DNA of 64,000 nucleotides from an uncultured Bacteroidales bacterium (lineage in GTDB: Bacteria > Bacteroidota > Bacteroidia > Bacteroidales > FEN-979), in contig CAIVAT010000057.1 of NCBI GenBank assembly GCA_903903985.1, positions 186,001 to 250,000 on the forward strand, in the 5' to 3' direction. The notes under the pieces are model-generated. The model was not told the DNA's origin and did not search any database. It saw only the letters and a list, made by a program, of their open reading frames with translations. A program made the translations under genes and the position numbers. Numbering within the stretch: position 1 is the stretch's first letter; every line of letters begins with the position of its first letter. Below, piece by piece: positions 1-64,000 of the stretch.

Positions 1-307
1 AGGCCGCTTTCATGTAAAGCTGATCGATATCCGGACGTTCCTCACGATCAACCTTAATCGAAATGAAATCGCGGTTCATGGCCATTGCAACTTCATCATC
101 TTCAAACGATTCATGTTCCATCACATGACACCAGTGGCAAGCTGCATATCCAATGCTGATGACCAGCAATTTATGCTGGCCAATGGCCAATTTCAACGCC
201 TCATTGCCCCAGGGATGCCAATCCACCGGGTTATACGCATGCTGAAGCAGGTACGGGCTATTTTCCTTTAGGAGATGATTTGGTTTTTTTTCCGTCGGTT
301 TGACCAT
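1..307 (-). CDS. DUF255 thioredoxin-like domain protein, N-terminal part (cut by window edge)
   Basis: Translation of the minus strand from an ATG at 307 gives 102 residues that run off the window. The start reads like the YyaL/SPATA20 (DUF255) family: [14 protein letters not shown], then NPVDWHPWG, then a CHWC motif at residues 57-60 inside a short thioredoxin fold ([17 protein letters not shown]), and [11 protein letters not shown] further on. In full-length members of about 680 residues this domain precedes an alpha/alpha-barrel related to N-acylglucosamine epimerases and cellobiose epimerases; that part lies outside the window. The physiological role of the family is poorly known. The start overlaps the 3' end of the uridine kinase gene by 50 bp on the same strand, which suggests translational coupling. 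An alternative shorter start is not apparent because the family motif begins at residue 10. Confidence 0.88.
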
Positions 308-917
308 CACGGGTGATGTGTGTTTTTATCCGGGAGGAGAGTATATCGATCGCAACCTTGTTCTGTCCTCCCTGGGGCACAATGATGTCAGCATAACGTT
401 TGGTAGGCTCGATAAATTGCAGGTGCATGGGTTTTACAAAACTATCATAGTGTTCAAGTACCTGCTGGAACGAGCGGCCCCGTTCTTCGAGGTCACGCCG
501 GATGATGCGCATCAGCCGGTCATCGCCATCGGCATCGACATAGACCTTGATGTCCATTTTTTTTCGCAGGCGGGGGTTGGTCAGGATGAGGATTCCTTCC
601 ACGATGATTACCTGGGCTGGGTTAATGGTCACGGTTTCCTTTGAACGGGCGCAGGTAACATACGAATAAATCGGCATTTCGATGGGGACTCCTGTTTTCA
701 GGGTTTCCAATTGCTTGATCAGCAATCCCCACTCAATGGAGGTAGGGTGGTCGAAATTGATTTTTGCCCGTTCTTCGGCCGATTTATGTCCATTGTCCTT
801 GTAATAGGCATCCTGGGGGACAACGGTAACAGCTTCCTTCGGCAGATGTTTGATCACCTGCTTCACAACTGTTGATTTTCCCGAGCCGGATCCTCCGGCA
901 ATTCCTATGATCAGCAT
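258..917 (-). CDS. udk: uridine kinase
   Basis: A 219-residue protein with a P-loop at residues 8-16 (GGSGSGKST) and the uridine kinase signatures [18 protein letters not shown] and [13 protein letters not shown], followed by RRDLEERGR and [25 protein letters not shown]. Uridine kinase phosphorylates uridine and cytidine with ATP or GTP in pyrimidine salvage in the cytoplasm. Length matches the family (about 205-215 aa) with a short lysine-rich tail. It lies 5 bp downstream of the decarboxylase beta subunit gene on the same strand and may be co-transcribed with that operon, although there is no metabolic link. Confidence 0.95.
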
Positions 918-922
918 CGTTT

Positions 923-2104
923 TTACAATAAGAAACCAAGTAACAATCCGGCCGTAACCGCACTACCGATCAAACCGGCAATATTGGGCGCCATGGCATG
1001 TGTGATGAGGTGGTTGGTCGGATCTTCCTTCATGCCCATTTCATGCGCGATCTTAGCGCTGTCGGGAACTGCAGCAACACCTGCCGCGCCTATCAGCGGG
1101 TTGATCCGGTTCTCGTTTTTCAGAAAAATATTCATGACCTTGGCAAAAATGACTCCACCGGCGGTCGCCACCATAAAGGCGATGGCACCGAGGACAAAGA
1201 TAAGAATAGATTCCCACTTTAAAAAAACATCGGCCTGTGTGGAGGCGCCAACCGTCAGGCCGATCAGGATCAGCACCACATCAATGATGATGGTGCTTGC
1301 AGTTGCAGCAAGTTGTTTGGTGAGGCCGGATTCTTTCAGGATATTTCCAAAAAAGAACATGCCCAACAGCGGGAGGGAGGCTGGTGCAACAAATGTGGTC
1401 AACAACAATCCAAGCAACGGGAAGAGTATTTTCTCAAATTTGCTGACGGTTCTCGGGGGTTTCATCCGGATAAGCCGTTCCTTTTTGGTTGTAAGCAGTT
1501 TCATGATCGGAGGCTGGATCACCGGCACCAGCGACATGTATATATATGCAGCAATGGCAATCGGACCGATGAGATTTTGAATCGCCATGCCATTCCCGGA
1601 GGCACGCAACCCGTTTGCAAGCTGGGAGGTCAGAAATATAGCCGTATTGCCATCAGCACCTCCGATGATCGCAATGGCGGCAGATTCGGCCATCGGGAAG
1701 CCAAATACCATTGCCCCGATGAACGAGGCAAAAATACCCACCTGGGCGGCGGCGCCAAGCAACATCAGTTTTGGATTGGAGATGAGCGGTGAAAGATCGG
1801 TCATCGCTCCCAGGCCAAGAAAAATCAAGGCCGGGTAAATGCCTTTCAGCACACCAAAGAACAAATAGTTCAGGACGCTGCCTTCCTGGTATATCCCCGT
1901 ATGGTATGCTGCCTCATGCAGAAAAGGAATATTTCCAAGCATGATGCCCATTCCAAGCGGGATCAGCAGCAGCGGTTTATAACTATAACGTATGGCAAGA
2001 ATAACAAGCGTGATGCCAACCAGGATCATCACGAGGTTTCCCCAGCTTGCATTGTGAAAGCCAGTATCTTCCCAAAGACCGGATAATGTTTGCAGTGTAT
2101 CCAT
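923..2104 (-). CDS. mmdB: sodium-pumping methylmalonyl-CoA (or oxaloacetate) decarboxylase, beta subunit
   Basis: A 393-residue, strongly hydrophobic protein with about nine to eleven membrane spans, matching the OadB/MmdB/GcdB family in length. Conserved stretches visible are FLGLGAMTDLSPLISNPKLMLLGAAAQ, split here by a membrane helix, then GGADGNTAIFLTSQLA near residue 150, and GGVIFAKVMNIF with NPLIGAAGVAAVP and AHAMAPNIAGLIGSA at the C terminus. In this family the beta subunit decarboxylates carboxybiotin and couples this to export of sodium ions across the inner membrane. The neighbouring genes (biotin carrier, gamma subunit, carboxyltransferase, methylmalonyl-CoA epimerase) favour methylmalonyl-CoA rather than oxaloacetate as substrate. 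The beta and biotin genes are 3 bp apart, typical of an operon. Confidence 0.93.
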   Translation of the reverse strand: MDTLQTLSGLWEDTGFHNASWGNLVMILVGITLVILAIRYSYKPLLLIPLGMGIMLGNIPFLHEAAYHTGIYQEGSVLNYLFFGVLKGIYPALIFLGLGAMTDLSPLISNPKLMLLGAAAQVGIFASFIGAMVFGFPMAESAAIAIIGGADGNTAIFLTSQLANGLRASGNGMAIQNLIGPIAIAAYIYMSLVPVIQPPIMKLLTTKKERLIRMKPPRTVSKFEKILFPLLGLLLTTFVAPASLPLLGMFFFGNILKESGLTKQLAATASTIIIDVVLILIGLTVGASTQADVFLKWESILIFVLGAIAFMVATAGGVIFAKVMNIFLKNENRINPLIGAAGVAAVPDSAKIAHEMGMKEDPTNHLITHAMAPNIAGLIGSAVTAGLLLGFLL

Positions 2105-2107
2105 CGG

Positions 2108-2539
2108 TTATTCTATTTCAACTAAAACCTCACTCTGGGCCACAGCCTGTCCCGGCTTTACGTGGACAACCTTCACCACACCATCTTTTTCGGAAAGTAC
2201 ATTGTTTTCCATTTTCATGGCCTCCATGGTCAACAGTTTTTGCCCCAAGGCTACTTTATCCCCTGATTTGACAAGCACCGAGATCACCGTTCCCGGAAGG
2301 GGAGCCTTGATCGCGATATTGGTGGTCTGGGTATTGGTTCGCGGAATCTTTGACTCTTTTGGCGTAGGCTTTGGCGATTCGGCCCTGACCAGGGTAGGGG
2401 TTTTGGTCATTTTCAACTCTTTTTGAACCTCCACGTTGTACTGGGTTCCGTTGACTTCCACTTTCGCAATGTTTTCTTCAAATCCGAGCACTTCTACCTC
2501 GTATGCATTGCCATTGATAATAAAACTGAATTTTTTCAT
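2108..2539 (-). CDS. mmdC: biotin/lipoyl-binding carrier subunit of methylmalonyl-CoA decarboxylase
   Basis: A 143-residue protein with a C-terminal biotinyl domain. The biotin attachment motif EAMKMEN is at about residues 106-112, with the biotinylated lysine at about 109, 34 residues from the C terminus as in biotin carriers. The N-terminal part (residues 1-40, KFSFIINGNAYEVEVLGF) resembles the small beta-strand domain found in many Bacteroidota carriers, and a proline/threonine-rich linker (about 45-70) separates the two. The carrier shuttles the carboxyl group from the carboxyltransferase (alpha) to the membrane decarboxylase (beta). It sits between the gamma and beta genes with gaps of 3 bp on each side. 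Confidence 0.92.
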   Translation of the reverse strand: MKKFSFIINGNAYEVEVLGFEENIAKVEVNGTQYNVEVQKELKMTKTPTLVRAESPKPTPKESKIPRTNTQTTNIAIKAPLPGTVISVLVKSGDKVALGQKLLTMEAMKMENNVLSEKDGVVKVVHVKPGQAVAQSEVLVEIE

Positions 2540-2542
2540 CGT

Positions 2543-2914
2543 TTACCGGTTTTTCATCGTATGCAGGATTCCATATATCTTTGAGCTCCACGGGGAATAT
2601 GTTTTCGACACTTTCCGGATGGTCATCACGTATTTCTCTTCATCATGTAACTCGGAAAAAAACAAATAGAGGGCAGCGGCAATGGCAGCATTTTCCTCTC
2701 CGGTCATCACGACTTTTGGGTTTTTATCCTTGTCATCGGATTCACGGACCATCAGCCTGCGTTTTGCAAGAAAATCCTGGAGGATGTGCAGCCGTGTAAA
2801 AAAGTAGGCCATGATGGCCAGGGTTAAAAGAACAATACTATATCCGGCAATGGCAATCACCAGGGTATATTGATCGACCAGGGAGAGGTCGAAAGTAATG
2901 ACAAGCGTTTTCAT
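2543..2914 (-). CDS. OadG-family gamma subunit of the sodium-pump decarboxylase
   Basis: A 123-residue protein with one membrane span at about residues 17-40, followed by a charged cytoplasmic part containing MTGEENAAIAAALYLFFSELHDEE, a pattern common in Bacteroidota OadG/MmdD-like subunits. In characterised decarboxylases the gamma subunit anchors the complex and helps assemble alpha with beta. Sequence conservation in this family is low, so the call rests on size, topology, the EENAAIAAAL motif and its position between the carboxyltransferase and biotin carrier genes. Spacing to the biotin gene is 3 bp. Confidence 0.82.
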   Translation of the reverse strand: MKTLVITFDLSLVDQYTLVIAIAGYSIVLLTLAIMAYFFTRLHILQDFLAKRRLMVRESDDKDKNPKVVMTGEENAAIAAALYLFFSELHDEEKYVMTIRKVSKTYSPWSSKIYGILHTMKNR

Positions 2915-2931
2915 GGGGTTGCCGTTTTGTT

Positions 2932-4491
2932 TTACAAAGGAATGTTGTTGTGTTTTTTCGGTGGCAGGGAGTCCTTTTTCGTTGCAAGCGTCTGGAGGGC
3001 GCGAATGATCCTGAACCGGGTATTCCGCGGTTCAATAACATCGTCGATATAACCATACTTTGCTGCGTCGTAAGGGTTGGCAAACTTGTTTTTATACTCA
3101 AGTTCCTTTTCACCAACATATTTAACCTTTTCCCTGGCATCCTGAATTTCACCGATCTTTTTTCCTTCGAGAATTTCGATGGCGCCTTTGGGTCCCATCA
3201 CGGCGATTTCAGCAGATGGCCAGGCATAGTTCATATCTGCCCGCAATTGTTTACACCCCATCACATCATGTGCCCCGCCATATGATTTCCGCAGGGTAAT
3301 GGTTATTTTCGGAACGGTGGCCTCCCCGTATGCAAATAACAACTTCGCTCCATGAATGATGATCCCGCCATATTCCTGGTTGCTGCCAGGCAGAAATCCC
3401 GGCACATCCACCAGGGTGATGATCGGAATGTTGAAGGCGTCGCAGAAACGAACAAATCTCGCTGCTTTCCGTGAAGCTTCAATATCGAGCACACCTGCCA
3501 GGAAATTCGGCTGGTTTGCAACAATCCCGCAAGGCATGCCGTTGAATTTCGCAAAACCAACCACAATATTTTTAGCATAATACTGGTGCACCTCCAGAAA
3601 CTGCTGATCATCAACAATCCGATAGATGACATCCTTGACATCATAAGGCTGATTGGGATTCGCGGGAACTATTTCATTCAGCGAATCTTCGAGCCGGTCG
3701 ATGGGGTCGGTACACTCGGTGGCGATCGGATCTTCAAGGTTGTTCTGCGGCAGATATTCAAGCAGTTTCCGTATCAGCATGATCCCTTCGTCTTCATTGG
3801 ATGAACGGAAATGGGCCACTCCCGATTTTGTAGAATGAATGGAAGCCCCTCCCAGGTCTTCGGTGCTGATATCTTCACCGGTGACCGTCTTGGTGACTTT
3901 GGGACCGGTAACAAACATATAACTCGAATTCTCACTCATGACAACAAAATCGGTCAGTGCCGGGGAATAAACCGCTCCGCCTGCACAGGGTCCGAAAATT
4001 GCTGAAATCTGGGGAACAACCCCTGAGGCTGCAATGTTGCGCATGAAGATCTCGGCATACCCTGCCAGGGAATTCACACCTTCCTGGATCCTGGCTCCGC
4101 CACTGTCATTAATGCCGATGACCGGGGCGCCGACTTTGATCGCCTGGTCCATGATCTTGCAGATTTTCCGGGCAAAAGTTTCTGACAATGAGCCTCCGAA
4201 AACGGTAAAATCCTGCGAAAAGACGAATACTACACGACCGTCGATGGTTCCACGGCCGGTCACCACCCCGTCGCCCAGGTACAATTCATTTTCCAGCCCG
4301 AAATCAGTGCACCGGTGTGTTACGAACATATCGTATTCTTCGAAACTTCCTTCATCAAGGAGTTTTTCTATGCGCTCCCTGGCGGTATATTTTCCCTTTT
4401 TATGTTGCGACCTGATGCGGTCTTCGCCGCCGCCGAGCTTCGCTTTCTCCCGTTTTTCAAGTAATTCGGATATTTTATTTTCGTTGGCCAT
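2932..4491 (-). CDS. mmdA: methylmalonyl-CoA decarboxylase alpha subunit (acyl-CoA carboxyltransferase)
   Basis: A 519-residue carboxyltransferase of the PccB/MmdA family. It has two crotonase-type halves: the N half with [53 protein letters not shown] and [15 protein letters not shown], and the C half with [15 protein letters not shown]-like and [25 protein letters not shown] segments, then the [13 protein letters not shown] loop. It transfers the carboxyl group of methylmalonyl-CoA to biotin. The start at 4491 is chosen because family members begin close to the motif [20 protein letters not shown]; an upstream in-frame ATG at 4578 would overlap the epimerase gene and adds 29 residues of unrelated composition. 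The preceding epimerase gene ends 55 bp upstream. Confidence 0.95.
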
Positions 4492-4546
4492 AAGATTGGG
4501 GTTGTTGGTATGTGGAGACGCGCCGGGGCGCGTCTTTACTCCGCTG

Positions 4547-4948
4547 CTACTTACTGCATACTTCAATGAGGACACCATGCGTCGATTTCGGATGGAGGAA
4601 GCCGATGTTCATTCCCTCTGCCCCTTTGCGTGAAACCTTGTCTATGAGCAAAAGACCTTGTGCTCCGGCTTCAGCCAGTGCATCGGTTGCGTTGTCAACC
4701 GCAAAGGCAATGTGATGAATGCCCTCCCCTTTTTTCTCCAGAAATTTCCCGATCGGTCCTTCCGGATCGGTTGACTCAAGTAATTCGATCTTCGTCTCCC
4801 CGATCAGGAAAAAGGCCGTTTTAACATGTTGATCCTTAACTTCTTCTATGTTATAACACTTCGTTCCAAGGAGGTTCTCATAATAGGGGATACTCTCTTC
4901 CAGGCTTTTAACGGCTATTCCAAGATGCTCAATATGCGTTGGTTTCAT
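4547..4948 (-). CDS. mce: methylmalonyl-CoA epimerase
   Basis: A 133-residue single-domain glyoxalase-fold (VOC) protein. It starts [24 protein letters not shown], with the first metal-ligand His at about residue 8, and has [33 protein letters not shown] split by the second His pair near 85, and [17 protein letters not shown] at the end. The enzyme interconverts (R)- and (S)-methylmalonyl-CoA, linking methylmalonyl-CoA mutase to the decarboxylase encoded downstream. It is the first gene of the five-gene minus-strand operon, so the operon promoter should lie upstream of 4948, where a long imperfect inverted repeat is found. Confidence 0.95.
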
Positions 4949-4980
4949 ATGTTAATAATTTGTTTTATAATGGTCACGCG

Positions 4981-5035
4981 GAATATCCATGGCAAACATT
5001 CACGGTTTGCATGAATATTGCCATAAAGGATATTT
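4981..5035. promoter_or_regulatory. long imperfect inverted repeat in the divergent mce / CYTH intergenic region
   Basis: Left arm 4981-5001 begins GAATATCCATGGCAA; right arm 5013-5035 is GAATATTGCCATaaaGGATAT plus two bases. Allowing a 3-nt and a 1-nt bulge, about 20 positions pair, in particular ATGGCAA with TTGCCAT and GAATATCC with GGATAT. It lies 32-87 bp upstream of mce. On the minus strand an AATGTTTG element (one mismatch to TAnnTTTG) overlaps the left arm, so an operator overlapping the operon promoter is plausible. This is an inference from position; no regulator gene is adjacent. Confidence 0.5.
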
Positions 5036-5124
5036 CACAATATTATTGTTAATTAATTAACAGGACAAAGTTAAGCAGTTTAAACGACACTGCAAACATC
5101 AAATCTTCAAGAACTTTGATTCCT

Positions 5125-5132
5125 TATATTTG
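5125..5132 (+). promoter_or_regulatory. Bacteroidota -7 box (TATATTTG)
   Basis: The octamer TATATTTG matches the Bacteroidota housekeeping -7 consensus TAnnTTTG and lies 28 bp before the ATG of the CYTH gene at 5161. No clear -33 TTTG was seen at the usual spacing. Confidence 0.5.
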
Positions 5133-5160
5133 TACCCTTGAAAAAATCAAAACAAGCAGG

Positions 5161-5631
5161 ATGAAACACCTGGAAATCGAGCGCAAATTCCTGGTTGACA
5201 AGGACCAATGGTTTTCGATGGAAAAGCCTGCAGGAACAACCTATATCCAGGGGTATTTAAGCATCGATGCGGATAAAATTGTCAGGGTAAGGGTTGCGGG
5301 TGAGCAGGGGTTCCTGACGATCAAAGGGAAATCGCAGACTTTCTCCCATCCTGAATTTGAATATTCACTTCCCCTGGAAGATGCTTCGGAGCTGATCGAA
5401 ATGTATGCAACATCGCGGGTTGAAAAAGTGAGGACCAGGATCCAGGTGGGAAAACATGTTTGGGAGGTTGACGAATTTCATGGGGAAAACGAGGGACTCC
5501 TGATGGCCGAAATAGAACTGGAGACCGAGGAAGATTTGTTTGAAATACCGGCATGGCTGGGCGAGGAGGTGACCGGTGACCGGCGTTTTTATAATGCTTT
5601 TTTATCTGTTCACCCGTTTCGGACATGGTAA
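5161..5631 (+). CDS. CYTH domain protein (class IV adenylate cyclase / triphosphatase fold)
   Basis: A 156-residue protein spanning a single CYTH domain. The hallmark EIERKFLV is at residues 4-11, followed by alternating basic and acidic strands (VRVRVAGEQGFLTIKGK, FEYSLPLEDASELIEMY, KVRTRIQVGKHVWEVDEFHGENEGLLMAEIELE) that form the triphosphate tunnel. Many bacterial members of this size hydrolyse inorganic tripolyphosphate; adenylate cyclase activity is known in only some. The start at 5161 was chosen over an upstream in-frame ATG at 5116 because the family begins with MxxEIERKF and because the -7 box at 5125 would otherwise lie inside the gene. It is monocistronic; the following tRNA is on the other strand. 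Confidence 0.9.
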   Translation: MKHLEIERKFLVDKDQWFSMEKPAGTTYIQGYLSIDADKIVRVRVAGEQGFLTIKGKSQTFSHPEFEYSLPLEDASELIEMYATSRVEKVRTRIQVGKHVWEVDEFHGENEGLLMAEIELETEEDLFEIPAWLGEEVTGDRRFYNAFLSVHPFRTW

Positions 5632-5632
5632 A

Positions 5633-5666
5633 CAAAAAGCCCCGTATCCATAATGAATACGAGGCT
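5633..5666 (-). terminator. rho-independent terminator of the tRNA-Ala gene
   Basis: On the minus strand a 10-bp stem (AGCCTCGTAT with ATACGGGGCT, one G-U pair) closes a 9-nt loop and is followed directly by TTTTT. It begins 18 bp after the 3' end of the tRNA. On the plus strand no U-tract follows, so it acts mainly for the tRNA. Confidence 0.75.
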
Positions 5667-5683
5667 ATAATGAAAAATGGAGG

Positions 5684-5757
5684 TGGAGAATAGGGGAGTC
5701 GAACCCCTGACCTTTAGACTGCCAGTCTAACGCTCTAGCCAACTGAGCTAATCCCCC
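5684..5757 (-). tRNA. tRNA-Ala (anticodon GGC)
   Basis: The minus strand folds as a full cloverleaf of 74 nt. The acceptor strand GGGGGAT pairs with ATTCTCC and includes the G3-U70 pair that defines alanine identity. The D arm is GCTC-AGTTGGCTA-GAGC, the anticodon arm TTAGA-CTGGCAG-TCTAA gives anticodon GGC (codons GCC/GCU), and the T arm is AGGGG-TTCGACT-CCCCT. CCA is not encoded. The gene stands alone between two plus-strand protein genes. Confidence 0.95.
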
Positions 5758-5789
5758 TTAGCGGTTGCGAAATTAAGAACTTTTTTAAT

Positions 5790-6350
5790 ATGAAACGTCT
5801 TTTTGCTGCTTTAAAAATTCATCCCGATGCTGAATTCGTGATAAAATACGGGCAATTGAAGCATGAATTGCGTCACGGGCATATCAAATGGGTCGAGGAT
5901 CGCAACATTCACATCACCCTGAAGTTCTTCGGGGAAACAGAAGAGCGGAAAATACCCGGCATCGTTTCGGTGCTGAAAAACCGTGCCACGGCAACAGCTC
6001 CGATCACCCTGCGGTTGAGTGGATTGGGTGTTTTCGGAAGTTCCTATGCCCCAAAAGTGATCTGGGTAGGAATTGAGCCGTATGCTGAGCTTTCATCGCT
6101 GATGAAGATCATCCATGGCGACTTAAAAGCCGTTGGTTTTGAACCGGATCGTCAGAACCTGGTTCCGCATCTGACTTTGGGAAGAATAAAATCCCCGCAG
6201 GATAAAATTATTTTTCAACGTTCACTCGATTCATTCCGGAACATCTCTTCAGCTCAAATGAGGGTTAGCGAAATGATCCTGTATGAAAGCATTCTGCACC
6301 GTGAAGGTCCTGAATACATTGCTCTTGATACGTTTCCCTTCCTTAAATAA
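5790..6350 (+). CDS. thpR: RNA 2',3'-cyclic phosphodiesterase (2'-5' RNA ligase family)
   Basis: A 186-residue member of the 2H phosphoesterase superfamily. The two catalytic HxTx motifs are visible: HITL at residues 41-44 (in NIHITLKFFGE) and HLTL in VPHLTLGRIKS near residue 127. It begins KRLFAALKI, the usual start of ThpR/LigT proteins, and the length matches the family. The protein opens 2',3'-cyclic phosphates or reverses 2'-5' linkages in RNA. It starts 32 bp after the divergent tRNA and appears monocistronic; a stem-loop follows the stop at once. Confidence 0.93.
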   Translation: MKRLFAALKIHPDAEFVIKYGQLKHELRHGHIKWVEDRNIHITLKFFGETEERKIPGIVSVLKNRATATAPITLRLSGLGVFGSSYAPKVIWVGIEPYAELSSLMKIIHGDLKAVGFEPDRQNLVPHLTLGRIKSPQDKIIFQRSLDSFRNISSAQMRVSEMILYESILHREGPEYIALDTFPFLK

Positions 6351-6390
6351 AAACTTCCCTGATGGCCTTCCGGCCTTTTCAGGGAAGTTT
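6351..6390. terminator. bidirectional stem-loop between convergent genes
   Basis: A 12-bp stem (AAACTTCCCTGA with TCAGGGAAGTTT) contains an inner GGCC-TTCC-GGCC hairpin. On the minus strand the stem is followed by a T-rich run (TTTTTATTT), so it best fits termination of the minus-strand gene at 6415-6744, while also lying directly after the thpR stop codon. Confidence 0.65.
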
Positions 6391-6414
6391 GTAATGAGCG
6401 CGATTTAAACCGAT

Positions 6415-6744
6415 TTATCCCCTGGCCGGCTCTTCAAATCTACTGGCAACAAGATGATAAATGATAAGACCGATCCCGCCAAAGAGGCAGATCATGGAGA
6501 AAAAGGCTGGTTCTTCCTGAAGGGTGGTATAAACAGCCAGCACTTTACCAAGCAGGATTCCTGTGCCGATTCCCACAAAAAGAAGTCCCCATTTTAAGGA
6601 AGAGGGTTGTCTTGATGATTCAAATATGCTTGCATCGGCGCCCTTGGCAATCAGCGCCAGGCGTTCTTTTTTCCGTACAAAAAGGTATACTATTCCATAC
6701 ACCATTGCAAAGAACGCGATCGGGATTAAAAATTCAGTAGTCAT
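6415..6744 (-). CDS. small membrane protein, DUF6249-like
   Basis: A 109-residue protein with three predicted membrane spans (about 3-22, 50-70 and 78-96). Between the first and second lies the basic motif RKKERLALIAKGADAS, typical of DUF6249-type small Bacteroidota membrane proteins, whose function is unknown. The start at 6744 (MTTEFLIPIAFFAMVYG) is preferred over the in-frame ATG at 6795, which would add 17 hydrophilic residues before the first span. Members of this family often sit near ECF sigma factor genes; here the sigma gene is 3.2 kb away beyond a T9SS protein gene. Assignment to the family is from memory of the motif only. Confidence 0.65.
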   Translation of the reverse strand: MTTEFLIPIAFFAMVYGIVYLFVRKKERLALIAKGADASIFESSRQPSSLKWGLLFVGIGTGILLGKVLAVYTTLQEEPAFFSMICLFGGIGLIIYHLVASRFEEPARG

Positions 6745-6828
6745 TTCCGTTGATTTTGGGTTTGTTTTCCGTTTTCGATCCGTTTGACGCAGCAATAATA
6801 TCCTGGTTACAGGTTCGGTGTCAATTCA

Positions 6829-9813
6829 TTATTGAACCATTACCTTTTCAACATAAACCCGGTCGTTTTTATACAATTTCAGAAAATAAACTCCTTTGGC
6901 GAATCCCGACATATCAAGGCTTTTCCTGTAGGCAGCTGAAATGCCGGAAAGTTTTTCCGAGTATTGAATTTTTCCGCTGATGTCGCTGATGGTCATATCC
7001 AACTGATTTTCCTTCCCTTCGATGATGATGGTCAAAACTCCATTTACCGGGTTCGGGTAGATCCGCACCGCCGATTCAAGGCTTTTCTGTTCAATGCCAT
7101 CGCAGTTTTTCACTGCTACCGGCTTTGCGGATTCAATACCAGGTCCACAATCATTATTGCCTTTCACCATGATATTACCTGATTGTGCTGCAGCCCCATA
7201 CTGAAGGGTAACCTGGTTGGTGCCGGTTCCGGCAGTGATGGTAATTCCGGCAGGCAATGACCAGATATAACCTGTCGCCCCGGCGATCGGTGGAACACTG
7301 TAAATTAAATTTCCTACCCCCTGGCAAACTGTATCCCTGCCGGTAATTGCACCGGCCGGATCGGGTATGGTTTTTACGCCAACAGTTTTCATTACCACCG
7401 GGGTTTCTCCGCAATCATTGGAGGCATATGCAGTGACCTCTCCGGCTGTGGTCCCCCAGGTTACCCCGATGTTATTCGTTCCCTGGCCGCTTGTAATGGT
7501 TGCATCGGCCGGGACCGTCCAGTGATAACTATCCGGTGGTCCCAGGATGGCTGTGGTAAAAGACCCATTTGTATTGTTGCATACAACATCAGGGCCGGTG
7601 ATTGGATTCAGGGCAGCAGGCGGCAGGTTAACGGTAACCGGAAGCACCGAAGGCGTTGAATTGGGTCCGCAATCATTGCTAACCGTTACCTGTACATTAC
7701 CTGAAACATTACCCCAGGCAATTTTAACGGAGGTCGAATCACTTTCAAAAATAAAAGGACCTGCCGGAACAACTTCCCAGGTATAATGCATTCCATCAAC
7801 AACATCAACGATGGAGTAGATCACTGTATCTCCTGCGCATACGATTTGATTCCCGGTAACCGGGCCAGGTGCAGCCGGCGTGTTCTTCACAACCACCGTC
7901 ACGCTGTCGGCGGCTGTATGTGCCAGGTTGTCTGACACTACTACGTGGTATGTTGTTGTAACACCGGGTGTTGCCACCGGGTTTGCAATTCCGGCATCAC
8001 TCAGGTTTTCAGCCGGGGTCCAGGAATAGGTAAATGGCGGTGTTCCTCCCAGAATGCCAACATTCAACTGGGAGGACTGGCCAAGGCAAAAGCCCTGAGG
8101 ATCTGCAGTGACGGTAGCGAGAAAATTATTGCCCGGCAGCACCCTGATAGTTGCTGTGCGTTTATGCACCGGAGTTCCATTTGGGCCGGCAGCTGTAAAG
8201 GTAGCGATATAATTACCGGCCGGAACATTTCCAAGAAGCTTCAGTTTGACCGGTATAGACCCCGGGTAACTTGTCAGGGCTGTGCCCGAAGGATATTCGA
8301 AGGTGATGGTTCCTTCAGCGGGTACCGGAAAGAGGTTGCAGGATAAAATCACCGTATCCGTGTAAAGTTTCACTTCTGGAATTGATACCATGAACGTGGC
8401 ACTGTCGACCGATGTATACAAGGTATCCATTACATGATCAAGGGTCATGGCGAAATCGGGAAAATATCCGGTCATACTCTGAAAGGTGCCGGCCCTGAAA
8501 TCGGTCCAGCCAATCATTGCACCCTTTTTATTGGAAATAACGCCGTTGTAATCGCCTTCGTAACGGGGAGTTCCGCCTCCGCCGCAACTTGAACAGTTGA
8601 TTTTCATTTTTTTATTGGAAATTCTCTGGTTGGCGGCAAAAGTGGCGCCGCCGTCGGTTGAATAGGAGGCATAAATATAGGCGCTGTCGTTGGTTGGCGT
8701 ATCCCTTGTATCCATCCACATGACGTATAATTTACCCGTCTCTTTGTCGCACCACACTGCGGGGTGCCATTGCTGAAAGCTTTCTGTATTCACATCATCA
8801 TTCACGCGTACCGCGTTGCTCCAGGTGGCACCTCCATCCACGGAGGACCTGCACCAAACATCGGAATAACCATCGCTTGACACGGGGTAGTTTGAGGCAT
8901 AGACGCAATAGAAGGTACCACGGTTGGCTCCATTACTGTTATCGGCAGCAATCATCGGGTAGGGGCGGGTACGCATGTTGGATACCGAATTTCTGCCGCT
9001 AACCTGTGAACCGACCGTATTGGCCCATTGTTTGGCTGACTGCTGGGTAAAGGACGCGCCCCCGTTATTGGAACGATAGAAGGTATAGGTGGCGGCAAAT
9101 GAACTTCCGCTGTTGGTCACAATATAAACGGCACCCCCCTGGACATCCCCCTGCGGGCCGACACAAACCATCATGCCGGGCAATGCTTGCGTGGCAGGAG
9201 CAAAAGTGGAGGTGAATGTTGCGCCATGGTCGGTGCTCCTGGTAAAATTGCCAACGCCATTGTTCGTCATGGTTGAATATACATAGTTGGCATAAGGGCC
9301 TGAGGTTTGATCACAGGCGAGCCAGTTTTTATCATTCCCTGCGATGGCCGTGACCGAAGCTCCCCAGGTCGTTCCATTGTCGGTGGAAGCAAGGACTTTA
9401 CAACCGGCAATGGACGAGCCATACATGTTTTCATAAAATAAATTACCCAGACTGTCATAAGCAACCACCGGGTCGCCCTGCATGCTTGCCCCAAAATTAG
9501 CCGTGTTAACCGCCCAATCGAAACCATTTTCAGTATGATGTGGTGCATTGGTATTATACGCAGTAAAATACCAGGTGGGCTGGCCCGGGTGCTCCGCCAT
9601 GTTGTTTTCTCCAAAATCAACCCCAAGGCTGAAATTATCCCAATTATCGATCGTTACAACAGAAGAAAAGGGGGCATCGGTATTGTTTGACGCTCTTTCA
9701 CGAAGATATTGCGGAACCTGGTCGAGGCTGGGATTATCAGCCTGATATTGCGCAGACACCTGGCTTATAGACATTAACAGGAGCAACACCCCGATGGTTG
9801 TAAATTTTTTCAT
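6829..9813 (-). CDS. secreted T9SS protein with Asp-box (sialidase-like) and PKD-like domains
   Basis: A 994-residue secreted protein. A signal peptide covers residues 1-21 (MKKFTTIGVLLLLMSISQVSA). Residues about 100-460 contain at least five Asp-box-type motifs (STDNGTTW, STDHGATF, SNNGGASF, SVDGGATW, STDGGATF), the hallmark of six-bladed propellers in sialidase/BNR proteins, but no complete sialidase active site could be recognised. Residues about 590-900 hold four PKD/Ig-like repeats (for example PFTYSWTPAENLSDAG, and repeated GTNNIGVTWGTTAGEV-type segments). The last 75 residues form a T9SS type A sorting domain (VRIYPNPVNGVLTI ... FAKGVYFLKLYKNDRVYVEKVMVQ). It should be exported and anchored or released at the cell surface. 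Substrate is unknown. It is divergent from the sigma factor gene. Confidence 0.88.
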   Translation of the reverse strand: MKKFTTIGVLLLLMSISQVSAQYQADNPSLDQVPQYLRERASNNTDAPFSSVVTIDNWDNFSLGVDFGENNMAEHPGQPTWYFTAYNTNAPHHTENGFDWAVNTANFGASMQGDPVVAYDSLGNLFYENMYGSSIAGCKVLASTDNGTTWGASVTAIAGNDKNWLACDQTSGPYANYVYSTMTNNGVGNFTRSTDHGATFTSTFAPATQALPGMMVCVGPQGDVQGGAVYIVTNSGSSFAATYTFYRSNNGGASFTQQSAKQWANTVGSQVSGRNSVSNMRTRPYPMIAADNSNGANRGTFYCVYASNYPVSSDGYSDVWCRSSVDGGATWSNAVRVNDDVNTESFQQWHPAVWCDKETGKLYVMWMDTRDTPTNDSAYIYASYSTDGGATFAANQRISNKKMKINCSSCGGGGTPRYEGDYNGVISNKKGAMIGWTDFRAGTFQSMTGYFPDFAMTLDHVMDTLYTSVDSATFMVSIPEVKLYTDTVILSCNLFPVPAEGTITFEYPSGTALTSYPGSIPVKLKLLGNVPAGNYIATFTAAGPNGTPVHKRTATIRVLPGNNFLATVTADPQGFCLGQSSQLNVGILGGTPPFTYSWTPAENLSDAGIANPVATPGVTTTYHVVVSDNLAHTAADSVTVVVKNTPAAPGPVTGNQIVCAGDTVIYSIVDVVDGMHYTWEVVPAGPFIFESDSTSVKIAWGNVSGNVQVTVSNDCGPNSTPSVLPVTVNLPPAALNPITGPDVVCNNTNGSFTTAILGPPDSYHWTVPADATITSGQGTNNIGVTWGTTAGEVTAYASNDCGETPVVMKTVGVKTIPDPAGAITGRDTVCQGVGNLIYSVPPIAGATGYIWSLPAGITITAGTGTNQVTLQYGAAAQSGNIMVKGNNDCGPGIESAKPVAVKNCDGIEQKSLESAVRIYPNPVNGVLTIIIEGKENQLDMTISDISGKIQYSEKLSGISAAYRKSLDMSGFAKGVYFLKLYKNDRVYVEKVMVQ

Positions 9814-9855
9814 TTAGTTTTGGATTAAGGCGATTTATACATTATATGTTAGGTA

Positions 9856-9863
9856 CAAAAATA
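9856..9863 (-). promoter_or_regulatory. promoter of the 994-aa T9SS protein gene (-7 TATTTTTG, -33 TTTA)
   Basis: On the minus strand TATTTTTG fits TAnnTTTG, and a TTTA (one mismatch to TTTG) lies exactly 19 nt upstream. The box is 43 bp before the start codon at 9813. Confidence 0.6.
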
Positions 9864-9914
9864 CGAAAAACCTAACACACCTTAAAGCATTTATGAAATT
9901 GATCTGCAAAATGC

Positions 9915-9922
9915 TACCTTTG
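9915..9922 (+). promoter_or_regulatory. -7 box (TACCTTTG) of the sigma factor gene
   Basis: TACCTTTG matches the -7 consensus and lies 46 bp upstream of the preferred ATG at 9969. No good -33 element at 19 nt was seen. Confidence 0.55.
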
Positions 9923-9968
9923 TATTGGATAATGTAACCTTGTGGGAAACATACCGTCTAAATCCGGA

Positions 9969-10544
9969 ATGAAATACCAGGAAGACAACCACTACATTGA
10001 TCGTGTGCTAAGCGGGGATGTTGCAGCCTATTCTTTGCTGGTTGCCAAGCATAAAAACCTGGTTTTTTCGATCGCACTTAAAATTTTAAATAACCGTGAG
10101 GATGCCGAGGAGATTGCCCAGGATTGCTTTCTGAAGGTATTCCAGGCGTTAAAAACGTTTGAAAGAAAATCAAAATTTTCGACCTGGCTCTACAGGATCG
10201 TGTATAATGCAGCCATTTCGAAAACACGTAAAAAGAAGCTTGATCTGGTGCCCATGGATAATTATGTGATCCACAATTATTCTGAAGATGAGGTGTCAAC
10301 AGGGGTCGGCGAAATGGACCCGGAAGAACAAAAGGTAATGGTAGAAAGGGCGATGGAACGGTTGACCGACGATGAGAATCTATTGATCACCCTGTTTTAT
10401 AAAGGTGACAATTCTATCGAAGATATTAGTAACATTACAGGACTTTCCATGTCTAACGTCAAAGTAAGGTTGCACCGGATCAGGAAAAAATTACATGATG
10501 AACTCATGACCATGATGAACCGGTCCATTCATCGGGTGAATTAA
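9969..10544 (+). CDS. ECF (sigma-70 family, RpoE-like) RNA polymerase sigma factor
   Basis: A 191-residue sigma factor with region 2 (FSIALKILNNREDAEEIAQDCFLKVFQALKTF, split here by the -10 recognition helix KFSTWLYRIVYNAAISKTRK) and region 4 (ITLFYKGDNSIEDISNITGLSMSNVKVRLHRIRKKL). Regions 1.1 and 3 are missing, as expected for ECF factors. The ATG at 9969 is chosen (MKYQEDNHYIDRVLSGD); an in-frame GTG at 9942 would add nine residues. The gene 17 bp downstream encodes a small membrane protein with the layout of a regulatory partner. The divergent T9SS protein gene may be a target, but its promoter looks like a housekeeping one. Confidence 0.92.
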   Translation: MKYQEDNHYIDRVLSGDVAAYSLLVAKHKNLVFSIALKILNNREDAEEIAQDCFLKVFQALKTFERKSKFSTWLYRIVYNAAISKTRKKKLDLVPMDNYVIHNYSEDEVSTGVGEMDPEEQKVMVERAMERLTDDENLLITLFYKGDNSIEDISNITGLSMSNVKVRLHRIRKKLHDELMTMMNRSIHRVN

Positions 10545-10561
10545 TTTAATTTTGCATTATC

Positions 10562-10975
10562 ATGGAACAGGATGATTTTTTAAAAGACGACTTTCTGCGT
10601 GAAATAATCAAACGCAGCCCGCTCGAAGCTCCGTCGGATGATTTTGTGGACCGCGTCATGGCAGGCATACAGGTTGTTCCTGAAACTGAAGCTGTTAAAA
10701 AACCTTTTTACCTTGATTTCAGGGGAGCCATTCCTTATGCAGTGATTGCATTGGTGTGCCTTTTGGTAATTGCAACCTCCGACTTGCCCATTTTCAATTG
10801 GTTACCCGGTAAGGACTATTTCATGAACTACCTGTTGCCATCCATGGGAACGCTCATGGCAACCCTCAAAAGTGCTTTTGCGACAAAATTCGTTTCATGG
10901 GTTGTGCTGATCAGTGTTTCAGCCGGAATGCTTTATTTCATCGACCGGTTGTTCAGCCGCCGAACCATGGTTTAA
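10562..10975 (+). CDS. small membrane protein, possible anti-sigma partner of the ECF factor
   Basis: A 137-residue protein starting 17 bp after the sigma factor stop. Residues 1-50 are hydrophilic (DDFLREIIKRSPLEAPSDDF then VDRVMAGIQ), followed by two or three membrane spans at about 56-77, 85-104 and 112-132. The layout, a cytoplasmic N-terminal helix before membrane spans, is that of anti-sigma factors, but there is no zinc-binding HxxxCxxC motif. Bacteroidota sigma factor genes are frequently followed by short proteins with this LExPSxDFxxRVM pattern. The function as anti-sigma is inferred from position and topology only. Confidence 0.6.
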   Translation: MEQDDFLKDDFLREIIKRSPLEAPSDDFVDRVMAGIQVVPETEAVKKPFYLDFRGAIPYAVIALVCLLVIATSDLPIFNWLPGKDYFMNYLLPSMGTLMATLKSAFATKFVSWVVLISVSAGMLYFIDRLFSRRTMV

Positions 10976-10988
10976 CCACCACCGCCTG

Positions 10989-12368
10989 TTAAAGGTGCGT
11001 TTCCTTCCAACGGTCTTTAAAGCTTTTCGGAGCGATTTTTGGCAATGTCCGGCGGGGACCCCACATCTTTTCCCCAAACCGGTTGATCAGTTTATTTTTG
11101 AGACCCGGGCTTGGTTTGTCGATCATCCACCGGTGGAGCATGACCATTTTCCATCCCGAAACGATGGCTCTCCAGGTATATGAAATGTACTTTTTCGTAA
11201 CAGCGTCATGGCGGTTGTGTAAAAGCAATTCGTGCAGCGGAATTTTTATAGGGCACACTTCTGTGCATTTTCCGCAAAGCGATGATGCAAAACTCAGATG
11301 ATTATACTCCTTCATGCCCAGGTAATGCGGCGAGATCACCGAACCGATGGGTCCTGAATAGGTAGCTTTATAGGTATATCCCCCGATGCTTTTGTAGATC
11401 GGGCAACCATTCAGGCATGCACCGCAACGAATGCAGGAAAGTGCCCGGCGCTGTTCGCGGAATTTCAATAATTCGGTACGCCGGTTGTCAAGTAAAACAA
11501 CATACATCTCTTCCGGGCCATCCGGTTCAAATTCTGACTGTGGACCGAAAACAAGATTATTATAGACGGTAATGCGCTGGCCTGTACCATGTTGTGCAAG
11601 CAATGGCATGAACAGGTCCAGATCCTCAAGGGAGGGAATTAACTTTTCAATTCCCACGATCACAATATGGATCTTTGGAAAAGCCATGCACAGCAAACCG
11701 TTTCCTTCGTTTTCGGTAAGCGACACCGCGCCAACATCAGCAATCAGAAAATTACCGCCGGTTATGCCCACATCGGCGCGGATAAATTCACCCCGAAGCT
11801 TTTCCCGCACAAACTGCGTAATCTGTTCGGGTTTGCTGTCGGGAGGCATATTGTATTTTTCATGGAAGAGTTTGGCCACATCCTCCTTCGACTTATGCAT
11901 GGCAGGAGTTAAAATATGATATGGCTTTTCGCCGGAAATCTGAACAATGAATTCGCCAAGATCCGTTTCAAAGACCTCCCGTTTATTCTTTTCAAACAAT
12001 TCGTTGAGTTCTACCTCTTCGGAGACCATGGTTTTTTGTTTCACGATGACCTGGGCTTTGGCCTTTTTAATAATCTGCATGATCTCGCGCTGGGCATCTT
12101 TTTCGGTCGGTGCCCAGATCACCTTACCGCCACGTTTGCTGAAATTATTTTCGAATTCAACCAGGTATTTATCAAGGTTGTTGATCGTTTTATGTTTGAT
12201 GTTGGCCGCCCGCCTTTTGGCCAGTTCAAGATTCTGATACTGGCTTTTGCCTTTTTCAACCTGTTCATCGTACTTGCCTATATTATAATTCAGCCTTTTG
12301 CGATGTTCCGGATCAAAGGATTTCTTTTCGGCGTCTTCGAGAAACTTTTGATATATATGATTCAGCAT
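10989..12368 (-). CDS. lutB: LutB-type lactate utilization iron-sulfur protein
   Basis: A 459-residue protein with the LutB layout: an N-terminal LUD domain (residues about 60-290, with GGNFLIADVGAVSLTENEGNG typical of the family), then two 4Fe-4S clusters, CIRCGACLNGCP starting at Cys312 and CGKCTEVCP starting at Cys365, and a C-terminal DUF3390-like region. In Bacillus and others LutABC oxidises L-lactate to pyruvate with quinone reduction. Here lutA and lutC are not adjacent: the neighbours are rpiB (7 bp upstream) and the convergent sigma/anti-sigma pair. The partner subunits are probably encoded elsewhere. Confidence 0.9.
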   Translation of the reverse strand: MLNHIYQKFLEDAEKKSFDPEHRKRLNYNIGKYDEQVEKGKSQYQNLELAKRRAANIKHKTINNLDKYLVEFENNFSKRGGKVIWAPTEKDAQREIMQIIKKAKAQVIVKQKTMVSEEVELNELFEKNKREVFETDLGEFIVQISGEKPYHILTPAMHKSKEDVAKLFHEKYNMPPDSKPEQITQFVREKLRGEFIRADVGITGGNFLIADVGAVSLTENEGNGLLCMAFPKIHIVIVGIEKLIPSLEDLDLFMPLLAQHGTGQRITVYNNLVFGPQSEFEPDGPEEMYVVLLDNRRTELLKFREQRRALSCIRCGACLNGCPIYKSIGGYTYKATYSGPIGSVISPHYLGMKEYNHLSFASSLCGKCTEVCPIKIPLHELLLHNRHDAVTKKYISYTWRAIVSGWKMVMLHRWMIDKPSPGLKNKLINRFGEKMWGPRRTLPKIAPKSFKDRWKETHL

Positions 12369-12375
12369 AAGTATG

Positions 12376-12825
12376 TTATAAAATTTCTGCGATTTTTTCT
12401 ACCCTTCTTTGATGCCGGCCTCCTTCAAAACCGGTGGTGAGAAACTGCAATACAAATCGAACCGATTCTTCCAGACTGATGAACCGTGCAGGAAGTACAA
12501 TTACATTTGCATCATTGTGCCTGCGTGCCAGACTGGTAATCTCTTCATTCCAGCAAATAGCTGCTCTAATTCCCTTATATTTGTTGGCAACAATTGCTAC
12601 CCCGTTCCCACTGCCGCAAATCAGAATTCCATATTTATAATCTCCTGATTGAACGGATTTAGCAAGAGGGTGAGCTATGTCAGGATAATCCATGGATGAT
12701 TCGGTATAAGTTCCAAAATCTTTGAAAATATAGCCCGATTTGCCCAGTTGTTCAATGATGTAGTTTTTAACAACAAAACCTGCATGATCACACCCGATAG
12801 CAATTTGTTTTGAAAAATCAACCAT
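12376..12825 (-). CDS. rpiB: ribose-5-phosphate isomerase B
   Basis: A 149-residue RpiB/LacAB family protein. It begins IAIGCDHAGFVVK with the conserved Asp-His at residues 13-14, and contains the active-site Cys in GILICGSGNGVAIVANKYKGIRAAICWN, then ARRHNDANVIVLPARFIS. It interconverts ribose 5-phosphate and ribulose 5-phosphate in the pentose phosphate pathway. The start at 12825 is preferred because the family begins MxxxIAIGCDHAG; an in-frame ATG at 12876 would add 17 residues and run through the promoter. It is upstream of, and probably co-transcribed with, lutB. Confidence 0.95.
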   Translation of the reverse strand: MVDFSKQIAIGCDHAGFVVKNYIIEQLGKSGYIFKDFGTYTESSMDYPDIAHPLAKSVQSGDYKYGILICGSGNGVAIVANKYKGIRAAICWNEEITSLARRHNDANVIVLPARFISLEESVRFVLQFLTTGFEGGRHQRRVEKIAEIL

Positions 12826-13291
12826 TGTTAATATTTTTTTCACAAAAGTAATTATAAACCAATCATTTTGAAACATTCTCCCTTTTCAGTCCTTAATATA
12901 TTACTCTGTATCAATTTTTTATTTTTTTAACACACAAATGTTAACAACTGTTTATTTTTGTGTCTAATTATTGATAAAAAAAACAAAAAGTTTGTAACCC
13001 TATCTTTTTATACAATCAAAGACCTGTTTATTGTCATTTTTTCATTTAGTGTTAACAATCGGAAAGAACAAGAAATCAAATATTTATAAACAAAATTTAT
13101 AACTAACAGCATCGATTATTATTTGTTATATATTGTTAATCAATATTTTAAAATTAATAACTTGTTAATAAATTGTTAATTGAATCATAAAAACATAATA
13201 TCAAAATTATTCATCAACTAAAAATCAACAAAACTAACAGCAGTTATAATAAACATAAAGAAATAGTAATTATTTAATATTATTGAAAACC
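12826..13291. other. very AT-rich intergenic region between rpiB and nadA
   Basis: This 466-bp gap has no open frame of note and is much richer in A and T than its surroundings. TTAACA/TGTTAA words recur about ten times (for example 12940-12946, 13051-13057, 13134-13139, 13163-13168, 13174-13179). The 11-mer AACTAACAGCA is repeated directly at 13101-13111 and 13232-13242. A plus-strand TATTTTTG at 12953-12960 could be a distant promoter for nadA. No DnaA-box cluster (TTATCCACA) was found. Curved DNA, protein-binding sites or an acquired segment are possible; nothing firmer can be said. Confidence 0.5.
12843..12873 (-). promoter_or_regulatory. rpiB-lutB promoter (-7 TACTTTTG, -33 TTTC)
   Basis: On the minus strand TACTTTTG at 12850-12843 fits TAnnTTTG. 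A TTTC at 12873-12870 (one mismatch to TTTG) lies exactly 19 nt upstream. The transcript would start about 10 nt before the rpiB ATG at 12825. Confidence 0.65.
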
Positions 13292-14230
13292 ATGAAAACC
13301 CGTTTATCGGATTCATTAATAGAGCGGATAGAAAAGCTGAAGAAGGAAAAAAATGCCGTTATTCTTGCACATTATTATCAAGTACCTGAAATTCAGGATA
13401 TAGCAGATTTTGTTGGGGATAGTCTTGGGTTGTCTCAAAATGCATTGCAAACAAAAGCAGATATTATTGTGTTTGCCGGGGTTCATTTCATGGCGGAAAC
13501 GGCAAAAATATTAAATCCGTCAAAAAAAGTGTTGATTCCTGACCTGAATGCAGGTTGTTCCCTGGCTGATTCGTGTCCACCCGAAAAATTTTTGAAATTT
13601 AAATCAAGGTATCCCGGCCATGTGGTGATATCCTATATAAATTGTTCGGCACAAATTAAAACAATGTCTGATATTATTTGCACCAGCAGCAATGCTTTAA
13701 AGATAGTTGAATCATTTCCAAAAGAACAAAAAATTATTTTTGCCCCGGATAAAAATCTTGGTGCCTACATCAACGGAATGACCGGCCGCAACATGGTTTT
13801 ATGGAATGGAAGTTGTGAAGTTCATAATATCATCAAAACAGAAACAATTATAAAATTAAAGGCTGCTCATCCGGATGCTTTACTGATTGCACATCCCGAA
13901 TGCAAGGCCATTGTTTTGGAACTGGCCGACTACATCGGTTCCACAACCGGTTTGCTCAATTATACAATGAAAAGCGATTGCCGGAAATTTATTGTTGCCA
14001 CGGAAAGCGGGATATTGCATCAGATGAAAAAAGCTTCGCCCGGCAAGGAGTTTATCATCGTATCAACCGATGAAGCATGTTCATGCAACGACTGTCCTTA
14101 CATGAAAATGAATACGTTGGAAAAATTGCATGCCTGTTTGTACAACGAACAACCCGAATTAAAGTTATCAAAAAGTGTGATTGAAAAGGCAAAGAAGCCT
14201 ATCTTGCGGATGCTGAAATTATCGGAATGA
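13292..14230 (+). CDS. nadA: quinolinate synthase
   Basis: A 312-residue NadA. Visible signatures are VILAHYYQVPEIQDIADFVGDSLGLSQ (split by the substrate loop), NAGCSLADSCPPEKF with the first cluster Cys, GHVVISYINCSAQIKTMSDIICTSSNA with the second, HPECKAIVLELADYIGSTTGLL, and CSCNDCPYMKMNTLEKL with the last. NadA condenses iminoaspartate with dihydroxyacetone phosphate using a 4Fe-4S cluster, a step of de novo NAD synthesis. nadB and nadC are not adjacent. The ATG at 13292 is preferred to a TTG three codons earlier. Codon third positions look richer in A/T than in surrounding genes, continuing the AT-rich character of the upstream gap. Confidence 0.95.
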   Translation: MKTRLSDSLIERIEKLKKEKNAVILAHYYQVPEIQDIADFVGDSLGLSQNALQTKADIIVFAGVHFMAETAKILNPSKKVLIPDLNAGCSLADSCPPEKFLKFKSRYPGHVVISYINCSAQIKTMSDIICTSSNALKIVESFPKEQKIIFAPDKNLGAYINGMTGRNMVLWNGSCEVHNIIKTETIIKLKAAHPDALLIAHPECKAIVLELADYIGSTTGLLNYTMKSDCRKFIVATESGILHQMKKASPGKEFIIVSTDEACSCNDCPYMKMNTLEKLHACLYNEQPELKLSKSVIEKAKKPILRMLKLSE

Positions 14231-14246
14231 CAAATTTAGATTTTAT

Positions 14247-15815
14247 ATGAAGTTGTTTGCTCAATATCAACGTCTTTGGTTATTTATTTTCATCTTTTTC
14301 CTGGTTCGGGCTGCAGGTGTTTTTGCGCAGGAAACCATTCAGAAGGATGGGTTTTCCAGGTTTTATTTTCCAGGTGGCAAAATATCCAGCGAAGGACTTA
14401 TAAGAAACGGGAAACCTGATGGCTACTGGAAAGCATATTATGAAAACGGTAAACTCAAATCGGAGGGTAACCGCAGGAATTTCGAACTTGACAGTTTGTG
14501 GAAGTTTTACAATGAAGAAGGAAAAGTGCTGATTGAAATTAATTACAAATCAGGTAAAAAGAACGGGATTAAAACAACCTACCTGGATAAGGAAACCGTG
14601 AAGGAGAATTTCAGGGATGATATCAAAGAGGGATACACCCGGTACTACTTTCCCGGGGGGAATATCAAGCAGGAGATCCCGTTTTCCAAAGGGCTTGAAC
14701 AGGGGTTTGCCAAAGAATATGGTCCTGACGGTACGATCATCACCCTGACTGAATACAAGCGCGGATTTATTGTTGACCGGCTCAGGATCAACAGAAAAGA
14801 TGGCAGCGGCAGGCGGCAGGGCCGATGGTACACCTTTTATGAAAATGGCAACCTGAAAACGGAAGTTACCTACAGGGACGATCTGAAAAACGGATATCTC
14901 AAGGAATATGCAGAGAACGGGGACTTAATGAAAATAACCAAGTATACTGATGACCTGGTTCAGACGGAAGCGGCGGAGATTCAGAAACTTGAAGTTCAGA
15001 ATGAATATTATCCCGATGGAAAGATAAAGATCAGCGCAATGTTCCGGAATGGCATCCCGGAAGGGATCAAACGGGAATATTCAGCCGACGGGAATATTGA
15101 AAAGGCGTATCTTTACCAAAATGGGCTGATCATCGGAGAGGGTATTGTGAAAGACGATGGCAACCGTGAAGGGTATTGGAAAGATTTTTATCCCGACGGG
15201 TCTCTGAAGGCGGAGGGAAATTATGAAAACGGCAAACAAACCGGTATCTGGAAATATTATCATCAGAACGGAAAGATTGAACAAACGGGAAAATTCAGCA
15301 AGCAGGGAAAACTTGACGGAACCTGGAAATGGTACTTTGATTCAGGACAATTGCTCAAAGAGGAGAGCTACCGCAACGGTGCCCGGGATGGGTTGTCGAC
15401 CGAGTATGATGAAACAGGCAAAGTGATCGAAGAGGGTGAATTTGTCGACGGCAATGAAGACGGGCCCTGGTTTGAACTGACCGGTGACAGCTTTATCCGC
15501 GGTACTTACCGGGATGGTTTAAGAAACGGAATGTGGTATAATTTCTATCTGGAACGCAATGGTGCCGCTACGGATACGCTTTGCTCTTTTAAAGGAGGTT
15601 TTATTGAAGACAACCCCAATGGCAAACATACGTATTATTGGGAAAACGGGAAAGTGAAGGATGAAGGAAGCTATGTCAATGGGAAAAAAGAGGGGGAATG
15701 GTATAAATACAATTTTGATGGGACATTGTTCATGACCATCACATATAAACAGGGGGTTGAAACACGGTATGATGGTGTTAAAATTAAACCCCCGTATGAA
15801 AAGGAGGAAGAATAG
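14247..15815 (+). CDS. secreted MORN-type (MORN_2) repeat protein
   Basis: A 522-residue protein with a signal peptide (cleavage after VFA-Q near residue 27) followed by about sixteen tandem MORN-like repeats of roughly 22-24 residues, with the recurring core YYENGKLKSEGNYxNGKxxGxWKxY (for example YYENGKLKSEG, FYPDGSLKAEGNYENGKQTG, YWENGKVKDEGSYVNGKKEG). Such beta-hairpin repeat proteins are common outside the cytoplasm in Bacteroidota; the YwqK-type annotation as an antitoxin is not supported here. Function is unknown. The gene directly abuts the next one: its stop codon at 15813-15815 is followed at once by the GTG start of the pseudouridine synthase gene. Confidence 0.85.
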   Translation: MKLFAQYQRLWLFIFIFFLVRAAGVFAQETIQKDGFSRFYFPGGKISSEGLIRNGKPDGYWKAYYENGKLKSEGNRRNFELDSLWKFYNEEGKVLIEINYKSGKKNGIKTTYLDKETVKENFRDDIKEGYTRYYFPGGNIKQEIPFSKGLEQGFAKEYGPDGTIITLTEYKRGFIVDRLRINRKDGSGRRQGRWYTFYENGNLKTEVTYRDDLKNGYLKEYAENGDLMKITKYTDDLVQTEAAEIQKLEVQNEYYPDGKIKISAMFRNGIPEGIKREYSADGNIEKAYLYQNGLIIGEGIVKDDGNREGYWKDFYPDGSLKAEGNYENGKQTGIWKYYHQNGKIEQTGKFSKQGKLDGTWKWYFDSGQLLKEESYRNGARDGLSTEYDETGKVIEEGEFVDGNEDGPWFELTGDSFIRGTYRDGLRNGMWYNFYLERNGAATDTLCSFKGGFIEDNPNGKHTYYWENGKVKDEGSYVNGKKEGEWYKYNFDGTLFMTITYKQGVETRYDGVKIKPPYEKEEE

Positions 15816-17027
15816 GTGAAAACAGAAAGACCCAAAAAGCCGGGAAAACCAGGCGGGTCAACGAGGCAGGAAAAGCCGGAACGTTCAGCGCGGCCCGGAA
15901 GGAGTTACAAAACTGAAAAAAGCAATGAATCCGGAAAAGCCGGGAGGCCCGAACGATCCCAAAGGCCCGAAAGGTCCGAAAGACCTGAGAAGTTTGCAAG
16001 GCCCCTGAAACCCGAAAGAGAAAGCAGATCAGAAAAACCTGTCAGGACCGGCAGGCCCGAACGATCAGAAAGACCTGAAAGGTCCGAAAGACCTGAGAAG
16101 TTTGCAAGGCCCCTGAAGTCCGAAAGAGAAGGCCGGTCTGAAAAACTTTTCAAGGCTGGTAGACCCGAACGATCAGAAAGACCCGAAAGGTCAGAAAGAG
16201 CAGGCACTCCAGGCAGGACAATCCGGTTTGACAAAGCAAATCTTCCGGAAAAAGCCGGCAACCCCAAAAAGGTCATCCGGCGGGGGGAGAAAAATGACAA
16301 TCCTGATCTGATGCGGTTGAATAAATATATCTCCAATTCAGGCATCTGCTCCCGACGGGAGGCCGATCGGCTGATAGAAGCCGGCGCCGTATCCGTAAAT
16401 GGTATGATCGTAACGGAACTAGGCACGAAAGTCGGGCCCGGCGATAAAGTACAATATGGCGACCAGACCATCAACCGTGAAAAACCAAGGTATGTCCTCC
16501 TGAACAAACCCAAGGGCTATATCACCACAGTTGATGATCCCGAAAAACGTAAAACGGTGATGAGTCTCGTTGCCGGCGCCTGCAAAGAGCGAATTTACCC
16601 TGTCGGACGGCTTGACCGCAACACAACGGGACTGTTGCTCTTTACAAACGATGGCAATATTGCAAAGAAGCTGACTCATCCGAGATATGGAATTAAAAAG
16701 ATCTATCATGTCGAGATTGACAAGAATCTTGCCCGGGCTGATTTTTTAAAAATCGTTGAAGGATTTAAACTTGAAGACGATGTCATCAGGGTCGACAGTA
16801 TTGAATACATTGGCGATGGAAAAGACAAAAAACAGATCGGTATTGAATTGCATTCGGGACAAAACCGCATCGTAAGGCGTATTTTTGAGTTCTTTGACTA
16901 CAAGGTTTTGCGGCTCGACCGTGTTTATTATGCCGGTTTGACCAAAAAGAATTTACCGCGCGGCAACTGGCGTTTCCTTGATGAACAGGAGATAAACCTT
17001 CTTAAGATGATCAGCTCAAAACCCTGA
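15816..17027 (+). CDS. rluB: RluB/RsuA-family 23S/16S rRNA pseudouridine synthase with repetitive basic N-terminal tail
   Basis: A 403-residue protein. Residues 1-165 are low-complexity and made almost only of R, K, P, E, S and G, with repeated RPERSERPE units. An S4 RNA-binding domain follows (about 166-225, MRLNKYISNSGICSRREADR), then a pseudouridine synthase domain with the catalytic Asp in GRLDRNTTGLLLFTNDG at about residue 267. Disordered basic tails are common in Bacteroidota RluB proteins and may bind rRNA. The start is GTG at 15816, immediately after the previous stop, with AAAGGAGG-like purines 9-16 bp upstream; no other Met codon occurs before residue 166. It isomerises a uridine in large-subunit rRNA. 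Catalysis is well supported; exact target is not. Confidence 0.88.
   Translation: MKTERPKKPGKPGGSTRQEKPERSARPGRSYKTEKSNESGKAGRPERSQRPERSERPEKFARPLKPERESRSEKPVRTGRPERSERPERSERPEKFARPLKSEREGRSEKLFKAGRPERSERPERSERAGTPGRTIRFDKANLPEKAGNPKKVIRRGEKNDNPDLMRLNKYISNSGICSRREADRLIEAGAVSVNGMIVTELGTKVGPGDKVQYGDQTINREKPRYVLLNKPKGYITTVDDPEKRKTVMSLVAGACKERIYPVGRLDRNTTGLLLFTNDGNIAKKLTHPRYGIKKIYHVEIDKNLARADFLKIVEGFKLEDDVIRVDSIEYIGDGKDKKQIGIELHSGQNRIVRRIFEFFDYKVLRLDRVYYAGLTKKNLPRGNWRFLDEQEINLLKMISSKP
15969..16209 (+). repeat. 108-bp in-frame tandem repeat in the pseudouridine synthase tail
   Basis: The sequence starting at 15969 repeats at 16077 and, in part, at 16185, a constant period of 108 bp (36 codons). 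The first 41 bases of units one and two are identical. Each unit encodes an RPERSERPEKFARPLK-type segment. Period and in-frame length suggest growth by slippage or unequal crossing over. Confidence 0.85.
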
Positions 17028-17033
17028 TTCACT

Positions 17034-17861
17034 ATGAACCCGATAAGTATATATATTGTTGAAGATGAGTTGCTGATATCGGCGAGTTTAAAATCACAAC
17101 TCCAGCAGTTCGGTTATGAAATATCAGGATCATCGATTCGCGGAGAGTCTTGCCTTGAGGAAATCGCTGAACTTTCAAGGCAGGGAAAAGAACCTGAAAT
17201 AGTGCTGATGGACATTCATTTGCGAGGGGAACTGGATGGTATTGAAACCGCCAAATTGATCAATGACACCTTCAATTGTGCGATCATTTTTCTTACAGGT
17301 CAGAGTTCCAAGGAGATATACGACCGGTCATTTAAAATAAAACCATTCGGATATCTTCTGAAACCCATCGACATGGAGCAGACAAAAATGACCATTGAAA
17401 TTGCCGCCTACCAGCGTAATCTTGAAATAGAAAATACATTATACCAGAAAGACCTTGAAGCATTGCTTGAAAAACGTTCACAGGAAAACAAAGAGCTGAT
17501 GGCCATGTATCAGACCATTGTTGATAATTCACTGATGGGCCTGACGATCATGCAGGATGAAAAATTTGTTTTCGCCAACCAGAGAACCGCTGAGATTTTT
17601 GGATACCCGCTGGAGGAGTTTTTATCATTTGCCATCTCCGACATTGTCAACCTGCTTCATCCCGATGACCGAATGAAGGTGATCGCCCTTTCGCAATCAA
17701 GACTGAGCGGCAACGAACAACCTCAAAACACACGCATCAGGATTGTTACACGCGACAAGCAGTTAAAACACATTGAGACCCACGTGAAATTGGTGCTGTT
17801 TAAAGGCAAGCCGGCCCTTCATCAAACCTTTCTTGATATTACAGATTTCTTTGGTTCCTGA
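17034..17861 (+). CDS. response regulator with REC and PAS domains, no recognised output domain
   Basis: A 275-residue protein. The receiver domain covers residues 4-120 with acidic pocket E10/D11, phosphoacceptor Asp60 (VLMDIHL), Thr88 and Lys110 (GYLLKP). A short coiled helix (about 125-160, LEALLEKRSQENKELMAMYQ) leads to a PAS domain (about 162-272, IVDNSLMGLTIMQDEKFVFANQRTAEIFGY ... HPDDR). There is no histidine kinase, GGDEF, or DNA-binding domain after the PAS domain. It may relay a signal by binding a partner, or be the N-terminal part of a formerly longer hybrid kinase. It starts 6 bp after the pseudouridine synthase gene and precedes the TPR membrane protein gene. Confidence 0.88.
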   Translation: MNPISIYIVEDELLISASLKSQLQQFGYEISGSSIRGESCLEEIAELSRQGKEPEIVLMDIHLRGELDGIETAKLINDTFNCAIIFLTGQSSKEIYDRSFKIKPFGYLLKPIDMEQTKMTIEIAAYQRNLEIENTLYQKDLEALLEKRSQENKELMAMYQTIVDNSLMGLTIMQDEKFVFANQRTAEIFGYPLEEFLSFAISDIVNLLHPDDRMKVIALSQSRLSGNEQPQNTRIRIVTRDKQLKHIETHVKLVLFKGKPALHQTFLDITDFFGS

Positions 17862-17910
17862 ATATCTTCAGCACCCTTGCGGCTTAAAATTCCGGACAAA
17901 CAGCACAAAG

Positions 17911-19794
17911 ATGATAAAAACGAAACCGACACAAAAGAAGGGGATAAAACAGCCCGGGGCCGGGACGGCTCAAAATGAAAAAGTCTGGCTTTGGTTTTCA
18001 CTTGCAATTGTTGTTTTATCGCTCATCCTTTATATCAACACACTTCAAAACAGCTACGCGCTCGACGACAAGGGGATCATTACGCAAAACAAAATTACTT
18101 CCCGCGGGTTCTCCGGGATTCCTGATCTCCTGACCACCTCGTATTGGGAAGGGATAGGGAAAAACGTCAGAAGTTATCGCCCGCTGGCGCCGGTTTCCTT
18201 TGCGGTGGAGGTGGGTATCTGGGGGAAAAACCCCATGGTTTCCCATTTCTTTAACCTTGTCATCTACATGCTGACAGGCGTGATCCTGCTGTTCTTTCTG
18301 AGGCGGGTGTTTGAGAAAGCCGATCCGGGAATTCCACCTGTTATTCCGTTTCTTGTCACCATGTTATTCCTTGCACACCCGATCCATACGGAGGTTGTTG
18401 CCAATATCAAAAGCCGTGATTCGATGTTTGAGTTGCTGTTCCTGTTGCTATCCGGCTATTTTCTTTTCAAATACCTCTCCTCAAAAAGGCGGTCAGACCT
18501 TGTTGTTTCCGTGTTGTTTTTCTTTCCTGCCCTGCTCAGCAAGGAAAGCGCAATTACTTACCTGGCAATGGTTCCGGTCATCCTGATCTTATTTGATGAC
18601 CGGCCATTTGTAAAAAAGCTGGAAACAACGGTTTTTTACCTGATTCCCGCCATCCTTTTTTTGATCTTGTATTATAATTATTCCAATATTCGTGTTTTCA
18701 GCCAGTTGCACATCCTCGACAATGCATTGCTTCTGGATGCGCCCATTGCCCAGATCTGGGCAACCAAATTTCTGATCCTTGGAAAATATCTTGTCCTGCT
18801 GGTTTATCCTCATCCTTTGGTTTTCGATTATTCTTACAACCATATCCCGCTCACCGATTTTTCGAATCCTGCGGTATGGTTGTCGGTTTTCATTTACTTT
18901 TTTGCAACGGCGTTCCTTGTTTACATACTGAAAAATAAATTGTCCGTTAAAAAAGTCACTCCCGGAAACCGGGTGATCGCCTTTTCTGTCGCCTGGTTCA
19001 TCATGGGCTTTTTTGCCTCCTCGAATCTTGTCTTTTTAATTGGTTCCACCATGGGAGAGCGGTTCATGTATTCTCCATCATTGGGTTTCATCATCATTCT
19101 TGTTTACGGATTATACAGGGCGGGTTGCCTTGCCGGCAAAGGAAAGAAATTCGCTGGGGCAAGCGCCGTCATGGTGTACCTTTTTTGTGCCGTTCTCCTG
19201 ACCGGATATGGTTTGAAAACAATTGACCGTAATAAAGCATGGAAAGATGACCGCACATTGTATTCAACCGACATCAGGTATCTCGGGGATAACACCAAGG
19301 CAAACGATTTCCTGGCCGATCTGTACAGAAAGGACGGGGATCTGGCCACCGATCAGGCCATGAAAAGCGAGTATTATGGAAAGGCCATTGTATTTAAGGA
19401 AAAAGCGCTCAGCATTTATCCGAAAGTTCCAGAAATCCAGCAGCAGCTCGCATATCTTTACGGGAATACCGGACAATTCGGAAAGGCGGTAGAAGCCTAT
19501 AAAGTTGCCATTGCCATGAACCCGGGGGAAATAATGAACTATGTACAGATCGGGAAAGCCCTGGGCATGATGCAAAAAATTCAGGAAGGCCTGACCTACT
19601 TAAAGCAGGCTGAACAGATTGATCCCAACGACCCTGATCTCCTTGCCACGCTTGGAATAACCTACGCGCAAACCGGCGAACTTGGCCTGGCGATTTCTTA
19701 CTTCGAAAAAGTGCTTTCCAGGGATCCTTCCAATAAGCAAATCGCCGATTATCTTGCGCGTGCAAAAAACCAGGTGAACAAACAAAAGAAATAA
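17911..19794 (+). CDS. multi-span membrane glycosyltransferase-like protein with C-terminal TPRs (TMTC/PMT-like)
   Basis: A 627-residue protein with about ten to twelve membrane spans (residues 25-450) and three or four TPR motifs at the C terminus (about 500-620, for example AYLYGNTGQFGKAVEAYKVAI and GITYAQTGELGLAISYFEKVL). The first luminal loop has YALDDKGIITQN and the next RSYRPLAPVSFAVE, and HPIHTEVVANIKSRDSMFELL is present; the DD and HTEVVA motifs are those of bacterial and animal TMTC-type O-mannosyltransferase relatives (GT-C fold with TPR). It would use a lipid-linked sugar in the inner membrane to glycosylate exported proteins. The ATG at 17911 is preferred since the longer frame would overlap the preceding gene. 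Confidence 0.8.
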   Translation: MIKTKPTQKKGIKQPGAGTAQNEKVWLWFSLAIVVLSLILYINTLQNSYALDDKGIITQNKITSRGFSGIPDLLTTSYWEGIGKNVRSYRPLAPVSFAVEVGIWGKNPMVSHFFNLVIYMLTGVILLFFLRRVFEKADPGIPPVIPFLVTMLFLAHPIHTEVVANIKSRDSMFELLFLLLSGYFLFKYLSSKRRSDLVVSVLFFFPALLSKESAITYLAMVPVILILFDDRPFVKKLETTVFYLIPAILFLILYYNYSNIRVFSQLHILDNALLLDAPIAQIWATKFLILGKYLVLLVYPHPLVFDYSYNHIPLTDFSNPAVWLSVFIYFFATAFLVYILKNKLSVKKVTPGNRVIAFSVAWFIMGFFASSNLVFLIGSTMGERFMYSPSLGFIIILVYGLYRAGCLAGKGKKFAGASAVMVYLFCAVLLTGYGLKTIDRNKAWKDDRTLYSTDIRYLGDNTKANDFLADLYRKDGDLATDQAMKSEYYGKAIVFKEKALSIYPKVPEIQQQLAYLYGNTGQFGKAVEAYKVAIAMNPGEIMNYVQIGKALGMMQKIQEGLTYLKQAEQIDPNDPDLLATLGITYAQTGELGLAISYFEKVLSRDPSNKQIADYLARAKNQVNKQKK

Positions 19795-19806
19795 CCGTCA
19801 TATACC

Positions 19807-21753
19807 ATGAAAAAACAGCTCTTGTTTTGCCTGCAATTAATTTTCATTGCCGGTTTGAATGCTCAATCCATCGGCGACCTTGTTAAAAAGGCAGGGGATG
19901 CTGCAGCGTATCCGAATCACGACCTGTTGATCATATTCGACAGCACTGCGGTTGATATGCAGGAGACCGGTTTAACATATGTAGTAAGCCATACACTGAC
20001 AAAAGTTCTGGACAGTCACGGGGCGCAGGAGCTTAGTGTCGTTAAATTTGGTTATGATCCGCTGTCGGCATTTGTGGAGATAAAAAAAGCCGTGATTTAC
20101 AAGAATGACGGCCGGATCATTGTACTTGATGTGCTCAGCACGATGGATTATCCGGCACCGGCCCGTGCAATTTACTGGGGGGCCAGGGAAAAAATGCTGG
20201 AAATCGGCAGGATTGAACCGGGCGATGCAGTGGAGGTGATCATGTTCCGCAAGGGTTTTACCTATGCACTGCTTGCTGCCGGGGATGATGATAAATATAT
20301 CCCGCCGATGAAAGGCCAGTTTTATGATATCGTGGAATTTTTCAGCACCTATCCGATCAGGGAAAAAGTTTACCAGGTCACCGTTCCGAAGGACAAGCCG
20401 CTGCAATACCAGTTTTACAACGGAGAGGCGCAATCTTCCAGCTGGTTTAAGGACGATAAAATCGTATATCGCTTCAGTAAAAAGGAGATCATCCCTTTAA
20501 AAAATGAATCGCGTATGGTGGCCATGGTTGACGTTGCTCCAAAGCTATTGGTCTCTACAACAGGAAACTGGAATTCAAAATCCACCTGGTTTTATAAAGT
20601 GAATGAGGACTTTGGCAGTTTTATTCCCGACAAAGAAATAAAGGCGAAAGTTGATGAAATTCTCAAAGGTGCCCGGGATGAGATGGATTCTGTTTCCAGG
20701 CTCACACACTGGTGTGCCGATGAAGTGCGCTATTCGGGCGTTTCCATGGGTTGCGGCGAAGGATTCACTTTACACAAAGGAACCATGACTTTTACCGACC
20801 GGTGCGGTGTATGCAAGGATAAGGCGGGCATGCTGATCACCATGTTGCGTGCGGCAGGATTTCAATCCTATCCTGCGATGACCATGGCCGGCTCCCGGAT
20901 TGACTATATTCCCGCCGACCAGTTCAACCATTGCGTAACGGTTGTAAAGTTGCATGACGGGAAGTATCACCTGCTCGACCCGACCTGGGTGCCATTCGTA
21001 CGTGAATTATGGTCGAGCGCCGAACAGCAGCAGCAATACCTGATGGGTGTCCCCGAAGGCGCTGACCTTGCATCAACCCCGGTTTCTGATCCGGAAAACC
21101 ACTATATAAAAATTGATGGTACCGCCCAGCTGCAGGCAAACGGCACCCTTACCGGCCGCATTGCCATTACGGGCGAAGGTCAGTCGGATGCCGCCATTCG
21201 CGGATTATTCAAATATTCGAACAAAACAGCCTGGTATCAGAATGTGGAACGGGAATTGCTCCGCCTATGGCCACAGGCGAAAGTTACCCAGGTAAAATAT
21301 ACCGATCCGGCAGACTATCAGCGTTACAACATCTGGGTTGCCATTGATTATACCATCCCTGAATTTGCACTGGTTTCGGGGACCCTGATGATGTTCACCC
21401 CGCTTTCGGCAGGAGAGATCTTCAAATCGTTTCAGGCGCAGCTATCCTTCGAAACAGGCATGAAAGAACGCAAATATCCTTTCAGGGACCGGTGCTCCCG
21501 AATGGTCGAAATCAATGAATCGATCACCCTGCCTGCAGTTAAAAAAGTGGTTCAAATCCCTGATTCCATCGTCAAATCAGGTAATGCAGCATCCTACAAG
21601 GGTCGTTATTCCTTTGCCAACGGAGCGGTAATTTTTACCGGGAAATCGATATTCAGCAAAAGGTTGTATGATCCCGGCGACTGGCCTGAGTTTAAAGCCG
21701 CCGTTGATGCCCAGAACCGGTTTTCGGAACAGCCCATCATTATCGAGTTATAA
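19807..21753 (+). CDS. secreted DUF3857 / transglutaminase-like protein
   Basis: A 648-residue protein with a signal peptide (residues 1-19, ending GLNAQ). Residues about 45-240 form a DUF3857 beta-sandwich, and residues about 280-400 a transglutaminase-like core with a likely triad: Cys at about 336 (RCGVCKDKAGML), His at about 374 (QFNHCVTVVKL) and Asp at about 389 (HLLDPTWVPF). The C-terminal part is DUF2569-like beta-rich. Proteins of this layout are abundant and secreted in Bacteroidota; substrates are unknown and many are thought to be proteases or peptide-modifying. The following gene encodes a second DUF3857 protein, so they probably act as a pair. Confidence 0.88.
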   Translation: MKKQLLFCLQLIFIAGLNAQSIGDLVKKAGDAAAYPNHDLLIIFDSTAVDMQETGLTYVVSHTLTKVLDSHGAQELSVVKFGYDPLSAFVEIKKAVIYKNDGRIIVLDVLSTMDYPAPARAIYWGAREKMLEIGRIEPGDAVEVIMFRKGFTYALLAAGDDDKYIPPMKGQFYDIVEFFSTYPIREKVYQVTVPKDKPLQYQFYNGEAQSSSWFKDDKIVYRFSKKEIIPLKNESRMVAMVDVAPKLLVSTTGNWNSKSTWFYKVNEDFGSFIPDKEIKAKVDEILKGARDEMDSVSRLTHWCADEVRYSGVSMGCGEGFTLHKGTMTFTDRCGVCKDKAGMLITMLRAAGFQSYPAMTMAGSRIDYIPADQFNHCVTVVKLHDGKYHLLDPTWVPFVRELWSSAEQQQQYLMGVPEGADLASTPVSDPENHYIKIDGTAQLQANGTLTGRIAITGEGQSDAAIRGLFKYSNKTAWYQNVERELLRLWPQAKVTQVKYTDPADYQRYNIWVAIDYTIPEFALVSGTLMMFTPLSAGEIFKSFQAQLSFETGMKERKYPFRDRCSRMVEINESITLPAVKKVVQIPDSIVKSGNAASYKGRYSFANGAVIFTGKSIFSKRLYDPGDWPEFKAAVDAQNRFSEQPIIIEL

Positions 21754-21803
21754 CCGGACCGATGACTTTGCAAAGCACTTCGAAGAAAAAATACACTTTC
21801 CAG

Positions 21804-23642
21804 ATGAAAAAAAACTCCCTGATCCTTTTCCTGTTTTTTGCCGCAATGTTCTTTTCCCGGCCAACCACCGCACAGGATGAAAAATACGATGCCCGGTATA
21901 ATTCCCTTACCAAAGAGTATACACTTCATGCCGACGGCAGCATGGATTACCGGTATATCAAACAACAAAAGCTATTGAGTTACCGTGCATTTCAAAATCT
22001 TTACGGGGAGACGTTTGTTGTTTACAACCCTGCATTTCAAAAGCTGGAAATCAATGAAGCCTATACGCTGATGGCAGATGGTAAAAAGGTTGTGGCACCT
22101 CAAAATGCATTTAATGAAGTACTTCCGGGGTACGCGGCCAATGCCCCTGCCTATAATTCAATGCGCGAAATGGTCATCACCCACACCGGTTTGGAACGGA
22201 ATGCGACCATATACCTTGATTACCAGGTGAAAACAGGCAAGGGGACTTTTCCTGCCTTGATGGGAAATGAATTGCTTTGCGAGCCAGAGCCTGTAAAAAG
22301 TCTTGAAGTCAGGGTCCGGATCCCGGTCGGACAAAATCTGTATTTTCATTTGTACAACGGGGAGACGAAGCCGGAAAAAAGTTCTGACGGAACTTTTCAG
22401 ATTTATAGCTGGAAATTCAATGATGTTCCGGCCATTTCCGTCGAAGAGGCGCAACAGGGAACGAATGAACGCTATCCCCGGTTAATTTTCAGCACCTCCG
22501 ACCGGCGTGAAGAGGTGTTTTCCTTTTTAACAAGCCAGCCGGCATTCAATGATCCGCTGACGGATGAGATGAAGAAAGAGGTCAGCGATATTGCCACTGA
22601 GAAAAAGGATAAATTCGAAACAGCGCTGAAAATTCAGGAAAAAGTGGTGAACGATCTGCGTTTGTATCCCATCCCTTTGCGATCCGCACTGTTTCAATGT
22701 CGCACACCCGGGCAAACCTGGAACAGCAATGGCGGAACTTCGGTAGAAAAAGCGGTTTTGCTTGCCGCCCTGTTAAAATCGGCAGGGATTGATGCCCAGG
22801 TGGTTGGCATTGTCAGGACCGCTTTTGCTGATGAAAAAATTGCCACCCTGGCCGACCTGGAAGATTTTGCCGTGAAGGTTGAAAATTCAGCGCGGGGCAC
22901 CTGGTACTTATCGGTAACGGGGCTGAATGCAGTCAATCTGAAACTTAGTCTGCAGGGCCGTTCTTTTATCGTGTTGAACCCTGATGGAAAGTCAGCCACT
23001 GCCAAATCAGAAACGCCCAAACAGACGATAAAAGTGATCGGGAAATTCATTGTTTCGTCAGATCCAAAGCTCACAGGGGAGATTTCGATCTATTTTGAGG
23101 GCAGTGTTTATCCCTTTGCAGGGTTGTTACGTGATAAGAAAAAGATGAAAAATTCCATTACTGGCGGGTTGATTGGAAACGACACCAATCATCTTAAGAT
23201 CAGCACCCTGAATACGGAAAATGGTTTCCAGACTTACATCGCGCAAAGCGATAAACCCTTCAGGAAGGAATCGGATTATTACTATTTTAACCTCCCGGTT
23301 TCAACGTCAGGTGTCGACAGCTGGGGCATTAAAACGTGTTCGTCCAGGCGCGAAACCCCCTACGAAATACCATCAATATCCGATGAAAGCTACTCATATA
23401 CCATAACTTTGCCATCTGCCATCCGATTATTCACCCCGGAAAAAAAACTGGAAATCAGCAACAAGGCAGGAACCTTTGTGTGGGAGGTCAAAAGTGATCA
23501 TGGTAAAGTGACAGTGAAGCGACAGTTGAAATTCAATGACCGGATTTTCCAGGTTTCAATGTATGAAGATTTTAAAATCCTGATGGATTACTGGAATAAT
23601 CCATGGTACCGTCAGCTCATTTTTAGGAATGAAAATTCCTGA
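21804..23642 (+). CDS. secreted DUF3857 protein, paralogous partner of the preceding gene
   Basis: A 612-residue protein with a signal peptide (residues 1-23, ending PTTAQ). Residues about 30-220 match the DUF3857 layout (EYTLHADGSMDYRYIKQQKLLSYRAF, split by a turn; FNEVLPGYAANAPAYNSMREMVITH). In residues about 255-400 a transglutaminase-like region is present (RTPGQTWNSNGGTSVEKAVLLAALLKSAGIDAQVV) but the active-site Cys is replaced by Ser/Thr in this segment, so it is probably catalytically inactive. Start at 21804 (MKKNSLILFLFF) is chosen because it opens the signal peptide; the ATG at 21762 adds 14 polar residues. It lies 50 bp after its neighbour. Confidence 0.82.
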   Translation: MKKNSLILFLFFAAMFFSRPTTAQDEKYDARYNSLTKEYTLHADGSMDYRYIKQQKLLSYRAFQNLYGETFVVYNPAFQKLEINEAYTLMADGKKVVAPQNAFNEVLPGYAANAPAYNSMREMVITHTGLERNATIYLDYQVKTGKGTFPALMGNELLCEPEPVKSLEVRVRIPVGQNLYFHLYNGETKPEKSSDGTFQIYSWKFNDVPAISVEEAQQGTNERYPRLIFSTSDRREEVFSFLTSQPAFNDPLTDEMKKEVSDIATEKKDKFETALKIQEKVVNDLRLYPIPLRSALFQCRTPGQTWNSNGGTSVEKAVLLAALLKSAGIDAQVVGIVRTAFADEKIATLADLEDFAVKVENSARGTWYLSVTGLNAVNLKLSLQGRSFIVLNPDGKSATAKSETPKQTIKVIGKFIVSSDPKLTGEISIYFEGSVYPFAGLLRDKKKMKNSITGGLIGNDTNHLKISTLNTENGFQTYIAQSDKPFRKESDYYYFNLPVSTSGVDSWGIKTCSSRRETPYEIPSISDESYSYTITLPSAIRLFTPEKKLEISNKAGTFVWEVKSDHGKVTVKRQLKFNDRIFQVSMYEDFKILMDYWNNPWYRQLIFRNENS

Positions 23643-23647
23643 ATTCA

Positions 23648-25594
23648 TCAGCGGGTGATGATACGCCCTAGCCCGTCTTTGTTTATCTGAATACTCTGCT
23701 TTTTCAGATCATGAAAAACCTTCATCAAGGCGTCCTGCTCTTCCGGAGATGATGTTTGGGATATTTTTTTTCGGATTCCGGTCATCATCTTGTCCAGTTT
23801 TCTTGCTTTAAAGGCATGAATGGCCAGCATGACGTGCATGTGCAACCTTGACTCCTCCGTGGTAACAAGAATATTATTTTTAAGCCAGTTCACGCTGAGT
23901 TCGTAAGGGCTGAATACAAGGTCGACAGCCAGTGTGGAAATTTCCGGATTGTCATGAGAAATAAACCGCGCCCGATCGGGGATCGCATCGTTTTCCACAC
24001 CCCGTGCATACTCATCGAAGATCAATTTATACAGCGGGTTTTCAAATTCCATATCGTCATGCATGATATCATGGACCACATAATCGGCGACTCCGACCGG
24101 AACTTCTTCTTCGTCAATGGAATTCAGTTTAATACGAATGACCTCATGTCCAAAAAGCAGCAGCATCCGGATGATCTCTTTTTCCTGGTATTCGGCTGAA
24201 TCGGGGTCGATGTCAAGCTGGGGTTCCGTAACAAATTGTTCGGGTTGGATCACCTCTGCTTCCCTGTCCAATTCCGGAGCGCTCTTTTTCAGTTTTGCAC
24301 GCAGGATTTTATTCAGTTCGGTCATGAGCACCTGCTCGGGGATGGTCATGAGGGTGGAGCATTCCTTTACATAAAGGGACCGGGAAATTCCATCGGGTAT
24401 AAGTGCGATGGTGTTGACAATTTCTTTGATAAGGGCTGCTTTTTTAATCGGGTCGTTTTGAGTTTCGCCCAGGAGCAGCCTGGTTTTGAAGAGAATGAAA
24501 TTGACTGCATTGGTGGCGATAAACGATTCCACCTCGTTGGGGTGATGTTTGCGGGCATATGAATCCGGATCTTCCCCGTCGGGGAAAAGGACGATTTTCA
24601 CGTTCATTCCCTGTTCAACGATCATATCGATGCCGCGGAACGAGGCTTTGATGCCAGCCGGGTCGCCATCATACAGAATCGAAATATTGGCAGTATAGCG
24701 CTGGATCATCCGGATCTGGTCGTGGGTGAGCGAGGTTCCCGACGACGCTACGACGTTTTCGATGCCCGCCTGGTGCATGGAGATCACATCGGTATATCCT
24801 TCGACCAGGAGGCAGTTATCTTTTGAAATAATGGCATTTTTTGCAAAGTAGATCCCATACAGGGTTTTGCTTTTGTTGTATATCTCAGATTCCGGGGAAT
24901 TGACATATTTGGCATGCGATTTATCGTTTCCCAATATGCGTCCGCCAAACCCGATCACACGGCCGGATGCACTGTGGATGGGAAACATGACGCGGCTGTG
25001 GAAGCGGTCGTACAGGCGGGCCTCCTTTTCGATCGAGAGGCCTGTTTTCATTAAAAACTCCTTTTTATATCCCTGCTGGATGGCATATATGGAGAAGGCA
25101 TCCCATTTTTCAGGACTGAACCCCAGCTGGAATTTATTTACGATATCATCGCGCATTCCGCGCTCCTTGAAGTAGGTTAGCCCGATGGCTTTGCCCTCTT
25201 CGGATTCCACCAGCATTTTTGAGAAATACAGTTGTGCAAAAAGATTCAGGTTATAAAGGCTCTCCTTTTCATTGAGTTCCTGGAGTTGTTCGGGTGTCTG
25301 TTCCTCCTCCTCAACCTCAATATTGTATTTTCTCGCCAGGTATTTGAGTGCCTCAGGATAGGAGAAATGTTCATGCTCCATGATGAAATTGACCGAATTC
25401 CCTGCTTTTCCGCAACCAAAGCACTTGTAGATCCCTTTTGCCGGGGATACCGTAAAGGATGGGGTTTTTTCGTTATGGAAGGGACACAGGCCAATCTGAT
25501 TGACCCCACGTCGCCGCAAGGTGACAAAATCGCCGATCACCTCCTCAATGCGGGCGGTTTGGATGATGTTGTCGATGGTTTCGTGGTTGATCAT
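23648..25594 (-). CDS. dnaG: DNA primase
   Basis: A 648-residue DnaG. The N-terminal zinc-binding domain has CPFHNEKTPSFTVSP and YKCFGCGKAGN. The core follows, with FGGRILGNDKSHAKYVNSPES, then the Toprim segment LLVEGYTDVISMHQAG with the acidic residues, and SGTSLTHDQIRMIQRY and ILYDGDPAGIKA. The C-terminal third is the helicase-binding region, poorly conserved as usual. DnaG makes RNA primers for replication together with the DnaB helicase. The gene is convergent with the DUF3857 gene (5 bp gap) and appears to be monocistronic. Confidence 0.97.
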   Translation of the reverse strand: MINHETIDNIIQTARIEEVIGDFVTLRRRGVNQIGLCPFHNEKTPSFTVSPAKGIYKCFGCGKAGNSVNFIMEHEHFSYPEALKYLARKYNIEVEEEEQTPEQLQELNEKESLYNLNLFAQLYFSKMLVESEEGKAIGLTYFKERGMRDDIVNKFQLGFSPEKWDAFSIYAIQQGYKKEFLMKTGLSIEKEARLYDRFHSRVMFPIHSASGRVIGFGGRILGNDKSHAKYVNSPESEIYNKSKTLYGIYFAKNAIISKDNCLLVEGYTDVISMHQAGIENVVASSGTSLTHDQIRMIQRYTANISILYDGDPAGIKASFRGIDMIVEQGMNVKIVLFPDGEDPDSYARKHHPNEVESFIATNAVNFILFKTRLLLGETQNDPIKKAALIKEIVNTIALIPDGISRSLYVKECSTLMTIPEQVLMTELNKILRAKLKKSAPELDREAEVIQPEQFVTEPQLDIDPDSAEYQEKEIIRMLLLFGHEVIRIKLNSIDEEEVPVGVADYVVHDIMHDDMEFENPLYKLIFDEYARGVENDAIPDRARFISHDNPEISTLAVDLVFSPYELSVNWLKNNILVTTEESRLHMHVMLAIHAFKARKLDKMMTGIRKKISQTSSPEEQDALMKVFHDLKKQSIQINKDGLGRIITR

Positions 25595-25669
25595 CTGCCG
25601 GATTCTGTAATGCGAAGTTACGAATTTCAGAGGAAGTAACCGGGATATTCATTTACCTGGTAAAAAGAG

Positions 25670-25677
25670 TAACTTTG
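25670..25677 (+). promoter_or_regulatory. -7 box (TAACTTTG) of the methyltransferase gene
   Basis: TAACTTTG fits TAnnTTTG and is 39 bp upstream of the start at 25717, in the divergent gap with dnaG. Confidence 0.55.
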
Positions 25678-25716
25678 TGTTTGGATCGTATTTATTAACC
25701 TATTTCTGATTTAAGC

Positions 25717-26658
25717 ATGGAACTCCTTACTTCCACCGACTGGAACGAATATGAACTGATCGATACCGGTAACCGTGAAAAGCTGGAGCGGTTCGGGAAA
25801 TATATCCTGATCCGTCCCGAGCCCCAGGCCGTGTGGCAGAAAGCGCTGCCTGAGAGCGAATGGGAAAAACTCAATCACGCCCGGTATGTGCGCATGAAGG
25901 GCAAAAAAACCGCCGGCGATGAATTCGAGCGTGGATCATGGATCAGAAAACCGAAGATGCCTGATCAGTGGACGATCGGGTACAAATACAAGCAGATGAA
26001 CCTGAATTTCAGGCTTGGCCTGACTGCTTTTGGCCATATCGGGGTATTTCCGGAGCAGGCCATCAACTGGAACTACATTTACGATGTAATTACTCAAAAT
26101 GCAAAGATCAAAACCGAAGAAACTTCAGCAGATGTCTCACACGGTACGCGTCATGCGTCACGAGTTTTGAATCTGTTTGCATACACTGGCGGCGCTTCCC
26201 TGGCAGCAAAGGCAGCCGGAGCGGATGTGGTGCATGTGGACTCCGTAAAACCCGTGATCACCTGGGCCAAAGAGATGATGGAAGCCAGCGGACTTGACAA
26301 CATCCGATGGGTGGTGGAGGACGCCATGAATTTTGTCCGCCGTGAAGTAAAGCGCGGCAACCGCTACGATGGCATTATCCTCGATCCCCCGGCTTACGGA
26401 AGAGGCCCCGACGGAGAGAAATGGATCCTTGAGGATTCCATCGATGAAATCATAGCGGTTTGCAAGCAATTGCTGGAACCCGATCGGGGTTTCTTTGTCC
26501 TCAGTTTATATTCCATGGGTTTTTCAGCATTGATCCCTGAGAACCTTGTTAAAACCCGTTTTGGTGAAATACCCGGGATGGAATCGGGCGAATTCTATTT
26601 CCCCGACCGGGCCAGCCGAAAGCTTCCGCTGGGAACTTTTCTGAGGTTTGCAAGATAA
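25717..26658 (+). CDS. class I SAM-dependent methyltransferase of the RlmI/RlmK (COG1092) type
   Basis: A 313-residue Rossmann-fold methyltransferase. Motif I is VLNLFAYTGGASLAAKAAGA, then VVHVDSVKPVITWAKEMMEASGL, and the catalytic motif IV is IILDPPAYGRGPDG. The NADPPAY-like motif suits base methylation of nucleic acid, most likely rRNA. There is no N-terminal PUA domain, unlike RlmI. Between the first strand-helix region and motif I the sequence TEETSADVSHGTRHAS is encoded by a heptamer array (26138-26165) and is probably a recent in-frame insertion in a linker. The stop codon is 1 bp from the left inverted repeat of the DUF559 element. Confidence 0.85.
   Translation: MELLTSTDWNEYELIDTGNREKLERFGKYILIRPEPQAVWQKALPESEWEKLNHARYVRMKGKKTAGDEFERGSWIRKPKMPDQWTIGYKYKQMNLNFRLGLTAFGHIGVFPEQAINWNYIYDVITQNAKIKTEETSADVSHGTRHASRVLNLFAYTGGASLAAKAAGADVVHVDSVKPVITWAKEMMEASGLDNIRWVVEDAMNFVRREVKRGNRYDGIILDPPAYGRGPDGEKWILEDSIDEIIAVCKQLLEPDRGFFVLSLYSMGFSALIPENLVKTRFGEIPGMESGEFYFPDRASRKLPLGTFLRFAR
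26138..26165 (+). repeat. heptamer tandem array (4 units, CACGCGT type) inside the methyltransferase gene
   Basis: Four consecutive 7-mers of degenerate sequence CACGCGT (CACACGG, TACGCGT, CATGCGT, CACGAGT in order). They encode the linker around SHGTRHAS. The same heptamer in cleaner form occurs in ispG on the other strand (44066-44087). Confidence 0.6.
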
Positions 26659-26659
26659 G

Positions 26660-26700
26660 CACCTCAACCCCCGACCCCTTCTCCTGAAGGAGAAGGGGAG
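26660..26700 (+). repeat. left 41-bp inverted repeat of the DUF559 element
   Basis: Begins CACCTCAACCCCCGACC and contains a 10-bp stem CCCCTTCTCC with loop TGAA and GGAGAAGGGG (26675-26698). It is an exact reverse complement of 27133-27173 over all 41 bases. It begins one base after the stop codon of the methyltransferase gene. Confidence 0.95.
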
Positions 26701-26701
26701 C

Positions 26702-26722
26702 GTGAATATTGAATAGTTAATT
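26702..26722 (+). repeat. short heptamer array upstream of the DUF559 gene
   Basis: Three 7-mers (GTGAATA, TTGAATA, GTTAATT) directly follow the left inverted repeat and precede the DUF559 start by 9 bp. Similar to the array at 49449-49476. Confidence 0.45.
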
Positions 26723-26731
26723 TTTTTATTG

Positions 26732-27169
26732 ATGGCTTATTTAGGAAAGACGAGGGATTTTTTGTTGCATCTCGATGCGTCGGATGAGACTTTCCAGAGA
26801 GCACATGTGTTGCGACATTCGATGACAGAGGCCGAAAAATTGCTTTGGGCAGCGTTGAAAAATCGTAAGCTGGATGGTTTGAAATTTCGCAGGCAACACC
26901 CATTGCATTTGTATATTGCCGATTTTTACTGCCATGAAAAACGTCTGATTATTGAAGTTGACGGAGGAATTCACAACAAGTCGGAGATTAGGGAACATGA
27001 TGAAAACCGCACGGCTGAATTTGACCGCCTGGGAATAACCGTGATCCGGTTCACAAATGAACAAATAACACAAACCATCGATAAAGTGCTTGAAGAGATA
27101 AATTCACATATACAGTCCATGGAGTTCCCAAACTCCCCTTCTCCTTCAGGAGAAGGGGTCGGGGGTTGA
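26732..27169 (+). CDS. DUF559 protein (Vsr/restriction-endonuclease-like fold)
   Basis: A 145-residue protein of the DUF559 family, related to very-short-patch-repair and PD-(D/E)XK nucleases. It has the family motifs LRHSMTEAEKLLWAALKNRKLDGLKFRRQHP (in two halves), YIADFYCHEKRLIIEVDGGIHN, with catalytic-type D (IADFY), E and D (IEVDGG), and DRLGITVIRFTNEQI. Nuclease activity is not proven for most members. The last 11 residues (SPSPSGEGVGG) are encoded by the right inverted repeat, and the TGA stop lies inside it. Start ATG at 26732, directly after an in-frame TTG. The same C-terminal motif is found in the in-frame inserts in HemW and the GT9 protein, which links this gene to the dispersed palindromes. 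Confidence 0.88.
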   Translation: MAYLGKTRDFLLHLDASDETFQRAHVLRHSMTEAEKLLWAALKNRKLDGLKFRRQHPLHLYIADFYCHEKRLIIEVDGGIHNKSEIREHDENRTAEFDRLGITVIRFTNEQITQTIDKVLEEINSHIQSMEFPNSPSPSGEGVGG

Positions 27170-27173
27170 GGTG
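27133..27173 (-). repeat. right 41-bp inverted repeat of the DUF559 element
   Basis: Exact reverse complement of 26660-26700. It carries the last 11 codons and the stop (TGA at 27167-27169) of the DUF559 gene. Confidence 0.95.
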
Positions 27174-27275
27174 ATTCCTTCAGGAGAAGGGGTCGGGGGT
27201 TGAGGTGATTCCTTCAGGAGAAGGGGTCGGGGGTTGAGGTGATTCTTTCAGGTAAACCGGTCGGGAAGTGAGATA
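27143..27275 (+). repeat. 34-bp tandem repeat extending the right inverted repeat
   Basis: The unit starting CCTTCAGGAGAAGGGGTCGG recurs at 27143, 27177 and 27211 with a constant period of 34 bp and near identity, and a decayed fourth copy starts at 27245 (CTTTCAGG). It lies between the DUF559 stop and the hemW stop at 27278. No unique spacers separate units, so it is not a CRISPR array. Confidence 0.9.
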
Positions 27276-27277
27276 AG

Positions 27278-28546
27278 CTATTCCGCTACAAACAATTCAC
27301 TGGCAATCCTGTCGGCAAACAATTTTCCTTCATCCGTCAGAAAATAAACACCTGCGCGTTCTGTCAGCAATCCCTGCTGAACAAACGACACGGCACTTTT
27401 CATGACCGATTCGTAATTCGTAATCCGCAATTCATAAATTTTTTTCTCCAGCCCGCATCCCCACATCGTGCGCAGCGACGTCATCACGTATTCGTTGTAC
27501 TTCTGCATACTGGTCAATAATTCTTCTTCGCAGATGCTTTCACTTTTTTCGATGCCGAGGATATATTGCGTCAGGTTTGAAACGTTCCATCGCCTGGAAG
27601 CCCCGTTGTAGCTGTGTGCCGATGGTCCAAGGCCCAGGTAGGTTATTCCATTCCAGTAGTTGGTGTTATGAATCGCCTGCCGGCTTGGTTTGCAGAAGTT
27701 TGAAATTTCATATTGAAGAAACCCATGATCCCTGGTGGCTTGCATCAGTATTTTATATTGATCTGCCTGGAATTCATCGCTTACCGGCACAGTTTTTTGT
27801 TTTCCGATCATCCAGGCAAGCGGGGTTTTTGGCTCAACAGTGAGGGCATAGGCCGAGATGTGTGGAATCTCTAATGAAAAAGCAGTTTCAAGGTTTCTGC
27901 GCCATTGTGACGCTGTGGAAGAGGGAATGCCATAAATAAGGTCAATGCTGATGTTTTCGAAACCGGCATCCTGAAGCAGTTTCACGGCCCTGATCGACTG
28001 ACCGGCTGAATGAGACCGGTTCAGATAGGCGAGGTCTTCATCGGAAAAAGATTGTACGCCCAGACTGAACCTGTTGAACCAGGTTTGTTTCAGCTCCGCG
28101 ACATATTCCTCCGTCACGTCATCCGGATTCAACTCCAGGGTTATTTCCAAAGTTGCGGGTATAACGATTCTCCCCTCTCCCGGGGGAGAGGGGTCAGGGG
28201 GTGAGGTATTTCCCCCCCCCCTATTTGGGGAGGGGCCGGGGGTGGGGCATTCGCGTGTCGGAGAGAGGCCCGAAGGTGAGGCAGTTCCCGCAGGGGAAAA
28301 ATCATGGGTTGAGGCGATCATCTCCATCACCTCCTGCAACGCCAGGGGCATGTACAGCGATGGGGTTCCTCCCCCAAAGTAAATGGTATTTATCTGATCG
28401 CCGGCAAGGTATTTGCGGGTCAGGACAATCTCTTTTTTCAAAGAAAGCAGAAATGAACCTTGATATTTCTGTGAAGCAAGTGAAAAGAAGTTACAATAAT
28501 GGCACTTACGCCTGCAAAAGGGGATATGAATGTAGATTCCGGCCAA
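27278..28546 (-). CDS. hemW: HemW-type radical SAM protein (heme chaperone) with an in-frame repeat insertion
   Basis: A 422-residue radical SAM protein starting at a TTG codon (28546), since the family begins MAGIYIHIPFC. It has CRRKCHYCNF (CxxxCxxC), IYFGGGTPSLY, ITLELNPDDVTEEYV, SLGVQSFSDEDLAYLNRSH and IDLIYGIPSSTASQW. HemW inserts heme into target proteins; older names say oxygen-independent coproporphyrinogen oxidase. Family length is about 375-380. The excess comes mainly from about 50 residues between FGGGTPS... helix and EITLELNPDD, rich in Pro/Gly/Ser and encoded by four palindromic repeat units (28169-28319). A second short insert (YELRITNYE) is encoded by a heptamer array at 27409-27436. 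It overlaps nothing; the kinase gene ends 4 bp upstream. Confidence 0.92.
   Translation of the reverse strand: MAGIYIHIPFCRRKCHYCNFFSLASQKYQGSFLLSLKKEIVLTRKYLAGDQINTIYFGGGTPSLYMPLALQEVMEMIASTHDFSPAGTASPSGLSPTRECPTPGPSPNRGGGNTSPPDPSPPGEGRIVIPATLEITLELNPDDVTEEYVAELKQTWFNRFSLGVQSFSDEDLAYLNRSHSAGQSIRAVKLLQDAGFENISIDLIYGIPSSTASQWRRNLETAFSLEIPHISAYALTVEPKTPLAWMIGKQKTVPVSDEFQADQYKILMQATRDHGFLQYEISNFCKPSRQAIHNTNYWNGITYLGLGPSAHSYNGASRRWNVSNLTQYILGIEKSESICEEELLTSMQKYNEYVMTSLRTMWGCGLEKKIYELRITNYESVMKSAVSFVQQGLLTERAGVYFLTDEGKLFADRIASELFVAE
27409..27436 (+). repeat. heptamer tandem array (4 units, ATTCGTA type) inside hemW
   Basis: Four consecutive 7-mers, two perfect ATTCGTA then ATCCGCA and ATTCATA. 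On the hemW strand they encode YELRITNYE. A five-unit array of a related heptamer occurs in an intergenic gap at 33394-33428. Confidence 0.75.
28169..28319 (-). repeat. four-unit palindromic repeat insert within hemW
   Basis: Unit one (28169-28207) contains the near-perfect palindrome CCCCTCTCCC-GG-GGGAGAGGGG at 28172-28193 followed by GTCAGGGGGTGAGG. Three more diverged units follow, ending in GGTGGGGCATT, GGTGAGGCAGTT and GGTTGAGGCGATC. The same palindrome plus GGxGTGAGG layout is found at the DUF559 element. All four units stay in frame with hemW and encode PSPPGEG-type segments. Confidence 0.85.
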
Positions 28547-28550
28547 GACC

Positions 28551-30050
28551 TTATTTTTTCAGGATGATGCGGAAGGTGGTTCCCTTGTTGAGAATCGAAG
28601 ATTTTACAAAGATTTTCCCGGAATGATAATTTTCAACAATCCGTTTGGTGAGGGTGAGTCCCAGCCCCCATCCACGGGCCTTGCTGGTATAACCGGGCCT
28701 GAAAATGGTTTTGAACCTGGATTTTGGGATCCCTTTACCGGTGTCGCTGATATCGATGTGTATATGATCAACATCGTCGCTGATCTCAATGTTCACGCTG
28801 CCATTGCCATCCATGGCATCCACCGCGTTTTTACAGAGATTCTCAATGACCCATTCAAAAAGATGAAGGTTCAGGGGGATCATTATTTCCTGCTCTAACC
28901 CGGGTTTGATATCAAAAATAACTTTTGCGGATATCCTGGAACGGATATAAGAGACCGTATCATGTATCACGGCCACGATATTGGTCTTTTCAAGCCTGGC
29001 GGCAGAACCGATCTTTGAAAACCGGTCGGTGATGGTCTCCAGCCGTTGAACATCTTTCTCAATTTCACGGATGGTTTCTTCGTCCAGGCCCTTTAATTTC
29101 AATAGTTCCATCCAGGCAACCATGGAAGAGAGCGGCGTACCGAGCTGATGGGCTGTTTCCTTGGCCATGCCCACCCATACCTGGTTTTGTTCCGATTTGC
29201 GCGCATAGCTGAACAGCAGGTAGGCGATCAGCAGAAAAACAAAGATCACCCCCAGCTGCACGACCGGATAATATTTCAGCTGGGTGAGCAGAAATGAATC
29301 CTGGTAATAGATATAATGCACCCCGGTATTCGCCAGGTCCACTTTGATGGGTGTATTCTGGGAGGCCATCGATTTCAGTGTTTTCGCCAGCCAGGCTTTA
29401 TCCTGAATTTTATTTTTAGGGATGTTTCCCGACTGATAAACATGTTTTCCGGTACTGTCGGTAATGATAACGGGAACGGAGGCCGAGTTACGGACAACTT
29501 CAGAGAAGAAGGAGCGGATCAGGTCATCCAGGCCCGTTTTCAGCTGAGCAAAAATGTTGGAGTCTTTGTAATACAGATAGATCTTTTTATCCAGGTAATA
29601 GGTAACGATGATGGGTGGATAGACCGAAAACTCTTGCTTTAGCTCACCTTCAAGGATTTTTCCGGACTTGATGTTATAATTCCGGGCATTCATGATCCTT
29701 CCTGTTTCGTCGGTCACAATGACCGGGATGGTATTGTTTTCACCGATGATGCTGAGGAAGAAATTCAGGTCTTCATTAGAGGTTGCCTTAAAAATCCGGC
29801 GCTGTGCTTCCGCCACAATGGAAACCCTTTTGCGTTCCTCGTTCTTGATTTTTTCAAAAAGATCGTTGGTGAAGTTTACCAGGTCGGCTTTTTGATGGAT
29901 CGCGTCGGCCCAGATCTCCACATTTTTCCGTTCATCCTTTCTGATTTCATTAACCAGAATGCTGGTGTAATAAAGTGAAGCGGCAACGATAAGTATGGCA
30001 AAAGCAAACAAAAACAGTTTCCATCGCCTTTTCCTGAGGTATATATCCAC
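28551..30050 (-). CDS. membrane sensor histidine kinase
   Basis: A 499-residue kinase starting at GTG 30050. Spans at about residues 12-34 and 258-280 flank a periplasmic sensor region of about 220 residues with two similar halves (VIVTDETGRIMNARNYNIKSGKI and VIITDSTGKHVYQSGNIPKNKI, each split by a turn). The dimerisation helix carries the phosphoacceptor His301 in KETAHQLGTPLSSMVAW, and the ATPase domain has ENLCKNAVDAM (N box), DTGKGIP (G1), and GWGLGLTLTKRI (G2). No response regulator gene is adjacent, so it is an orphan kinase. It lies 4 bp upstream of hemW and probably shares a transcript. The ligand is unknown. Confidence 0.92.
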   Translation of the reverse strand: MDIYLRKRRWKLFLFAFAILIVAASLYYTSILVNEIRKDERKNVEIWADAIHQKADLVNFTNDLFEKIKNEERKRVSIVAEAQRRIFKATSNEDLNFFLSIIGENNTIPVIVTDETGRIMNARNYNIKSGKILEGELKQEFSVYPPIIVTYYLDKKIYLYYKDSNIFAQLKTGLDDLIRSFFSEVVRNSASVPVIITDSTGKHVYQSGNIPKNKIQDKAWLAKTLKSMASQNTPIKVDLANTGVHYIYYQDSFLLTQLKYYPVVQLGVIFVFLLIAYLLFSYARKSEQNQVWVGMAKETAHQLGTPLSSMVAWMELLKLKGLDEETIREIEKDVQRLETITDRFSKIGSAARLEKTNIVAVIHDTVSYIRSRISAKVIFDIKPGLEQEIMIPLNLHLFEWVIENLCKNAVDAMDGNGSVNIEISDDVDHIHIDISDTGKGIPKSRFKTIFRPGYTSKARGWGLGLTLTKRIVENYHSGKIFVKSSILNKGTTFRIILKK

Positions 30051-30065
30051 CCTTGATGTTAATTT

Positions 30066-30093
30066 AAAGTGTAAAATGTAGAGTGCAAAATCA
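30066..30093 (+). repeat. heptamer tandem array (4 units, AAAGTGT type), intergenic
   Basis: Four 7-mers (AAAGTGT, AAAATGT, AGAGTGC, AAAATCA) in the gap upstream of the kinase gene. It lies within the presumed 5' leader of the kinase-hemW transcript. Confidence 0.55.
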
Positions 30094-30162
30094 GGCTGCC
30101 CTTATTTGCAGCGGCACATATTCGTTAACGTCAATTCATGAATTATATTTTCATCTGGTTAT

Positions 30163-30170
30163 CAAAGGTA
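30163..30170 (-). promoter_or_regulatory. possible -7 box (TACCTTTG) for the kinase-hemW operon
   Basis: TACCTTTG on the minus strand fits the consensus; it would give a leader of about 105 nt before the GTG at 30050 that includes the heptamer array. No -33 element at 19 nt. Confidence 0.4.
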
Positions 30171-30282
30171 TGGGATTTTTATCAGGATAATCGGCGGATT
30201 TGCAGAGAAATCTTCAAAGATGATCGAAAAACAGGCCAGGTTGCCCGAATGTTCTTTATAATTGTACCAAAATTAAACCCAT

Positions 30283-32196
30283 ATGAAAACAAAAACGCTG
30301 TTCATCCTCCTTGTGGGAGGGTTTATAACTGCTTCCCTTTTGCTGGGAGGATGTAAATCAAATAAGCCGGTGATGGCGAGACTGATTCCCCTTGAGGATT
30401 TTTTCAAAAATCCGGAGAAATCACGGTACCAGATTTCGCCTGACGGGAAGCATTTTTCTTACATGGCGCCCTATGAAAAGCGGATGAATATTTTTGTCCA
30501 GGAGATCGGAACGGATAAAGCCGTTCGGCTTACTTCGGAGAAAGACCGCGACATCTCCAGCTATTTCTGGAAAAACCCGACGCGCATCGTCTATCTTAAA
30601 GATACCGGCGGCGATGAGAATTTTAAACTTTACGGCGTAAACATCGATGGATCAAACCTGCAGTGTTTCACCGATTTTCCGAAAGTAAGGACGGAGATTC
30701 TCGATGATCTTTATGACTTTCCTGATGAAATGATCATCGGATTGAACAAGCGCAATCCTGAAGTATTTGATCCCTACCGGTTGAATATTGTTACGGGGAA
30801 AATGACGCAACTTGCTGAAAATCCAGGAAATATACAGGGCTGGATTCTTGATCATGACGGGAAACTGCGTGCTGCCACAGCCATCGTTGACGGCGTGAAC
30901 GCCCAGTTGCTTTACCGGGCAAAGGAAACTGATAAATTCGTTCCGGTGCTTACCACTAATTTCAAAGAGAGCCTTTCCCCGCTCATGTTTACTTTTGATA
31001 ATAAGAATTTATATGCATCATCAAATCTTGGGCGTGATAAAAGCGCGATTGTGATTTTCGATATTGCCAACGGCAAGGAAATTCAAACGCTTTATGAAAA
31101 TAAAGACTATGATGTCAATGATGTAACATGGTCCCGGTTGAAAAAGACCCTGATTTGTGCGAACTATGAATCGTCGAAACAGGAACGGTATTATTTTGAT
31201 AAAGAGGGCAAACAGCTTTTTGAGAAAATCCAGCAGAAAATAGGCAACTACACGTTCAACATTACCTCCCTGACCAGGGCGGAAGATAAATTCATGATCC
31301 GGGCTTACAGTGACCGTTCGATGGGCGGTTATTACGTGTATGACCGCACAAAGGACGATCTTCAGAAAATTGCCGATATCAGTCCCTGGCTTAAGGAGGA
31401 TGAACTTGCCGAAATGGTTCCTGTTGAATACACCGCACGCGACAGTGTCAGGATCCAGGGGTACCTGACCCTTCCCAACGGATATACGATGGAAACCGCA
31501 AAAGATTTACCGGTTGTGGTGAATCCGCATGGCGGGCCATGGGCGCGCGACGGATGGTACTTCAACCCTGAGGTCCAGTTCCTCGCCAACCGGGGATATG
31601 CGATCCTGCAGATGAATTTCAGGGGATCGACCGGGTATGGCCGGGCTTTCTGGGAAAAATCATTCAAGCAATGGGGTAAAACCATGCAGGATGATGTAAC
31701 GGATGGCACCCGTTGGCTGATTGACAAGGGCATTGCAAACCCAAAGAAGATCGCGATCTATGGCGGCAGCTATGGCGGTTATGCCACCCTCCAGGGGTTG
31801 GTACGGGAACCCGATCTGTACGCTGCCGGAGTTGATTACGTTGGCGTTTCAAACCTCTTTACCTTTATGAAAACCATTCCTCCTTACTGGAAACCCATGC
31901 TCGACATGATGTATGAGATGGTTGGCAACCCGCAGGGCGACAGCGTGCAGTTTGTAGCCACTTCTCCGGCCCTGAATGCCGGGAAAATCAAAACGCCCCT
32001 GTTTGTAGCCCAGGGCAAAAATGATCCCCGGGTGAACATCTCCGAATCAAACCAGATCGTGGATGCACTGAAGAAACGCAACATTGCCGTGGAATATATG
32101 GTTAAAGACAATGAAGGCCATGGATTTCACAATGAAGAAAACCGGTTTGATTTTTACCGGTCGATGGAAACGTTTCTTGGGAAACACCTGAAATAA
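30283..32196 (+). CDS. S9-family serine peptidase (prolyl oligopeptidase/DPP type), lipoprotein
   Basis: A 637-residue protein with a lipoprotein signal (lipobox LLGGC, Cys24). Residues about 45-370 form a beta-propeller (ISPDGKHFSYMAPYEKRMNIFV), and residues about 390-637 an alpha/beta-hydrolase with the nucleophile Ser at about 496 (GGSYGGYAT), the segment MNFRGSTGYGRAFW, Asp near 582 (GKNDPRVN) and His near 614 (EGHGFHNEENR). S9 enzymes cleave short peptides, often after proline or with dipeptidyl specificity. As a periplasm- or surface-anchored enzyme it likely feeds peptides to uptake systems. The gene is monocistronic; its neighbours are on the opposite strand. Confidence 0.93.
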   Translation: MKTKTLFILLVGGFITASLLLGGCKSNKPVMARLIPLEDFFKNPEKSRYQISPDGKHFSYMAPYEKRMNIFVQEIGTDKAVRLTSEKDRDISSYFWKNPTRIVYLKDTGGDENFKLYGVNIDGSNLQCFTDFPKVRTEILDDLYDFPDEMIIGLNKRNPEVFDPYRLNIVTGKMTQLAENPGNIQGWILDHDGKLRAATAIVDGVNAQLLYRAKETDKFVPVLTTNFKESLSPLMFTFDNKNLYASSNLGRDKSAIVIFDIANGKEIQTLYENKDYDVNDVTWSRLKKTLICANYESSKQERYYFDKEGKQLFEKIQQKIGNYTFNITSLTRAEDKFMIRAYSDRSMGGYYVYDRTKDDLQKIADISPWLKEDELAEMVPVEYTARDSVRIQGYLTLPNGYTMETAKDLPVVVNPHGGPWARDGWYFNPEVQFLANRGYAILQMNFRGSTGYGRAFWEKSFKQWGKTMQDDVTDGTRWLIDKGIANPKKIAIYGGSYGGYATLQGLVREPDLYAAGVDYVGVSNLFTFMKTIPPYWKPMLDMMYEMVGNPQGDSVQFVATSPALNAGKIKTPLFVAQGKNDPRVNISESNQIVDALKKRNIAVEYMVKDNEGHGFHNEENRFDFYRSMETFLGKHLK

Positions 32197-32249
32197 CCAG
32201 GCGTCCCCGGAAGGGCTGAGTGGAAAATCTGCGTGAACTTTTTCTTGTA

Positions 32250-33353
32250 TCAAACGAATTTTTCCCCTTTTTCCAGCATCACATCATTGACGTACTGCCG
32301 GATTTGCTGTTCATCCGTTTTCCGGCAGATCAGCAATACATTTTCCGACTCAACCACAATAAAATCGTTGAGCCCCTCCAGTACCACCAGTTTTTCCCTG
32401 GGCATGTTGACGATGCAATTCGAAGAATCGTACATCATTACGTTTTTACCGACAATGGTATTGCCATTTTTATCTTTTGACCGGTTTTCATAAAGTGAGC
32501 CCCAGGTTCCCAGGTCGGACCAGCCAAAATCAGCGGCAAGGACATAAACATTGCTGGCGGCCTCCATAACGCCATAGTCGAGGGAGATGCTTTTACAAAC
32601 GGTATACGTACTGGAAATGAATGCTTTCTCCTCTTTGGTTCCATACTTTCCAATCCCGTTTTTGAATAGGGCATCCACATCGGGCAGGTATCTTTCAAAG
32701 GCTTTCATGATGCTTTTGAGCGACCAGATGAATATTCCCGAATTCCAAAGGAAATCGCCGCATTTGAGAAAGGTTTCCGCGAGTTCAAGGTTGGGTTTTT
32801 CTGTAAAAGTTTTAACCTTTTTAATATGTTTTTCCTTCGGATAAACATGTTTTTTCCCCGCCACATATTGAATGTATCCGTATCCCGTGTCGGGCCTGCT
32901 GGGGCGGATACCAAGGGTGAGCAGCCAGTCGTTTTTCGTAGCGGCATCAAGGGCCGATTCAATATTGTTTAAAAAAATATCCTCCTTGAGGATGATGTGG
33001 TCGGAAGGGGCCACCACGATCCGGGCATCCGGGTCTCTGCCAAGGATGCAATAATTGGCATAGGCAACACACGGGGCGGTATTTCTGCGCGATGGCTCCA
33101 GCAGGATCTGCTGGGAGGCAAGTTCAGGAATTTGCGTTTGTACCAATGATTTGTAAATTTCATTGGTAACGATGTAAATGTTTTCTTTCGGGCATATCCG
33201 TTTGAACCGTTTGTAGGTTTGCTGAATCAGGGTTTCCCCGGTTCCGAGGATATCAATGAATTGTTTTGGATGGGTTGTCCGGCTCATGGGCCAGAACCTT
33301 GCACCAATGCCACCAGCCATGATCACGCAGTAGTTGTGTTTTGACTTTGCCAT
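32250..33353 (-). CDS. manC: mannose-1-phosphate guanylyltransferase
   Basis: A 367-residue nucleotidyltransferase. The signature GGIGARFWPMSR (residues 14-25) is the GDP-mannose pyrophosphorylase nucleotide loop; further motifs are PCVAYANYCIL, VAPSDHIILKED, TLGIRPSRPDTGYGYIQ, FTEKPNLELAETFL, WNSGIFIWS, and ADFGWSDLGTWGSLYE. It makes GDP-mannose from mannose 1-phosphate and GTP. It is a short form without the phosphomannose isomerase domain, as usual in Bacteroidota. The product feeds the glycan genes in this region and possibly the mannosyltransferase-like protein at 17911-19794. It is monocistronic with its own -7 box upstream. Confidence 0.95.
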   Translation of the reverse strand: MAKSKHNYCVIMAGGIGARFWPMSRTTHPKQFIDILGTGETLIQQTYKRFKRICPKENIYIVTNEIYKSLVQTQIPELASQQILLEPSRRNTAPCVAYANYCILGRDPDARIVVAPSDHIILKEDIFLNNIESALDAATKNDWLLTLGIRPSRPDTGYGYIQYVAGKKHVYPKEKHIKKVKTFTEKPNLELAETFLKCGDFLWNSGIFIWSLKSIMKAFERYLPDVDALFKNGIGKYGTKEEKAFISSTYTVCKSISLDYGVMEAASNVYVLAADFGWSDLGTWGSLYENRSKDKNGNTIVGKNVMMYDSSNCIVNMPREKLVVLEGLNDFIVVESENVLLICRKTDEQQIRQYVNDVMLEKGEKFV

Positions 33354-33375
33354 GACAGAAAGGTTTAAATTTATA

Positions 33376-33383
33376 CAAACATA
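33376..33383 (-). promoter_or_regulatory. -7 box (TATGTTTG) of manC
   Basis: On the minus strand TATGTTTG matches TAnnTTTG, 22 bp before the manC ATG at 33353. The region where a -33 element should be is close to the heptamer array at 33394. Confidence 0.6.
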
Positions 33384-33393
33384 AGGAAAAAGA

Positions 33394-33428
33394 ATTACGA
33401 TTTACGATTTACGAATTACGATTTGCGG
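33394..33428 (+). repeat. heptamer tandem array (5 units, WTTACGA type), intergenic
   Basis: Five consecutive 7-mers: ATTACGA, TTTACGA, TTTACGA, ATTACGA, TTTGCGG. It lies directly upstream of the manC promoter. The related heptamer array within hemW is at 27409-27436. Confidence 0.8.
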
Positions 33429-33497
33429 GTCGGCATGGAAATACTTGCGATATAAATATATTTCCGGGAAAAATAAGGAAGGAATCCGGGTTTTCAT

Positions 33498-34280
33498 TTA
33501 ACCGGCTCCTTCAGGGATAAGTTCTACCGGGGCGCCCGCGTTGACAAGATATATCCTGTTCGTATGCATACAGATGCACCGGAACCGGGTTCTTAATTTT
33601 TCTTTTTTCCTGAAAATTCTTCTTCCATGGAGGGTGAAAACGGCATCAAACGGCAGTTCCTCCAGCCGCATCGTTGCATCGGCAGGATCATATTTCTTCA
33701 ACACCCTTGAAAGTTGATGATCTGCCGAAGAGGATGCTTTGGGGTTTTGGAGATACAGCATCAGCACCGGAAGGATATCATTGGGGAAGACCCCACTGTT
33801 CAGGTACGGGCTCATCAGCAGTTGAAATTTTGTTTTCCATTCCTGGCCATGTGGCAACGGCTTTGTCTTGCGTCGAAAGGAGAACTTTAGCATTGTCCGG
33901 GTATGGTCAAGGTTCACATGATGGTGGGCCAGTTCGTGCACCAGGGTGATCAGAAATGCATATGGGTTCAAATTGCCGTTCACGGTGATACGCGCAGGGG
34001 TGTCCCTGTGCGGAGCCCTGAAGTCGCCTGACTTCGAAGTGCGCTGGCGCACTATTTTCAGGCTGATGGGATTGGCTGAAATTTGTTCAACGATTTCCCC
34101 CAGGGCATTTACCGGTAGCCTCGGGCCTAGCACCGACCTGATTTTTTCTCCGAAACGGGAGGCGGACGGTTTGGCGACGCCGGGTTTTTGCTGAAAAAGG
34201 GATAGTTGCAAGGTGAAACGCTTTATTTTATTTGAAAGAAGGGCAGTTACATTTTTTTGGATGATGGTCGCGTGAAGCAT
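33498..34280 (-). CDS. SprT-like zinc metalloprotease family protein
   Basis: A protein of about 260 residues with the zinc-binding motif HELAHHH (in LITLVHELAHHHVN) and a downstream GQEWKTKFQLLMSPYLN segment, as in SprT-like (DUF45/WSS-type) proteins. The segment RQRTSKSGDFRAPHRDTPARITVNG before the motif is a family feature. The C-terminal 60 residues contain DPADATMRLEELPFDAVFTLHGRRIF and a Cys-containing strand. Function in Bacteroidota is unknown. The start is uncertain: in-frame ATGs at 34304 and 34280 both overlap the small lipoprotein gene, and the true start may be a TTG at 34211. Confidence 0.75.
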   Translation of the reverse strand: MLHATIIQKNVTALLSNKIKRFTLQLSLFQQKPGVAKPSASRFGEKIRSVLGPRLPVNALGEIVEQISANPISLKIVRQRTSKSGDFRAPHRDTPARITVNGNLNPYAFLITLVHELAHHHVNLDHTRTMLKFSFRRKTKPLPHGQEWKTKFQLLMSPYLNSGVFPNDILPVLMLYLQNPKASSSADHQLSRVLKKYDPADATMRLEELPFDAVFTLHGRRIFRKKEKLRTRFRCICMHTNRIYLVNAGAPVELIPEGAG

Positions 34281-34365
34281 ATTTTTGTGAACCACACGAT
34301 CCAAAAAGCAACAGCATCATGACAGGAACAACCAGTAAAATCAATCGCAACCGCAATCGTTTCAT
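34228..34365 (-). CDS. very small lipoprotein (45 aa)
   Basis: A 45-residue protein: a basic n-region (MKRLRLRL), a hydrophobic stretch, a lipobox LFGSC with Cys24, and a short mature part GSQKYASRDHHPKKCNCPSF ending in K. Small lipoproteins ending in C-x-C-P-S/x-F occur in many Bacteroidota genomes as far as I recall; function unknown. It overlaps the 5' end of the SprT-like gene on the same strand in another frame. Its short length means gene callers may miss it. Confidence 0.65.
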   Translation of the reverse strand: MKRLRLRLILLVVPVMMLLLFGSCGSQKYASRDHHPKKCNCPSFK

Positions 34366-34406
34366 GATGAAATTTTTCGTCGATAAAGATAATAAAAATC
34401 GGGATG

Positions 34407-34434
34407 CGTAACTTGGGACGTGGGACGTTTGGGA
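34407..34434 (+). repeat. heptamer tandem array (TGGGACG type), intergenic
   Basis: Two perfect TGGGACG units at 34414-34427 flanked by degenerate units CGTAACT and TTTGGGA. It lies in the divergent gap between the lipoprotein gene and the permease gene. Confidence 0.55.
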
Positions 34435-34522
34435 TATCCCTTGCCCGTCAGTCCGCCCGTAAATTATTCCCAACCCATAAACGCTGGTTCCACGATTTTT
34501 GGTACTTTAGCAAAAACATTTT

Positions 34523-35266
34523 ATGATCAAGGTTTTCACCACCATCGGGAATTATGTACTGTTGATGCAAAAGGTGTTCAGCAGGCCGCAAAAACGAAGG
34601 ATTTTCTGGGACCAGCTGATGACTGAAATAAACAGTCTTGGCCTTGAATCGCTGGGTATCGTCGCCTTTATTTCTGCTTTTATGGGAGCGGTTGTGTCGA
34701 TTCAGACAGCCTACAACATCACCAGTCCGCTGATCCCCATGTCGATGGTTGGATTTACCGTCCGCCAGAGTGTCATCCTCGAATTTTCGCCAACGGTCAT
34801 CAGTTTGATCCTTGCAGGGAAAGTAGGGTCGCGCATTGCCTCGGAAATAGGCACCATGCGTGTCACCGAACAGATTGATGCACTGGAGATCATGGGTGTG
34901 AATTCAGCAAATTACCTGATATTTCCAAAAATCGTGGCATCCATTTTAATCAACCCGGTGCTTATTATTTTCAGCATGTGGATGGGTATCCTGGGGGGCT
35001 GGGTTGCAATGGTTGCAACAGGATTGGTTTCAACAAATGATTTTGTGCAGGGCATCCGGATCGATTTCGCGGGATATACCATATTTTATGCCATCACAAA
35101 AACAGTATTTTTCGCATTTATCATTTCTTCGGTCTCGGGCTTTTACGGGTATATCACCCAGGGAGGCGCACTGGAGGTGGGCCAGGCAAGCACCAAGGCC
35201 GTGGTGTTCAGCAGCGTGATCATCATTCTGTTCAACCTCGTGTTAACGCAACTTTTACTCACATGA
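34523..35266 (+). CDS. mlaE: MlaE-type ABC transporter permease
   Basis: A 247-residue MlaE/YrbE family permease with five or six membrane spans. Family motifs seen are FWDQLMTEINSLGLESLGIVAFIS (in two halves), GAVVSIQTAYN, RQSVILEFSPTVISLILAGKVGSRIASEIGTMRVTEQIDALEIMG (in parts) and the C-terminal FYGYITQGGALEVGQASTKAVV. It forms the membrane part of a lipid transporter that maintains outer-membrane asymmetry. The next gene, overlapping by 4 bp (ATGA), encodes the ATPase. The usual mlaD substrate-binding gene does not follow here; a CvpA gene does. Confidence 0.93.
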   Translation: MIKVFTTIGNYVLLMQKVFSRPQKRRIFWDQLMTEINSLGLESLGIVAFISAFMGAVVSIQTAYNITSPLIPMSMVGFTVRQSVILEFSPTVISLILAGKVGSRIASEIGTMRVTEQIDALEIMGVNSANYLIFPKIVASILINPVLIIFSMWMGILGGWVAMVATGLVSTNDFVQGIRIDFAGYTIFYAITKTVFFAFIISSVSGFYGYITQGGALEVGQASTKAVVFSSVIIILFNLVLTQLLLT

Positions 35267-36009
35267 TCGAAGCCCGGAACATCAACAAAATTTTCGGGGA
35301 GCATCAGGTTCTGAAGAATGTTTCCTGTTCCTTTGAAAAAGGGAAGACAAATCTCATCATCGGGCAGAGCGGTTCGGGAAAAACCGTTTTGATGAAATGC
35401 CTGGTTGGTTTGTTTGAGGTTGACAGCGGCACGGTTATTTATGATGACCGCAATTTTACCACCATGAATTTTGAGCAGCGCAAAACACTGCGCAAGGAAA
35501 TTGGAATGCTCTTCCAGGGAGGCGCTTTGTTCGACTCGATGAATGTGGAGGGAAATGTGATGTTTCCGTTGAATATGTTTACCAGTCAGCCGCTGACCGA
35601 AAAGCAGGACCGCGTCAATTTTGTGCTGAAACGGGTCAATCTCGAAAACGTCAACCGGTTGATGCCCTCTGAGCTCAGTGGTGGTATGCGAAAGCGGGTT
35701 GCCATTGCGCGCGCTATTTCGATGAAACCGCAATACCTGTTTTGCGATGAGCCCAATTCGGGGCTCGACCCGCACACCTCCGGCGTGATTGACCATCTTA
35801 TCCAGGAAATCACGGAAGAATACGAAATTACCACCATTGTCAATACACATGACATGAACTCGGTGCTCAGCATCGGCGACAGCGTGGCATATATCTACCA
35901 GGGCGAATTGTGGTGGAAGGGCAACAAGGAGACCATTCTGCACACGGATAACAAAGAATTGAACGATTTTGTATTCGGAACGGAATTAACATCCAGGCTA
36001 AAGAAATAA
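35263..36009 (+). CDS. mlaF: MlaF-type ABC transporter ATPase
   Basis: A 248-residue ATPase with Walker A GQSGSGKT (about residues 34-41), signature LSGGMRKR, Walker B YLFCDEPNSGLDP and the switch His in VNTHDMNS. It powers the MlaE permease and shares a 4-bp overlap with its gene, indicating translational coupling. No mlaD homologue was found within the window; the MCE-domain protein may be encoded elsewhere. Confidence 0.95.
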   Translation: MIEARNINKIFGEHQVLKNVSCSFEKGKTNLIIGQSGSGKTVLMKCLVGLFEVDSGTVIYDDRNFTTMNFEQRKTLRKEIGMLFQGGALFDSMNVEGNVMFPLNMFTSQPLTEKQDRVNFVLKRVNLENVNRLMPSELSGGMRKRVAIARAISMKPQYLFCDEPNSGLDPHTSGVIDHLIQEITEEYEITTIVNTHDMNSVLSIGDSVAYIYQGELWWKGNKETILHTDNKELNDFVFGTELTSRLKK

Positions 36010-36013
36010 AACA

Positions 36014-36520
36014 ATGTCCCTGAATTTCATTGATTATATCATCCTTATTATTCTCGTGTTATTCCTGATCCAGGGTTACCGCAAAGGGATCATCATCGGG
36101 CTGGCATCCATTGCTGCGCTGGTGCTGGGTATTTATATCGCTGTCCATTTTTCGAACTACCTCGATGCAACCCTGATGGAACATTTGAAACCATCACGGA
36201 AATGGCTGCCGATCCTCTCTTTTTCCATCACCTTTTTGCTCGTGGTGGTTGGGGTGATGCTCGTGGCCAAACTGACGGAAAAACTGGTTGATGTGGTTGG
36301 GATGGGTTTTTTCAACCATATTGGCGGAGCCGCGCTCGGGCTGGCCAAGGGGATCATCCTGATCAGCATCCTGTTCTTCATTTTGAACAGTCTCGATCCC
36401 AAAGGCAAATGGCTCACTGAAAAGGACAAACAAGGATCGTTTTTTTACAGCCGTGTTGCAGCGGTTTTTCCGGGGTTGATGAAGACTTTTGGAGGAGAGA
36501 TCAGGTTTCCCAGTTGGTGA
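36014..36520 (+). CDS. CvpA family membrane protein
   Basis: A 168-residue membrane protein with four spans (about 7-25, 28-48, 65-90, 105-125). It starts NFIDYIILIILVLFLIQGYRKGII (in two parts), the typical CvpA opening, followed by GLASIAALVLGIYIAVHF and a Gly-rich third span (GGAALGLAKGIILISIL). CvpA was named for colicin V production in E. coli and has been linked to envelope homeostasis. It lies 4 bp after mlaF and likely belongs to the same transcript. Confidence 0.9.
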   Translation: MSLNFIDYIILIILVLFLIQGYRKGIIIGLASIAALVLGIYIAVHFSNYLDATLMEHLKPSRKWLPILSFSITFLLVVVGVMLVAKLTEKLVDVVGMGFFNHIGGAALGLAKGIILISILFFILNSLDPKGKWLTEKDKQGSFFYSRVAAVFPGLMKTFGGEIRFPSW

Positions 36521-36522
36521 AC

Positions 36523-36548
36523 AAGTCGACAGGCAGACAGGCGGACGG
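36523..36548 (+). repeat. octamer direct repeat (GACAGGCR), intergenic
   Basis: Two consecutive units GACAGGCA and GACAGGCG at 36528-36543, then GACGG, in the short gap between convergent genes. Similar in layout to the heptamer arrays but with period 8. Confidence 0.45.
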
Positions 36549-36562
36549 AAATTCCCCACGCC

Positions 36563-37579
36563 TCACATCCTAAGTCCGTATCCTTTGCCGAGTCTTTCTG
36601 CAACGGTCTCCGGGGTAATGCTGCGGATGCAGTGGCAGTCCATATTTTTCCGGCAATCATCACAGGTTTTATCAAGGACCAGGGACGTCGCATTCTTGCC
36701 GATCGGGGCCCATCGCTGCGGGAAGATGGGGCGCATGGGGGCATAAAGCCCGATTGCCCTGATTCCGAGAGCGGCAGCCAGGTGCAATGGCCCGGTACTG
36801 GCCGCCACAAGCGCATCTGAAGAACCGATCAGGGAGATTAATTCTGCAAGGCTGAGCTTTCCGGTCATATCCGTTATCCTGTTTCCATGTTGTTTGAGGA
36901 ACCCGGCCATCATTTCCCCTTCCTCCTTTGTGCCGGTGACAATGATGTTGAATTTATCTTCGGGGAGCAGTCCGATCAGGAGTGAAAAGTTTTCCAGTCC
37001 CCATTCCCTTGCGCTGCCTTTGGATTTGGGATGGAGGATCAGGTTGAACACCCCTTCCCTGCATCCCTCCCCTGCCAGCAGGGAAGGGGACGGGGTATCC
37101 AATCCGTACATCCCGGCAATTTCTTCCAGCCTGAACCCCCTGTCGATCCCAAGTCCTTTGAGCAATTTCAGGTTCAGTAGTGATTCATGGAGATTGCTGT
37201 GTTTGCGGGGTACATGCAGCAGCCTGTTGCAGGTAAACCAGGTGAAAAAACGTCGCGAAGTGGCGATCCGCAGGGGAATTCGTGCCTGCCTGGCTGCCCT
37301 GCAGATCTCCTTCACCGGGAAAACATGAATGATCACATCCGCATTCAGGTTTGCAAGGACCCCCGTTTCGGCCCTACCCCCGCGGGGAGAGGGTTTGTGA
37401 GGGGGTTCCCAATTCACAAATTCATCGACATACCGGCACAATTCAATCACCGGCCGGGTATATTCACGCCCCAGAAAAATAATGGTACAACCGGGAAATG
37501 TTTGTTTCAGAACGAAAGCCAGTGGGAGCGTGAGGACGACATCGCCAATGCTGTCGGTTCTGCTGACAATGATGCGCAT
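36563..37579 (-). CDS. glycosyltransferase family 9 (heptosyltransferase-like) with two repeat-encoded inserts
   Basis: A 338-residue GT9 protein. It begins RIIVSRTDSIGDVVLTLPLAFVLKQTFPG (in parts), and has NLILHPKSKGSAREW, FNIIVTGTKEEGEM, and the donor-site segment SLIGSSDALVAASTGPLHLAAALGIRAIGLYAP (in parts) and FPQRWAPIG. GT9 enzymes add heptose or other sugars to lipopolysaccharide cores or glycans. Two stretches do not belong to the fold: HKPSPRGGRAETG (about residues 61-73) and TPSPSLLAGEGCREGV (about 162-177). Both are encoded by palindromic repeat elements at 37370-37405 and 37051-37096, and both keep the frame. The start ATG overlaps the pgk stop by one base. Confidence 0.88.
   Translation of the reverse strand: MRIIVSRTDSIGDVVLTLPLAFVLKQTFPGCTIIFLGREYTRPVIELCRYVDEFVNWEPPHKPSPRGGRAETGVLANLNADVIIHVFPVKEICRAARQARIPLRIATSRRFFTWFTCNRLLHVPRKHSNLHESLLNLKLLKGLGIDRGFRLEEIAGMYGLDTPSPSLLAGEGCREGVFNLILHPKSKGSAREWGLENFSLLIGLLPEDKFNIIVTGTKEEGEMMAGFLKQHGNRITDMTGKLSLAELISLIGSSDALVAASTGPLHLAAALGIRAIGLYAPMRPIFPQRWAPIGKNATSLVLDKTCDDCRKNMDCHCIRSITPETVAERLGKGYGLRM
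37051..37096 (-). repeat. palindromic element in the GT9 gene (second insert)
   Basis: Contains the palindrome CCTGC-CA-GCAGG at 37071-37082 with flanking CCCCTTCCCT and GGGAAGGGG arms. It is a diverged member of the family found at the DUF559 locus and encodes PSPSLLAGEG. Confidence 0.7.
37370..37405 (-). repeat. palindromic element in the GT9 gene (first insert)
   Basis: On the minus strand it reads CCCCCTCACAAACCCTCTCC then the palindrome CCCCGCGGGG. It shares the CCTCAC lead, CCCTCTCC arm and CGCG centre with the stand-alone copy at 43155-43192. It encodes HKPSPRGGRA in frame. Confidence 0.75.
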
Positions 37580-38769
37580 TAATCCATAATGGCTTTAATT
37601 CCGGGAAGTTCTTTTCCTTCAATGTATTCAAGCATGGCCCCGCCACCGGTGGAAACGTAGCTTACTTTCTCGGCAAGTCCGTACTTATTGATAGCAGCAA
37701 CGGAATCGCCTCCGCCAACAAGCGTGAAAGTTCCTTTTTCGGTGACCGCGGCAAGTGCCAGCGCGATGAATTTCGTACCGGCTTCAAAGTTGTTCATTTC
37801 AAACACGCCCATGGGGCCGTTCCAGAGGATGGTTCCCGATTGTTCGATGACATGGTTGAATTTTGCACAAGCCGCCGGCCCGATATCGAGGCCCATCCAG
37901 GGAACCTGTATATCATAGGCGCTGCTGGTCTTTTTATTGGCATCGTTTGAAAATGCATCAGCCAGAATGGCATCGGGAGGGAGGTACAGGTTGATGCCTT
38001 TTACCCTGGCATTTTCGATGATGTTTTTTGCCATTTCAACATAATCCTCCTCAACCATGGATGCGCCGATCTCTCCGCCCAGCGCTTTGATGAAGGTGAA
38101 CATCATGCCTCCCCCGATGATCAGGTTGTCGACTTTGTCCATCAGGTGGTTGATGATCTCGATCTTCGTTGAGACTTTTGCCCCGCCTAAAATAGCTGTG
38201 ATCGGCCGTTTACCATCTTTCAGGCATTTGTTGATGTTGATGATCTCGTTGGCCATGACGTAGCCGAACATTTTTGTTTTCGGGAAAAATTCAGCAATGA
38301 TGGCCGTTGAGGCATGGGCGCGATGGGCGGTTCCAAATGCATCATTTACATACATATCGCCAAGGACTGATAATTTCCTTGCAAATTCCCGGTCGCCTTT
38401 TTCCTCTTCCTTGTAAAAACGAAGGTTCTCGAGCAGCAATACCTCCCCCGGTTTCAGGGAACCTGCAAGGTCGGTTGCTGACTGGCCAATACAATCGTCG
38501 GCAAACTTAACCGGTCGGTTCAATTTTTGCGAAAGATACGGAATCACATGTTTAAGGGAATATTTTTCTTCCGGTCCGCCCTTGGGACGGCCAAGATGCG
38601 ACATGAGGATGACCGCCCCTCCATCGTTCAGTATCTTGGTGATGGTCGGAATGGTCGCATCGATGCGGTTGGTATCCGTAATTTGAAACTGGCTGTCGAG
38701 GGGTACATTGAAATCAACCCTGATCAAAGCTTTTTTATCCTTAAAAGTAAAATTATCAATCGTTTGCAT
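37579..38769 (-). CDS. pgk: phosphoglycerate kinase
   Basis: A 396-residue Pgk. Motifs: RVDFNVPLD, ATIPTITKILNDGGAVILMSHLGRPKG (in parts), LLLENLRFYKEEEKGD, YVNDAFGTAHRAHAST, AILGGAKVSTKIEII, GGGMMFTF, WNGPMGVFE, and GGGDSVAAINKYG with YVSTGGGAMLEYIEG. It converts 1,3-bisphosphoglycerate and ADP to 3-phosphoglycerate and ATP in glycolysis. The stop overlaps the start of the GT9 gene by one base, so the two are coupled despite unrelated roles. Its own -7 box is found upstream. Confidence 0.97.
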   Translation of the reverse strand: MQTIDNFTFKDKKALIRVDFNVPLDSQFQITDTNRIDATIPTITKILNDGGAVILMSHLGRPKGGPEEKYSLKHVIPYLSQKLNRPVKFADDCIGQSATDLAGSLKPGEVLLLENLRFYKEEEKGDREFARKLSVLGDMYVNDAFGTAHRAHASTAIIAEFFPKTKMFGYVMANEIININKCLKDGKRPITAILGGAKVSTKIEIINHLMDKVDNLIIGGGMMFTFIKALGGEIGASMVEEDYVEMAKNIIENARVKGINLYLPPDAILADAFSNDANKKTSSAYDIQVPWMGLDIGPAACAKFNHVIEQSGTILWNGPMGVFEMNNFEAGTKFIALALAAVTEKGTFTLVGGGDSVAAINKYGLAEKVSYVSTGGGAMLEYIEGKELPGIKAIMD

Positions 38770-38795
38770 GATATTTTTTATTTAGATTAGATTGG

Positions 38796-38803
38796 CAAAA
38801 TTA
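38796..38803 (-). promoter_or_regulatory. -7 box (TAATTTTG) of pgk
   Basis: On the minus strand TAATTTTG matches TAnnTTTG, 26 bp before the ATG at 38769, in an AT-rich divergent gap. The plus strand of the same gap carries a near match (TACCTTGA) for the omega-amidase gene. Confidence 0.5.
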
Positions 38804-38864
38804 AAATTTTTAAAGACTACAACGTATATATTTTTAATTTTACCTTGATTTACCAAACCCGAAG

Positions 38865-39665
38865 ATGCAAGATTTAATAGTAACTTTCATACAGACAACC
38901 CTTTTCTGGGAAGAGGTTCAGGAAAATCTTGTCCATTTTGATCAGCTGATAAGCCTGATCAGGGAACCGACCGATCTGATCCTGATGCCGGAGACCTTCA
39001 ACACCGGTTTTTCAATCAATCCGGCAACCTGTGCCGAATCCATGGATGGCCCGTCTGTAGCGTTTCTGCGGGCCAAAGCCAGGGAAAAAGATGCCGTGAT
39101 CATGGCCACCCTGCTGATCATCGAACATAACAGATGTTGCAACCGCCTGGTATGCATGTATCCTGACGGACATTTTGAGACATACGACAAACGCCATCTT
39201 TTCCGTTTGAGCGAAGAGTATAAAATTTTCAGGGAGGGGCATCACCGGCCGATTTTTGATGTCAAAGGCTGGAAAATATCACCGGTGATATGCTACGACC
39301 TCAGGTTCCCGGTATGGAACAAGAACACCTGGGCCGACGGGAAATATGCCTACGACCTGATGGTGTGCCTGGCCAACTGGCCGGCAAGCCGCTCACATGC
39401 ATGGAAAATCCTGCTCGCGGCACGTGCCATCGAAAACCAGGCCTGTGTTGCGGGACTGAACAGGATTGGCAGCGATGGGCATGGAACATGGCATTCGGGC
39501 GACTCGATGGCCATTGACTCCAGGGGGAATGTTGTTTTTGCTGCTGAAGAGGGAAAAGAGGAGCTCAGGACGGTGGCATTTTCTGCTGCAGACCTTCATC
39601 TGTACCGCGATTCTTTTACTGTGGGAATGGATTGGGATCACTTTACGATCAATACTAAACAATAG
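38865..39665 (+). CDS. omega-amidase / nitrilase-family amidohydrolase (YafV-like)
   Basis: A 266-residue carbon-nitrogen hydrolase with the full catalytic triad: Glu43 (LMPETFNTGF), Lys109 (TYDKRHLFR) and Cys143 (VICYDLRFP). NRIGSDGHGTWHSGDSMAIDSRG follows in parts. The Cys-Tyr-Asp-Leu-Arg-Phe-Pro context fits YafV/omega-amidase, which hydrolyses alpha-ketoglutaramate and related metabolites as a repair enzyme. It precedes, by 3 bp, a GT2 glycosyltransferase gene; this pair is likely one transcript with the O-antigen ligase and lipid kinase genes. Confidence 0.92.
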   Translation: MQDLIVTFIQTTLFWEEVQENLVHFDQLISLIREPTDLILMPETFNTGFSINPATCAESMDGPSVAFLRAKAREKDAVIMATLLIIEHNRCCNRLVCMYPDGHFETYDKRHLFRLSEEYKIFREGHHRPIFDVKGWKISPVICYDLRFPVWNKNTWADGKYAYDLMVCLANWPASRSHAWKILLAARAIENQACVAGLNRIGSDGHGTWHSGDSMAIDSRGNVVFAAEEGKEELRTVAFSAADLHLYRDSFTVGMDWDHFTINTKQ

Positions 39666-39668
39666 TGT

Positions 39669-40442
39669 ATGCCGAAACTTTCGGTGACCATCATTACTTT
39701 TAACGAAGAGGCGAACATCCTCCGCACCCTGGAATCAGTAAAAAGTTTTGCTGATGAGATTGTGGTGGTCGATTCCATGTCGGCAGACCAGACCGTCAGG
39801 CTGTGCAGGGATTTTGGCTGCAGGGTGTATCAGCGTGAATTCGACGGGTACGGAACGCAGAAGCAATTTGCCGTTGACCAGGCTACCAACGACTGGATTT
39901 TATCTGTTGATGCGGATGAGGTCGTCACCGAAGAACTGCAGAAAGAAATCGCAGCACTGCTCACCGACAGGGAGGATAAAGGAACTACCAGGCTTCTCCA
40001 TCCGGGGTATTGTATTCCGCGAGCTCTTTTTTTTATGGGAAGGCTCATGCGGTACAGCGGTACCGGAAAAGAATATATTCTGAGACTTTTCGACCGGACG
40101 AAAGGCAGGTTTACAACTGTTGCCGTGCATGAAGGGATTGAGGTAAACGGCATTGCCGGGATGCTTTCCGGGCAACTCATTCACTATTCATACCGGGACA
40201 TCAGCCACCATCTTGAAAAAAGCAACGCTTACACCTCCCTGGCTGCAAGGGATTACCATAGCCGGGGGAGATCGTTTTCAAAAACCTGGGCTGCCTTTAA
40301 ATTTCCAATAAGTTTTTTTACATTTTATATTGTCAAACGTGGCTTCCTGGATGGTTACCCGGGTTTTATGTGGTCATTGCTGGCGGCTGTTTATGCCACC
40401 CTGAAAGTTGCCAAAACAATTGAATTAAACCGGAAGCCATGA
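39669..40442 (+). CDS. glycosyltransferase family 2 (WaaE/KdtX-like)
   Basis: A 257-residue GT-A protein. It starts LSVTIITFNEEANILRTLESVKSF, followed by DEIVVVDSMSADQTVRLC, and the metal-binding DAD in WILSVDADEVVTEEL. The segments YCIPRALFFMGRLMRYSG and HEGIEVNG and a C-terminal hydrophobic helix (FPISFFTFYIVKRGFLDGYPGF, in parts) are typical of the WaaE/KdtX group, which adds sugars to the lipopolysaccharide inner core. The cytoplasmic face of the inner membrane is expected. Confidence 0.9.
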   Translation: MPKLSVTIITFNEEANILRTLESVKSFADEIVVVDSMSADQTVRLCRDFGCRVYQREFDGYGTQKQFAVDQATNDWILSVDADEVVTEELQKEIAALLTDREDKGTTRLLHPGYCIPRALFFMGRLMRYSGTGKEYILRLFDRTKGRFTTVAVHEGIEVNGIAGMLSGQLIHYSYRDISHHLEKSNAYTSLAARDYHSRGRSFSKTWAAFKFPISFFTFYIVKRGFLDGYPGFMWSLLAAVYATLKVAKTIELNRKP

Positions 40443-40521
40443 CAATGTCCGCGCTGCCAGATGTTGCTCCTCCTGCCGGTAAGCCGATTTTCCATGATAC
40501 CGCAAGTTGCCTGATACGCCC

Positions 40522-42189
40522 ATGCAAATAACCTGGAAACAATTCGAACGGTATTGGTATATTTTCTCGCTTGGAGTAACCATTGCCTCGCTTCCATTTT
40601 CCAAGCTCGGGCTAAGCATCGGCCAGATGATGATGGCGGGAGGCTGGATCGTGGAGCGGTATGATGCTGGCAAATTAAGATCTTCCCTGGCCGGACGATC
40701 AACCCTGAAGAAAGTGCTGCGCATCCTCCCGCTTTCAGTCTACCTGCTTTTTGAAAGCATTGTTAAAGGGTTTAAACAATTTTCCAGGAATAAACCGGCA
40801 ATGCTGTTCAGTTCGATCCTGCTGATGCACTGCATCGGACTGTTTTTCACCACCGATTTCGACTATGCCATCAAAGATATAAGGACCAAATTCCCGATAT
40901 TTTTATTGCCATTGGTCCTATCTACATCCCGGGCATTTGATAAAAAAACATTTTACCGGTTCATGATGCTTTTTGTCCTCGCCGTCCTGATACGGTCGGT
41001 ATGGAATACATGGATGATCGCAACCCATCATTTCATCGACATCCGGGATGTTTCACGCAATGTATCTCACATCATCTTCAGTTTGCTGCTCAGCCTTAGT
41101 ATTTTCACCCTTTTGTTTTTTCTGTTTAAGCGAAACCTTTTTCATTCCTGGCAAAAGGGGATCATGCTGCTCTGCCTGGTTTGGTTTCTGGTGTATATCA
41201 TCAAATCACAATCCATTACCGGGCTATCCATCACCCTGATCACCCTGTTTGTCATGGTATCCATCCTGATCTTCAAAACAAAGAACCGGTACCTGAAGGC
41301 AACCTTCATCCTGATTATCCTGTTTGTGCCGCTCAGCCTGTTCTTTTCATTGCGGTCAATCATCAGGGATTATTACCATGTGAACCCGGTGGATTTTACC
41401 AAACTCGAAAAAACCACCACCCGGGGCAATCCATATATCCATAATATTCATGCCACGCAAACCGAAAACGGGAATTACCTGTGGATTTACATTCAATGGG
41501 ACGAGATGCGCAGTGCCTGGAACAAGCGCAGCAGGATCCCTTTCGACAGCCTGAACCTCAAATCGGCTCCGGTTGCTTTCACGGTTGTACGGTACCTGAC
41601 CTCCCTGGGGTGGAGAAAAGATGCCGACGCAATCGAAAAGCTGAAACCCGACGACATCAATGCCATTGAAAAGGGGGTTGCAAATCAAATTTTCCTCAGG
41701 GATTTCGGAGTGCGTGGACGGATTTATGAATTTCTTTGGGGATTTGACAACTACCGCGAAACCGGCAATCCAACGGGTTCTACGCTTATGCAGCGCCTTG
41801 AATTCTGGAAAGCCTCCATCGGGATCATTCAGGAGAACTGGCTCACCGGTGTCGGCACGGGAGATATGAATATTGCCTTTAGGGACCAATATGAAAAAAT
41901 GCATACAAAACTATCGCCCGACCAGCGATGGCGTTCCCATAACCAGTTTCTGTCCATTTTCATTGGTTTCGGGATTGCCGGCCTGCTGTGGTTTTTATTG
42001 TCCCTCTTTTATCCGCCGGTGATGCTGCATCGCCTTGATGATTATTTTTTCCTGGTATTCCTGATTATTTCCGTATCATCCATGTTCACCGGGGATACCA
42101 TTGAATCTCAAACCGGTGTATCGTTTTTTGCCATTTTTTATACGCTTTTTCTTTTTGCCCGGAAGGAGAAAGACACCTTATTAACCTAA
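40522..42189 (+). CDS. O-antigen ligase (Wzy_C/WaaL-like) membrane protein
   Basis: A 555-residue membrane protein with about ten spans and a large periplasmic loop (about residues 290-450, starting SIIRDYYHVNPVDFTKLEKT). The family motif region appears after the loop: GVGTGDMNIAFRDQYEKMH, then RWRSHNQFLSIFIGFGIAGLLWF, where the His of HNQFL is the conserved ligase/polymerase residue. WaaL/Wzy-like proteins join or polymerise glycan chains at the periplasmic face. The ATG at 40522 is preferred over a TTG five codons upstream. It is 79 bp after the GT2 gene and 19 bp before the lipid kinase gene. Confidence 0.88.
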   Translation: MQITWKQFERYWYIFSLGVTIASLPFSKLGLSIGQMMMAGGWIVERYDAGKLRSSLAGRSTLKKVLRILPLSVYLLFESIVKGFKQFSRNKPAMLFSSILLMHCIGLFFTTDFDYAIKDIRTKFPIFLLPLVLSTSRAFDKKTFYRFMMLFVLAVLIRSVWNTWMIATHHFIDIRDVSRNVSHIIFSLLLSLSIFTLLFFLFKRNLFHSWQKGIMLLCLVWFLVYIIKSQSITGLSITLITLFVMVSILIFKTKNRYLKATFILIILFVPLSLFFSLRSIIRDYYHVNPVDFTKLEKTTTRGNPYIHNIHATQTENGNYLWIYIQWDEMRSAWNKRSRIPFDSLNLKSAPVAFTVVRYLTSLGWRKDADAIEKLKPDDINAIEKGVANQIFLRDFGVRGRIYEFLWGFDNYRETGNPTGSTLMQRLEFWKASIGIIQENWLTGVGTGDMNIAFRDQYEKMHTKLSPDQRWRSHNQFLSIFIGFGIAGLLWFLLSLFYPPVMLHRLDDYFFLVFLIISVSSMFTGDTIESQTGVSFFAIFYTLFLFARKEKDTLLT

Positions 42190-42208
42190 GACATTTAACG
42201 ACCATCCC

Positions 42209-43150
42209 ATGCTAAACGAATCCACCGAGAAATGGCTCATGATTGTAAATCCCAATGCCGGGGTAAAAAAAGGCACGAAAGACTGGCCCAAAATTCTCCG
42301 GATCCTCAGAGATGAAAAAGTCGATTTCGATTTCAAACTCACCGCAAACCGTGGGCATGCTACCCGGCTGGCTGCAGAATCCATTGTAAAAGGATGCCGG
42401 AATATTTGTGTGGTTGGAGGAGATGGAACCCTGAACGAGGTACTCAACGGGGTCATGGTCCAGCCTGATGTTGAAACATCAGGAGTAACTCTCGCCATGA
42501 TCCCGGTTGGAACAGGGAACGACTGGTGCCGCATGTTTGATATTCCGTTTGACTACCTGAAGGCTGTCCGCCTGCTGAAGCGAAAGCAAACCTTTTTACA
42601 GGATGCGGGGAAGGTGACCTACTATCACAAAGACGACCAGGTGAATCGTTACTTCATGAATGTGGCAGGAATGGGCTATGATGCCCTGGTGGCAAAGAAA
42701 ACCAACATGCTGAAAGAAAAAGGACTGGGCGGGCCGCTTACCTATATGTATTTTGTTTTTGCGAGCCTGTTTCAGTATAAATTTATCGAAGCCGTTATTG
42801 AAGTTGATGGAAAGATGGCCTTCAGGGGTGAAATATTTTCAATGAATGTTGGCATCTGCAAATACAATGGCGGGGGAATGATGCAGGTTCCCTATGCCAT
42901 CCCCGATGATGGATTGCTTGATGTCACCCTGATTAAAAAGACCTCGAAATGGATGGTGGTGCGGTATGCCAGAAAGCTTTTTGACGGCTCACTGGTTGAC
43001 CTTCCGATGGTTGCGACGTTTAAAGGGGAAAATATCCGGATCAGGTCGACCGGAAAAGTATTTCTTGAAACCGACGGGGAATCGCTGGGGCATACGCCGT
43101 TTACCTTTGAGATCCTGCCGAAGAGTATCCGTATTGTGACGGGAAAATAG
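42209..43150 (+). CDS. diacylglycerol kinase-family lipid kinase (YegS/DagK-like)
   Basis: A 313-residue lipid kinase. The catalytic motif VVGGDGTLNEVLNGVM and PVGTGNDWCRMF are clear, as is the beta-sandwich part with MNVAGMGYDALVAKKTN, MNVGICKYNGGGMMQVPYAIPDDGLLDVTLI (in parts) and FLETDGESLGHTPF. It phosphorylates diacylglycerol or a related lipid in the inner membrane and may recycle lipids released in envelope synthesis. A palindromic element follows the stop codon by 4 bp and could shape the 3' end of the transcript. Confidence 0.92.
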   Translation: MLNESTEKWLMIVNPNAGVKKGTKDWPKILRILRDEKVDFDFKLTANRGHATRLAAESIVKGCRNICVVGGDGTLNEVLNGVMVQPDVETSGVTLAMIPVGTGNDWCRMFDIPFDYLKAVRLLKRKQTFLQDAGKVTYYHKDDQVNRYFMNVAGMGYDALVAKKTNMLKEKGLGGPLTYMYFVFASLFQYKFIEAVIEVDGKMAFRGEIFSMNVGICKYNGGGMMQVPYAIPDDGLLDVTLIKKTSKWMVVRYARKLFDGSLVDLPMVATFKGENIRIRSTGKVFLETDGESLGHTPFTFEILPKSIRIVTGK

Positions 43151-43154
43151 ATGA

Positions 43155-43192
43155 CCTCACCCCCCGGCCCCCTCTCCCGCGGGAGAGGGGAA
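43155..43192. repeat. stand-alone palindromic element after the lipid kinase gene
   Basis: Starts CCTCACCCCCCGGCCC and contains a perfect 22-bp palindrome with arms CCCCTCTCCCG and its complement at 43169-43190. It matches the DUF559-flanking repeats in layout (CCTCAxCCCCCGxCCCC lead followed by stem). There is no T-run on either side, so it is not a standard terminator. Confidence 0.85.
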
Positions 43193-43211
43193 TATCATTG
43201 ATTTTTATCCA

Positions 43212-43231
43212 AACCCCGAAGGGGTGACAGG
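43212..43231. repeat. small hairpin (ACCCCGAAGGGGT), intergenic
   Basis: A 5-bp stem with a GAA loop in the convergent gap between the lipid kinase and ispG genes, 20 bp after the larger palindrome. It may serve as a weak terminator or be another dispersed repeat; only one copy is seen in the window. Confidence 0.35.
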
Positions 43232-43262
43232 ATGAAATCATTAGATAAAATCGCAGATCCGA

Positions 43263-44441
43263 TTAAATTGTGGCCTCATCCACCCAATCCCCCGACTCCC
43301 TGATCAGTTCGATCATGGCTTCCACCGCCAGGGATTCATCAATATTTTTTCTGACCAGCTTTTGCCCTTTGTAAAGATGGATTTTGCCACTGCCGGCGCC
43401 GACGAACCCATAATGTGCATCGGCCATTTCACCGGGGCCATTCACCACGCAACCCATCACGGCGATCTTTAATCCTTTCAGGTGGGATGTTTTGGACTGT
43501 ATGTTCTTCAGGGCCTCCTGTATGTTGTACTGGGTCCGTCCGCACGACGGGCAGGCGATGAATTCCGTTTTGGTGATGCGCACGCCTGCCGACTGAAGGA
43601 TGCTGTATGCGGCAGGAATTTCGGCTTCGGGATCTTCGGTCAGCGACACCCTGATGGTATCTCCGATCCCATCGGCCAGCAGGCTGCCTATTCCGATGGC
43701 TGATTTAATCCTTCCATCCTCACCCGCGCCGGCTTCCGTCACTCCCAGGTGGATTGGATAATTCATGCCGGCTTCATGCATCTTTTCGGCCAGAAGCCGG
43801 TTTGCGGCAATCATCATCCTGATGTTGCTTGCTTTTATTGAGAAAACAAGATCGTGAAAAGAGTGGCTTTCGCAGATCCGGGCAAATTCAAGTGCCGACT
43901 CAGCCATGCCGAGGGGCGTATCGCCATAAAGGTTCATGATCCTTTCTGAAAGCGAACCATGGTTTACCCCGATGCGGATCGCGGTGCCATGTTCCCTGCA
44001 GATCTTCAACAGCGGGGAGAGCCGGTCGGAGATCAGTTCAAGGGCAACGCCGGGATCATTTGCATGTGACGCGTGACGCGTGACGCGTTTCGGAAGATAG
44101 TTCCCGGGGTTGATACGGACTTTTTCTGCAATGGTGGATGCAACTTCCGCGATTTCTGCTTTAAAGTGCACATCGGCAATGATGGGTGTTTTGTATCCCT
44201 GGCGGCGGAGCGCGTTTTTAATTTCACGCAGGTTTTCAGTTTCCTTCATATAGGGAACAGCGATGCGCACATATTCGCATCCTGCTTCAATCATGCGGAT
44301 GGCCTGCGAAACGGTCGATCGGGTGTCGAGCGTATCCGTGTTGGTCATCGACTGAACACGAACAGGGTTATCGCCACCCAGCGGAACATGGCCTATGTTA
44401 ACTACCCTGGTCTGAAATCTATAAGGATTTTCTGATGACAT
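43263..44441 (-). CDS. ispG: 4-hydroxy-3-methylbut-2-enyl diphosphate synthase, short (two-domain) form
   Basis: A 392-residue IspG (GcpE). The TIM barrel part has PLGGDNPVRVQSMTNTDTLD, IADVHFKAEIA, KVRINPGNY, GVNHGSLSERI, and LGVTEAGAGEDGRIKSA; the iron-sulfur part has ACPSCGRTQYNIQ, MGCVVNGPGEMADAHYGFVG. It reduces methylerythritol cyclodiphosphate in the isoprenoid (MEP) pathway. The sequence is of the Bacteroidota/plant type (SLTEDPEAEIPAA), yet the extra middle domain of about 220 residues usual in that type is missing: after EIPAAYSILQSAGVR the sequence goes straight to TKTEFIACPSCGR. Residues RVTRHASH after NPGNYLPK are encoded by a heptamer array (44066-44087), an apparent insertion. 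Confidence 0.93.
   Translation of the reverse strand: MSSENPYRFQTRVVNIGHVPLGGDNPVRVQSMTNTDTLDTRSTVSQAIRMIEAGCEYVRIAVPYMKETENLREIKNALRRQGYKTPIIADVHFKAEIAEVASTIAEKVRINPGNYLPKRVTRHASHANDPGVALELISDRLSPLLKICREHGTAIRIGVNHGSLSERIMNLYGDTPLGMAESALEFARICESHSFHDLVFSIKASNIRMMIAANRLLAEKMHEAGMNYPIHLGVTEAGAGEDGRIKSAIGIGSLLADGIGDTIRVSLTEDPEAEIPAAYSILQSAGVRITKTEFIACPSCGRTQYNIQEALKNIQSKTSHLKGLKIAVMGCVVNGPGEMADAHYGFVGAGSGKIHLYKGQKLVRKNIDESLAVEAMIELIRESGDWVDEATI
44066..44087 (+). repeat. heptamer tandem array (3 units, GTGACGC) inside ispG
   Basis: Three perfect copies of GTGACGC plus one base. On the ispG strand it encodes RVTRHASH, directly after the conserved NPGNY segment. The 21-bp length preserves the frame. 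Confidence 0.85.
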
Positions 44442-44460
44442 TGTTTATGGATATAAAATT

Positions 44461-45195
44461 TTAATGCAACCCTTTGACCCTCGGCTTTCCGGCAACAAAA
44501 TCCTTCAGGTAAAACGGTTCAAAGTAAGCAAGGCTTTCATATTCCTGTCCCCGGAACTTGTTAACCGCAAGAGGGCCCATGAAGCGTGCAGAAGCTTTGA
44601 AATCATCAATGAACAGGGCGTTCGGATGATTTCCCAGCGTGGATTTGCATTTAGATGCTCCTTCACCGCCAAAAACCACCAAATGGTCTGCCAGAAATTC
44701 CTGGAAAGAGAACGCATCAATGATTTCAGCCCGCACTTCCCGTACCTCCTGATCATCCTGATCATAGACTGCGCTGTACACCTCCATGCGGCGGGCATCG
44801 ATCATGGGGCAGAACAGGATATTTGATTTTTGATTTATGTTATTGCCAACCGCTTTGAAATCTGAAATTTGAAATTTGAGATTAATTCCCACCGCCATGG
44901 CCTGTAATGTCGGCACGGCGATCATGGGTTTGCCGAGCGCATAGCATAATCCTTTGGAAACAGCAACACCGATTCGCAGCCCGGTGAATGATCCCGGCCC
45001 CATGCTTACAGCGATGACATCCAGATCGCCCAGTCCGGCAGCAGAGGATTTTACAAGTTCACCGATAAAAGTTGTGAGCATGGAGGAATGTACATTCCGT
45101 TCGGAAGATTCTTTGATCCCAAGAAGTGTTTCATCACGGAAAAGCGCGACAGAACAAACTTCGGTGGCAGTTTCAATACAAAGGATGAGCGCCAT
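44461..45195 (-). CDS. tsaB: tRNA t6A37 threonylcarbamoyltransferase partner TsaB
   Basis: A 244-residue ASKHA-fold protein. It begins ALILCIETATEVCSVALF, then VSMGPGSFTGLRIGVAVSKGLCYALGKPMIAV (in parts) and CPMIDARRMEVYSAVYD, all TsaB hallmarks. TsaB supports TsaD in making the universal t6A modification of tRNA. Between AVGI and ILFCPMID about 25 residues (NLKFQISDFKAVGNNINQKS) replace a normally shorter loop; they are encoded by a heptamer array (44854-44881) and a second A/T-rich repeat (44821-44839). The gene ends 19 bp upstream of ispG and starts 3 bp after the HlyD-type gene. Confidence 0.94.
   Translation of the reverse strand: MALILCIETATEVCSVALFRDETLLGIKESSERNVHSSMLTTFIGELVKSSAAGLGDLDVIAVSMGPGSFTGLRIGVAVSKGLCYALGKPMIAVPTLQAMAVGINLKFQISDFKAVGNNINQKSNILFCPMIDARRMEVYSAVYDQDDQEVREVRAEIIDAFSFQEFLADHLVVFGGEGASKCKSTLGNHPNALFIDDFKASARFMGPLAVNKFRGQEYESLAYFEPFYLKDFVAGKPRVKGLH
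44854..44881 (+). repeat. heptamer tandem array (4 units, TTTGAAA type) inside tsaB
   Basis: Four 7-mers: TTTGAAA, TCTGAAA, TTTGAAA, TTTGAGA. On the tsaB strand this encodes NLKFQISDFK. Nearby 44821-44839 is also internally repetitive (TTGATTT twice). Confidence 0.75.
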
Positions 45196-45198
45196 GCA

Positions 45199-46584
45199 CT
45201 ACTTATCTTTATCCTTGGTAAACAGGTCTTTTTTATCGACCTTTTTCACCTTGTCGCCGTCGTTGAGGATTTTCGATACTGCACTGTAGGGGGCTGTGAT
45301 GATTTCATCACCCACTTTCAACCCGCTGGTGATCTGGATATAGGTATTGTCCTGGATGCCTGTTTTAACGTTTATTTTTTTAGCAATGCCATCACTCAGG
45401 ATAAATACGCACTCCTGGATCTTTTCATTTTTCTTTGAAGTGGTAACAACCTCAACGTCCTGATCACTCTCTTCTTTTTTTGGCTTCTTTTTTTCATTGA
45501 GCTTGTCGAGGCTGTCTTTTGTGATCCTGGTGGTGACAGCCTGTATGGGGACCGTCACCGTATTTTCAGCGGTTTCTGTTTGAATTTCAACGGTGCACGA
45601 CATTCCGGGGCGGAAAGGAGAGTAATTGATCTCTTTTCCGACCAGCAGGTCTTTGTAAAAGTCTTTCAGGATGTGAATTTTTACATTGAAGTTGGTCACC
45701 TGGTCAACACTGACACCGGTAGTATTGGCGGAGGTGGCGATTTCCGTAACAATGCCTTTGAATTTCCGGTTCAGGTAGGCATCAACTTCTATCAGCGCCG
45801 TATCACCCATACTCACCCTGACGATATCGTTCTCGTTGACCTGCACCTGTGCTTCCATCTCATTGAGGTTGGCAATGCGCATTATTTCCGTACCGCTCGA
45901 GAACTGTGAGGCACCGGTAACTCTTTCCCCCTGCAACACGCTCAGTTTCGAAACAGTACCATCGTTTGGCGCAAATATCGCTGTGCGCGTCAGGTCTTCT
46001 TTGGATCGTTTCAGTGCAGCTTCCGAATTTTTCACCATGAACTCCGAAGCCTTGATATCTTCCTCTCCGGCAGTCACCTGCGCCTGTGCCACCTGGAATG
46101 CTGATTTTGACTGATCATATTCCGCCTTGGAGATCACATTCTGCTGGAACAATTTTTCCTGGCGGTCGAAATTGAGTTTTGCATTGTCAAATTGAGCCTT
46201 GAGTTGCGCAAGCCGTGCTTTTGAATTTGCAAGGTTGGCTTTCTGGGTATTTACCGAGGCTTCACTCTGATCGAACTGGGAAATATAGATCTCCGGATCG
46301 ATTTTTGCGAGCAGGTCGCCTTTTTTTACCTGGTTTCCCTCTTTCACATACAATTCCACCACTTCACCGGAAATATAAGGACTGATCTTGATGTCCTTTT
46401 CGGGCTGGATCTTGCCGTTGGATGACACCGACTGGATGATGGTCCTTTTCATCACCTTTTCCGTGGAGACGTTGGTTGCGTCGGTTCCCTTGCCTTTGAG
46501 TACGGCAGCAACTACAATGATGGCTACTACTGCAACGATGGCAATAATAATCCACATCTTCTTTTTTGAAATTTTCCTGGTCAT
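45199..46584 (-). CDS. periplasmic adaptor (HlyD/MacA/RND membrane fusion protein)
   Basis: A 461-residue adaptor with one N-terminal span (about residues 11-30). A lipoyl-like half (IQPEKDIKISPYISGEVVEL), a long coiled-coil hairpin (about 105-215, KAEYDQSKSAFQVAQAQV and similar), the second lipoyl half (FAPNDGTVSKLSVLQGERV) and beta-barrel and membrane-proximal domains follow. The C terminus is rich in Lys/Asp. Such proteins bridge an inner-membrane transporter to TolC. The TolC gene is 18 bp upstream in the same transcript, but no MacB-type ATPase/permease gene accompanies them; tsaB and ispG follow. Confidence 0.9.
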   Translation of the reverse strand: MTRKISKKKMWIIIAIVAVVAIIVVAAVLKGKGTDATNVSTEKVMKRTIIQSVSSNGKIQPEKDIKISPYISGEVVELYVKEGNQVKKGDLLAKIDPEIYISQFDQSEASVNTQKANLANSKARLAQLKAQFDNAKLNFDRQEKLFQQNVISKAEYDQSKSAFQVAQAQVTAGEEDIKASEFMVKNSEAALKRSKEDLTRTAIFAPNDGTVSKLSVLQGERVTGASQFSSGTEIMRIANLNEMEAQVQVNENDIVRVSMGDTALIEVDAYLNRKFKGIVTEIATSANTTGVSVDQVTNFNVKIHILKDFYKDLLVGKEINYSPFRPGMSCTVEIQTETAENTVTVPIQAVTTRITKDSLDKLNEKKKPKKEESDQDVEVVTTSKKNEKIQECVFILSDGIAKKINVKTGIQDNTYIQITSGLKVGDEIITAPYSAVSKILNDGDKVKKVDKKDLFTKDKDK

Positions 46585-46602
46585 TGAAAAATGTGTTATT
46601 GG

Positions 46603-48057
46603 TTATTCCCGGTCAATCTTGATGGGGTTCCCCATGTAGAAGTCGAGAATGGTCGTTTTGAATATAAAATCATATTTGGCCTGGAGCAATTGCGATTCAG
46701 CCAGGGTAAGGTCTTTCTTGGTATTGTTGTAATCGAAGGAGGTCATGACGCCAACGTCGAACTTCTGTTGTGCATATTTGAATGCTTCAGCCTGTGCGTT
46801 GACCTTTTCCTTTGATGCGGAATATTTCTCCAGGGCAGAGGAAGCGTCGGCAAAGGCCTGTTCAATGAGCTTGCGCAGATCGCGTGTTTGAATTCCAAGG
46901 TCAAGTTCGGCCTGTGATTTTTGAATTTTTGCCTGGCTGATGGCCGTTCGGCCCGACCACCCGTTGAAAATCGGGATGTTCAGGTAAAAACCCACCGTCT
47001 GGTTGCTGTTATCCCTCAACTGGTCGGTGAAAGACTTTGTGCGATACGAATAGTTGAGCTGATCGATGACCACTTTTTCTTTGGAAGGAACGGTATAGCC
47101 CACCGTGTCGTGACTGATATAAGGGGACACGTTGGGATCTATTTGCTGTGCAACCCCCGAGTATCCTGTCCCCCAGGAGCCGCTCAGTGAAAGTACCGGT
47201 TGCACATATCCCCTGGCAATGGCGAGTCTTTTTTGCGCAATGTCAACACGGAGTTCAGCGCTTTTAATCTCGGGCCTTGTTTTCAGGGCATGATCGAAGA
47301 TGATCTCCGCATTGATTTTTTCTTTCGGGGCCTGGACCTCTTTGAGCATGGGTTTCTCAACCTTGAAGTCCTGCGTTACCGGAATGTCGATCAGTTGTTG
47401 CAGGGAAAGATTCGAAATATACAACCTGTTTTCGGCAGTCACCACATTCAGTTGCTCGGTTGCTTTCTGGGCCAGGATGTTCAGCAAATCGCCCCTGGCA
47501 GAAGAGCCGGCTTCCACCATTTTCTCCATGCGTTCCGCCTGGGAGACGGTTATCCGGAGCTGCTCTTTTGCAACATCCAGCAATTCCAGGTTGAATAAAA
47601 TATCAAGGTAGTACCCTGCTACTGAAAGAGAGATGTTGTTTTTGATCACATCCAGGTCGTATTTGCTTGCCAGCAGGTTGATTTTATTCGCTTTATAGGT
47701 ATTTAATTTTTGAAGTCCGCCAAAAAGGGTGACGTTGCTGGAGATATAAAAGTTGTTTGAGCGGACGGTGTTCGTTGCAAAAGTGTTGGTGTACTGGTCG
47801 ACGGTTTGTCCGTAATTCCAGATATTGGAACCATTGGCATTGAGGTTTGGCAGCATGGTCAGGCCGCTTTGAAGTAAAACATCCTTGTTATTCTCAACCG
47901 TGAACAATTGTTTGTTGATATCCAGGTTATTTTCCAGGGCATAATTGATACAATCTTCCAGGGTCCAAATTTTCTGGGCCTGCACCATGCCTGAAATTCC
48001 TAAAAAAGCAAAAAACAAAAAGGCGATCCGCCAGAACTTAAAATGATACGCTTGCAT
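46603..48057 (-). CDS. TolC-family outer membrane efflux protein
   Basis: A 484-residue protein with a signal peptide (residues 1-28, ending MVQAQ) and the TolC internal duplication: two halves each with a beta-strand segment and long helices (NKQLFTVENNKDVLLQSGLTMLPNLNANGSNIW and IAQKRLAIARGYVQPVLSLSGSWGTGY, each in parts). It forms the outer-membrane channel for the HlyD-type adaptor encoded next. An upstream in-frame TTG at 48063 is possible; the ATG at 48057 is preferred. Confidence 0.92.
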   Translation of the reverse strand: MQAYHFKFWRIAFLFFAFLGISGMVQAQKIWTLEDCINYALENNLDINKQLFTVENNKDVLLQSGLTMLPNLNANGSNIWNYGQTVDQYTNTFATNTVRSNNFYISSNVTLFGGLQKLNTYKANKINLLASKYDLDVIKNNISLSVAGYYLDILFNLELLDVAKEQLRITVSQAERMEKMVEAGSSARGDLLNILAQKATEQLNVVTAENRLYISNLSLQQLIDIPVTQDFKVEKPMLKEVQAPKEKINAEIIFDHALKTRPEIKSAELRVDIAQKRLAIARGYVQPVLSLSGSWGTGYSGVAQQIDPNVSPYISHDTVGYTVPSKEKVVIDQLNYSYRTKSFTDQLRDNSNQTVGFYLNIPIFNGWSGRTAISQAKIQKSQAELDLGIQTRDLRKLIEQAFADASSALEKYSASKEKVNAQAEAFKYAQQKFDVGVMTSFDYNNTKKDLTLAESQLLQAKYDFIFKTTILDFYMGNPIKIDRE

Positions 48058-48080
48058 TTTCAAGGGTTTTTAAAAGAGTT

Positions 48081-48088
48081 CAAAAGTA
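48081..48088 (-). promoter_or_regulatory. -7 box (TACTTTTG) of the tolC operon
   Basis: On the minus strand TACTTTTG fits the consensus, 23 bp before the ATG at 48057. No -33 TTTG at 19 nt. Confidence 0.5.
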
Positions 48089-48151
48089 GTGATTTTACCT
48101 TTCATAAAGGCATTAAGACGAAGATTTTCTTGTTTGGTTACAAACCATGAT

Positions 48152-48182
48152 TTTCCAAATTCAATATTATTTTCTATTTTTG
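48152..48182 (+). promoter_or_regulatory. promoter of the atp operon (-33 TTTC, -7 TATTTTTG)
   Basis: TATTTTTG at 48175-48182 fits TAnnTTTG and TTTC at 48152-48155 (one mismatch) lies exactly 19 nt upstream. The leader would be about 90 nt before atpB at 48278. Confidence 0.55.
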
Positions 48183-48277
48183 CATTGAATATACCCTGGC
48201 TGATTGCGTACCGGATGTTTTTAATTTGATCACCATCCGGAGTTCAGCAGCCGGCACAAAACATTTGAAGAGGATTC

Positions 48278-49438
48278 ATGATAACATCCGGATCGTACGC
48301 ATCTCATTTCCGTTTTTTGGCCGTCAGCCTCATTCTTTGGGTTATTTTCGCCGGCAGTGTATTTGCATCCGCACAGGATCGTACCACGCTGGTACCTGCC
48401 AGTGACAGCGTTTTTGAACATCCAGTAAAAGCTAAAAAAAATGCCGGTGAAAAATTCAATGCCGGCGAGATGATCATGGAGCACGTGGTGGACAACCACG
48501 AATGGCCTGTGGCCGAAATCGGCAGCCTGCACCTTACCATCCCTCTTCCGGTGATCCTGCTTTATCATGGCAAACTTTATACATTCATGTCGAGCCGTTT
48601 TCACAATGAATCGCACAGTTACCTGGGATTCAAACTTGAACCGGAAGGGCCTCACAAGGGAAAGATCGTGCTGGCCGGAGAAGGTGAAAATGCCCAGAAG
48701 GATCGTCATGCCGTGTATGATTTTTCGATAACCAAAACCGCACTGGCCATTTTAATGAGCACCTTTTTAATGATCCTGATCTTTATTTCCGTTGCCGGGG
48801 CCTATACACGCAACAAGGATCAGGCACCCTCGGGATTACAATCATTGCTTGAGCCGCTGATCATTTTTATCCGCGATGATGTTGCCAAAAGCTCCATCGG
48901 TGAAAAAAAATATGAGAAATTCATGCCATTCCTGCTCACCGTATTCTTTTTCATCTTTTTCAACAATCTTTTCGGGCTGATCCCCTTTTTCCCGGGCGGC
49001 GCCAATGTTACCGGCAACATTGCCGTAACACTGGTCCTGGCGGTTTTTACCTTCGTCATTACGACAATCAACGGCAACAAACACTATTGGGTGGATATCA
49101 TCAATACGCCGGGAGTTCCCTGGTGGCTTAAATTTCCGATACCCCTGATGCCGATCGTGGAGATCATCGGAATCATCACCAAACCATTTGTACTGATGAT
49201 CCGTCTTTTTGCAAACATTACCGCCGGACACATCATCGTGCTTGGTTTCGTCAGCCTGATTTTCATTTTTGGCGCCATCAGCGTAGCGCTCGGACTAGGT
49301 GTGTCGGTTGTATCCGTTGCTTTTATGATATTTATGAACCTGCTCGAACTGTTGGTTGCCTTCATCCAGGCATATGTGTTTACGTTGTTGTCGGCGCTCT
49401 ATTTCGGGCTGGCGACGATTGAGCCGGAGCACCATTAG
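48278..49438 (+). CDS. atpB: F0F1 ATP synthase subunit a
   Basis: A 386-residue subunit a, longer than the 270 aa of E. coli because of an N-terminal signal-like helix and a periplasmic region of about 150 residues, as in other Bacteroidota. The essential stator Arg lies in the segment FVLMIRLFANITAGHI, and the C-terminal spans show ELLVAFIQAYVFTLLSALYFG with the Gln typical of subunit a. With the c ring it forms the ion channel. It opens the atpB-E-F-H-A-G cluster; no atpI/atpZ gene precedes it. Confidence 0.95.
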   Translation: MITSGSYASHFRFLAVSLILWVIFAGSVFASAQDRTTLVPASDSVFEHPVKAKKNAGEKFNAGEMIMEHVVDNHEWPVAEIGSLHLTIPLPVILLYHGKLYTFMSSRFHNESHSYLGFKLEPEGPHKGKIVLAGEGENAQKDRHAVYDFSITKTALAILMSTFLMILIFISVAGAYTRNKDQAPSGLQSLLEPLIIFIRDDVAKSSIGEKKYEKFMPFLLTVFFFIFFNNLFGLIPFFPGGANVTGNIAVTLVLAVFTFVITTINGNKHYWVDIINTPGVPWWLKFPIPLMPIVEIIGIITKPFVLMIRLFANITAGHIIVLGFVSLIFIFGAISVALGLGVSVVSVAFMIFMNLLELLVAFIQAYVFTLLSALYFGLATIEPEHH

Positions 49439-49448
49439 CAGTTCGGAT

Positions 49449-49476
49449 ATTGAATAAAGAATGTTGAATGTCGATT
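49449..49476 (+). repeat. heptamer tandem array (4 units, ATTGAAT type) between atpB and atpE
   Basis: Four 7-mers: ATTGAAT, AAAGAAT, GTTGAAT, GTCGATT, beginning 11 bp after the atpB stop. The array sits in the transcribed spacer of the atp operon. Confidence 0.65.
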
Positions 49477-49546
49477 GGAAAACAACTGATGATCATAATT
49501 TTGCACATTAATTTTGCTTTTTTCTTTTGATTTTTTTAACCCTTAA

Positions 49547-49819
<273 letters not shown>

Positions 49820-49904
49820 CAGCAACAACAGGTTCTTTACGGGTGAACGGTTGGTTGATCCGTAAAGAATTTTATCAATTCATAAACATTAAAAGCGATC
49901 CGAT

Positions 49905-50399
49905 ATGGAACTAATCACTCCGGGACTGGGGCTGATCTTCTGGATGACACTGGCTTTTTTAATCCTGGTGTATGTCCTGGGAAAATTTGCCTGGAAACCA
50001 ATCCTTCAGATGCTCAAGGAACGGGAGACAACCATCCATGAAGCACTGAACTCCGCAAACCAGGCCAGGGAAGAGATGAAACAACTGAAGTTCAGCAACG
50101 AACAACTCCTGCAGGAAGCGAAAAATGAGCGGGATTCGATGCTGAATGAAGCCCGTAAAGTCCGGGACCGGTTGCTCGAAGAAGCAAGGATTAAAGCCGG
50201 CGAAGAGGCCTCCCGCATCGTTGAAGTTGCCAAAGCAAGTATCAACAATGAAAAGATGGCTGCCATGACCGATCTGAAAAACCAGATTGCAGAGAATTCT
50301 CTGACCCTGGCGAAGTTCATTTTGAAACGTGAACTGTCAGACCCGGGCAAGCAGGAAGAATATGTTCAGGAATTATTAAGAGAAGTTAATATCAACTAA
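49905..50399 (+). CDS. atpF: F0F1 ATP synthase subunit b
   Basis: A 164-residue subunit b: one membrane span (about 8-27, LGLIFWMTLAFLILVYVLGKF) followed by a long charged helix (KPILQMLKERETTIHEALNSA and on) that forms the peripheral stalk. Length and layout match the family. Start ATG at 49905 (MELITPGLGLIFW). It lies 85 bp after atpE and 5 bp before atpH. Confidence 0.95.
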   Translation: MELITPGLGLIFWMTLAFLILVYVLGKFAWKPILQMLKERETTIHEALNSANQAREEMKQLKFSNEQLLQEAKNERDSMLNEARKVRDRLLEEARIKAGEEASRIVEVAKASINNEKMAAMTDLKNQIAENSLTLAKFILKRELSDPGKQEEYVQELLREVNIN

Positions 50400-50404
50400 C
50401 CGGG

Positions 50405-50965
50405 ATGAATGTTTCTTTAGTTGCGGAACGATATGCAAAAGCGCTTTTTGAGCTTGCCCTGGAAAAGAGCCTGGTTGAGGAGGTGTATCTTGACAGCCTG
50501 CTGATCACGAAGACCTGTGAAGAAAGCAAGGAGCTGAGGTTGTTGTTGAAAAGCCCCATCATCGGCGCTGGAAAAAAACTGGCCATCCTCCAGGAAATTT
50601 TCAGCAAAAACATTAACAAGCTGACACTGACCTATCTCCTGATCATGGTCCGGAAAAACAGGGAGTCTTTCATTCCGGCGATCGCAACGCAACTGGTTGA
50701 TCTTTATCAAACATACAGGAATATCCTCACGGTTCATTTCAAATCGCCGGTTTTACCGGATGAGGAAACAAGAAAAATGGTTCTGGAACTGATGGGAAAA
50801 TTCACCGATTCAACGGTCGACCTGAAGGCCGAAGTTGATCAATCTTTGATTGGAGGATTCGTTCTGAACTGGAAGGACTTGCAGTATGATGCCAGCATCC
50901 GCAGGGAAATTGACAACATGCGCATTGCAATCGCAAAGATAAATTTATATAAAAAAGGATTTTAG
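50405..50965 (+). CDS. atpH: F0F1 ATP synthase subunit delta
   Basis: A 186-residue delta (OSCP) subunit. It starts VSLVAERYAKALFELALEKS, the usual opening, and ends with KAEVDQSLIGGFVLNWKDLQYDASIRREID (in parts), the conserved C-terminal signature. It links the b stalk to the top of the alpha/beta ring. A 65-bp spacer with an octamer repeat and a GGAGGT/ACCTCC inverted repeat separates it from atpA. Confidence 0.95.
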   Translation: MNVSLVAERYAKALFELALEKSLVEEVYLDSLLITKTCEESKELRLLLKSPIIGAGKKLAILQEIFSKNINKLTLTYLLIMVRKNRESFIPAIATQLVDLYQTYRNILTVHFKSPVLPDEETRKMVLELMGKFTDSTVDLKAEVDQSLIGGFVLNWKDLQYDASIRREIDNMRIAIAKINLYKKGF

Positions 50966-50977
50966 GAGGCCGGAGGT

Positions 50978-51000
50978 TTCGCTAATTCGCTAATTCGATA
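50978..51000 (+). repeat. octamer direct repeat (TTCGCTAA) between atpH and atpA
   Basis: Two perfect TTCGCTAA units followed by TTCGATA, flanked by inverted GGAGGT (50972-50977) and ACCTCC (51000-51005). It lies inside the atp transcript 31 bp before atpA. Confidence 0.6.
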
Positions 51001-51030
51001 CCTCCTATCTCGCTACTTAAAAATTGAATT

Positions 51031-52620
51031 ATGGCAGACATCAAACCCGCAGAAGTTACGGCGATTTTACGCAGGGAACTGGCCGGTTACCAGAGTGAAA
51101 AGGAACTTGAGGAGGTTGGCATTGTGTTAACGGTAGGCGACGGCATTGCCCGCATTTATGGCATGAACAATGTCGAAAGCGGCGAGTTGATCGAGTTTGA
51201 AAAAACCGGCCTCAAAGGCATCGTTCTGAACCTGGAAGCGGATAATGTCGGCGCAGTTTTACTTGGGGATTATTCTGAAATAAAAGAAGGTGATGTGGTA
51301 AAACGCACCCGCCGGATTGCTTCAATCGAAGTGGGTGAAGGATTGCTAGGCCGCGTCATTGATACCCTGGGAGAACCCATCGATGGCAAGGGAAAGATCG
51401 AAGGAGTGCGCTATGAAATGCCGCTTGAACGGAAAGCTCCGGGAGTGATCTACCGCCAGCCGGTGAACCAGCCGCTGCAAACCGGTATCAAACCCATCGA
51501 TGCGATGATCCCGATCGGCCGCGGTCAGCGCGAACTCATCATCGGCGACCGCCAGACCGGCAAAACCGCCATTGCCATTGATACCATCATCAACCAGAAG
51601 GAATTTCACGCCAAGGGAGAAACTGTATACTGCATTTATGTGGCTGTCGGACAAAAAGGTTCAACCGTTGCCAATATTGTAAAAACGCTCGAAGAAAAAG
51701 GAGCGATGGCCTATACCGTCGTCGTATCCTCCACGGCATCCGATCCCGCTGCAATGCAGTATTATGCCCCGTTTGCCGGCGCCGCCATCGGCGAGTTTTT
51801 CCGGGATACCGGCAGGCCTGCACTCGTGATCTATGATGACTTGTCAAAACAGGCCGTGGCCTATCGCGAAGTTTCGCTTTTGCTTCGCCGGCCTCCCGGA
51901 CGTGAAGCCTATCCCGGCGATGTGTTTTACCTCCACTCGAGGTTGCTTGAACGCGCTGCCAGGGTCATTTCATCCGATGACATTGCCCGGCAGATGAACG
52001 ATCTTCCTGCCACCCTCAAGGATATGGTAAAAGGAGGAGGCTCACTTACCGCCCTGCCCATCATTGAAACCCAGGCGGGCGACGTATCGGCATATATCCC
52101 AACCAATGTGATCTCCATCACCGACGGCCAGATCTTCCTGGAGACCAGCCTGTTCAATTCCGGGATCCGGCCTGCCATCAACGTGGGTATCTCGGTGTCG
52201 CGTGTTGGGGGAAATGCACAGATCAAATCCATGAAAAAGGTCGCCGGAACGCTGAAACTTGACCAGGCCGAATACCGCGAACTGGAAGCTTTTTCGAAAT
52301 TCGGTTCCGATCTCGACGCTGCCACCAAAGCGGTACTCGATAAAGGCGCCCGCAATGTTGAAATTCTCAAACAGCCCCAGTATTCCCCGATGGCTGTTGA
52401 AAAACAAGTCGCCATCATCTTTTGCGGTACACGCGGATTGCTGCGCAATATCCCGATAAGGAGCATCAACAATTTTGAGACCGAATACCTGCATTTTATG
52501 GAGGTCACGCATCAGCCGGTGCTTTCAAACCTCAAAGCCGGCAAACTTCTGGATGAGGATATAAAAACAATGGAACAGGTTGCTCAGGATCTTTCCAAAA
52601 AATACGAGGAAAAGAAATAA
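51031..52620 (+). CDS. atpA: F0F1 ATP synthase subunit alpha
   Basis: A 529-residue alpha subunit. The beta-barrel part has [19 protein letters not shown], then the nucleotide domain with Walker A GDRQTGKT (about 170-177), [46 protein letters not shown] (in parts), and the arginine finger region [31 protein letters not shown] (in parts). It forms the catalytic hexamer with beta, whose gene (atpD) is not here. Next gene atpG follows after 9 bp. Confidence 0.97.
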
Positions 52621-52629
52621 GACGCGGAA

Positions 52630-53520
52630 ATGGCCGGACTGAAAGAAGTACGTATTCGGATTGCATCGGTAAAATCGACCCAGCAGATTACCAATGCCAT
52701 GAAAATGGTGGCGGCCTCCAAGTTGCGCAAGGCGCAGACGGCCATCATCAAATTAAGGCCCTATGCCTCCAAATTGCGTGAAATTTTACAGAACCTCAGC
52801 GCCAGCATCGAAAATTCCGATGAAAATGTATTTTCACAGGAGCGCAAACCCGAAAAAATATTGCTGGTGGTGATTGCTTCCAACCGCGGACTTTGCGGGG
52901 CCTTTAATTCCAACATCATCAAGATGGCCGTAAATCTTACCGCCACAACCTATCATCATCAGTTTACGCAGAACAACGTCAGCCTCATTACGATTGGCCG
53001 CAAAGCCACCGAATACTTCCGTAAAAGGAAATACAATGTCATTGAATCGCACGATGAACTTTTCGATCAGCTTACCTTTGCCAATGCCTCGGTGCTTGCA
53101 GAAAAACTGATGAAGGGTTTTGCAGCCAAGGACTTTGACCGAATTGATTTGATTTATAACCAGTTCAAAAACGCTGCCGTACAGCGGCTGATCGTGGAGC
53201 AATACCTGCCCATCGCCCCGGCACAGCCTGCAGCCCTGGCCCCGGCAGTAAAAGTTGAGTCCGATTACATTTTCGAACCCGACAAAGAGACCATCGTAAG
53301 CGAACTGATTCCGAAAACCTTGCGCATCCAGCTTTTCAAGGCCGTGCTTGATTCATTTGCCTCCGAGCAGGGCGCCAGGATGACTGCCATGCAAAAGGCC
53401 ACCGAAAACGCCAAAGACCTCCTGCGCGACCTCAACATTTCCTACAACAAGGCACGCCAGAACGCCATTACCAACGCCATCCTCGAAATTGTTTCCGGGG
53501 CGGAGGCGCTGAAGGGGTAG
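52630..53520 (+). CDS. atpG: F0F1 ATP synthase subunit gamma
   Basis: A 296-residue gamma subunit. The N-terminal coil starts GLKEVRIRIASVKSTQQITNAMKMVAASKLRKAQ (in parts) and the C-terminal coil has ASEQGARMTAMQKATENAKDLL and SYNKARQNAITNAILEIVSGAEAL. It is the rotor shaft. It ends the cluster; atpD and atpC do not follow. The final 72 bp of the gene plus the next base are duplicated at 61071-61143, after the giant T9SS gene, so the locus may have served as an integration site. Confidence 0.97.
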   Translation: MAGLKEVRIRIASVKSTQQITNAMKMVAASKLRKAQTAIIKLRPYASKLREILQNLSASIENSDENVFSQERKPEKILLVVIASNRGLCGAFNSNIIKMAVNLTATTYHHQFTQNNVSLITIGRKATEYFRKRKYNVIESHDELFDQLTFANASVLAEKLMKGFAAKDFDRIDLIYNQFKNAAVQRLIVEQYLPIAPAQPAALAPAVKVESDYIFEPDKETIVSELIPKTLRIQLFKAVLDSFASEQGARMTAMQKATENAKDLLRDLNISYNKARQNAITNAILEIVSGAEALKG

Positions 53521-53521
53521 G
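53449..53521 (+). repeat. direct repeat copy A: 3' end of atpG
   Basis: 73 bp starting AAGGCACGCCAG and ending GGGGTAGG, covering the last 24 codons of atpG including the stop. It matches 61071-61143 at 70 of 73 positions, and identity ends abruptly on both sides. Confidence 0.97.
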
Positions 53522-53626
53522 CGGGGTCACCAGCAACTTCTTTTTATTTCCAAAGTGCTTTCCGATTATCTTATTCCTGTGGGATAAGGATGCCGCTTTT
53601 GACACTGCTCTTGGCACTGACCCCGC
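53521..53626. mobile_element. possible MITE or insertion-sequence remnant with 9-bp terminal inverted repeats
   Basis: GCGGGGTCA at 53521-53529 and its exact complement TGACCCCGC at 53618-53626 bound 106 bp that begin right after the atpG stop codon. Inside is a smaller inverted repeat CTTAT/ATAAG (53570-53574, 53584-53588) with CCGATT/GG flanks. No open frame. The size and ends suit a miniature element, but only one copy is seen in the window. Confidence 0.4.
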
Positions 53627-53673
53627 GAAACAAAATAATATGGATAAAATTAGGTATTCGATAAACCATATAA

Positions 53674-53681
53674 TATATTTG
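53674..53681 (+). promoter_or_regulatory. possible -7 box (TATATTTG) for the giant T9SS gene
   Basis: TATATTTG fits TAnnTTTG, 218 bp before the ATG at 53900. It is the only match in the gap. The rest of 53627-53899 holds no open frame or clear hairpin. Confidence 0.35.
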
Positions 53682-53899
53682 TATCGTCACCGGTTCTAGA
53701 AAAAGTAGTTTTCAGGAATAGACAAATCCCGGTATTTTATGAGCGGGTTGACCTTTTGGGGATCAAACTGTGGCATATGTAGGAAAGCAAATCATTCAAT
53801 TATATTATACTGCGACTGTTTTAGTTTACTAACGCAAACAGGCAGTTTACATCAAGATAATTAATATGATGTGGTTTTTCTTGCTTAATCTGCCGTTTT

Positions 53900-56800
53900 A
53901 TGGGAAATAAATATTATCTGTTGGTCCTTGTGTTGGCATCAGTGATTATACCTGCCGGGTATGCCCAATCTCCCCAAAATTATTCTGACAATAAGGGTTT
54001 CAATAAGGGAAACTTCACTGACAATCCCCTATGGACTTGCGGCTCGTCCATCTCCATCAACCATGTGGCTGGAGCCGTTGCGCCGGTTACAAAAACAGTC
54101 ACTTATGGTACGGTAACAAATATCCCCGGCGAAACTTCCAAATGCTGGATCACCAGCAACCTTGGTGCCGACCACCAGGCAACTGCTGTTGATGATGCTT
54201 CTGAAGCTTCTGCCGGGTGGTATTGGCAATTTAACTTAAAGCAGGGTTACAAGCATGATGGTGTAACCCGAACTCCAAATACAACCTGGATATCCAGTAT
54301 CAGCCAAAATGCTGACTGGGCAACAAGCAATGACCCCTGTTCCCTTGAACTTGGGACGGGTTGGCGAATTCCAACTTCTACTGAATGGACCAATGTTGAT
54401 GCAACCGGAAACTGGAACGATTGGAATGTCCCGTGGAGCTCTGGTTTAAAACTGCATGCTGCAGGTCACCTGACCAACAATGGCAGTGGTTTGCTGGAAG
54501 GTCGCGGCGTATATGGCCATTACTGGGGCGGTATGCAGAGTGGTACTACTAACGGCTTGTTCCTGAACTTTTACACTGGGTACTGCTTCATGGGCAACGT
54601 TAGCAAAGCGTACGGCTTCTCACTGCGCTGTCTCAATCCGTGTACATCTTATTCTGAGGTGGGTGTTTCAATCGGTGTCTCATCAAATCCGGTCTGCCCC
54701 GGCGACACTGTTTGTTTCACGGCGACACCCTTAAACGGCGGTTCGCATCCGGACTATACCTGGCTGGTGAATGGCAATAATCTGAAGCAGGGATTGGTCG
54801 CCTATTATCCTTTCAATGGCAATGCCAATGATGAAAGTGGAAACGGATGGAACGGAACTGTTAATGGGCCGGTGCTGACACAGGACAGGTTTGGTGTTCC
54901 CAATAGTGCCTATTATTTTGATGGTAATTCAAATAAAACAATAACAACCCAATTCCCGGGTATTCTCGGAAGTAGTCCAAGAACAATATCTTTCTGGCAG
55001 ACATCAGATATAAATCCGGGCATTTCCATGTCTTATGGATCCCTTTCTAAAGATCAACTTTCTGTTGGGACTACTTTTCTTTTAATAACAACTAAAATCA
55101 ATGAAAACCAGGCATTTGCAGGAGTTGATTTGAGAAACGGAGGGATCAGTTATATTTTTAATGATAATACCACGAGCTGGCATCATTTCAGTTTTATTGT
55201 TCCGGACATGGTTCAGCCAGAAACACGGAATATTTTAATTTACCGGGATGGAGTTCTATTAACAACTGTTTATTCCAATTGGGGAAATAGACCCATTAAC
55301 ACTGTAGCCGGAGTGAAATTTTTAATCGGCCAATTTGTAAATAGTCCCAATTTTAAAGGAAGCATTGATGACATCCGCATTTATAACCGGGCACTTTCCG
55401 TCACGGAAATTCAACAGCTTTATCGTGAAGGCAACCCTGATTTCTGCTATGTTCCCTCGAACGGGGATGTGGTTTCTTGTGTCCTGGCTTCAAGCGAGGC
55501 GTGTGTTACGAATAATCCCGACACGTCAAACCTTATTATTATGAACGCCGGTTCATCCATGACTACAAATGTTACGATCACTGCCTCGGCCAATCCTGTA
55601 TGCCAGGGAACGCCGGTTACCTTCACGGCCACGCCAACCAACGGAGGATCATCGCCACACTACCAGTGGAAAATAAACGGTTCGAATGTAAACGGAGCCA
55701 CCAATGCCATATACACGTACATTCCGGTAAATAATGATGCAGTGACCTGTGTCCTGACATCCAGCCTTTCATGTGTTGCAGGAAATCCGGCAACCTCCAA
55801 TGCCGTCAGCATGGCCATCACCCCGCCGAACCAATACTTCGCTGATTCCGATGGTGACGGATATGGTGATGCTGCTGTCTACATGTTTGCATGCGCTCAG
55901 CCCACAGGATATGTGACGGATAATACCGACTGTAACGATTCCAATCTGAACGTTTATCCCGGGGCGCAATATTTTTCTTATACCGGAAATGCCGGGTTTG
56001 TCTCATCCGTTGTTTCGCCCCCCACCGGCACATCCTATACCTTTTTCCATTTTGAAGCCGATTATTACGATCGGTCGAATTCCCTGCCTGCATTTACCTA
56101 CCCGCGGCTGATCCTCGATTATGAGGGAAATGGCGTCTTTACGGATCCCAACGACCGGACTGTTCTGATGACTCCAGGTGATCTTTCAGATGTCACCACG
56201 AATGACGGGAAGCGTTATGTGGCAAATGTCAGCGGTCTGTCATACGGAACAACGTGGAAGACCTGGATCGTTGCAAGCGACGGAGCCCGATGCACGACCT
56301 CCTTTGGTCCGTATGATTCCCCGGATATCCTGCGACAGCCCAACATCTATATTTTTGCCAATGATATTACTTTCAGTAACCCTCATCCGGATCCGATGAC
56401 GCATATAACGATATCTGCAGTTATTCACAATGAATCGGATTATCCCGCCCAGAATTTCCAGGTTCACCTTATCAGCCAGAATGATCCGGGTATTGCCTAT
56501 CCCGATGTACCGGTTACGTATATTCCTCCTCACGAATCCGCAGCGGTACAATGGGAGATAACCACCCCTTCGGCCCCCGCCTGGTGTCCCATGCAGGTGC
56601 TGATTGATTATACAAATGCAATACTTGAATCAAACGAACTGGATAACTCGGCGGTGCGTCCTTTCCTGAACGGCAACTACCAACTTCCCGGTTCGATTGA
56701 GTGTACAGCTTCTGTATCCCCGTATGTCTCCTATTCATCGGAAAATAATGTGCTGCTATTAAGCGGAAATGCAATTTATTCAGGGCTTGCCGTGCCCATA

Positions 56801-59800
56801 CCCAATCCGAGTGCAGCCGGGGCCACGGTGGAATTCCAGGTCGTTGAGACGACCGCAACCTATTCAGGTTATACCAATTCCTGCGGCAACTATTATATCT
56901 ATTTCCCGGCCCCGTTGCCTCCGGGTTCGTACCACATTGCCGGAACCATTACGGATTATACCGTGACCGGAACATTCACTGCTGAATTTTCTGTTGTTTC
57001 TCCCCATTCTCCTGATCTTGCCATCTCCCTAAACCTTTCGCCAATTACCGTTGAACCGGACAACCCGGTCTCAGGGAGTGTTACGGTGACCAATATCGGT
57101 AACTTGGCTGTTACAATACCTACCGAATTAACTTTTTCACAGGCTGGCGGCAGCCCGGTTCTTGGGAGTATAACAACACCACCACTGGGGATAGGTGAAT
57201 CTTACACATCGCCAATCGGTCCTGTTTCTTTTTTTTCCGATGGGATCTATCCCATCTGTGCAACGACCGACGGCACGTTTCTCGTGAATGAAAGCAATGA
57301 AGGCAATAATACTGCCTGTGTGTCAATACATGTTGAAACATGCTGCCCACCTCTTCTTCCCGATATCATTCCCATTTCGGGACCAGTGTCGGCGGGGCTT
57401 GATTGTATAAATCCTTCGACCGTATTCACCCTGTATAATGCAGGAAATATTTCAACAGGACCCTTCACGTGCGAAATCATTGCAACACCGGCTTCCGGAC
57501 CTGCTGAAACCTTTTTCAATTCAGTTCCCAATATCAATGCCAGAAGTTATTCTTCGTTCAGTATTTCTTATATTTATCCTGTTGCCGGGGCCTACTGTTT
57601 TGAGGTCAGGTGCGACATTCCGGTTGAATCTCACGGCATTGTTGATGAATCCAATGAGGAAAATAATGTAGCTGTTTTTTGCAGGACAATTGATCACTGC
57701 AAACCGAATCTTACTTTAGATTATTGTGGTTCGCTGGATGTGCTGCCTGTAAATCCCCAATATCCGGAAACCGCTTCCCTGGTCGCACGGGTTAAAAATA
57801 CGGGGAATACCTTTGCCCCGGCCCCCATCCAGGTTAAATTCACCTATTCTACGGGGGAAATATTTTGGGGACAAAGTAATGCTGCTCTTTTGCCGGGTGA
57901 GACGGTTGAAATCACGGCGTCCGCACCCCTGCCTCCACCGGCAGCAACCCTGCTTACAGCCTGTGCGGATCCACTTAACCTTATTGATGAATCGAACGAA
58001 TCCGATAATTGTGCCTCGGAGAATATGTGCTGGGAATTCCAGGCAGTTCCATTCCCTTATTACTGCGGCGATAATTTCTGGTCGCATTCATATCATGAAA
58101 ATCAATCCATCACCCTTTCAGTGGGTTTAAATGTTCAGCATTTGTATCATGCAAGCCCTGTCAGGGTAAAATTTGAAGTGAGTGGTCCGGGGATCAGTGG
58201 TACGGAAAACCTGGGTTACGGAACCATACAGAATGTTGCCAGGAACTGCTATGCCTGTCCTTATGCAGTTGTTTTACCTGCGGCATTTACCTTTCCCGGG
58301 TGTGGTACCTATACCTTTACTATGACGGCCGATCCGGATAATGTTTATGAAGAGTGTGATGAGGCCAATAATGTATTGGTTGTCCATGTCAATTCAGTGT
58401 GTAATCCGCCACCCAAGCCAAATCTGACATTGCAATATTGCCACTCATTAGAGGTCAGGCCCGTTAATCCGCAATACCCCGGGAGTTGCGAACTGGTGGC
58501 AAAGATCCTGAACAACGGCAATGCACCTGCATCGAGCCTCATCCAGGTAACGTTTTCTTATTCTACAGGATCCGATTACCAGGGATTTTACACCGGGACA
58601 ATCAACCCCGGGGAGACCGTCGAAATAAAAACAAATGCACCACTTCCAGAACCGGCAACAACCCTGCTTACCGCTTGTGTTGATCCATTGAACCTGATCG
58701 ATGAATCAAACGAATCAGACAACTGTGCTTCTGAGAACATGTGCCTGGAGTTCCAGCCGGTACCGCATTGCGGAACTAATTTCTGGGAACATTCCTACAT
58801 GGTCGGACAGTCAGCGTCTTTATCCATAGGCCTGGCTGTTTCACACTTGTATGTTGCAAACCCGGTGAAGGTGAAGTTCGAAGTTGCTGGGCCTGGTATC
58901 CCGGGGACCATGAACCTGGGGAACGGATATTTGTATAATGCTGCCAGCTCTTGTTATAGTTGCCCTGCTTGTGTCTTCTTACCAGCCCCATTTATTTTTT
59001 TCGAGGCAGGGATTTATACTTTCACCATCACGGCAGATCCGGATGATGAATTTCCTGAATGCAATGAGAATAACAACGTTTTCAACACAACGGTTGACGT
59101 GGGAAGTCTGCTTCCTGATATGAGAGTACTTTCGCAGTATATCAATCCATCACTTCTGAACCCCGATCCGGGCGAAAATGTTTCATTTCTGATGACCTAC
59201 GACAATAACGGGGCCGCCAACACCACTGATCTTATGAAACTGAAGGTTGTTGCCGATAATTCTCCTTTTGATTACGTATACCCTGTTTCCGGCCTTCCTT
59301 CCGGAGAACATGCTACTGTTGCAACGCCAAAATTCTGGTCCAGCAATATTCCCGGAACACATATCATCCGGTTGATAATAGATTCAGATGGCCAGGTAAC
59401 TGAAAATAATGAGACCAACAATGAAGCGACACGTGCCATTGTGGTCGGCACAGCTGCGAACCTTTATTTTAAGGCCTTGAACGTTTCAAACGCAACGCCC
59501 GACCTGGGTGATAATATTTTCATCAATGCCCTCATCGGGAATAACGGATCACAAAATTGCAATGCCACGGTCAGGTTCTTCTATCGAAACGATATGTCAG
59601 ATACAATATCCATTGGTCAGACAAGTATTTCAATTCCCGGGCATGACAGTGTTTCCATTGCAATGCCCTGGATCGTGGCTGACAATTCGACGACGATCTT
59701 CGGGAGAATTGTCAATGCCAGTGTTCCGGAATTTAATAATAACGATAATGAAGCCAGCATTGCCATTGGCAGGTTTAATGTTACTGTCGCCTCCACGCCC

Positions 59801-61072
59801 GGTTGCGGAGCGGGAAGCAATGGCATCCTCACTGCGAGTGCCACAGGTGGGGTGGCACCGTATCTTTTTATCTGGAACAATGGCTTCATCGGTCAATCAC
59901 TCACGGCCCCTGCCGGAAATTACACGGTTTCGGTTTATGACAATACCGGGCTTTCCGTTGTCGAAGATGCCATCATCTCTGTAAATCCGCTGCCTGTGCC
60001 GACAATTTCCGGATCTGATGCTTCCTGTGTTAATTCAGCCGGCAATGTCTATACAACGCAGGAAGGAATGACAAGTTATAGCTGGATTGTTTCTGCCGGA
60101 GGCACCATCACCGCTGGTGGTACATCATCAGATAATAGTATAACGGTGACCTGGAATATAGCCGGACAACAAACAGTAAGTGTCTCCTATACAAATGCCA
60201 ATGGGTGTTCTGCGGCCATAGCGACAGTCAAAACAGTTGCCGTCATCGCAAACCCTGTTCCTGCCGGGGTTATCTCTGGGCCCACGGAGGTTTGCGTGGG
60301 GACCCAGGGCGCAACCTATTCCGTCAGCCCCATCCAGAACGCGACAAATTATCACTGGAACGTGCCGCTTGGAGTTGCCATTACAGGAGGGTCAGGAACT
60401 AATTCAATCATTGTAAATTTCGCCAATTCAGCCTTCGTCGGTAATTTTTCGGTCTACGGAACGAACATCTGTTTCAGCGGGGACCGGTCGCCGAATCTGA
60501 AAGTAATTGCCAGGGCTTTGCTTACAGGCCAGGTGTCATTGAACAACCTTACCATTCCCGCCACACATCAGGAGTGCCTGGAGGCTCAAAGTATTACCAC
60601 GGCTGGTTCGGGAACAACATTCCTGATCGAGGGCGGGGGTGAGGTGACCCTGATCGCCGGTCAGTTTATCCTCTGCTTGCCTGGAACAGCTGTAAGGGAA
60701 ACCGGTTATTTCCATGCCCTGATCACAAATCAATGCATTCCGTGCAGTTCGATGAAGTTCCCGGTCTCTGATCCAAATCTGCTAAGTAGCGGCGAAACAG
60801 GTGAAGCAGGTGGAGATCTGGTGGATAGGTCATTCATAAAGATCTATCCCAACCCCACCCCCGGCAGTTTCAGCCTTGAATGGGAAGGTAAAACAGCTTT
60901 GGACAAAGTGCAGGTAGAGATATACAGTGCACAGGGAAAGAAGATATTAACCGAAAAACTGAGTGGGGAACACCGTCATATTTTTTCGCTTTCCGACCGG
61001 CCGGTGGGGGTTTATTTTATCCGGGTGATTTCGGGAACAGGGGTTGAAACCTTTAAAGTGATCAGGCAATAA
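53900..61072 (+). CDS. giant secreted T9SS multidomain adhesin-like protein (2390 aa)
   Basis: A 2390-residue protein. A signal peptide (residues 1-22, ending GYAQ) is followed by a Fibrobacter-major-paralogous (FISUMP-like) domain (about 70-250: CWITSNLGADHQA, GTGWRIPTSTEWTN), a LamG/concanavalin-like domain (about 298-510: GLVAYYPFNGNANDESGNG, SIDDIRIYNRALSVTEIQQLY), Ig-like repeats with CxVxxG pairs (about 250-300 and 555-640), a calcium-binding MopE-like segment (about 650-690: DSDGDGYGD ... TDCNDSNLNVYPGA), many CARDB-type repeats (about 830-1960: LIDESNESDNCASEN and similar), a SprB-type segment, PKD-like repeats (about 2030-2190) and a C-terminal T9SS sorting domain (IKIYPNPTPGSFSLEW to the end). 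It is likely a surface adhesin or gliding-related protein. It is bracketed by atpG-derived direct repeats. Confidence 0.9.
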   Translation: MGNKYYLLVLVLASVIIPAGYAQSPQNYSDNKGFNKGNFTDNPLWTCGSSISINHVAGAVAPVTKTVTYGTVTNIPGETSKCWITSNLGADHQATAVDDASEASAGWYWQFNLKQGYKHDGVTRTPNTTWISSISQNADWATSNDPCSLELGTGWRIPTSTEWTNVDATGNWNDWNVPWSSGLKLHAAGHLTNNGSGLLEGRGVYGHYWGGMQSGTTNGLFLNFYTGYCFMGNVSKAYGFSLRCLNPCTSYSEVGVSIGVSSNPVCPGDTVCFTATPLNGGSHPDYTWLVNGNNLKQGLVAYYPFNGNANDESGNGWNGTVNGPVLTQDRFGVPNSAYYFDGNSNKTITTQFPGILGSSPRTISFWQTSDINPGISMSYGSLSKDQLSVGTTFLLITTKINENQAFAGVDLRNGGISYIFNDNTTSWHHFSFIVPDMVQPETRNILIYRDGVLLTTVYSNWGNRPINTVAGVKFLIGQFVNSPNFKGSIDDIRIYNRALSVTEIQQLYREGNPDFCYVPSNGDVVSCVLASSEACVTNNPDTSNLIIMNAGSSMTTNVTITASANPVCQGTPVTFTATPTNGGSSPHYQWKINGSNVNGATNAIYTYIPVNNDAVTCVLTSSLSCVAGNPATSNAVSMAITPPNQYFADSDGDGYGDAAVYMFACAQPTGYVTDNTDCNDSNLNVYPGAQYFSYTGNAGFVSSVVSPPTGTSYTFFHFEADYYDRSNSLPAFTYPRLILDYEGNGVFTDPNDRTVLMTPGDLSDVTTNDGKRYVANVSGLSYGTTWKTWIVASDGARCTTSFGPYDSPDILRQPNIYIFANDITFSNPHPDPMTHITISAVIHNESDYPAQNFQVHLISQNDPGIAYPDVPVTYIPPHESAAVQWEITTPSAPAWCPMQVLIDYTNAILESNELDNSAVRPFLNGNYQLPGSIECTASVSPYVSYSSENNVLLLSGNAIYSGLAVPIPNPSAAGATVEFQVVETTATYSGYTNSCGNYYIYFPAPLPPGSYHIAGTITDYTVTGTFTAEFSVVSPHSPDLAISLNLSPITVEPDNPVSGSVTVTNIGNLAVTIPTELTFSQAGGSPVLGSITTPPLGIGESYTSPIGPVSFFSDGIYPICATTDGTFLVNESNEGNNTACVSIHVETCCPPLLPDIIPISGPVSAGLDCINPSTVFTLYNAGNISTGPFTCEIIATPASGPAETFFNSVPNINARSYSSFSISYIYPVAGAYCFEVRCDIPVESHGIVDESNEENNVAVFCRTIDHCKPNLTLDYCGSLDVLPVNPQYPETASLVARVKNTGNTFAPAPIQVKFTYSTGEIFWGQSNAALLPGETVEITASAPLPPPAATLLTACADPLNLIDESNESDNCASENMCWEFQAVPFPYYCGDNFWSHSYHENQSITLSVGLNVQHLYHASPVRVKFEVSGPGISGTENLGYGTIQNVARNCYACPYAVVLPAAFTFPGCGTYTFTMTADPDNVYEECDEANNVLVVHVNSVCNPPPKPNLTLQYCHSLEVRPVNPQYPGSCELVAKILNNGNAPASSLIQVTFSYSTGSDYQGFYTGTINPGETVEIKTNAPLPEPATTLLTACVDPLNLIDESNESDNCASENMCLEFQPVPHCGTNFWEHSYMVGQSASLSIGLAVSHLYVANPVKVKFEVAGPGIPGTMNLGNGYLYNAASSCYSCPACVFLPAPFIFFEAGIYTFTITADPDDEFPECNENNNVFNTTVDVGSLLPDMRVLSQYINPSLLNPDPGENVSFLMTYDNNGAANTTDLMKLKVVADNSPFDYVYPVSGLPSGEHATVATPKFWSSNIPGTHIIRLIIDSDGQVTENNETNNEATRAIVVGTAANLYFKALNVSNATPDLGDNIFINALIGNNGSQNCNATVRFFYRNDMSDTISIGQTSISIPGHDSVSIAMPWIVADNSTTIFGRIVNASVPEFNNNDNEASIAIGRFNVTVASTPGCGAGSNGILTASATGGVAPYLFIWNNGFIGQSLTAPAGNYTVSVYDNTGLSVVEDAIISVNPLPVPTISGSDASCVNSAGNVYTTQEGMTSYSWIVSAGGTITAGGTSSDNSITVTWNIAGQQTVSVSYTNANGCSAAIATVKTVAVIANPVPAGVISGPTEVCVGTQGATYSVSPIQNATNYHWNVPLGVAITGGSGTNSIIVNFANSAFVGNFSVYGTNICFSGDRSPNLKVIARALLTGQVSLNNLTIPATHQECLEAQSITTAGSGTTFLIEGGGEVTLIAGQFILCLPGTAVRETGYFHALITNQCIPCSSMKFPVSDPNLLSSGETGEAGGDLVDRSFIKIYPNPTPGSFSLEWEGKTALDKVQVEIYSAQGKKILTEKLSGEHRHIFSLSDRPVGVYFIRVISGTGVETFKVIRQ
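57703..59105 (+). repeat. tandem duplication of a 238-residue CARDB-type module in the giant gene
   Basis: Two consecutive modules start at about 57703 (residue 1268, PNLTLDYCGSLDVLPVNPQY) and 58417 (residue 1506, PNLTLQYCHSLEVRPVNPQY), period about 714 bp. Both contain TLLTACxDPLNLIDESNE and a Cys-rich second half (NCYACP, SCYSCP). Confidence 0.85.
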
Positions 61073-61143
61073 GGCACGCCAGAACGCCATTACCATCGCC
61101 ATCCTCGAAATTGTTCCCGGGGCGGAGGCGCTGAAGGGATAGG
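61071..61143 (+). repeat. direct repeat copy B: duplicated atpG 3' end
   Basis: 73 bp matching 53449-53521 with three substitutions. Its first two bases are the last two of the TAA stop of the giant gene. It carries no start and cannot be translated as part of an atp subunit; it is a non-functional duplicate of the last 24 atpG codons, including an intact TAG. Confidence 0.97.
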
Positions 61144-61217
61144 TTCCCCGATCAGGGGGATATTTTTTCCGGTTGATTCTTGTTTCTTTTGCTTTTATCC
61201 ATGTATTTACTGATAAA

Positions 61218-62891
61218 ATGAAAAAGACGATCTGGTTGATTTTTCTTTCGCTCTGTTCGGGTGGTTTATTTTCTCAGGCCGCCTTTACTGAAAATCAGAA
61301 ATTGGAATCACTATGTAAGGTTTGGGGTTTCCTGAAATATTATCATCCGGTTGTTGGAGAAGGGAAAACAGACTGGGATCAGCAGCTCATTCAGTTTATT
61401 CCGGCAGTTATTTCAGCAAAGGACAAACAGGAATTAAGCAATTTGTACCTGCGTTGGATCGGCTCCCTGGGAAGCGTAAAGAGATGCAAAAAATGCCGGA
61501 AGACCGTTATCCCCGACAGTTTGAAAAGGAACCAGGACCTGAGATGGATGGAAGATCATTCTTTCTTCTCCGACAGCCTGATCGGGGTATTTGATTTTGT
61601 CCGTGAAAACAGGAGCCGGCATATCAACTACAATTCAAAACAGGATTATTTTCATTTCCCCGTTGCCTTTGAAAAAAATCAACCTTATCCGGGCATGGTA
61701 TACCCCGGGATGGAATACCGGCTGCTCAGCCTCTTCCGGTTCTGGAATGTGATCAACTATTATTTTCCGTACAAATATGCAATCGGAGAGGACTGGAACC
61801 TTGTTCTTTCTGAAATGCTTGACAAGTTTAAAGAGCCAAAGGATACGGTTGATTATCATCTGGCCCTGGCGGAACTCACTGCAAAAATCAACGACAGTCA
61901 TTCCGGGCTGACAACCAAATATGTTTTTCGGCATTTCGGATCTTACCGGGTTCCTTTTAAAATCAGGATCATCGATGAAAAAGCTGTTGTAACAGCCTTC
62001 TTTAATGATACATTGTCGAACGCAGACGACATGCGGTATGGGGATGCCATTCTCTCGGTAAACAACAAGCCGGTTTCTGAAATACTTTCCGAACGGGACA
62101 AATATATTTGTGCCTCCAATTCCTCATGTAAGCTTTACAGGCAATCCTGGTACCTGTTAAATGGGAAAACCGATACAGCCAGGATTACCTACGACAGGGA
62201 TGGGAAAAAGTATCAAAAGTGCATTCACAGGTATCTGTTTAAAGACCTGAATGTCCGGGCAAAAACCTATTCGGAGATCTCTTCGAAAGACACAAATGAA
62301 ATGACGGGGATCATGGAGGGTCACATCGGTTATATCAACATGGGCAAATTACCGCGGAACAGGGTACGCCAGGTAATGAAACAGATGATGACCACGAACG
62401 CAATCATATTTGACCTCCGGAATTATCCTGATGGAACTGCCTGGAAAATAGCTAAATACCTGAGCGGGAAAAGACAACCTTTTGCGCGTTATTCCTCACC
62501 GTTAAAAGGGAATCCCGGGATCTTTGAAGAGGTAATGAATTATGGCGGCACAAAGAACGCACATCCTTACAAAGGCAAAGTCGTCATCCTGGTCGATGAA
62601 AGAACGATCAGCCAGGCAGAATATTCCTGCATGATGATCCAGGGGGTAATTCCTGCGACCATTGTCGGAAGCCAGACTGCCGGTGCAGATGGAGACATTG
62701 CAACCTTTACCTTCCCGGGGGGATACCAAACCTGGTTCTCCGGGCATGGCATCTATTATCCCGATGGCAGGGAGACCCAGCGGATTGGGATCGTTCCGGA
62801 TATTGAAGTCACGCAGACATTGGATGGGATCAGGAAAGGGAAAGACGAGATATTGGACAGGGCAATAAAATTCATATCAACCGGGCAATAA
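61218..62891 (+). CDS. S41-family (C-terminal processing-type) peptidase, secreted
   Basis: A 557-residue protein with a signal peptide (residues 1-20, MKKTIWLIFLSLCSGGLFSQ). Residues about 25-230 form the N-terminal helical region (LCKVWGFLKYYHPVVGEGKTDWD, FRFWNVINYYFPYKY), residues about 240-330 a PDZ-like domain (YGDAILSVNNKPVSEILSER), and about 360-557 the S41 domain with GHIGYINMGKL, IIFDLRNYPDG, and the catalytic serine in ERTISQAEYSCMMIQ followed by GSQTAGADGD. It cleaves substrates near their C termini in the periplasm. Start at 61218 is chosen to open the signal peptide. Confidence 0.9.
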   Translation: MKKTIWLIFLSLCSGGLFSQAAFTENQKLESLCKVWGFLKYYHPVVGEGKTDWDQQLIQFIPAVISAKDKQELSNLYLRWIGSLGSVKRCKKCRKTVIPDSLKRNQDLRWMEDHSFFSDSLIGVFDFVRENRSRHINYNSKQDYFHFPVAFEKNQPYPGMVYPGMEYRLLSLFRFWNVINYYFPYKYAIGEDWNLVLSEMLDKFKEPKDTVDYHLALAELTAKINDSHSGLTTKYVFRHFGSYRVPFKIRIIDEKAVVTAFFNDTLSNADDMRYGDAILSVNNKPVSEILSERDKYICASNSSCKLYRQSWYLLNGKTDTARITYDRDGKKYQKCIHRYLFKDLNVRAKTYSEISSKDTNEMTGIMEGHIGYINMGKLPRNRVRQVMKQMMTTNAIIFDLRNYPDGTAWKIAKYLSGKRQPFARYSSPLKGNPGIFEEVMNYGGTKNAHPYKGKVVILVDERTISQAEYSCMMIQGVIPATIVGSQTAGADGDIATFTFPGGYQTWFSGHGIYYPDGRETQRIGIVPDIEVTQTLDGIRKGKDEILDRAIKFISTGQ

Positions 62892-62961
62892 CAAAATCAA
62901 AGAATTGAGCGCGGGTATCGGCTGATTTAAGCAGACAGATTTCCCCCTCGTGAAAAATTCA

Positions 62962-62969
62962 TAACTTTG
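62962..62969 (+). promoter_or_regulatory. -7 box (TAACTTTG) of the ferritin gene
   Basis: TAACTTTG fits the consensus, 22 bp before the ATG at 62992. No clear iron-regulator site was recognised. Confidence 0.6.
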
Positions 62970-62991
62970 TATTCAATCAAACAATACCAAT

Positions 62992-63531
62992 ATGATCTCC
63001 AAAAACGTAGAAAAAGCAATAAACGAGCAGATCAAGCGCGAAGAACATTCTTCCCGTATTTACCTGTCAATGGCCTCATGGGCCGAGCGGAACGGATTTC
63101 CGGGAGCCTCCAACTGGCTGTATGTTCAAACCGAAGAAGAGCGTATTCATATGCTCAAGCTGGTCCATTACCTCAACGACCGGGGCGGAACTGCCGTCAT
63201 TCCTGCCCTGGATGCCCCCGAAGCGAAATTCAAATCGCTGCCGGATGTGTTTCAGCAGGTGTTGATACACGAAGAATACATCTCGGCTTCGATCAATGAA
63301 CTCTATGCCACCTGCACCAAAGAGAAAGACTTTACGACAGCCAATTACCTCCAGTGGTACATCACCGAGCAGATCGAGGAAGAGAGCACCGTCCGCAACA
63401 TCCTCGACCAGATCAAACTGGCCGGCAGCGACAAGGGCGGCCAGTTCATGATGGATAAGGAATTTGCGGCCATGGCCATTGCCAAAAGGGCTGCCTTGGC
63501 CGCCAGCGGAGGCGCTAACGCAGTAACTTAG
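62992..63531 (+). CDS. ftnA: ferritin
   Basis: A 179-residue bacterial non-heme ferritin. The four-helix bundle shows KAINEQIKREEHSSRIYLSMASW with the first ferroxidase Glu, QTEEERIHMLKLVHYL (Glu and His ligands at about 50 and 53), IHEEYISASINELYATC and YLQWYITEQIEEESTVRNIL with the later Glu/Gln ligands. It stores iron as ferric mineral in the cytoplasm. Its last 17 bp overlap the 3' end of the convergent DUF3109 gene. Confidence 0.96.
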   Translation: MISKNVEKAINEQIKREEHSSRIYLSMASWAERNGFPGASNWLYVQTEEERIHMLKLVHYLNDRGGTAVIPALDAPEAKFKSLPDVFQQVLIHEEYISASINELYATCTKEKDFTTANYLQWYITEQIEEESTVRNILDQIKLAGSDKGGQFMMDKEFAAMAIAKRAALAASGGANAVT

Positions 63532-64000
63532 CAAGTTTATTATACCAGGTTCTCCCATATTTACGGATCAATGCCCCTTCCAGGAACTGGTAAAGGGGTA
63601 TTTTTTCATTGTAACCTTTGATCAGTGCTTTCTGACAAATGGGCCATTTGTGATAATTGAGCAGGTCATTCACGGGGGTTGTTTTGATCCGGATGGGGTA
63701 GAGGTGGCATGAAATCGGCTTGGCAAAAGGAATTTTGTTCTCCTGGAAGGCTTTTTCGATGGCACACCGGGCAATTCCATCCTCAAAATACACAAAAGCA
63801 CACTCCTTGCCATGGATCAGCGGGGTGACGAATTTTCCCTCCGCATCATAGTCAAATACACCAAGTGATGTTACTTCGGCGACTCCTTCAGGCACCATGA
63901 ATGGCTTGATCTCATCGATGTAATCATCGAGCATTGAAATCTCTTCTTCATCCAACGGGGCCCCGGCATCTCCTTCCACACAACAGGCACCTTTGCATTT
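63515..64000 (-). CDS. DUF3109 family Cys-rich protein (5' end cut by window edge)
   Basis: Minus-strand translation entering from the window edge: KCKGACCVEGDAGAPLDEEE with a clustered Cys motif (CxxxCC), then ECAFVYFEDGIARCAIEKAFQENK and KPISCHLYPIRI, together a likely metal-binding set. Length visible is 161 residues; members are about 190. The family is widespread in Bacteroidota and distantly related to Fe-S/zinc-binding YkgJ proteins; function unknown. The GTG at 63979 is internal, not the start. It overlaps ferritin by 17 bp. Confidence 0.88.
   Translation of the reverse strand, partial: KCKGACCVEGDAGAPLDEEEISMLDDYIDEIKPFMVPEGVAEVTSLGVFDYDAEGKFVTPLIHGKECAFVYFEDGIARCAIEKAFQENKIPFAKPISCHLYPIRIKTTPVNDLLNYHKWPICQKALIKGYNEKIPLYQFLEGALIRKYGRTWYNKLAKLLR

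Follow-up and report, generated by a model that had tools for sequence, protein, structure and literature searches.

A DUF559 gene lies between inverted terminal repeats

Positions 26660-26700 and 27133-27173 of the window, by which we mean the whole 64-kb stretch of DNA analysed here, are exact reverse complements over 41 bases, and the pair widens to 44 nt at 98% (Table 1). A single open reading frame lies between the repeats, starting with the TTG at 26729 or with the ATG given in the table, and Pfam assigns it to DUF559 (PF04480) with an E value of 3.6e-36. Its final 11 codons and stop codon are encoded by the right repeat, giving a protein that ends in PSPSGEGVGG, and on the right the sequence continues in three steps of 34 nt with starts at 27142, 27176 and 27210. 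The original prediction had described the repeats around a single gene, the gene end inside the right repeat and the 34-bp tandem copies, and all of this is confirmed.

Table 1. Features of the DUF559 unit and of the further triplex motifs in the window
Feature	Coordinates	Strand	Remarks
Left terminal repeat	26657..26700	-	Hairpin on the inner side, third strand on the outer; triplex motif itself at 26661-26698, with a stem of 11 and 11 third-strand matches
DUF559 (PF04480) predicted PD-(D/E)XK-type nuclease gene	26732..27169	+	C terminus from right repeat; Pfam, model, fold
Right terminal repeat	27133..27176	+	Hairpin on the inner side, third strand on the outer; triplex motif itself at 27135-27172
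Tandem 34-nt partial units (single hairpin arm and third strand)	27176..27244	+	Spacing 34
Gene-less triplex motif	28172..28207	+	Inside opposite-strand radical-SAM (HemN/HemW-like) ORF 27278-28546
Gene-less triplex motif	43154..43190	-	Between convergent ORFs 42209-43150 (+) and 43263-44441 (-)

The gene-less palindromes that had been noted throughout the window are indeed dispersed, but thinly: the strict triplex finder described below returned two sites besides the DUF559 unit, and none in three block shuffles of the window. A 61-nt repeat query against the whole genome gave 79 BLAST matches, many of which represent both strands of one site. At one kilobase from the DUF559 unit, a gene-less triplex copy lies in frame in the radical-SAM ORF, and a weak alignment with PDB sequences gives about 46 extra residues in the ORF at this copy.

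The same genome harbours a second DUF559 gene and five RAYT genes (L122-L126). L122 and L123 each lie within an inverted pair of a different palindrome family (ACCCCGG...CCGGG, with GGGCTTCAGCCC), L125 within a third kind of pair and L126 within a non-palindromic pair, while L124 has no clear pair. Because the palindromes of L122 and L123 are unlike those of DUF559, two gene-palindrome systems seem to coexist in this genome. A looser search also found, about 165 nt upstream of L122, a single imperfect unit of the DUF559 type.

DUF559 proteins are predicted PD-(D/E)XK nucleases

Pfam labels DUF559 as a domain of unknown function, and to our knowledge this nuclease family lacks an agreed function. 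Among 38 DUF559 sequences Glu35, Asp64, Glu75 and His81 are invariant and Asp77 is nearly so. A model of the window protein (pLDDT 81) was compared with solved structures. The sole match under E 0.001 is 3hrl, itself a DUF559 protein (E 1e-8), followed by I-Bth0305I (3r3p, E 0.0022), which is the best solved match outside DUF559; Vsr is not among the best 50 fold matches listed. This is further supported by profile searches, in which 3hrl and 3r3p score 9e-32 and 6e-6, respectively. For the window ORF, Pfam reports DUF559 and a sub-threshold REase family and nothing else, hence no Y1/HUH transposase (PF01797). Sequence and model together place DUF559 in the PD-(D/E)XK fold, similar to I-Bth0305I and Vsr, and predict a nuclease; the claim that a PD-(D/E)XK-like protein takes the place of a Y1 enzyme is thus borne out. 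In the available parts of two earlier papers, YcjD is placed in the PD-(D/E)XK group with Vsr as a profile hit (PMC1189080), and VsrA of Caulobacter, another DUF559 protein, is interpreted as an enzyme of mismatch repair (PMC12907096).

We then compared pairs of DUF559 domains. A dN/dS value could be obtained for 14 of 16 pairs, ranging from 0 to 0.41 with 11 below 0.2, although several dS values are near saturation. PADLOC gave weak matches only.

The repeat combines a hairpin with a mirror-matching third strand

In each repeat unit, a C/G-rich hairpin is followed by G-rich sequence mirroring its purine arm, T being permitted opposite A; in the window, GGAGAAGGGG is followed by GGGGTTGAGG. 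Judged by its sequence, this arrangement obeys the purine-type rule for intrastrand triplexes, a motif called BoxC/PIT/TM. The source on such repeats is Holder et al. 2015 (PMC4666352), whose available part reports triplex formation by the E. coli motif; for the DUF559-linked subtypes the triplex is a prediction. Third strand and stem covary. Among 111 hairpins that had been found without demanding a third strand, the adjacent 40 nt match the hairpin's own stem perfectly over 7 nt in 92, compared to a mean of 10.1 (maximum 19) of 111 when stems are exchanged between genomes and of 2.8 (maximum 9) when the tails are shuffled. The original prediction did not include the triplex architecture, the resemblance to BoxC/PIT/TM or the in-frame units described below.

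Where a gene has the motif on both sides (n=32), the nearest pair is symmetric in 25 cases, with the third strands pointing inward in 20 and outward, as in the window, in 5, and asymmetric in 7. The C terminus of DUF559 runs into the triplex motif in 18 of 79 cases, so the expectation of C termini inside the repeat extends beyond the window. At L079 the C terminus extends through tandem 39-nt hairpin units, yielding a repeated TGTPPEEGNKTAL peptide. As the triplex finder demands a perfect stem, the repeat near E. coli ycjD (see below) and the unit upstream of L122 escape it; both were found by looser searches.

Gene and repeats are associated across Bacteroidota

To describe the association within the phylum of the window, Bacteroidota, 148 genomes were searched with PF04480, and 78 gave a match. 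We read 80 standalone genes, namely the higher-scoring among the matches listed with an open frame of at most 272 amino acids; most lower-scoring ones were left out, as were G140:C22, G099:C9, G011:C5 and G133:C43 near contig starts. A triplex motif lies within 300 nt of the gene at 60 of the 80 loci, on both sides at 32, and the strict finder detects none at the other 20. The corresponding controls gave 0/80 for shuffled flanks and 0/34 for RAYT loci (L145 was left out of this test), and 260 kb of control DNA contained two motifs. Gene and repeats thus go together, and the flanking palindromes anticipated at Bacteroidota DUF559 genes are present at most of the genes read.

An inverted pair, scored as the upstream flank against the reverse complement of the downstream flank (score at least 16), is found at 41 of 76 DUF559 loci and in 3.3% of flanks paired across loci. 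Direct repeats scoring at least 30 occur at 37 of the 76 loci versus 0.4% for cross-paired flanks. The identical inverted-pair test on RAYT genes is positive at 15 of 32 loci, the pairs differing in sequence from those of DUF559; four of the 80 DUF559 and three of the 35 RAYT loci were dropped here, their flanks being too short. By the same test, the tie of DUF559 to palindromes is therefore about as strong as that of the textbook RAYT genes, and the proposed parallel to REP/RAYT systems holds. In control ORFs of 100-230 amino acids from the same genomes (13 stretches of 20 kb) no inverted pair was found (0/122). Consistent with this, the density of C/G-rich hairpins is 0.019 per kb in the control stretches but 3.1 per kb at distances of up to 100 nt from the DUF559 domain.

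Repeat subtype and copy number follow the gene

Protein similarity predicts repeat similarity in the non-coding flanks, with a Mantel rho of 0.139 across host families and 0.481 within a genome, neither of which was reached in 500 permutations. Within one genome, repeats are shared by 1 of 43 dissimilar DUF559 pairs (similarity <0.45) versus all five similar pairs (>=0.65).

The 63 genomes with a strong DUF559 match contain a generic triplex pattern 7.9 times on average, the 15 with a weak match 0.67 times and the 70 with none 0.97 times, so that motif number tracks gene presence as the original prediction had suggested. The Mann-Whitney p value for strong versus none (1e-9) is overstated because the genomes sampled are related. 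Read backwards, the pattern gives 23 matches in total versus 577 forward. Sixteen of the 63 DUF559 genomes have zero matches, and 8 of the 85 genomes without a strong DUF559 match have at least three, one of them 21.

Alleles with and without the unit in congeners

Four DUF559 loci (A-D) were compared among six congeners, and flanks both with and without the unit were found. The search for conserved synteny without repeats at these loci showed that the conserved copies keep their repeats. Alleles lacking the unit do exist, the original prediction having suggested a look for empty sites in close strains, but not all are empty sites: locus A in G026 was rejected as one, being a coding deletion, and locus D is probably a case of loss. 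The occupied allele of locus D consists of compound repeat, gene and compound repeat, and two relatives carry a lone compound repeat, with the left spacer in one and the right spacer in the other. A single repeat with one spacer is the outcome expected of recombination between the repeats, and locus D therefore reads best, on its sequence, as gene loss and not gain. At locus C the unit is missing in three relatives, and the filled alleles (L100, L105) start after ...ATTAA with CACACCCC. The unit ends at locus B are fuzzy.

No target-site duplication is visible at the junctions, which have diverged, and neither excision, insertion nor a recent burst was seen among the loci compared. As the four loci are common to congeners at the same place, the DUF559 gene itself moves rarely. 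Compound repeats of the locus-A kind are scattered over many contigs without the gene. A gene-less compound element of G054 was considered as a polymorphism and rejected, since it is also present in G100, G026 and G038. G016 carries two DUF559 copies 1.8 kb apart (L098 and L111), where G011 has one in the stretch read.

Units in frame within other proteins

Many of the top DUF559 matches have long open frames, in which DUF559 and its repeats lie within other proteins. We had initially taken these long frames for helicase fusions and for a negative control. This was wrong, as most are in-frame units in varied hosts. A Pfam scan of 16 of 20 long ORFs identified LeuRS (3, at two positions), MetH (1), RecG (2), HsdR (3), HsdM (1), type ISP (1), other methylases (3), an M23 peptidase (1) and DUF559 alone (1), so that 8 of the 16 are restriction or DNA-methylase proteins; an Eco57I-type protein is also among the hosts. 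The MetH unit lies between B12-binding_2 and B12-binding and the RecG units between DEAD and Helicase_C. Judged by their sequence motifs, the hosts of L236 and L249 are presumably ValRS and UvrC. A triplex motif is found near the embedded domain in 17 of the 20 fetched cases, on both sides in 7, and in none of the remaining 3. The 16 scanned ORFs contain no intein or splicing domain, and Rfam gives no intron match in the 10 loci scanned.

LeuRS allows filled and empty sites to be compared. In the family of G103, 58 of 60 genomes have a LeuRS match and 5 carry the unit. For 52 of the 53 unfilled LeuRS proteins, all but that of G201, the listed alignments resume at query residues 427-448, and those first parts that are among the matches listed end at 290-308; query residues 293-447 fall between residues 236 and 243 of the 1h3n chain. 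Reading of 30 LeuRS loci showed the unit in 5 and an empty site in 25. This LeuRS loop is a permissive site. At L306, L308 and L317 it also houses other in-frame palindromic repeats, some with CGTC-like or TGTC-like tags.

At L195 in a Pedobacter and L256 in another Bacteroidota genome, DUF559 continues in frame into downstream sequence that is presumably HisF-like. Similar long DUF559 frames were seen at other Pedobacter loci of the set described next.

The association extends to other phyla, plasmids and E. coli

A second route provided 80 named loci, and over a 170-nt stretch of the domain none of the 80 is identical to a gene of the Bacteroidota set. Sixty-two are standalone. The motif is present in 34 of the 56 standalone loci with full flanks (18 on both sides) and an inverted pair in 30. 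In a further set of 14 matches, 8 of which overlap the second-route set and from which three weak matches had been excluded, 12 have the motif; these come from 8 genomes of Anaerolineae/Anaerolineales, Chamaesiphon, Omnitrophota, Patescibacteria, Chromatiaceae and Alphaproteobacteria. In the phylum of the alphaproteobacterial genome, DUF559 occurs in 25 of 80 genomes drawn. There the motif accompanies 18 of 22 strong DUF559 matches, 11 on both sides, compared to 0/440 shuffles and 3/84 distal segments; the 22 are those newly given a locus from the 44 strong matches listed. In a plasmid collection, 9 of 12 loci, chosen for breadth from 42 matching records, have a triplex motif.

The E. coli protein YcjD is a DUF559 protein, and a match to ycjD is found in 3365 of 5426 E. 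coli genomes. At 162 nt downstream of ycjD lies a BoxC-type A repeat with TTA as its second loop, which we call BoxC by its form. One E. coli control genome gave no match to PF04480. In lineages without ycjD its place is occupied by eefRABCD, according to the accessible text of PMC12817139.

Discussion

Taken together, the data suggest that DUF559 and its triplex ends probably form a REPtron-like selfish unit, of which the BoxC-type repeats would be the gene-less copies, and we infer that the enzyme mobilises the repeats. In such a unit, the gene of a single-domain nuclease would be flanked by copies, inverted or compound, of a short triplex-type repeat. The nuclease would recognise its cognate structured repeat and cut or nick there or at a target; repair or transposition would then copy in the repeat, either alone or together with the gene, the cut driving the copying. 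Cutting of the donor or of the target, and double-strand-break homing or transposition, would both fit. Intragenic insertions may survive where the stop-free frame of the repeat yields a tolerated PSPxGEG-type linker, and recombination between the flanking compound repeats may delete the gene and leave a gene-less copy behind.

It is unlikely, in our view, that DUF559 is a guardian nuclease which processes triplexes or hairpins, at stalled forks for instance, either in the service of the host or as a partner of the addiction type, with the repeats as its substrate or regulator and spreading by slippage and recombination alone. Vsr relatives repair mismatches, and this would suit such a role, as would the low dN/dS, the conserved position and the tandem expansions in the window and at L079. 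The available part of PMC4666352 also links TM sites to genome instability. A guardian function leaves unexplained, however, the units inside LeuRS, MetH and RecG as well as the compound copies scattered over many contigs.

A selfish unit driven by DUF559 must further be weighed against a passenger role, in which RAYT or another transposase moves the repeats and DUF559 genes sit in a hot spot. Apart from the five RAYT genes of the window genome, this could be argued from the DUF559 genomes with RAYT, which are richer in motifs (mean 9.2, 53 genomes) than those without (mean 1.2, 10 genomes), a low number that may reflect either help from RAYT or host confounding. Where strong DUF559 matches are absent, with the 15 weak-DUF559 genomes counted as negative, RAYT makes no difference (mean 0.89 in 53 genomes with RAYT versus 0.97 in 32 without). 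RAYT inverted pairs differ in sequence, the repeat subtype tracks the DUF559 subfamily, and the strict finder detects the motif at no RAYT locus, L122 alone having its imperfect upstream unit. We consider the passenger role very improbable. Equally slight is the chance that the embedded cases reflect ordinary domain fusion under selection for function, as when a restriction enzyme gains a nuclease domain: HsdR, HsdM, type ISP and Eco57I-type hosts would be in line with this, but LeuRS with its two positions, MetH and RecG are hosts too, and most embedded domains have the triplex motif nearby, several on both sides. That the palindromes are mere terminators or attenuators around small genes can be practically dismissed. 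Hairpins are indeed found beside genes, and in the window one copy sits between convergent ORFs, but the control ORFs lack inverted pairs, and third-strand covariation and in-frame copies do not fit.

Returning to the REPtron-like unit, we put at about even the chance that it represents a widespread class of mobile DNA, with a PD-(D/E)XK nuclease, intrastrand-triplex ends and gene-less offspring, spreading in frame without splicing, present in several phyla and constituting the missing source of BoxC/PIT/TM repeats. The enzyme class, the end structure and the in-frame habit together match no system known to us, although the DUF559-triplex unit would be REPtron-like in its working. The link between DUF559 and the repeats makes the function of both testable together, E. 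coli K-12 included. If our reading is true, a new enzyme class joins the few that drive short palindromic repeats, triplex DNA gains a biological role, and a nuclease domain can be housed in LeuRS and other essential proteins with no intein involved; it may also account for the long-known repeats of this kind in E. coli.

The likeness to REP/RAYT systems (REPtrons, BIMEs) comprises a lone small gene within inverted palindromes, gene-less copies, dimers and a repeat type matched to the protein type. In contrast to the HUH tyrosine transposase of RAYT, DUF559 has a PD-(D/E)XK fold, and its repeats have a third strand. With BoxC/PIT/TM repeats the units share the hairpin and the mirror-matching G-rich third strand, including the TTA second loop of the copy near ycjD. 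According to the available part of PMC4666352, BoxC-type repeats were already known from E. coli in the 1990s and occur in more than 260 bacterial genomes; the sites it describes are intergenic, with no mobility function nearby and no mobility partner, whereas here a nuclease gene is tied to the repeats and copies lie within ORFs. BoxC is also a listed repeat family in PMC2267715, the accessible portion of which mentions neither transposase nor endonuclease. Among the papers listed by searches of the open-licence literature, most of them judged by title and start of abstract, we saw none that joins palindromic or triplex repeats to DUF559, YcjD or COG2852; the available text of PMC7251935 and PMC5101192 contains key terms and no DUF559-repeat link.

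I-Bth0305I (3r3p) is related in sequence and fold, and the link to Vsr is made in the accessible part of PMC1189080. Unlike homing endonucleases, the loci scanned have no intein domain or Rfam intron, and triplex repeats are found instead. Rickettsia palindromic elements also lie in frame within conserved genes, like the DUF559 units, but their sequence is different, and we know of no nuclease gene inside them. CGTC-tagged REPs (PMC3733652) resemble the present repeats as palindromes without a known transposase, and CGTC-like and TGTC-like copies lie in the same LeuRS loop. We considered DUF559 as the missing partner of CGTC REPs and rejected this, 9 of 12 loci of other organisms having triplex motifs. 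The 111 hairpins near DUF559 start with C/T and differ in that only two have a CGTC tag, and one has TGTC/CCTC. At the S. meliloti locus L178, a CGTC tag adjoins the hairpin.
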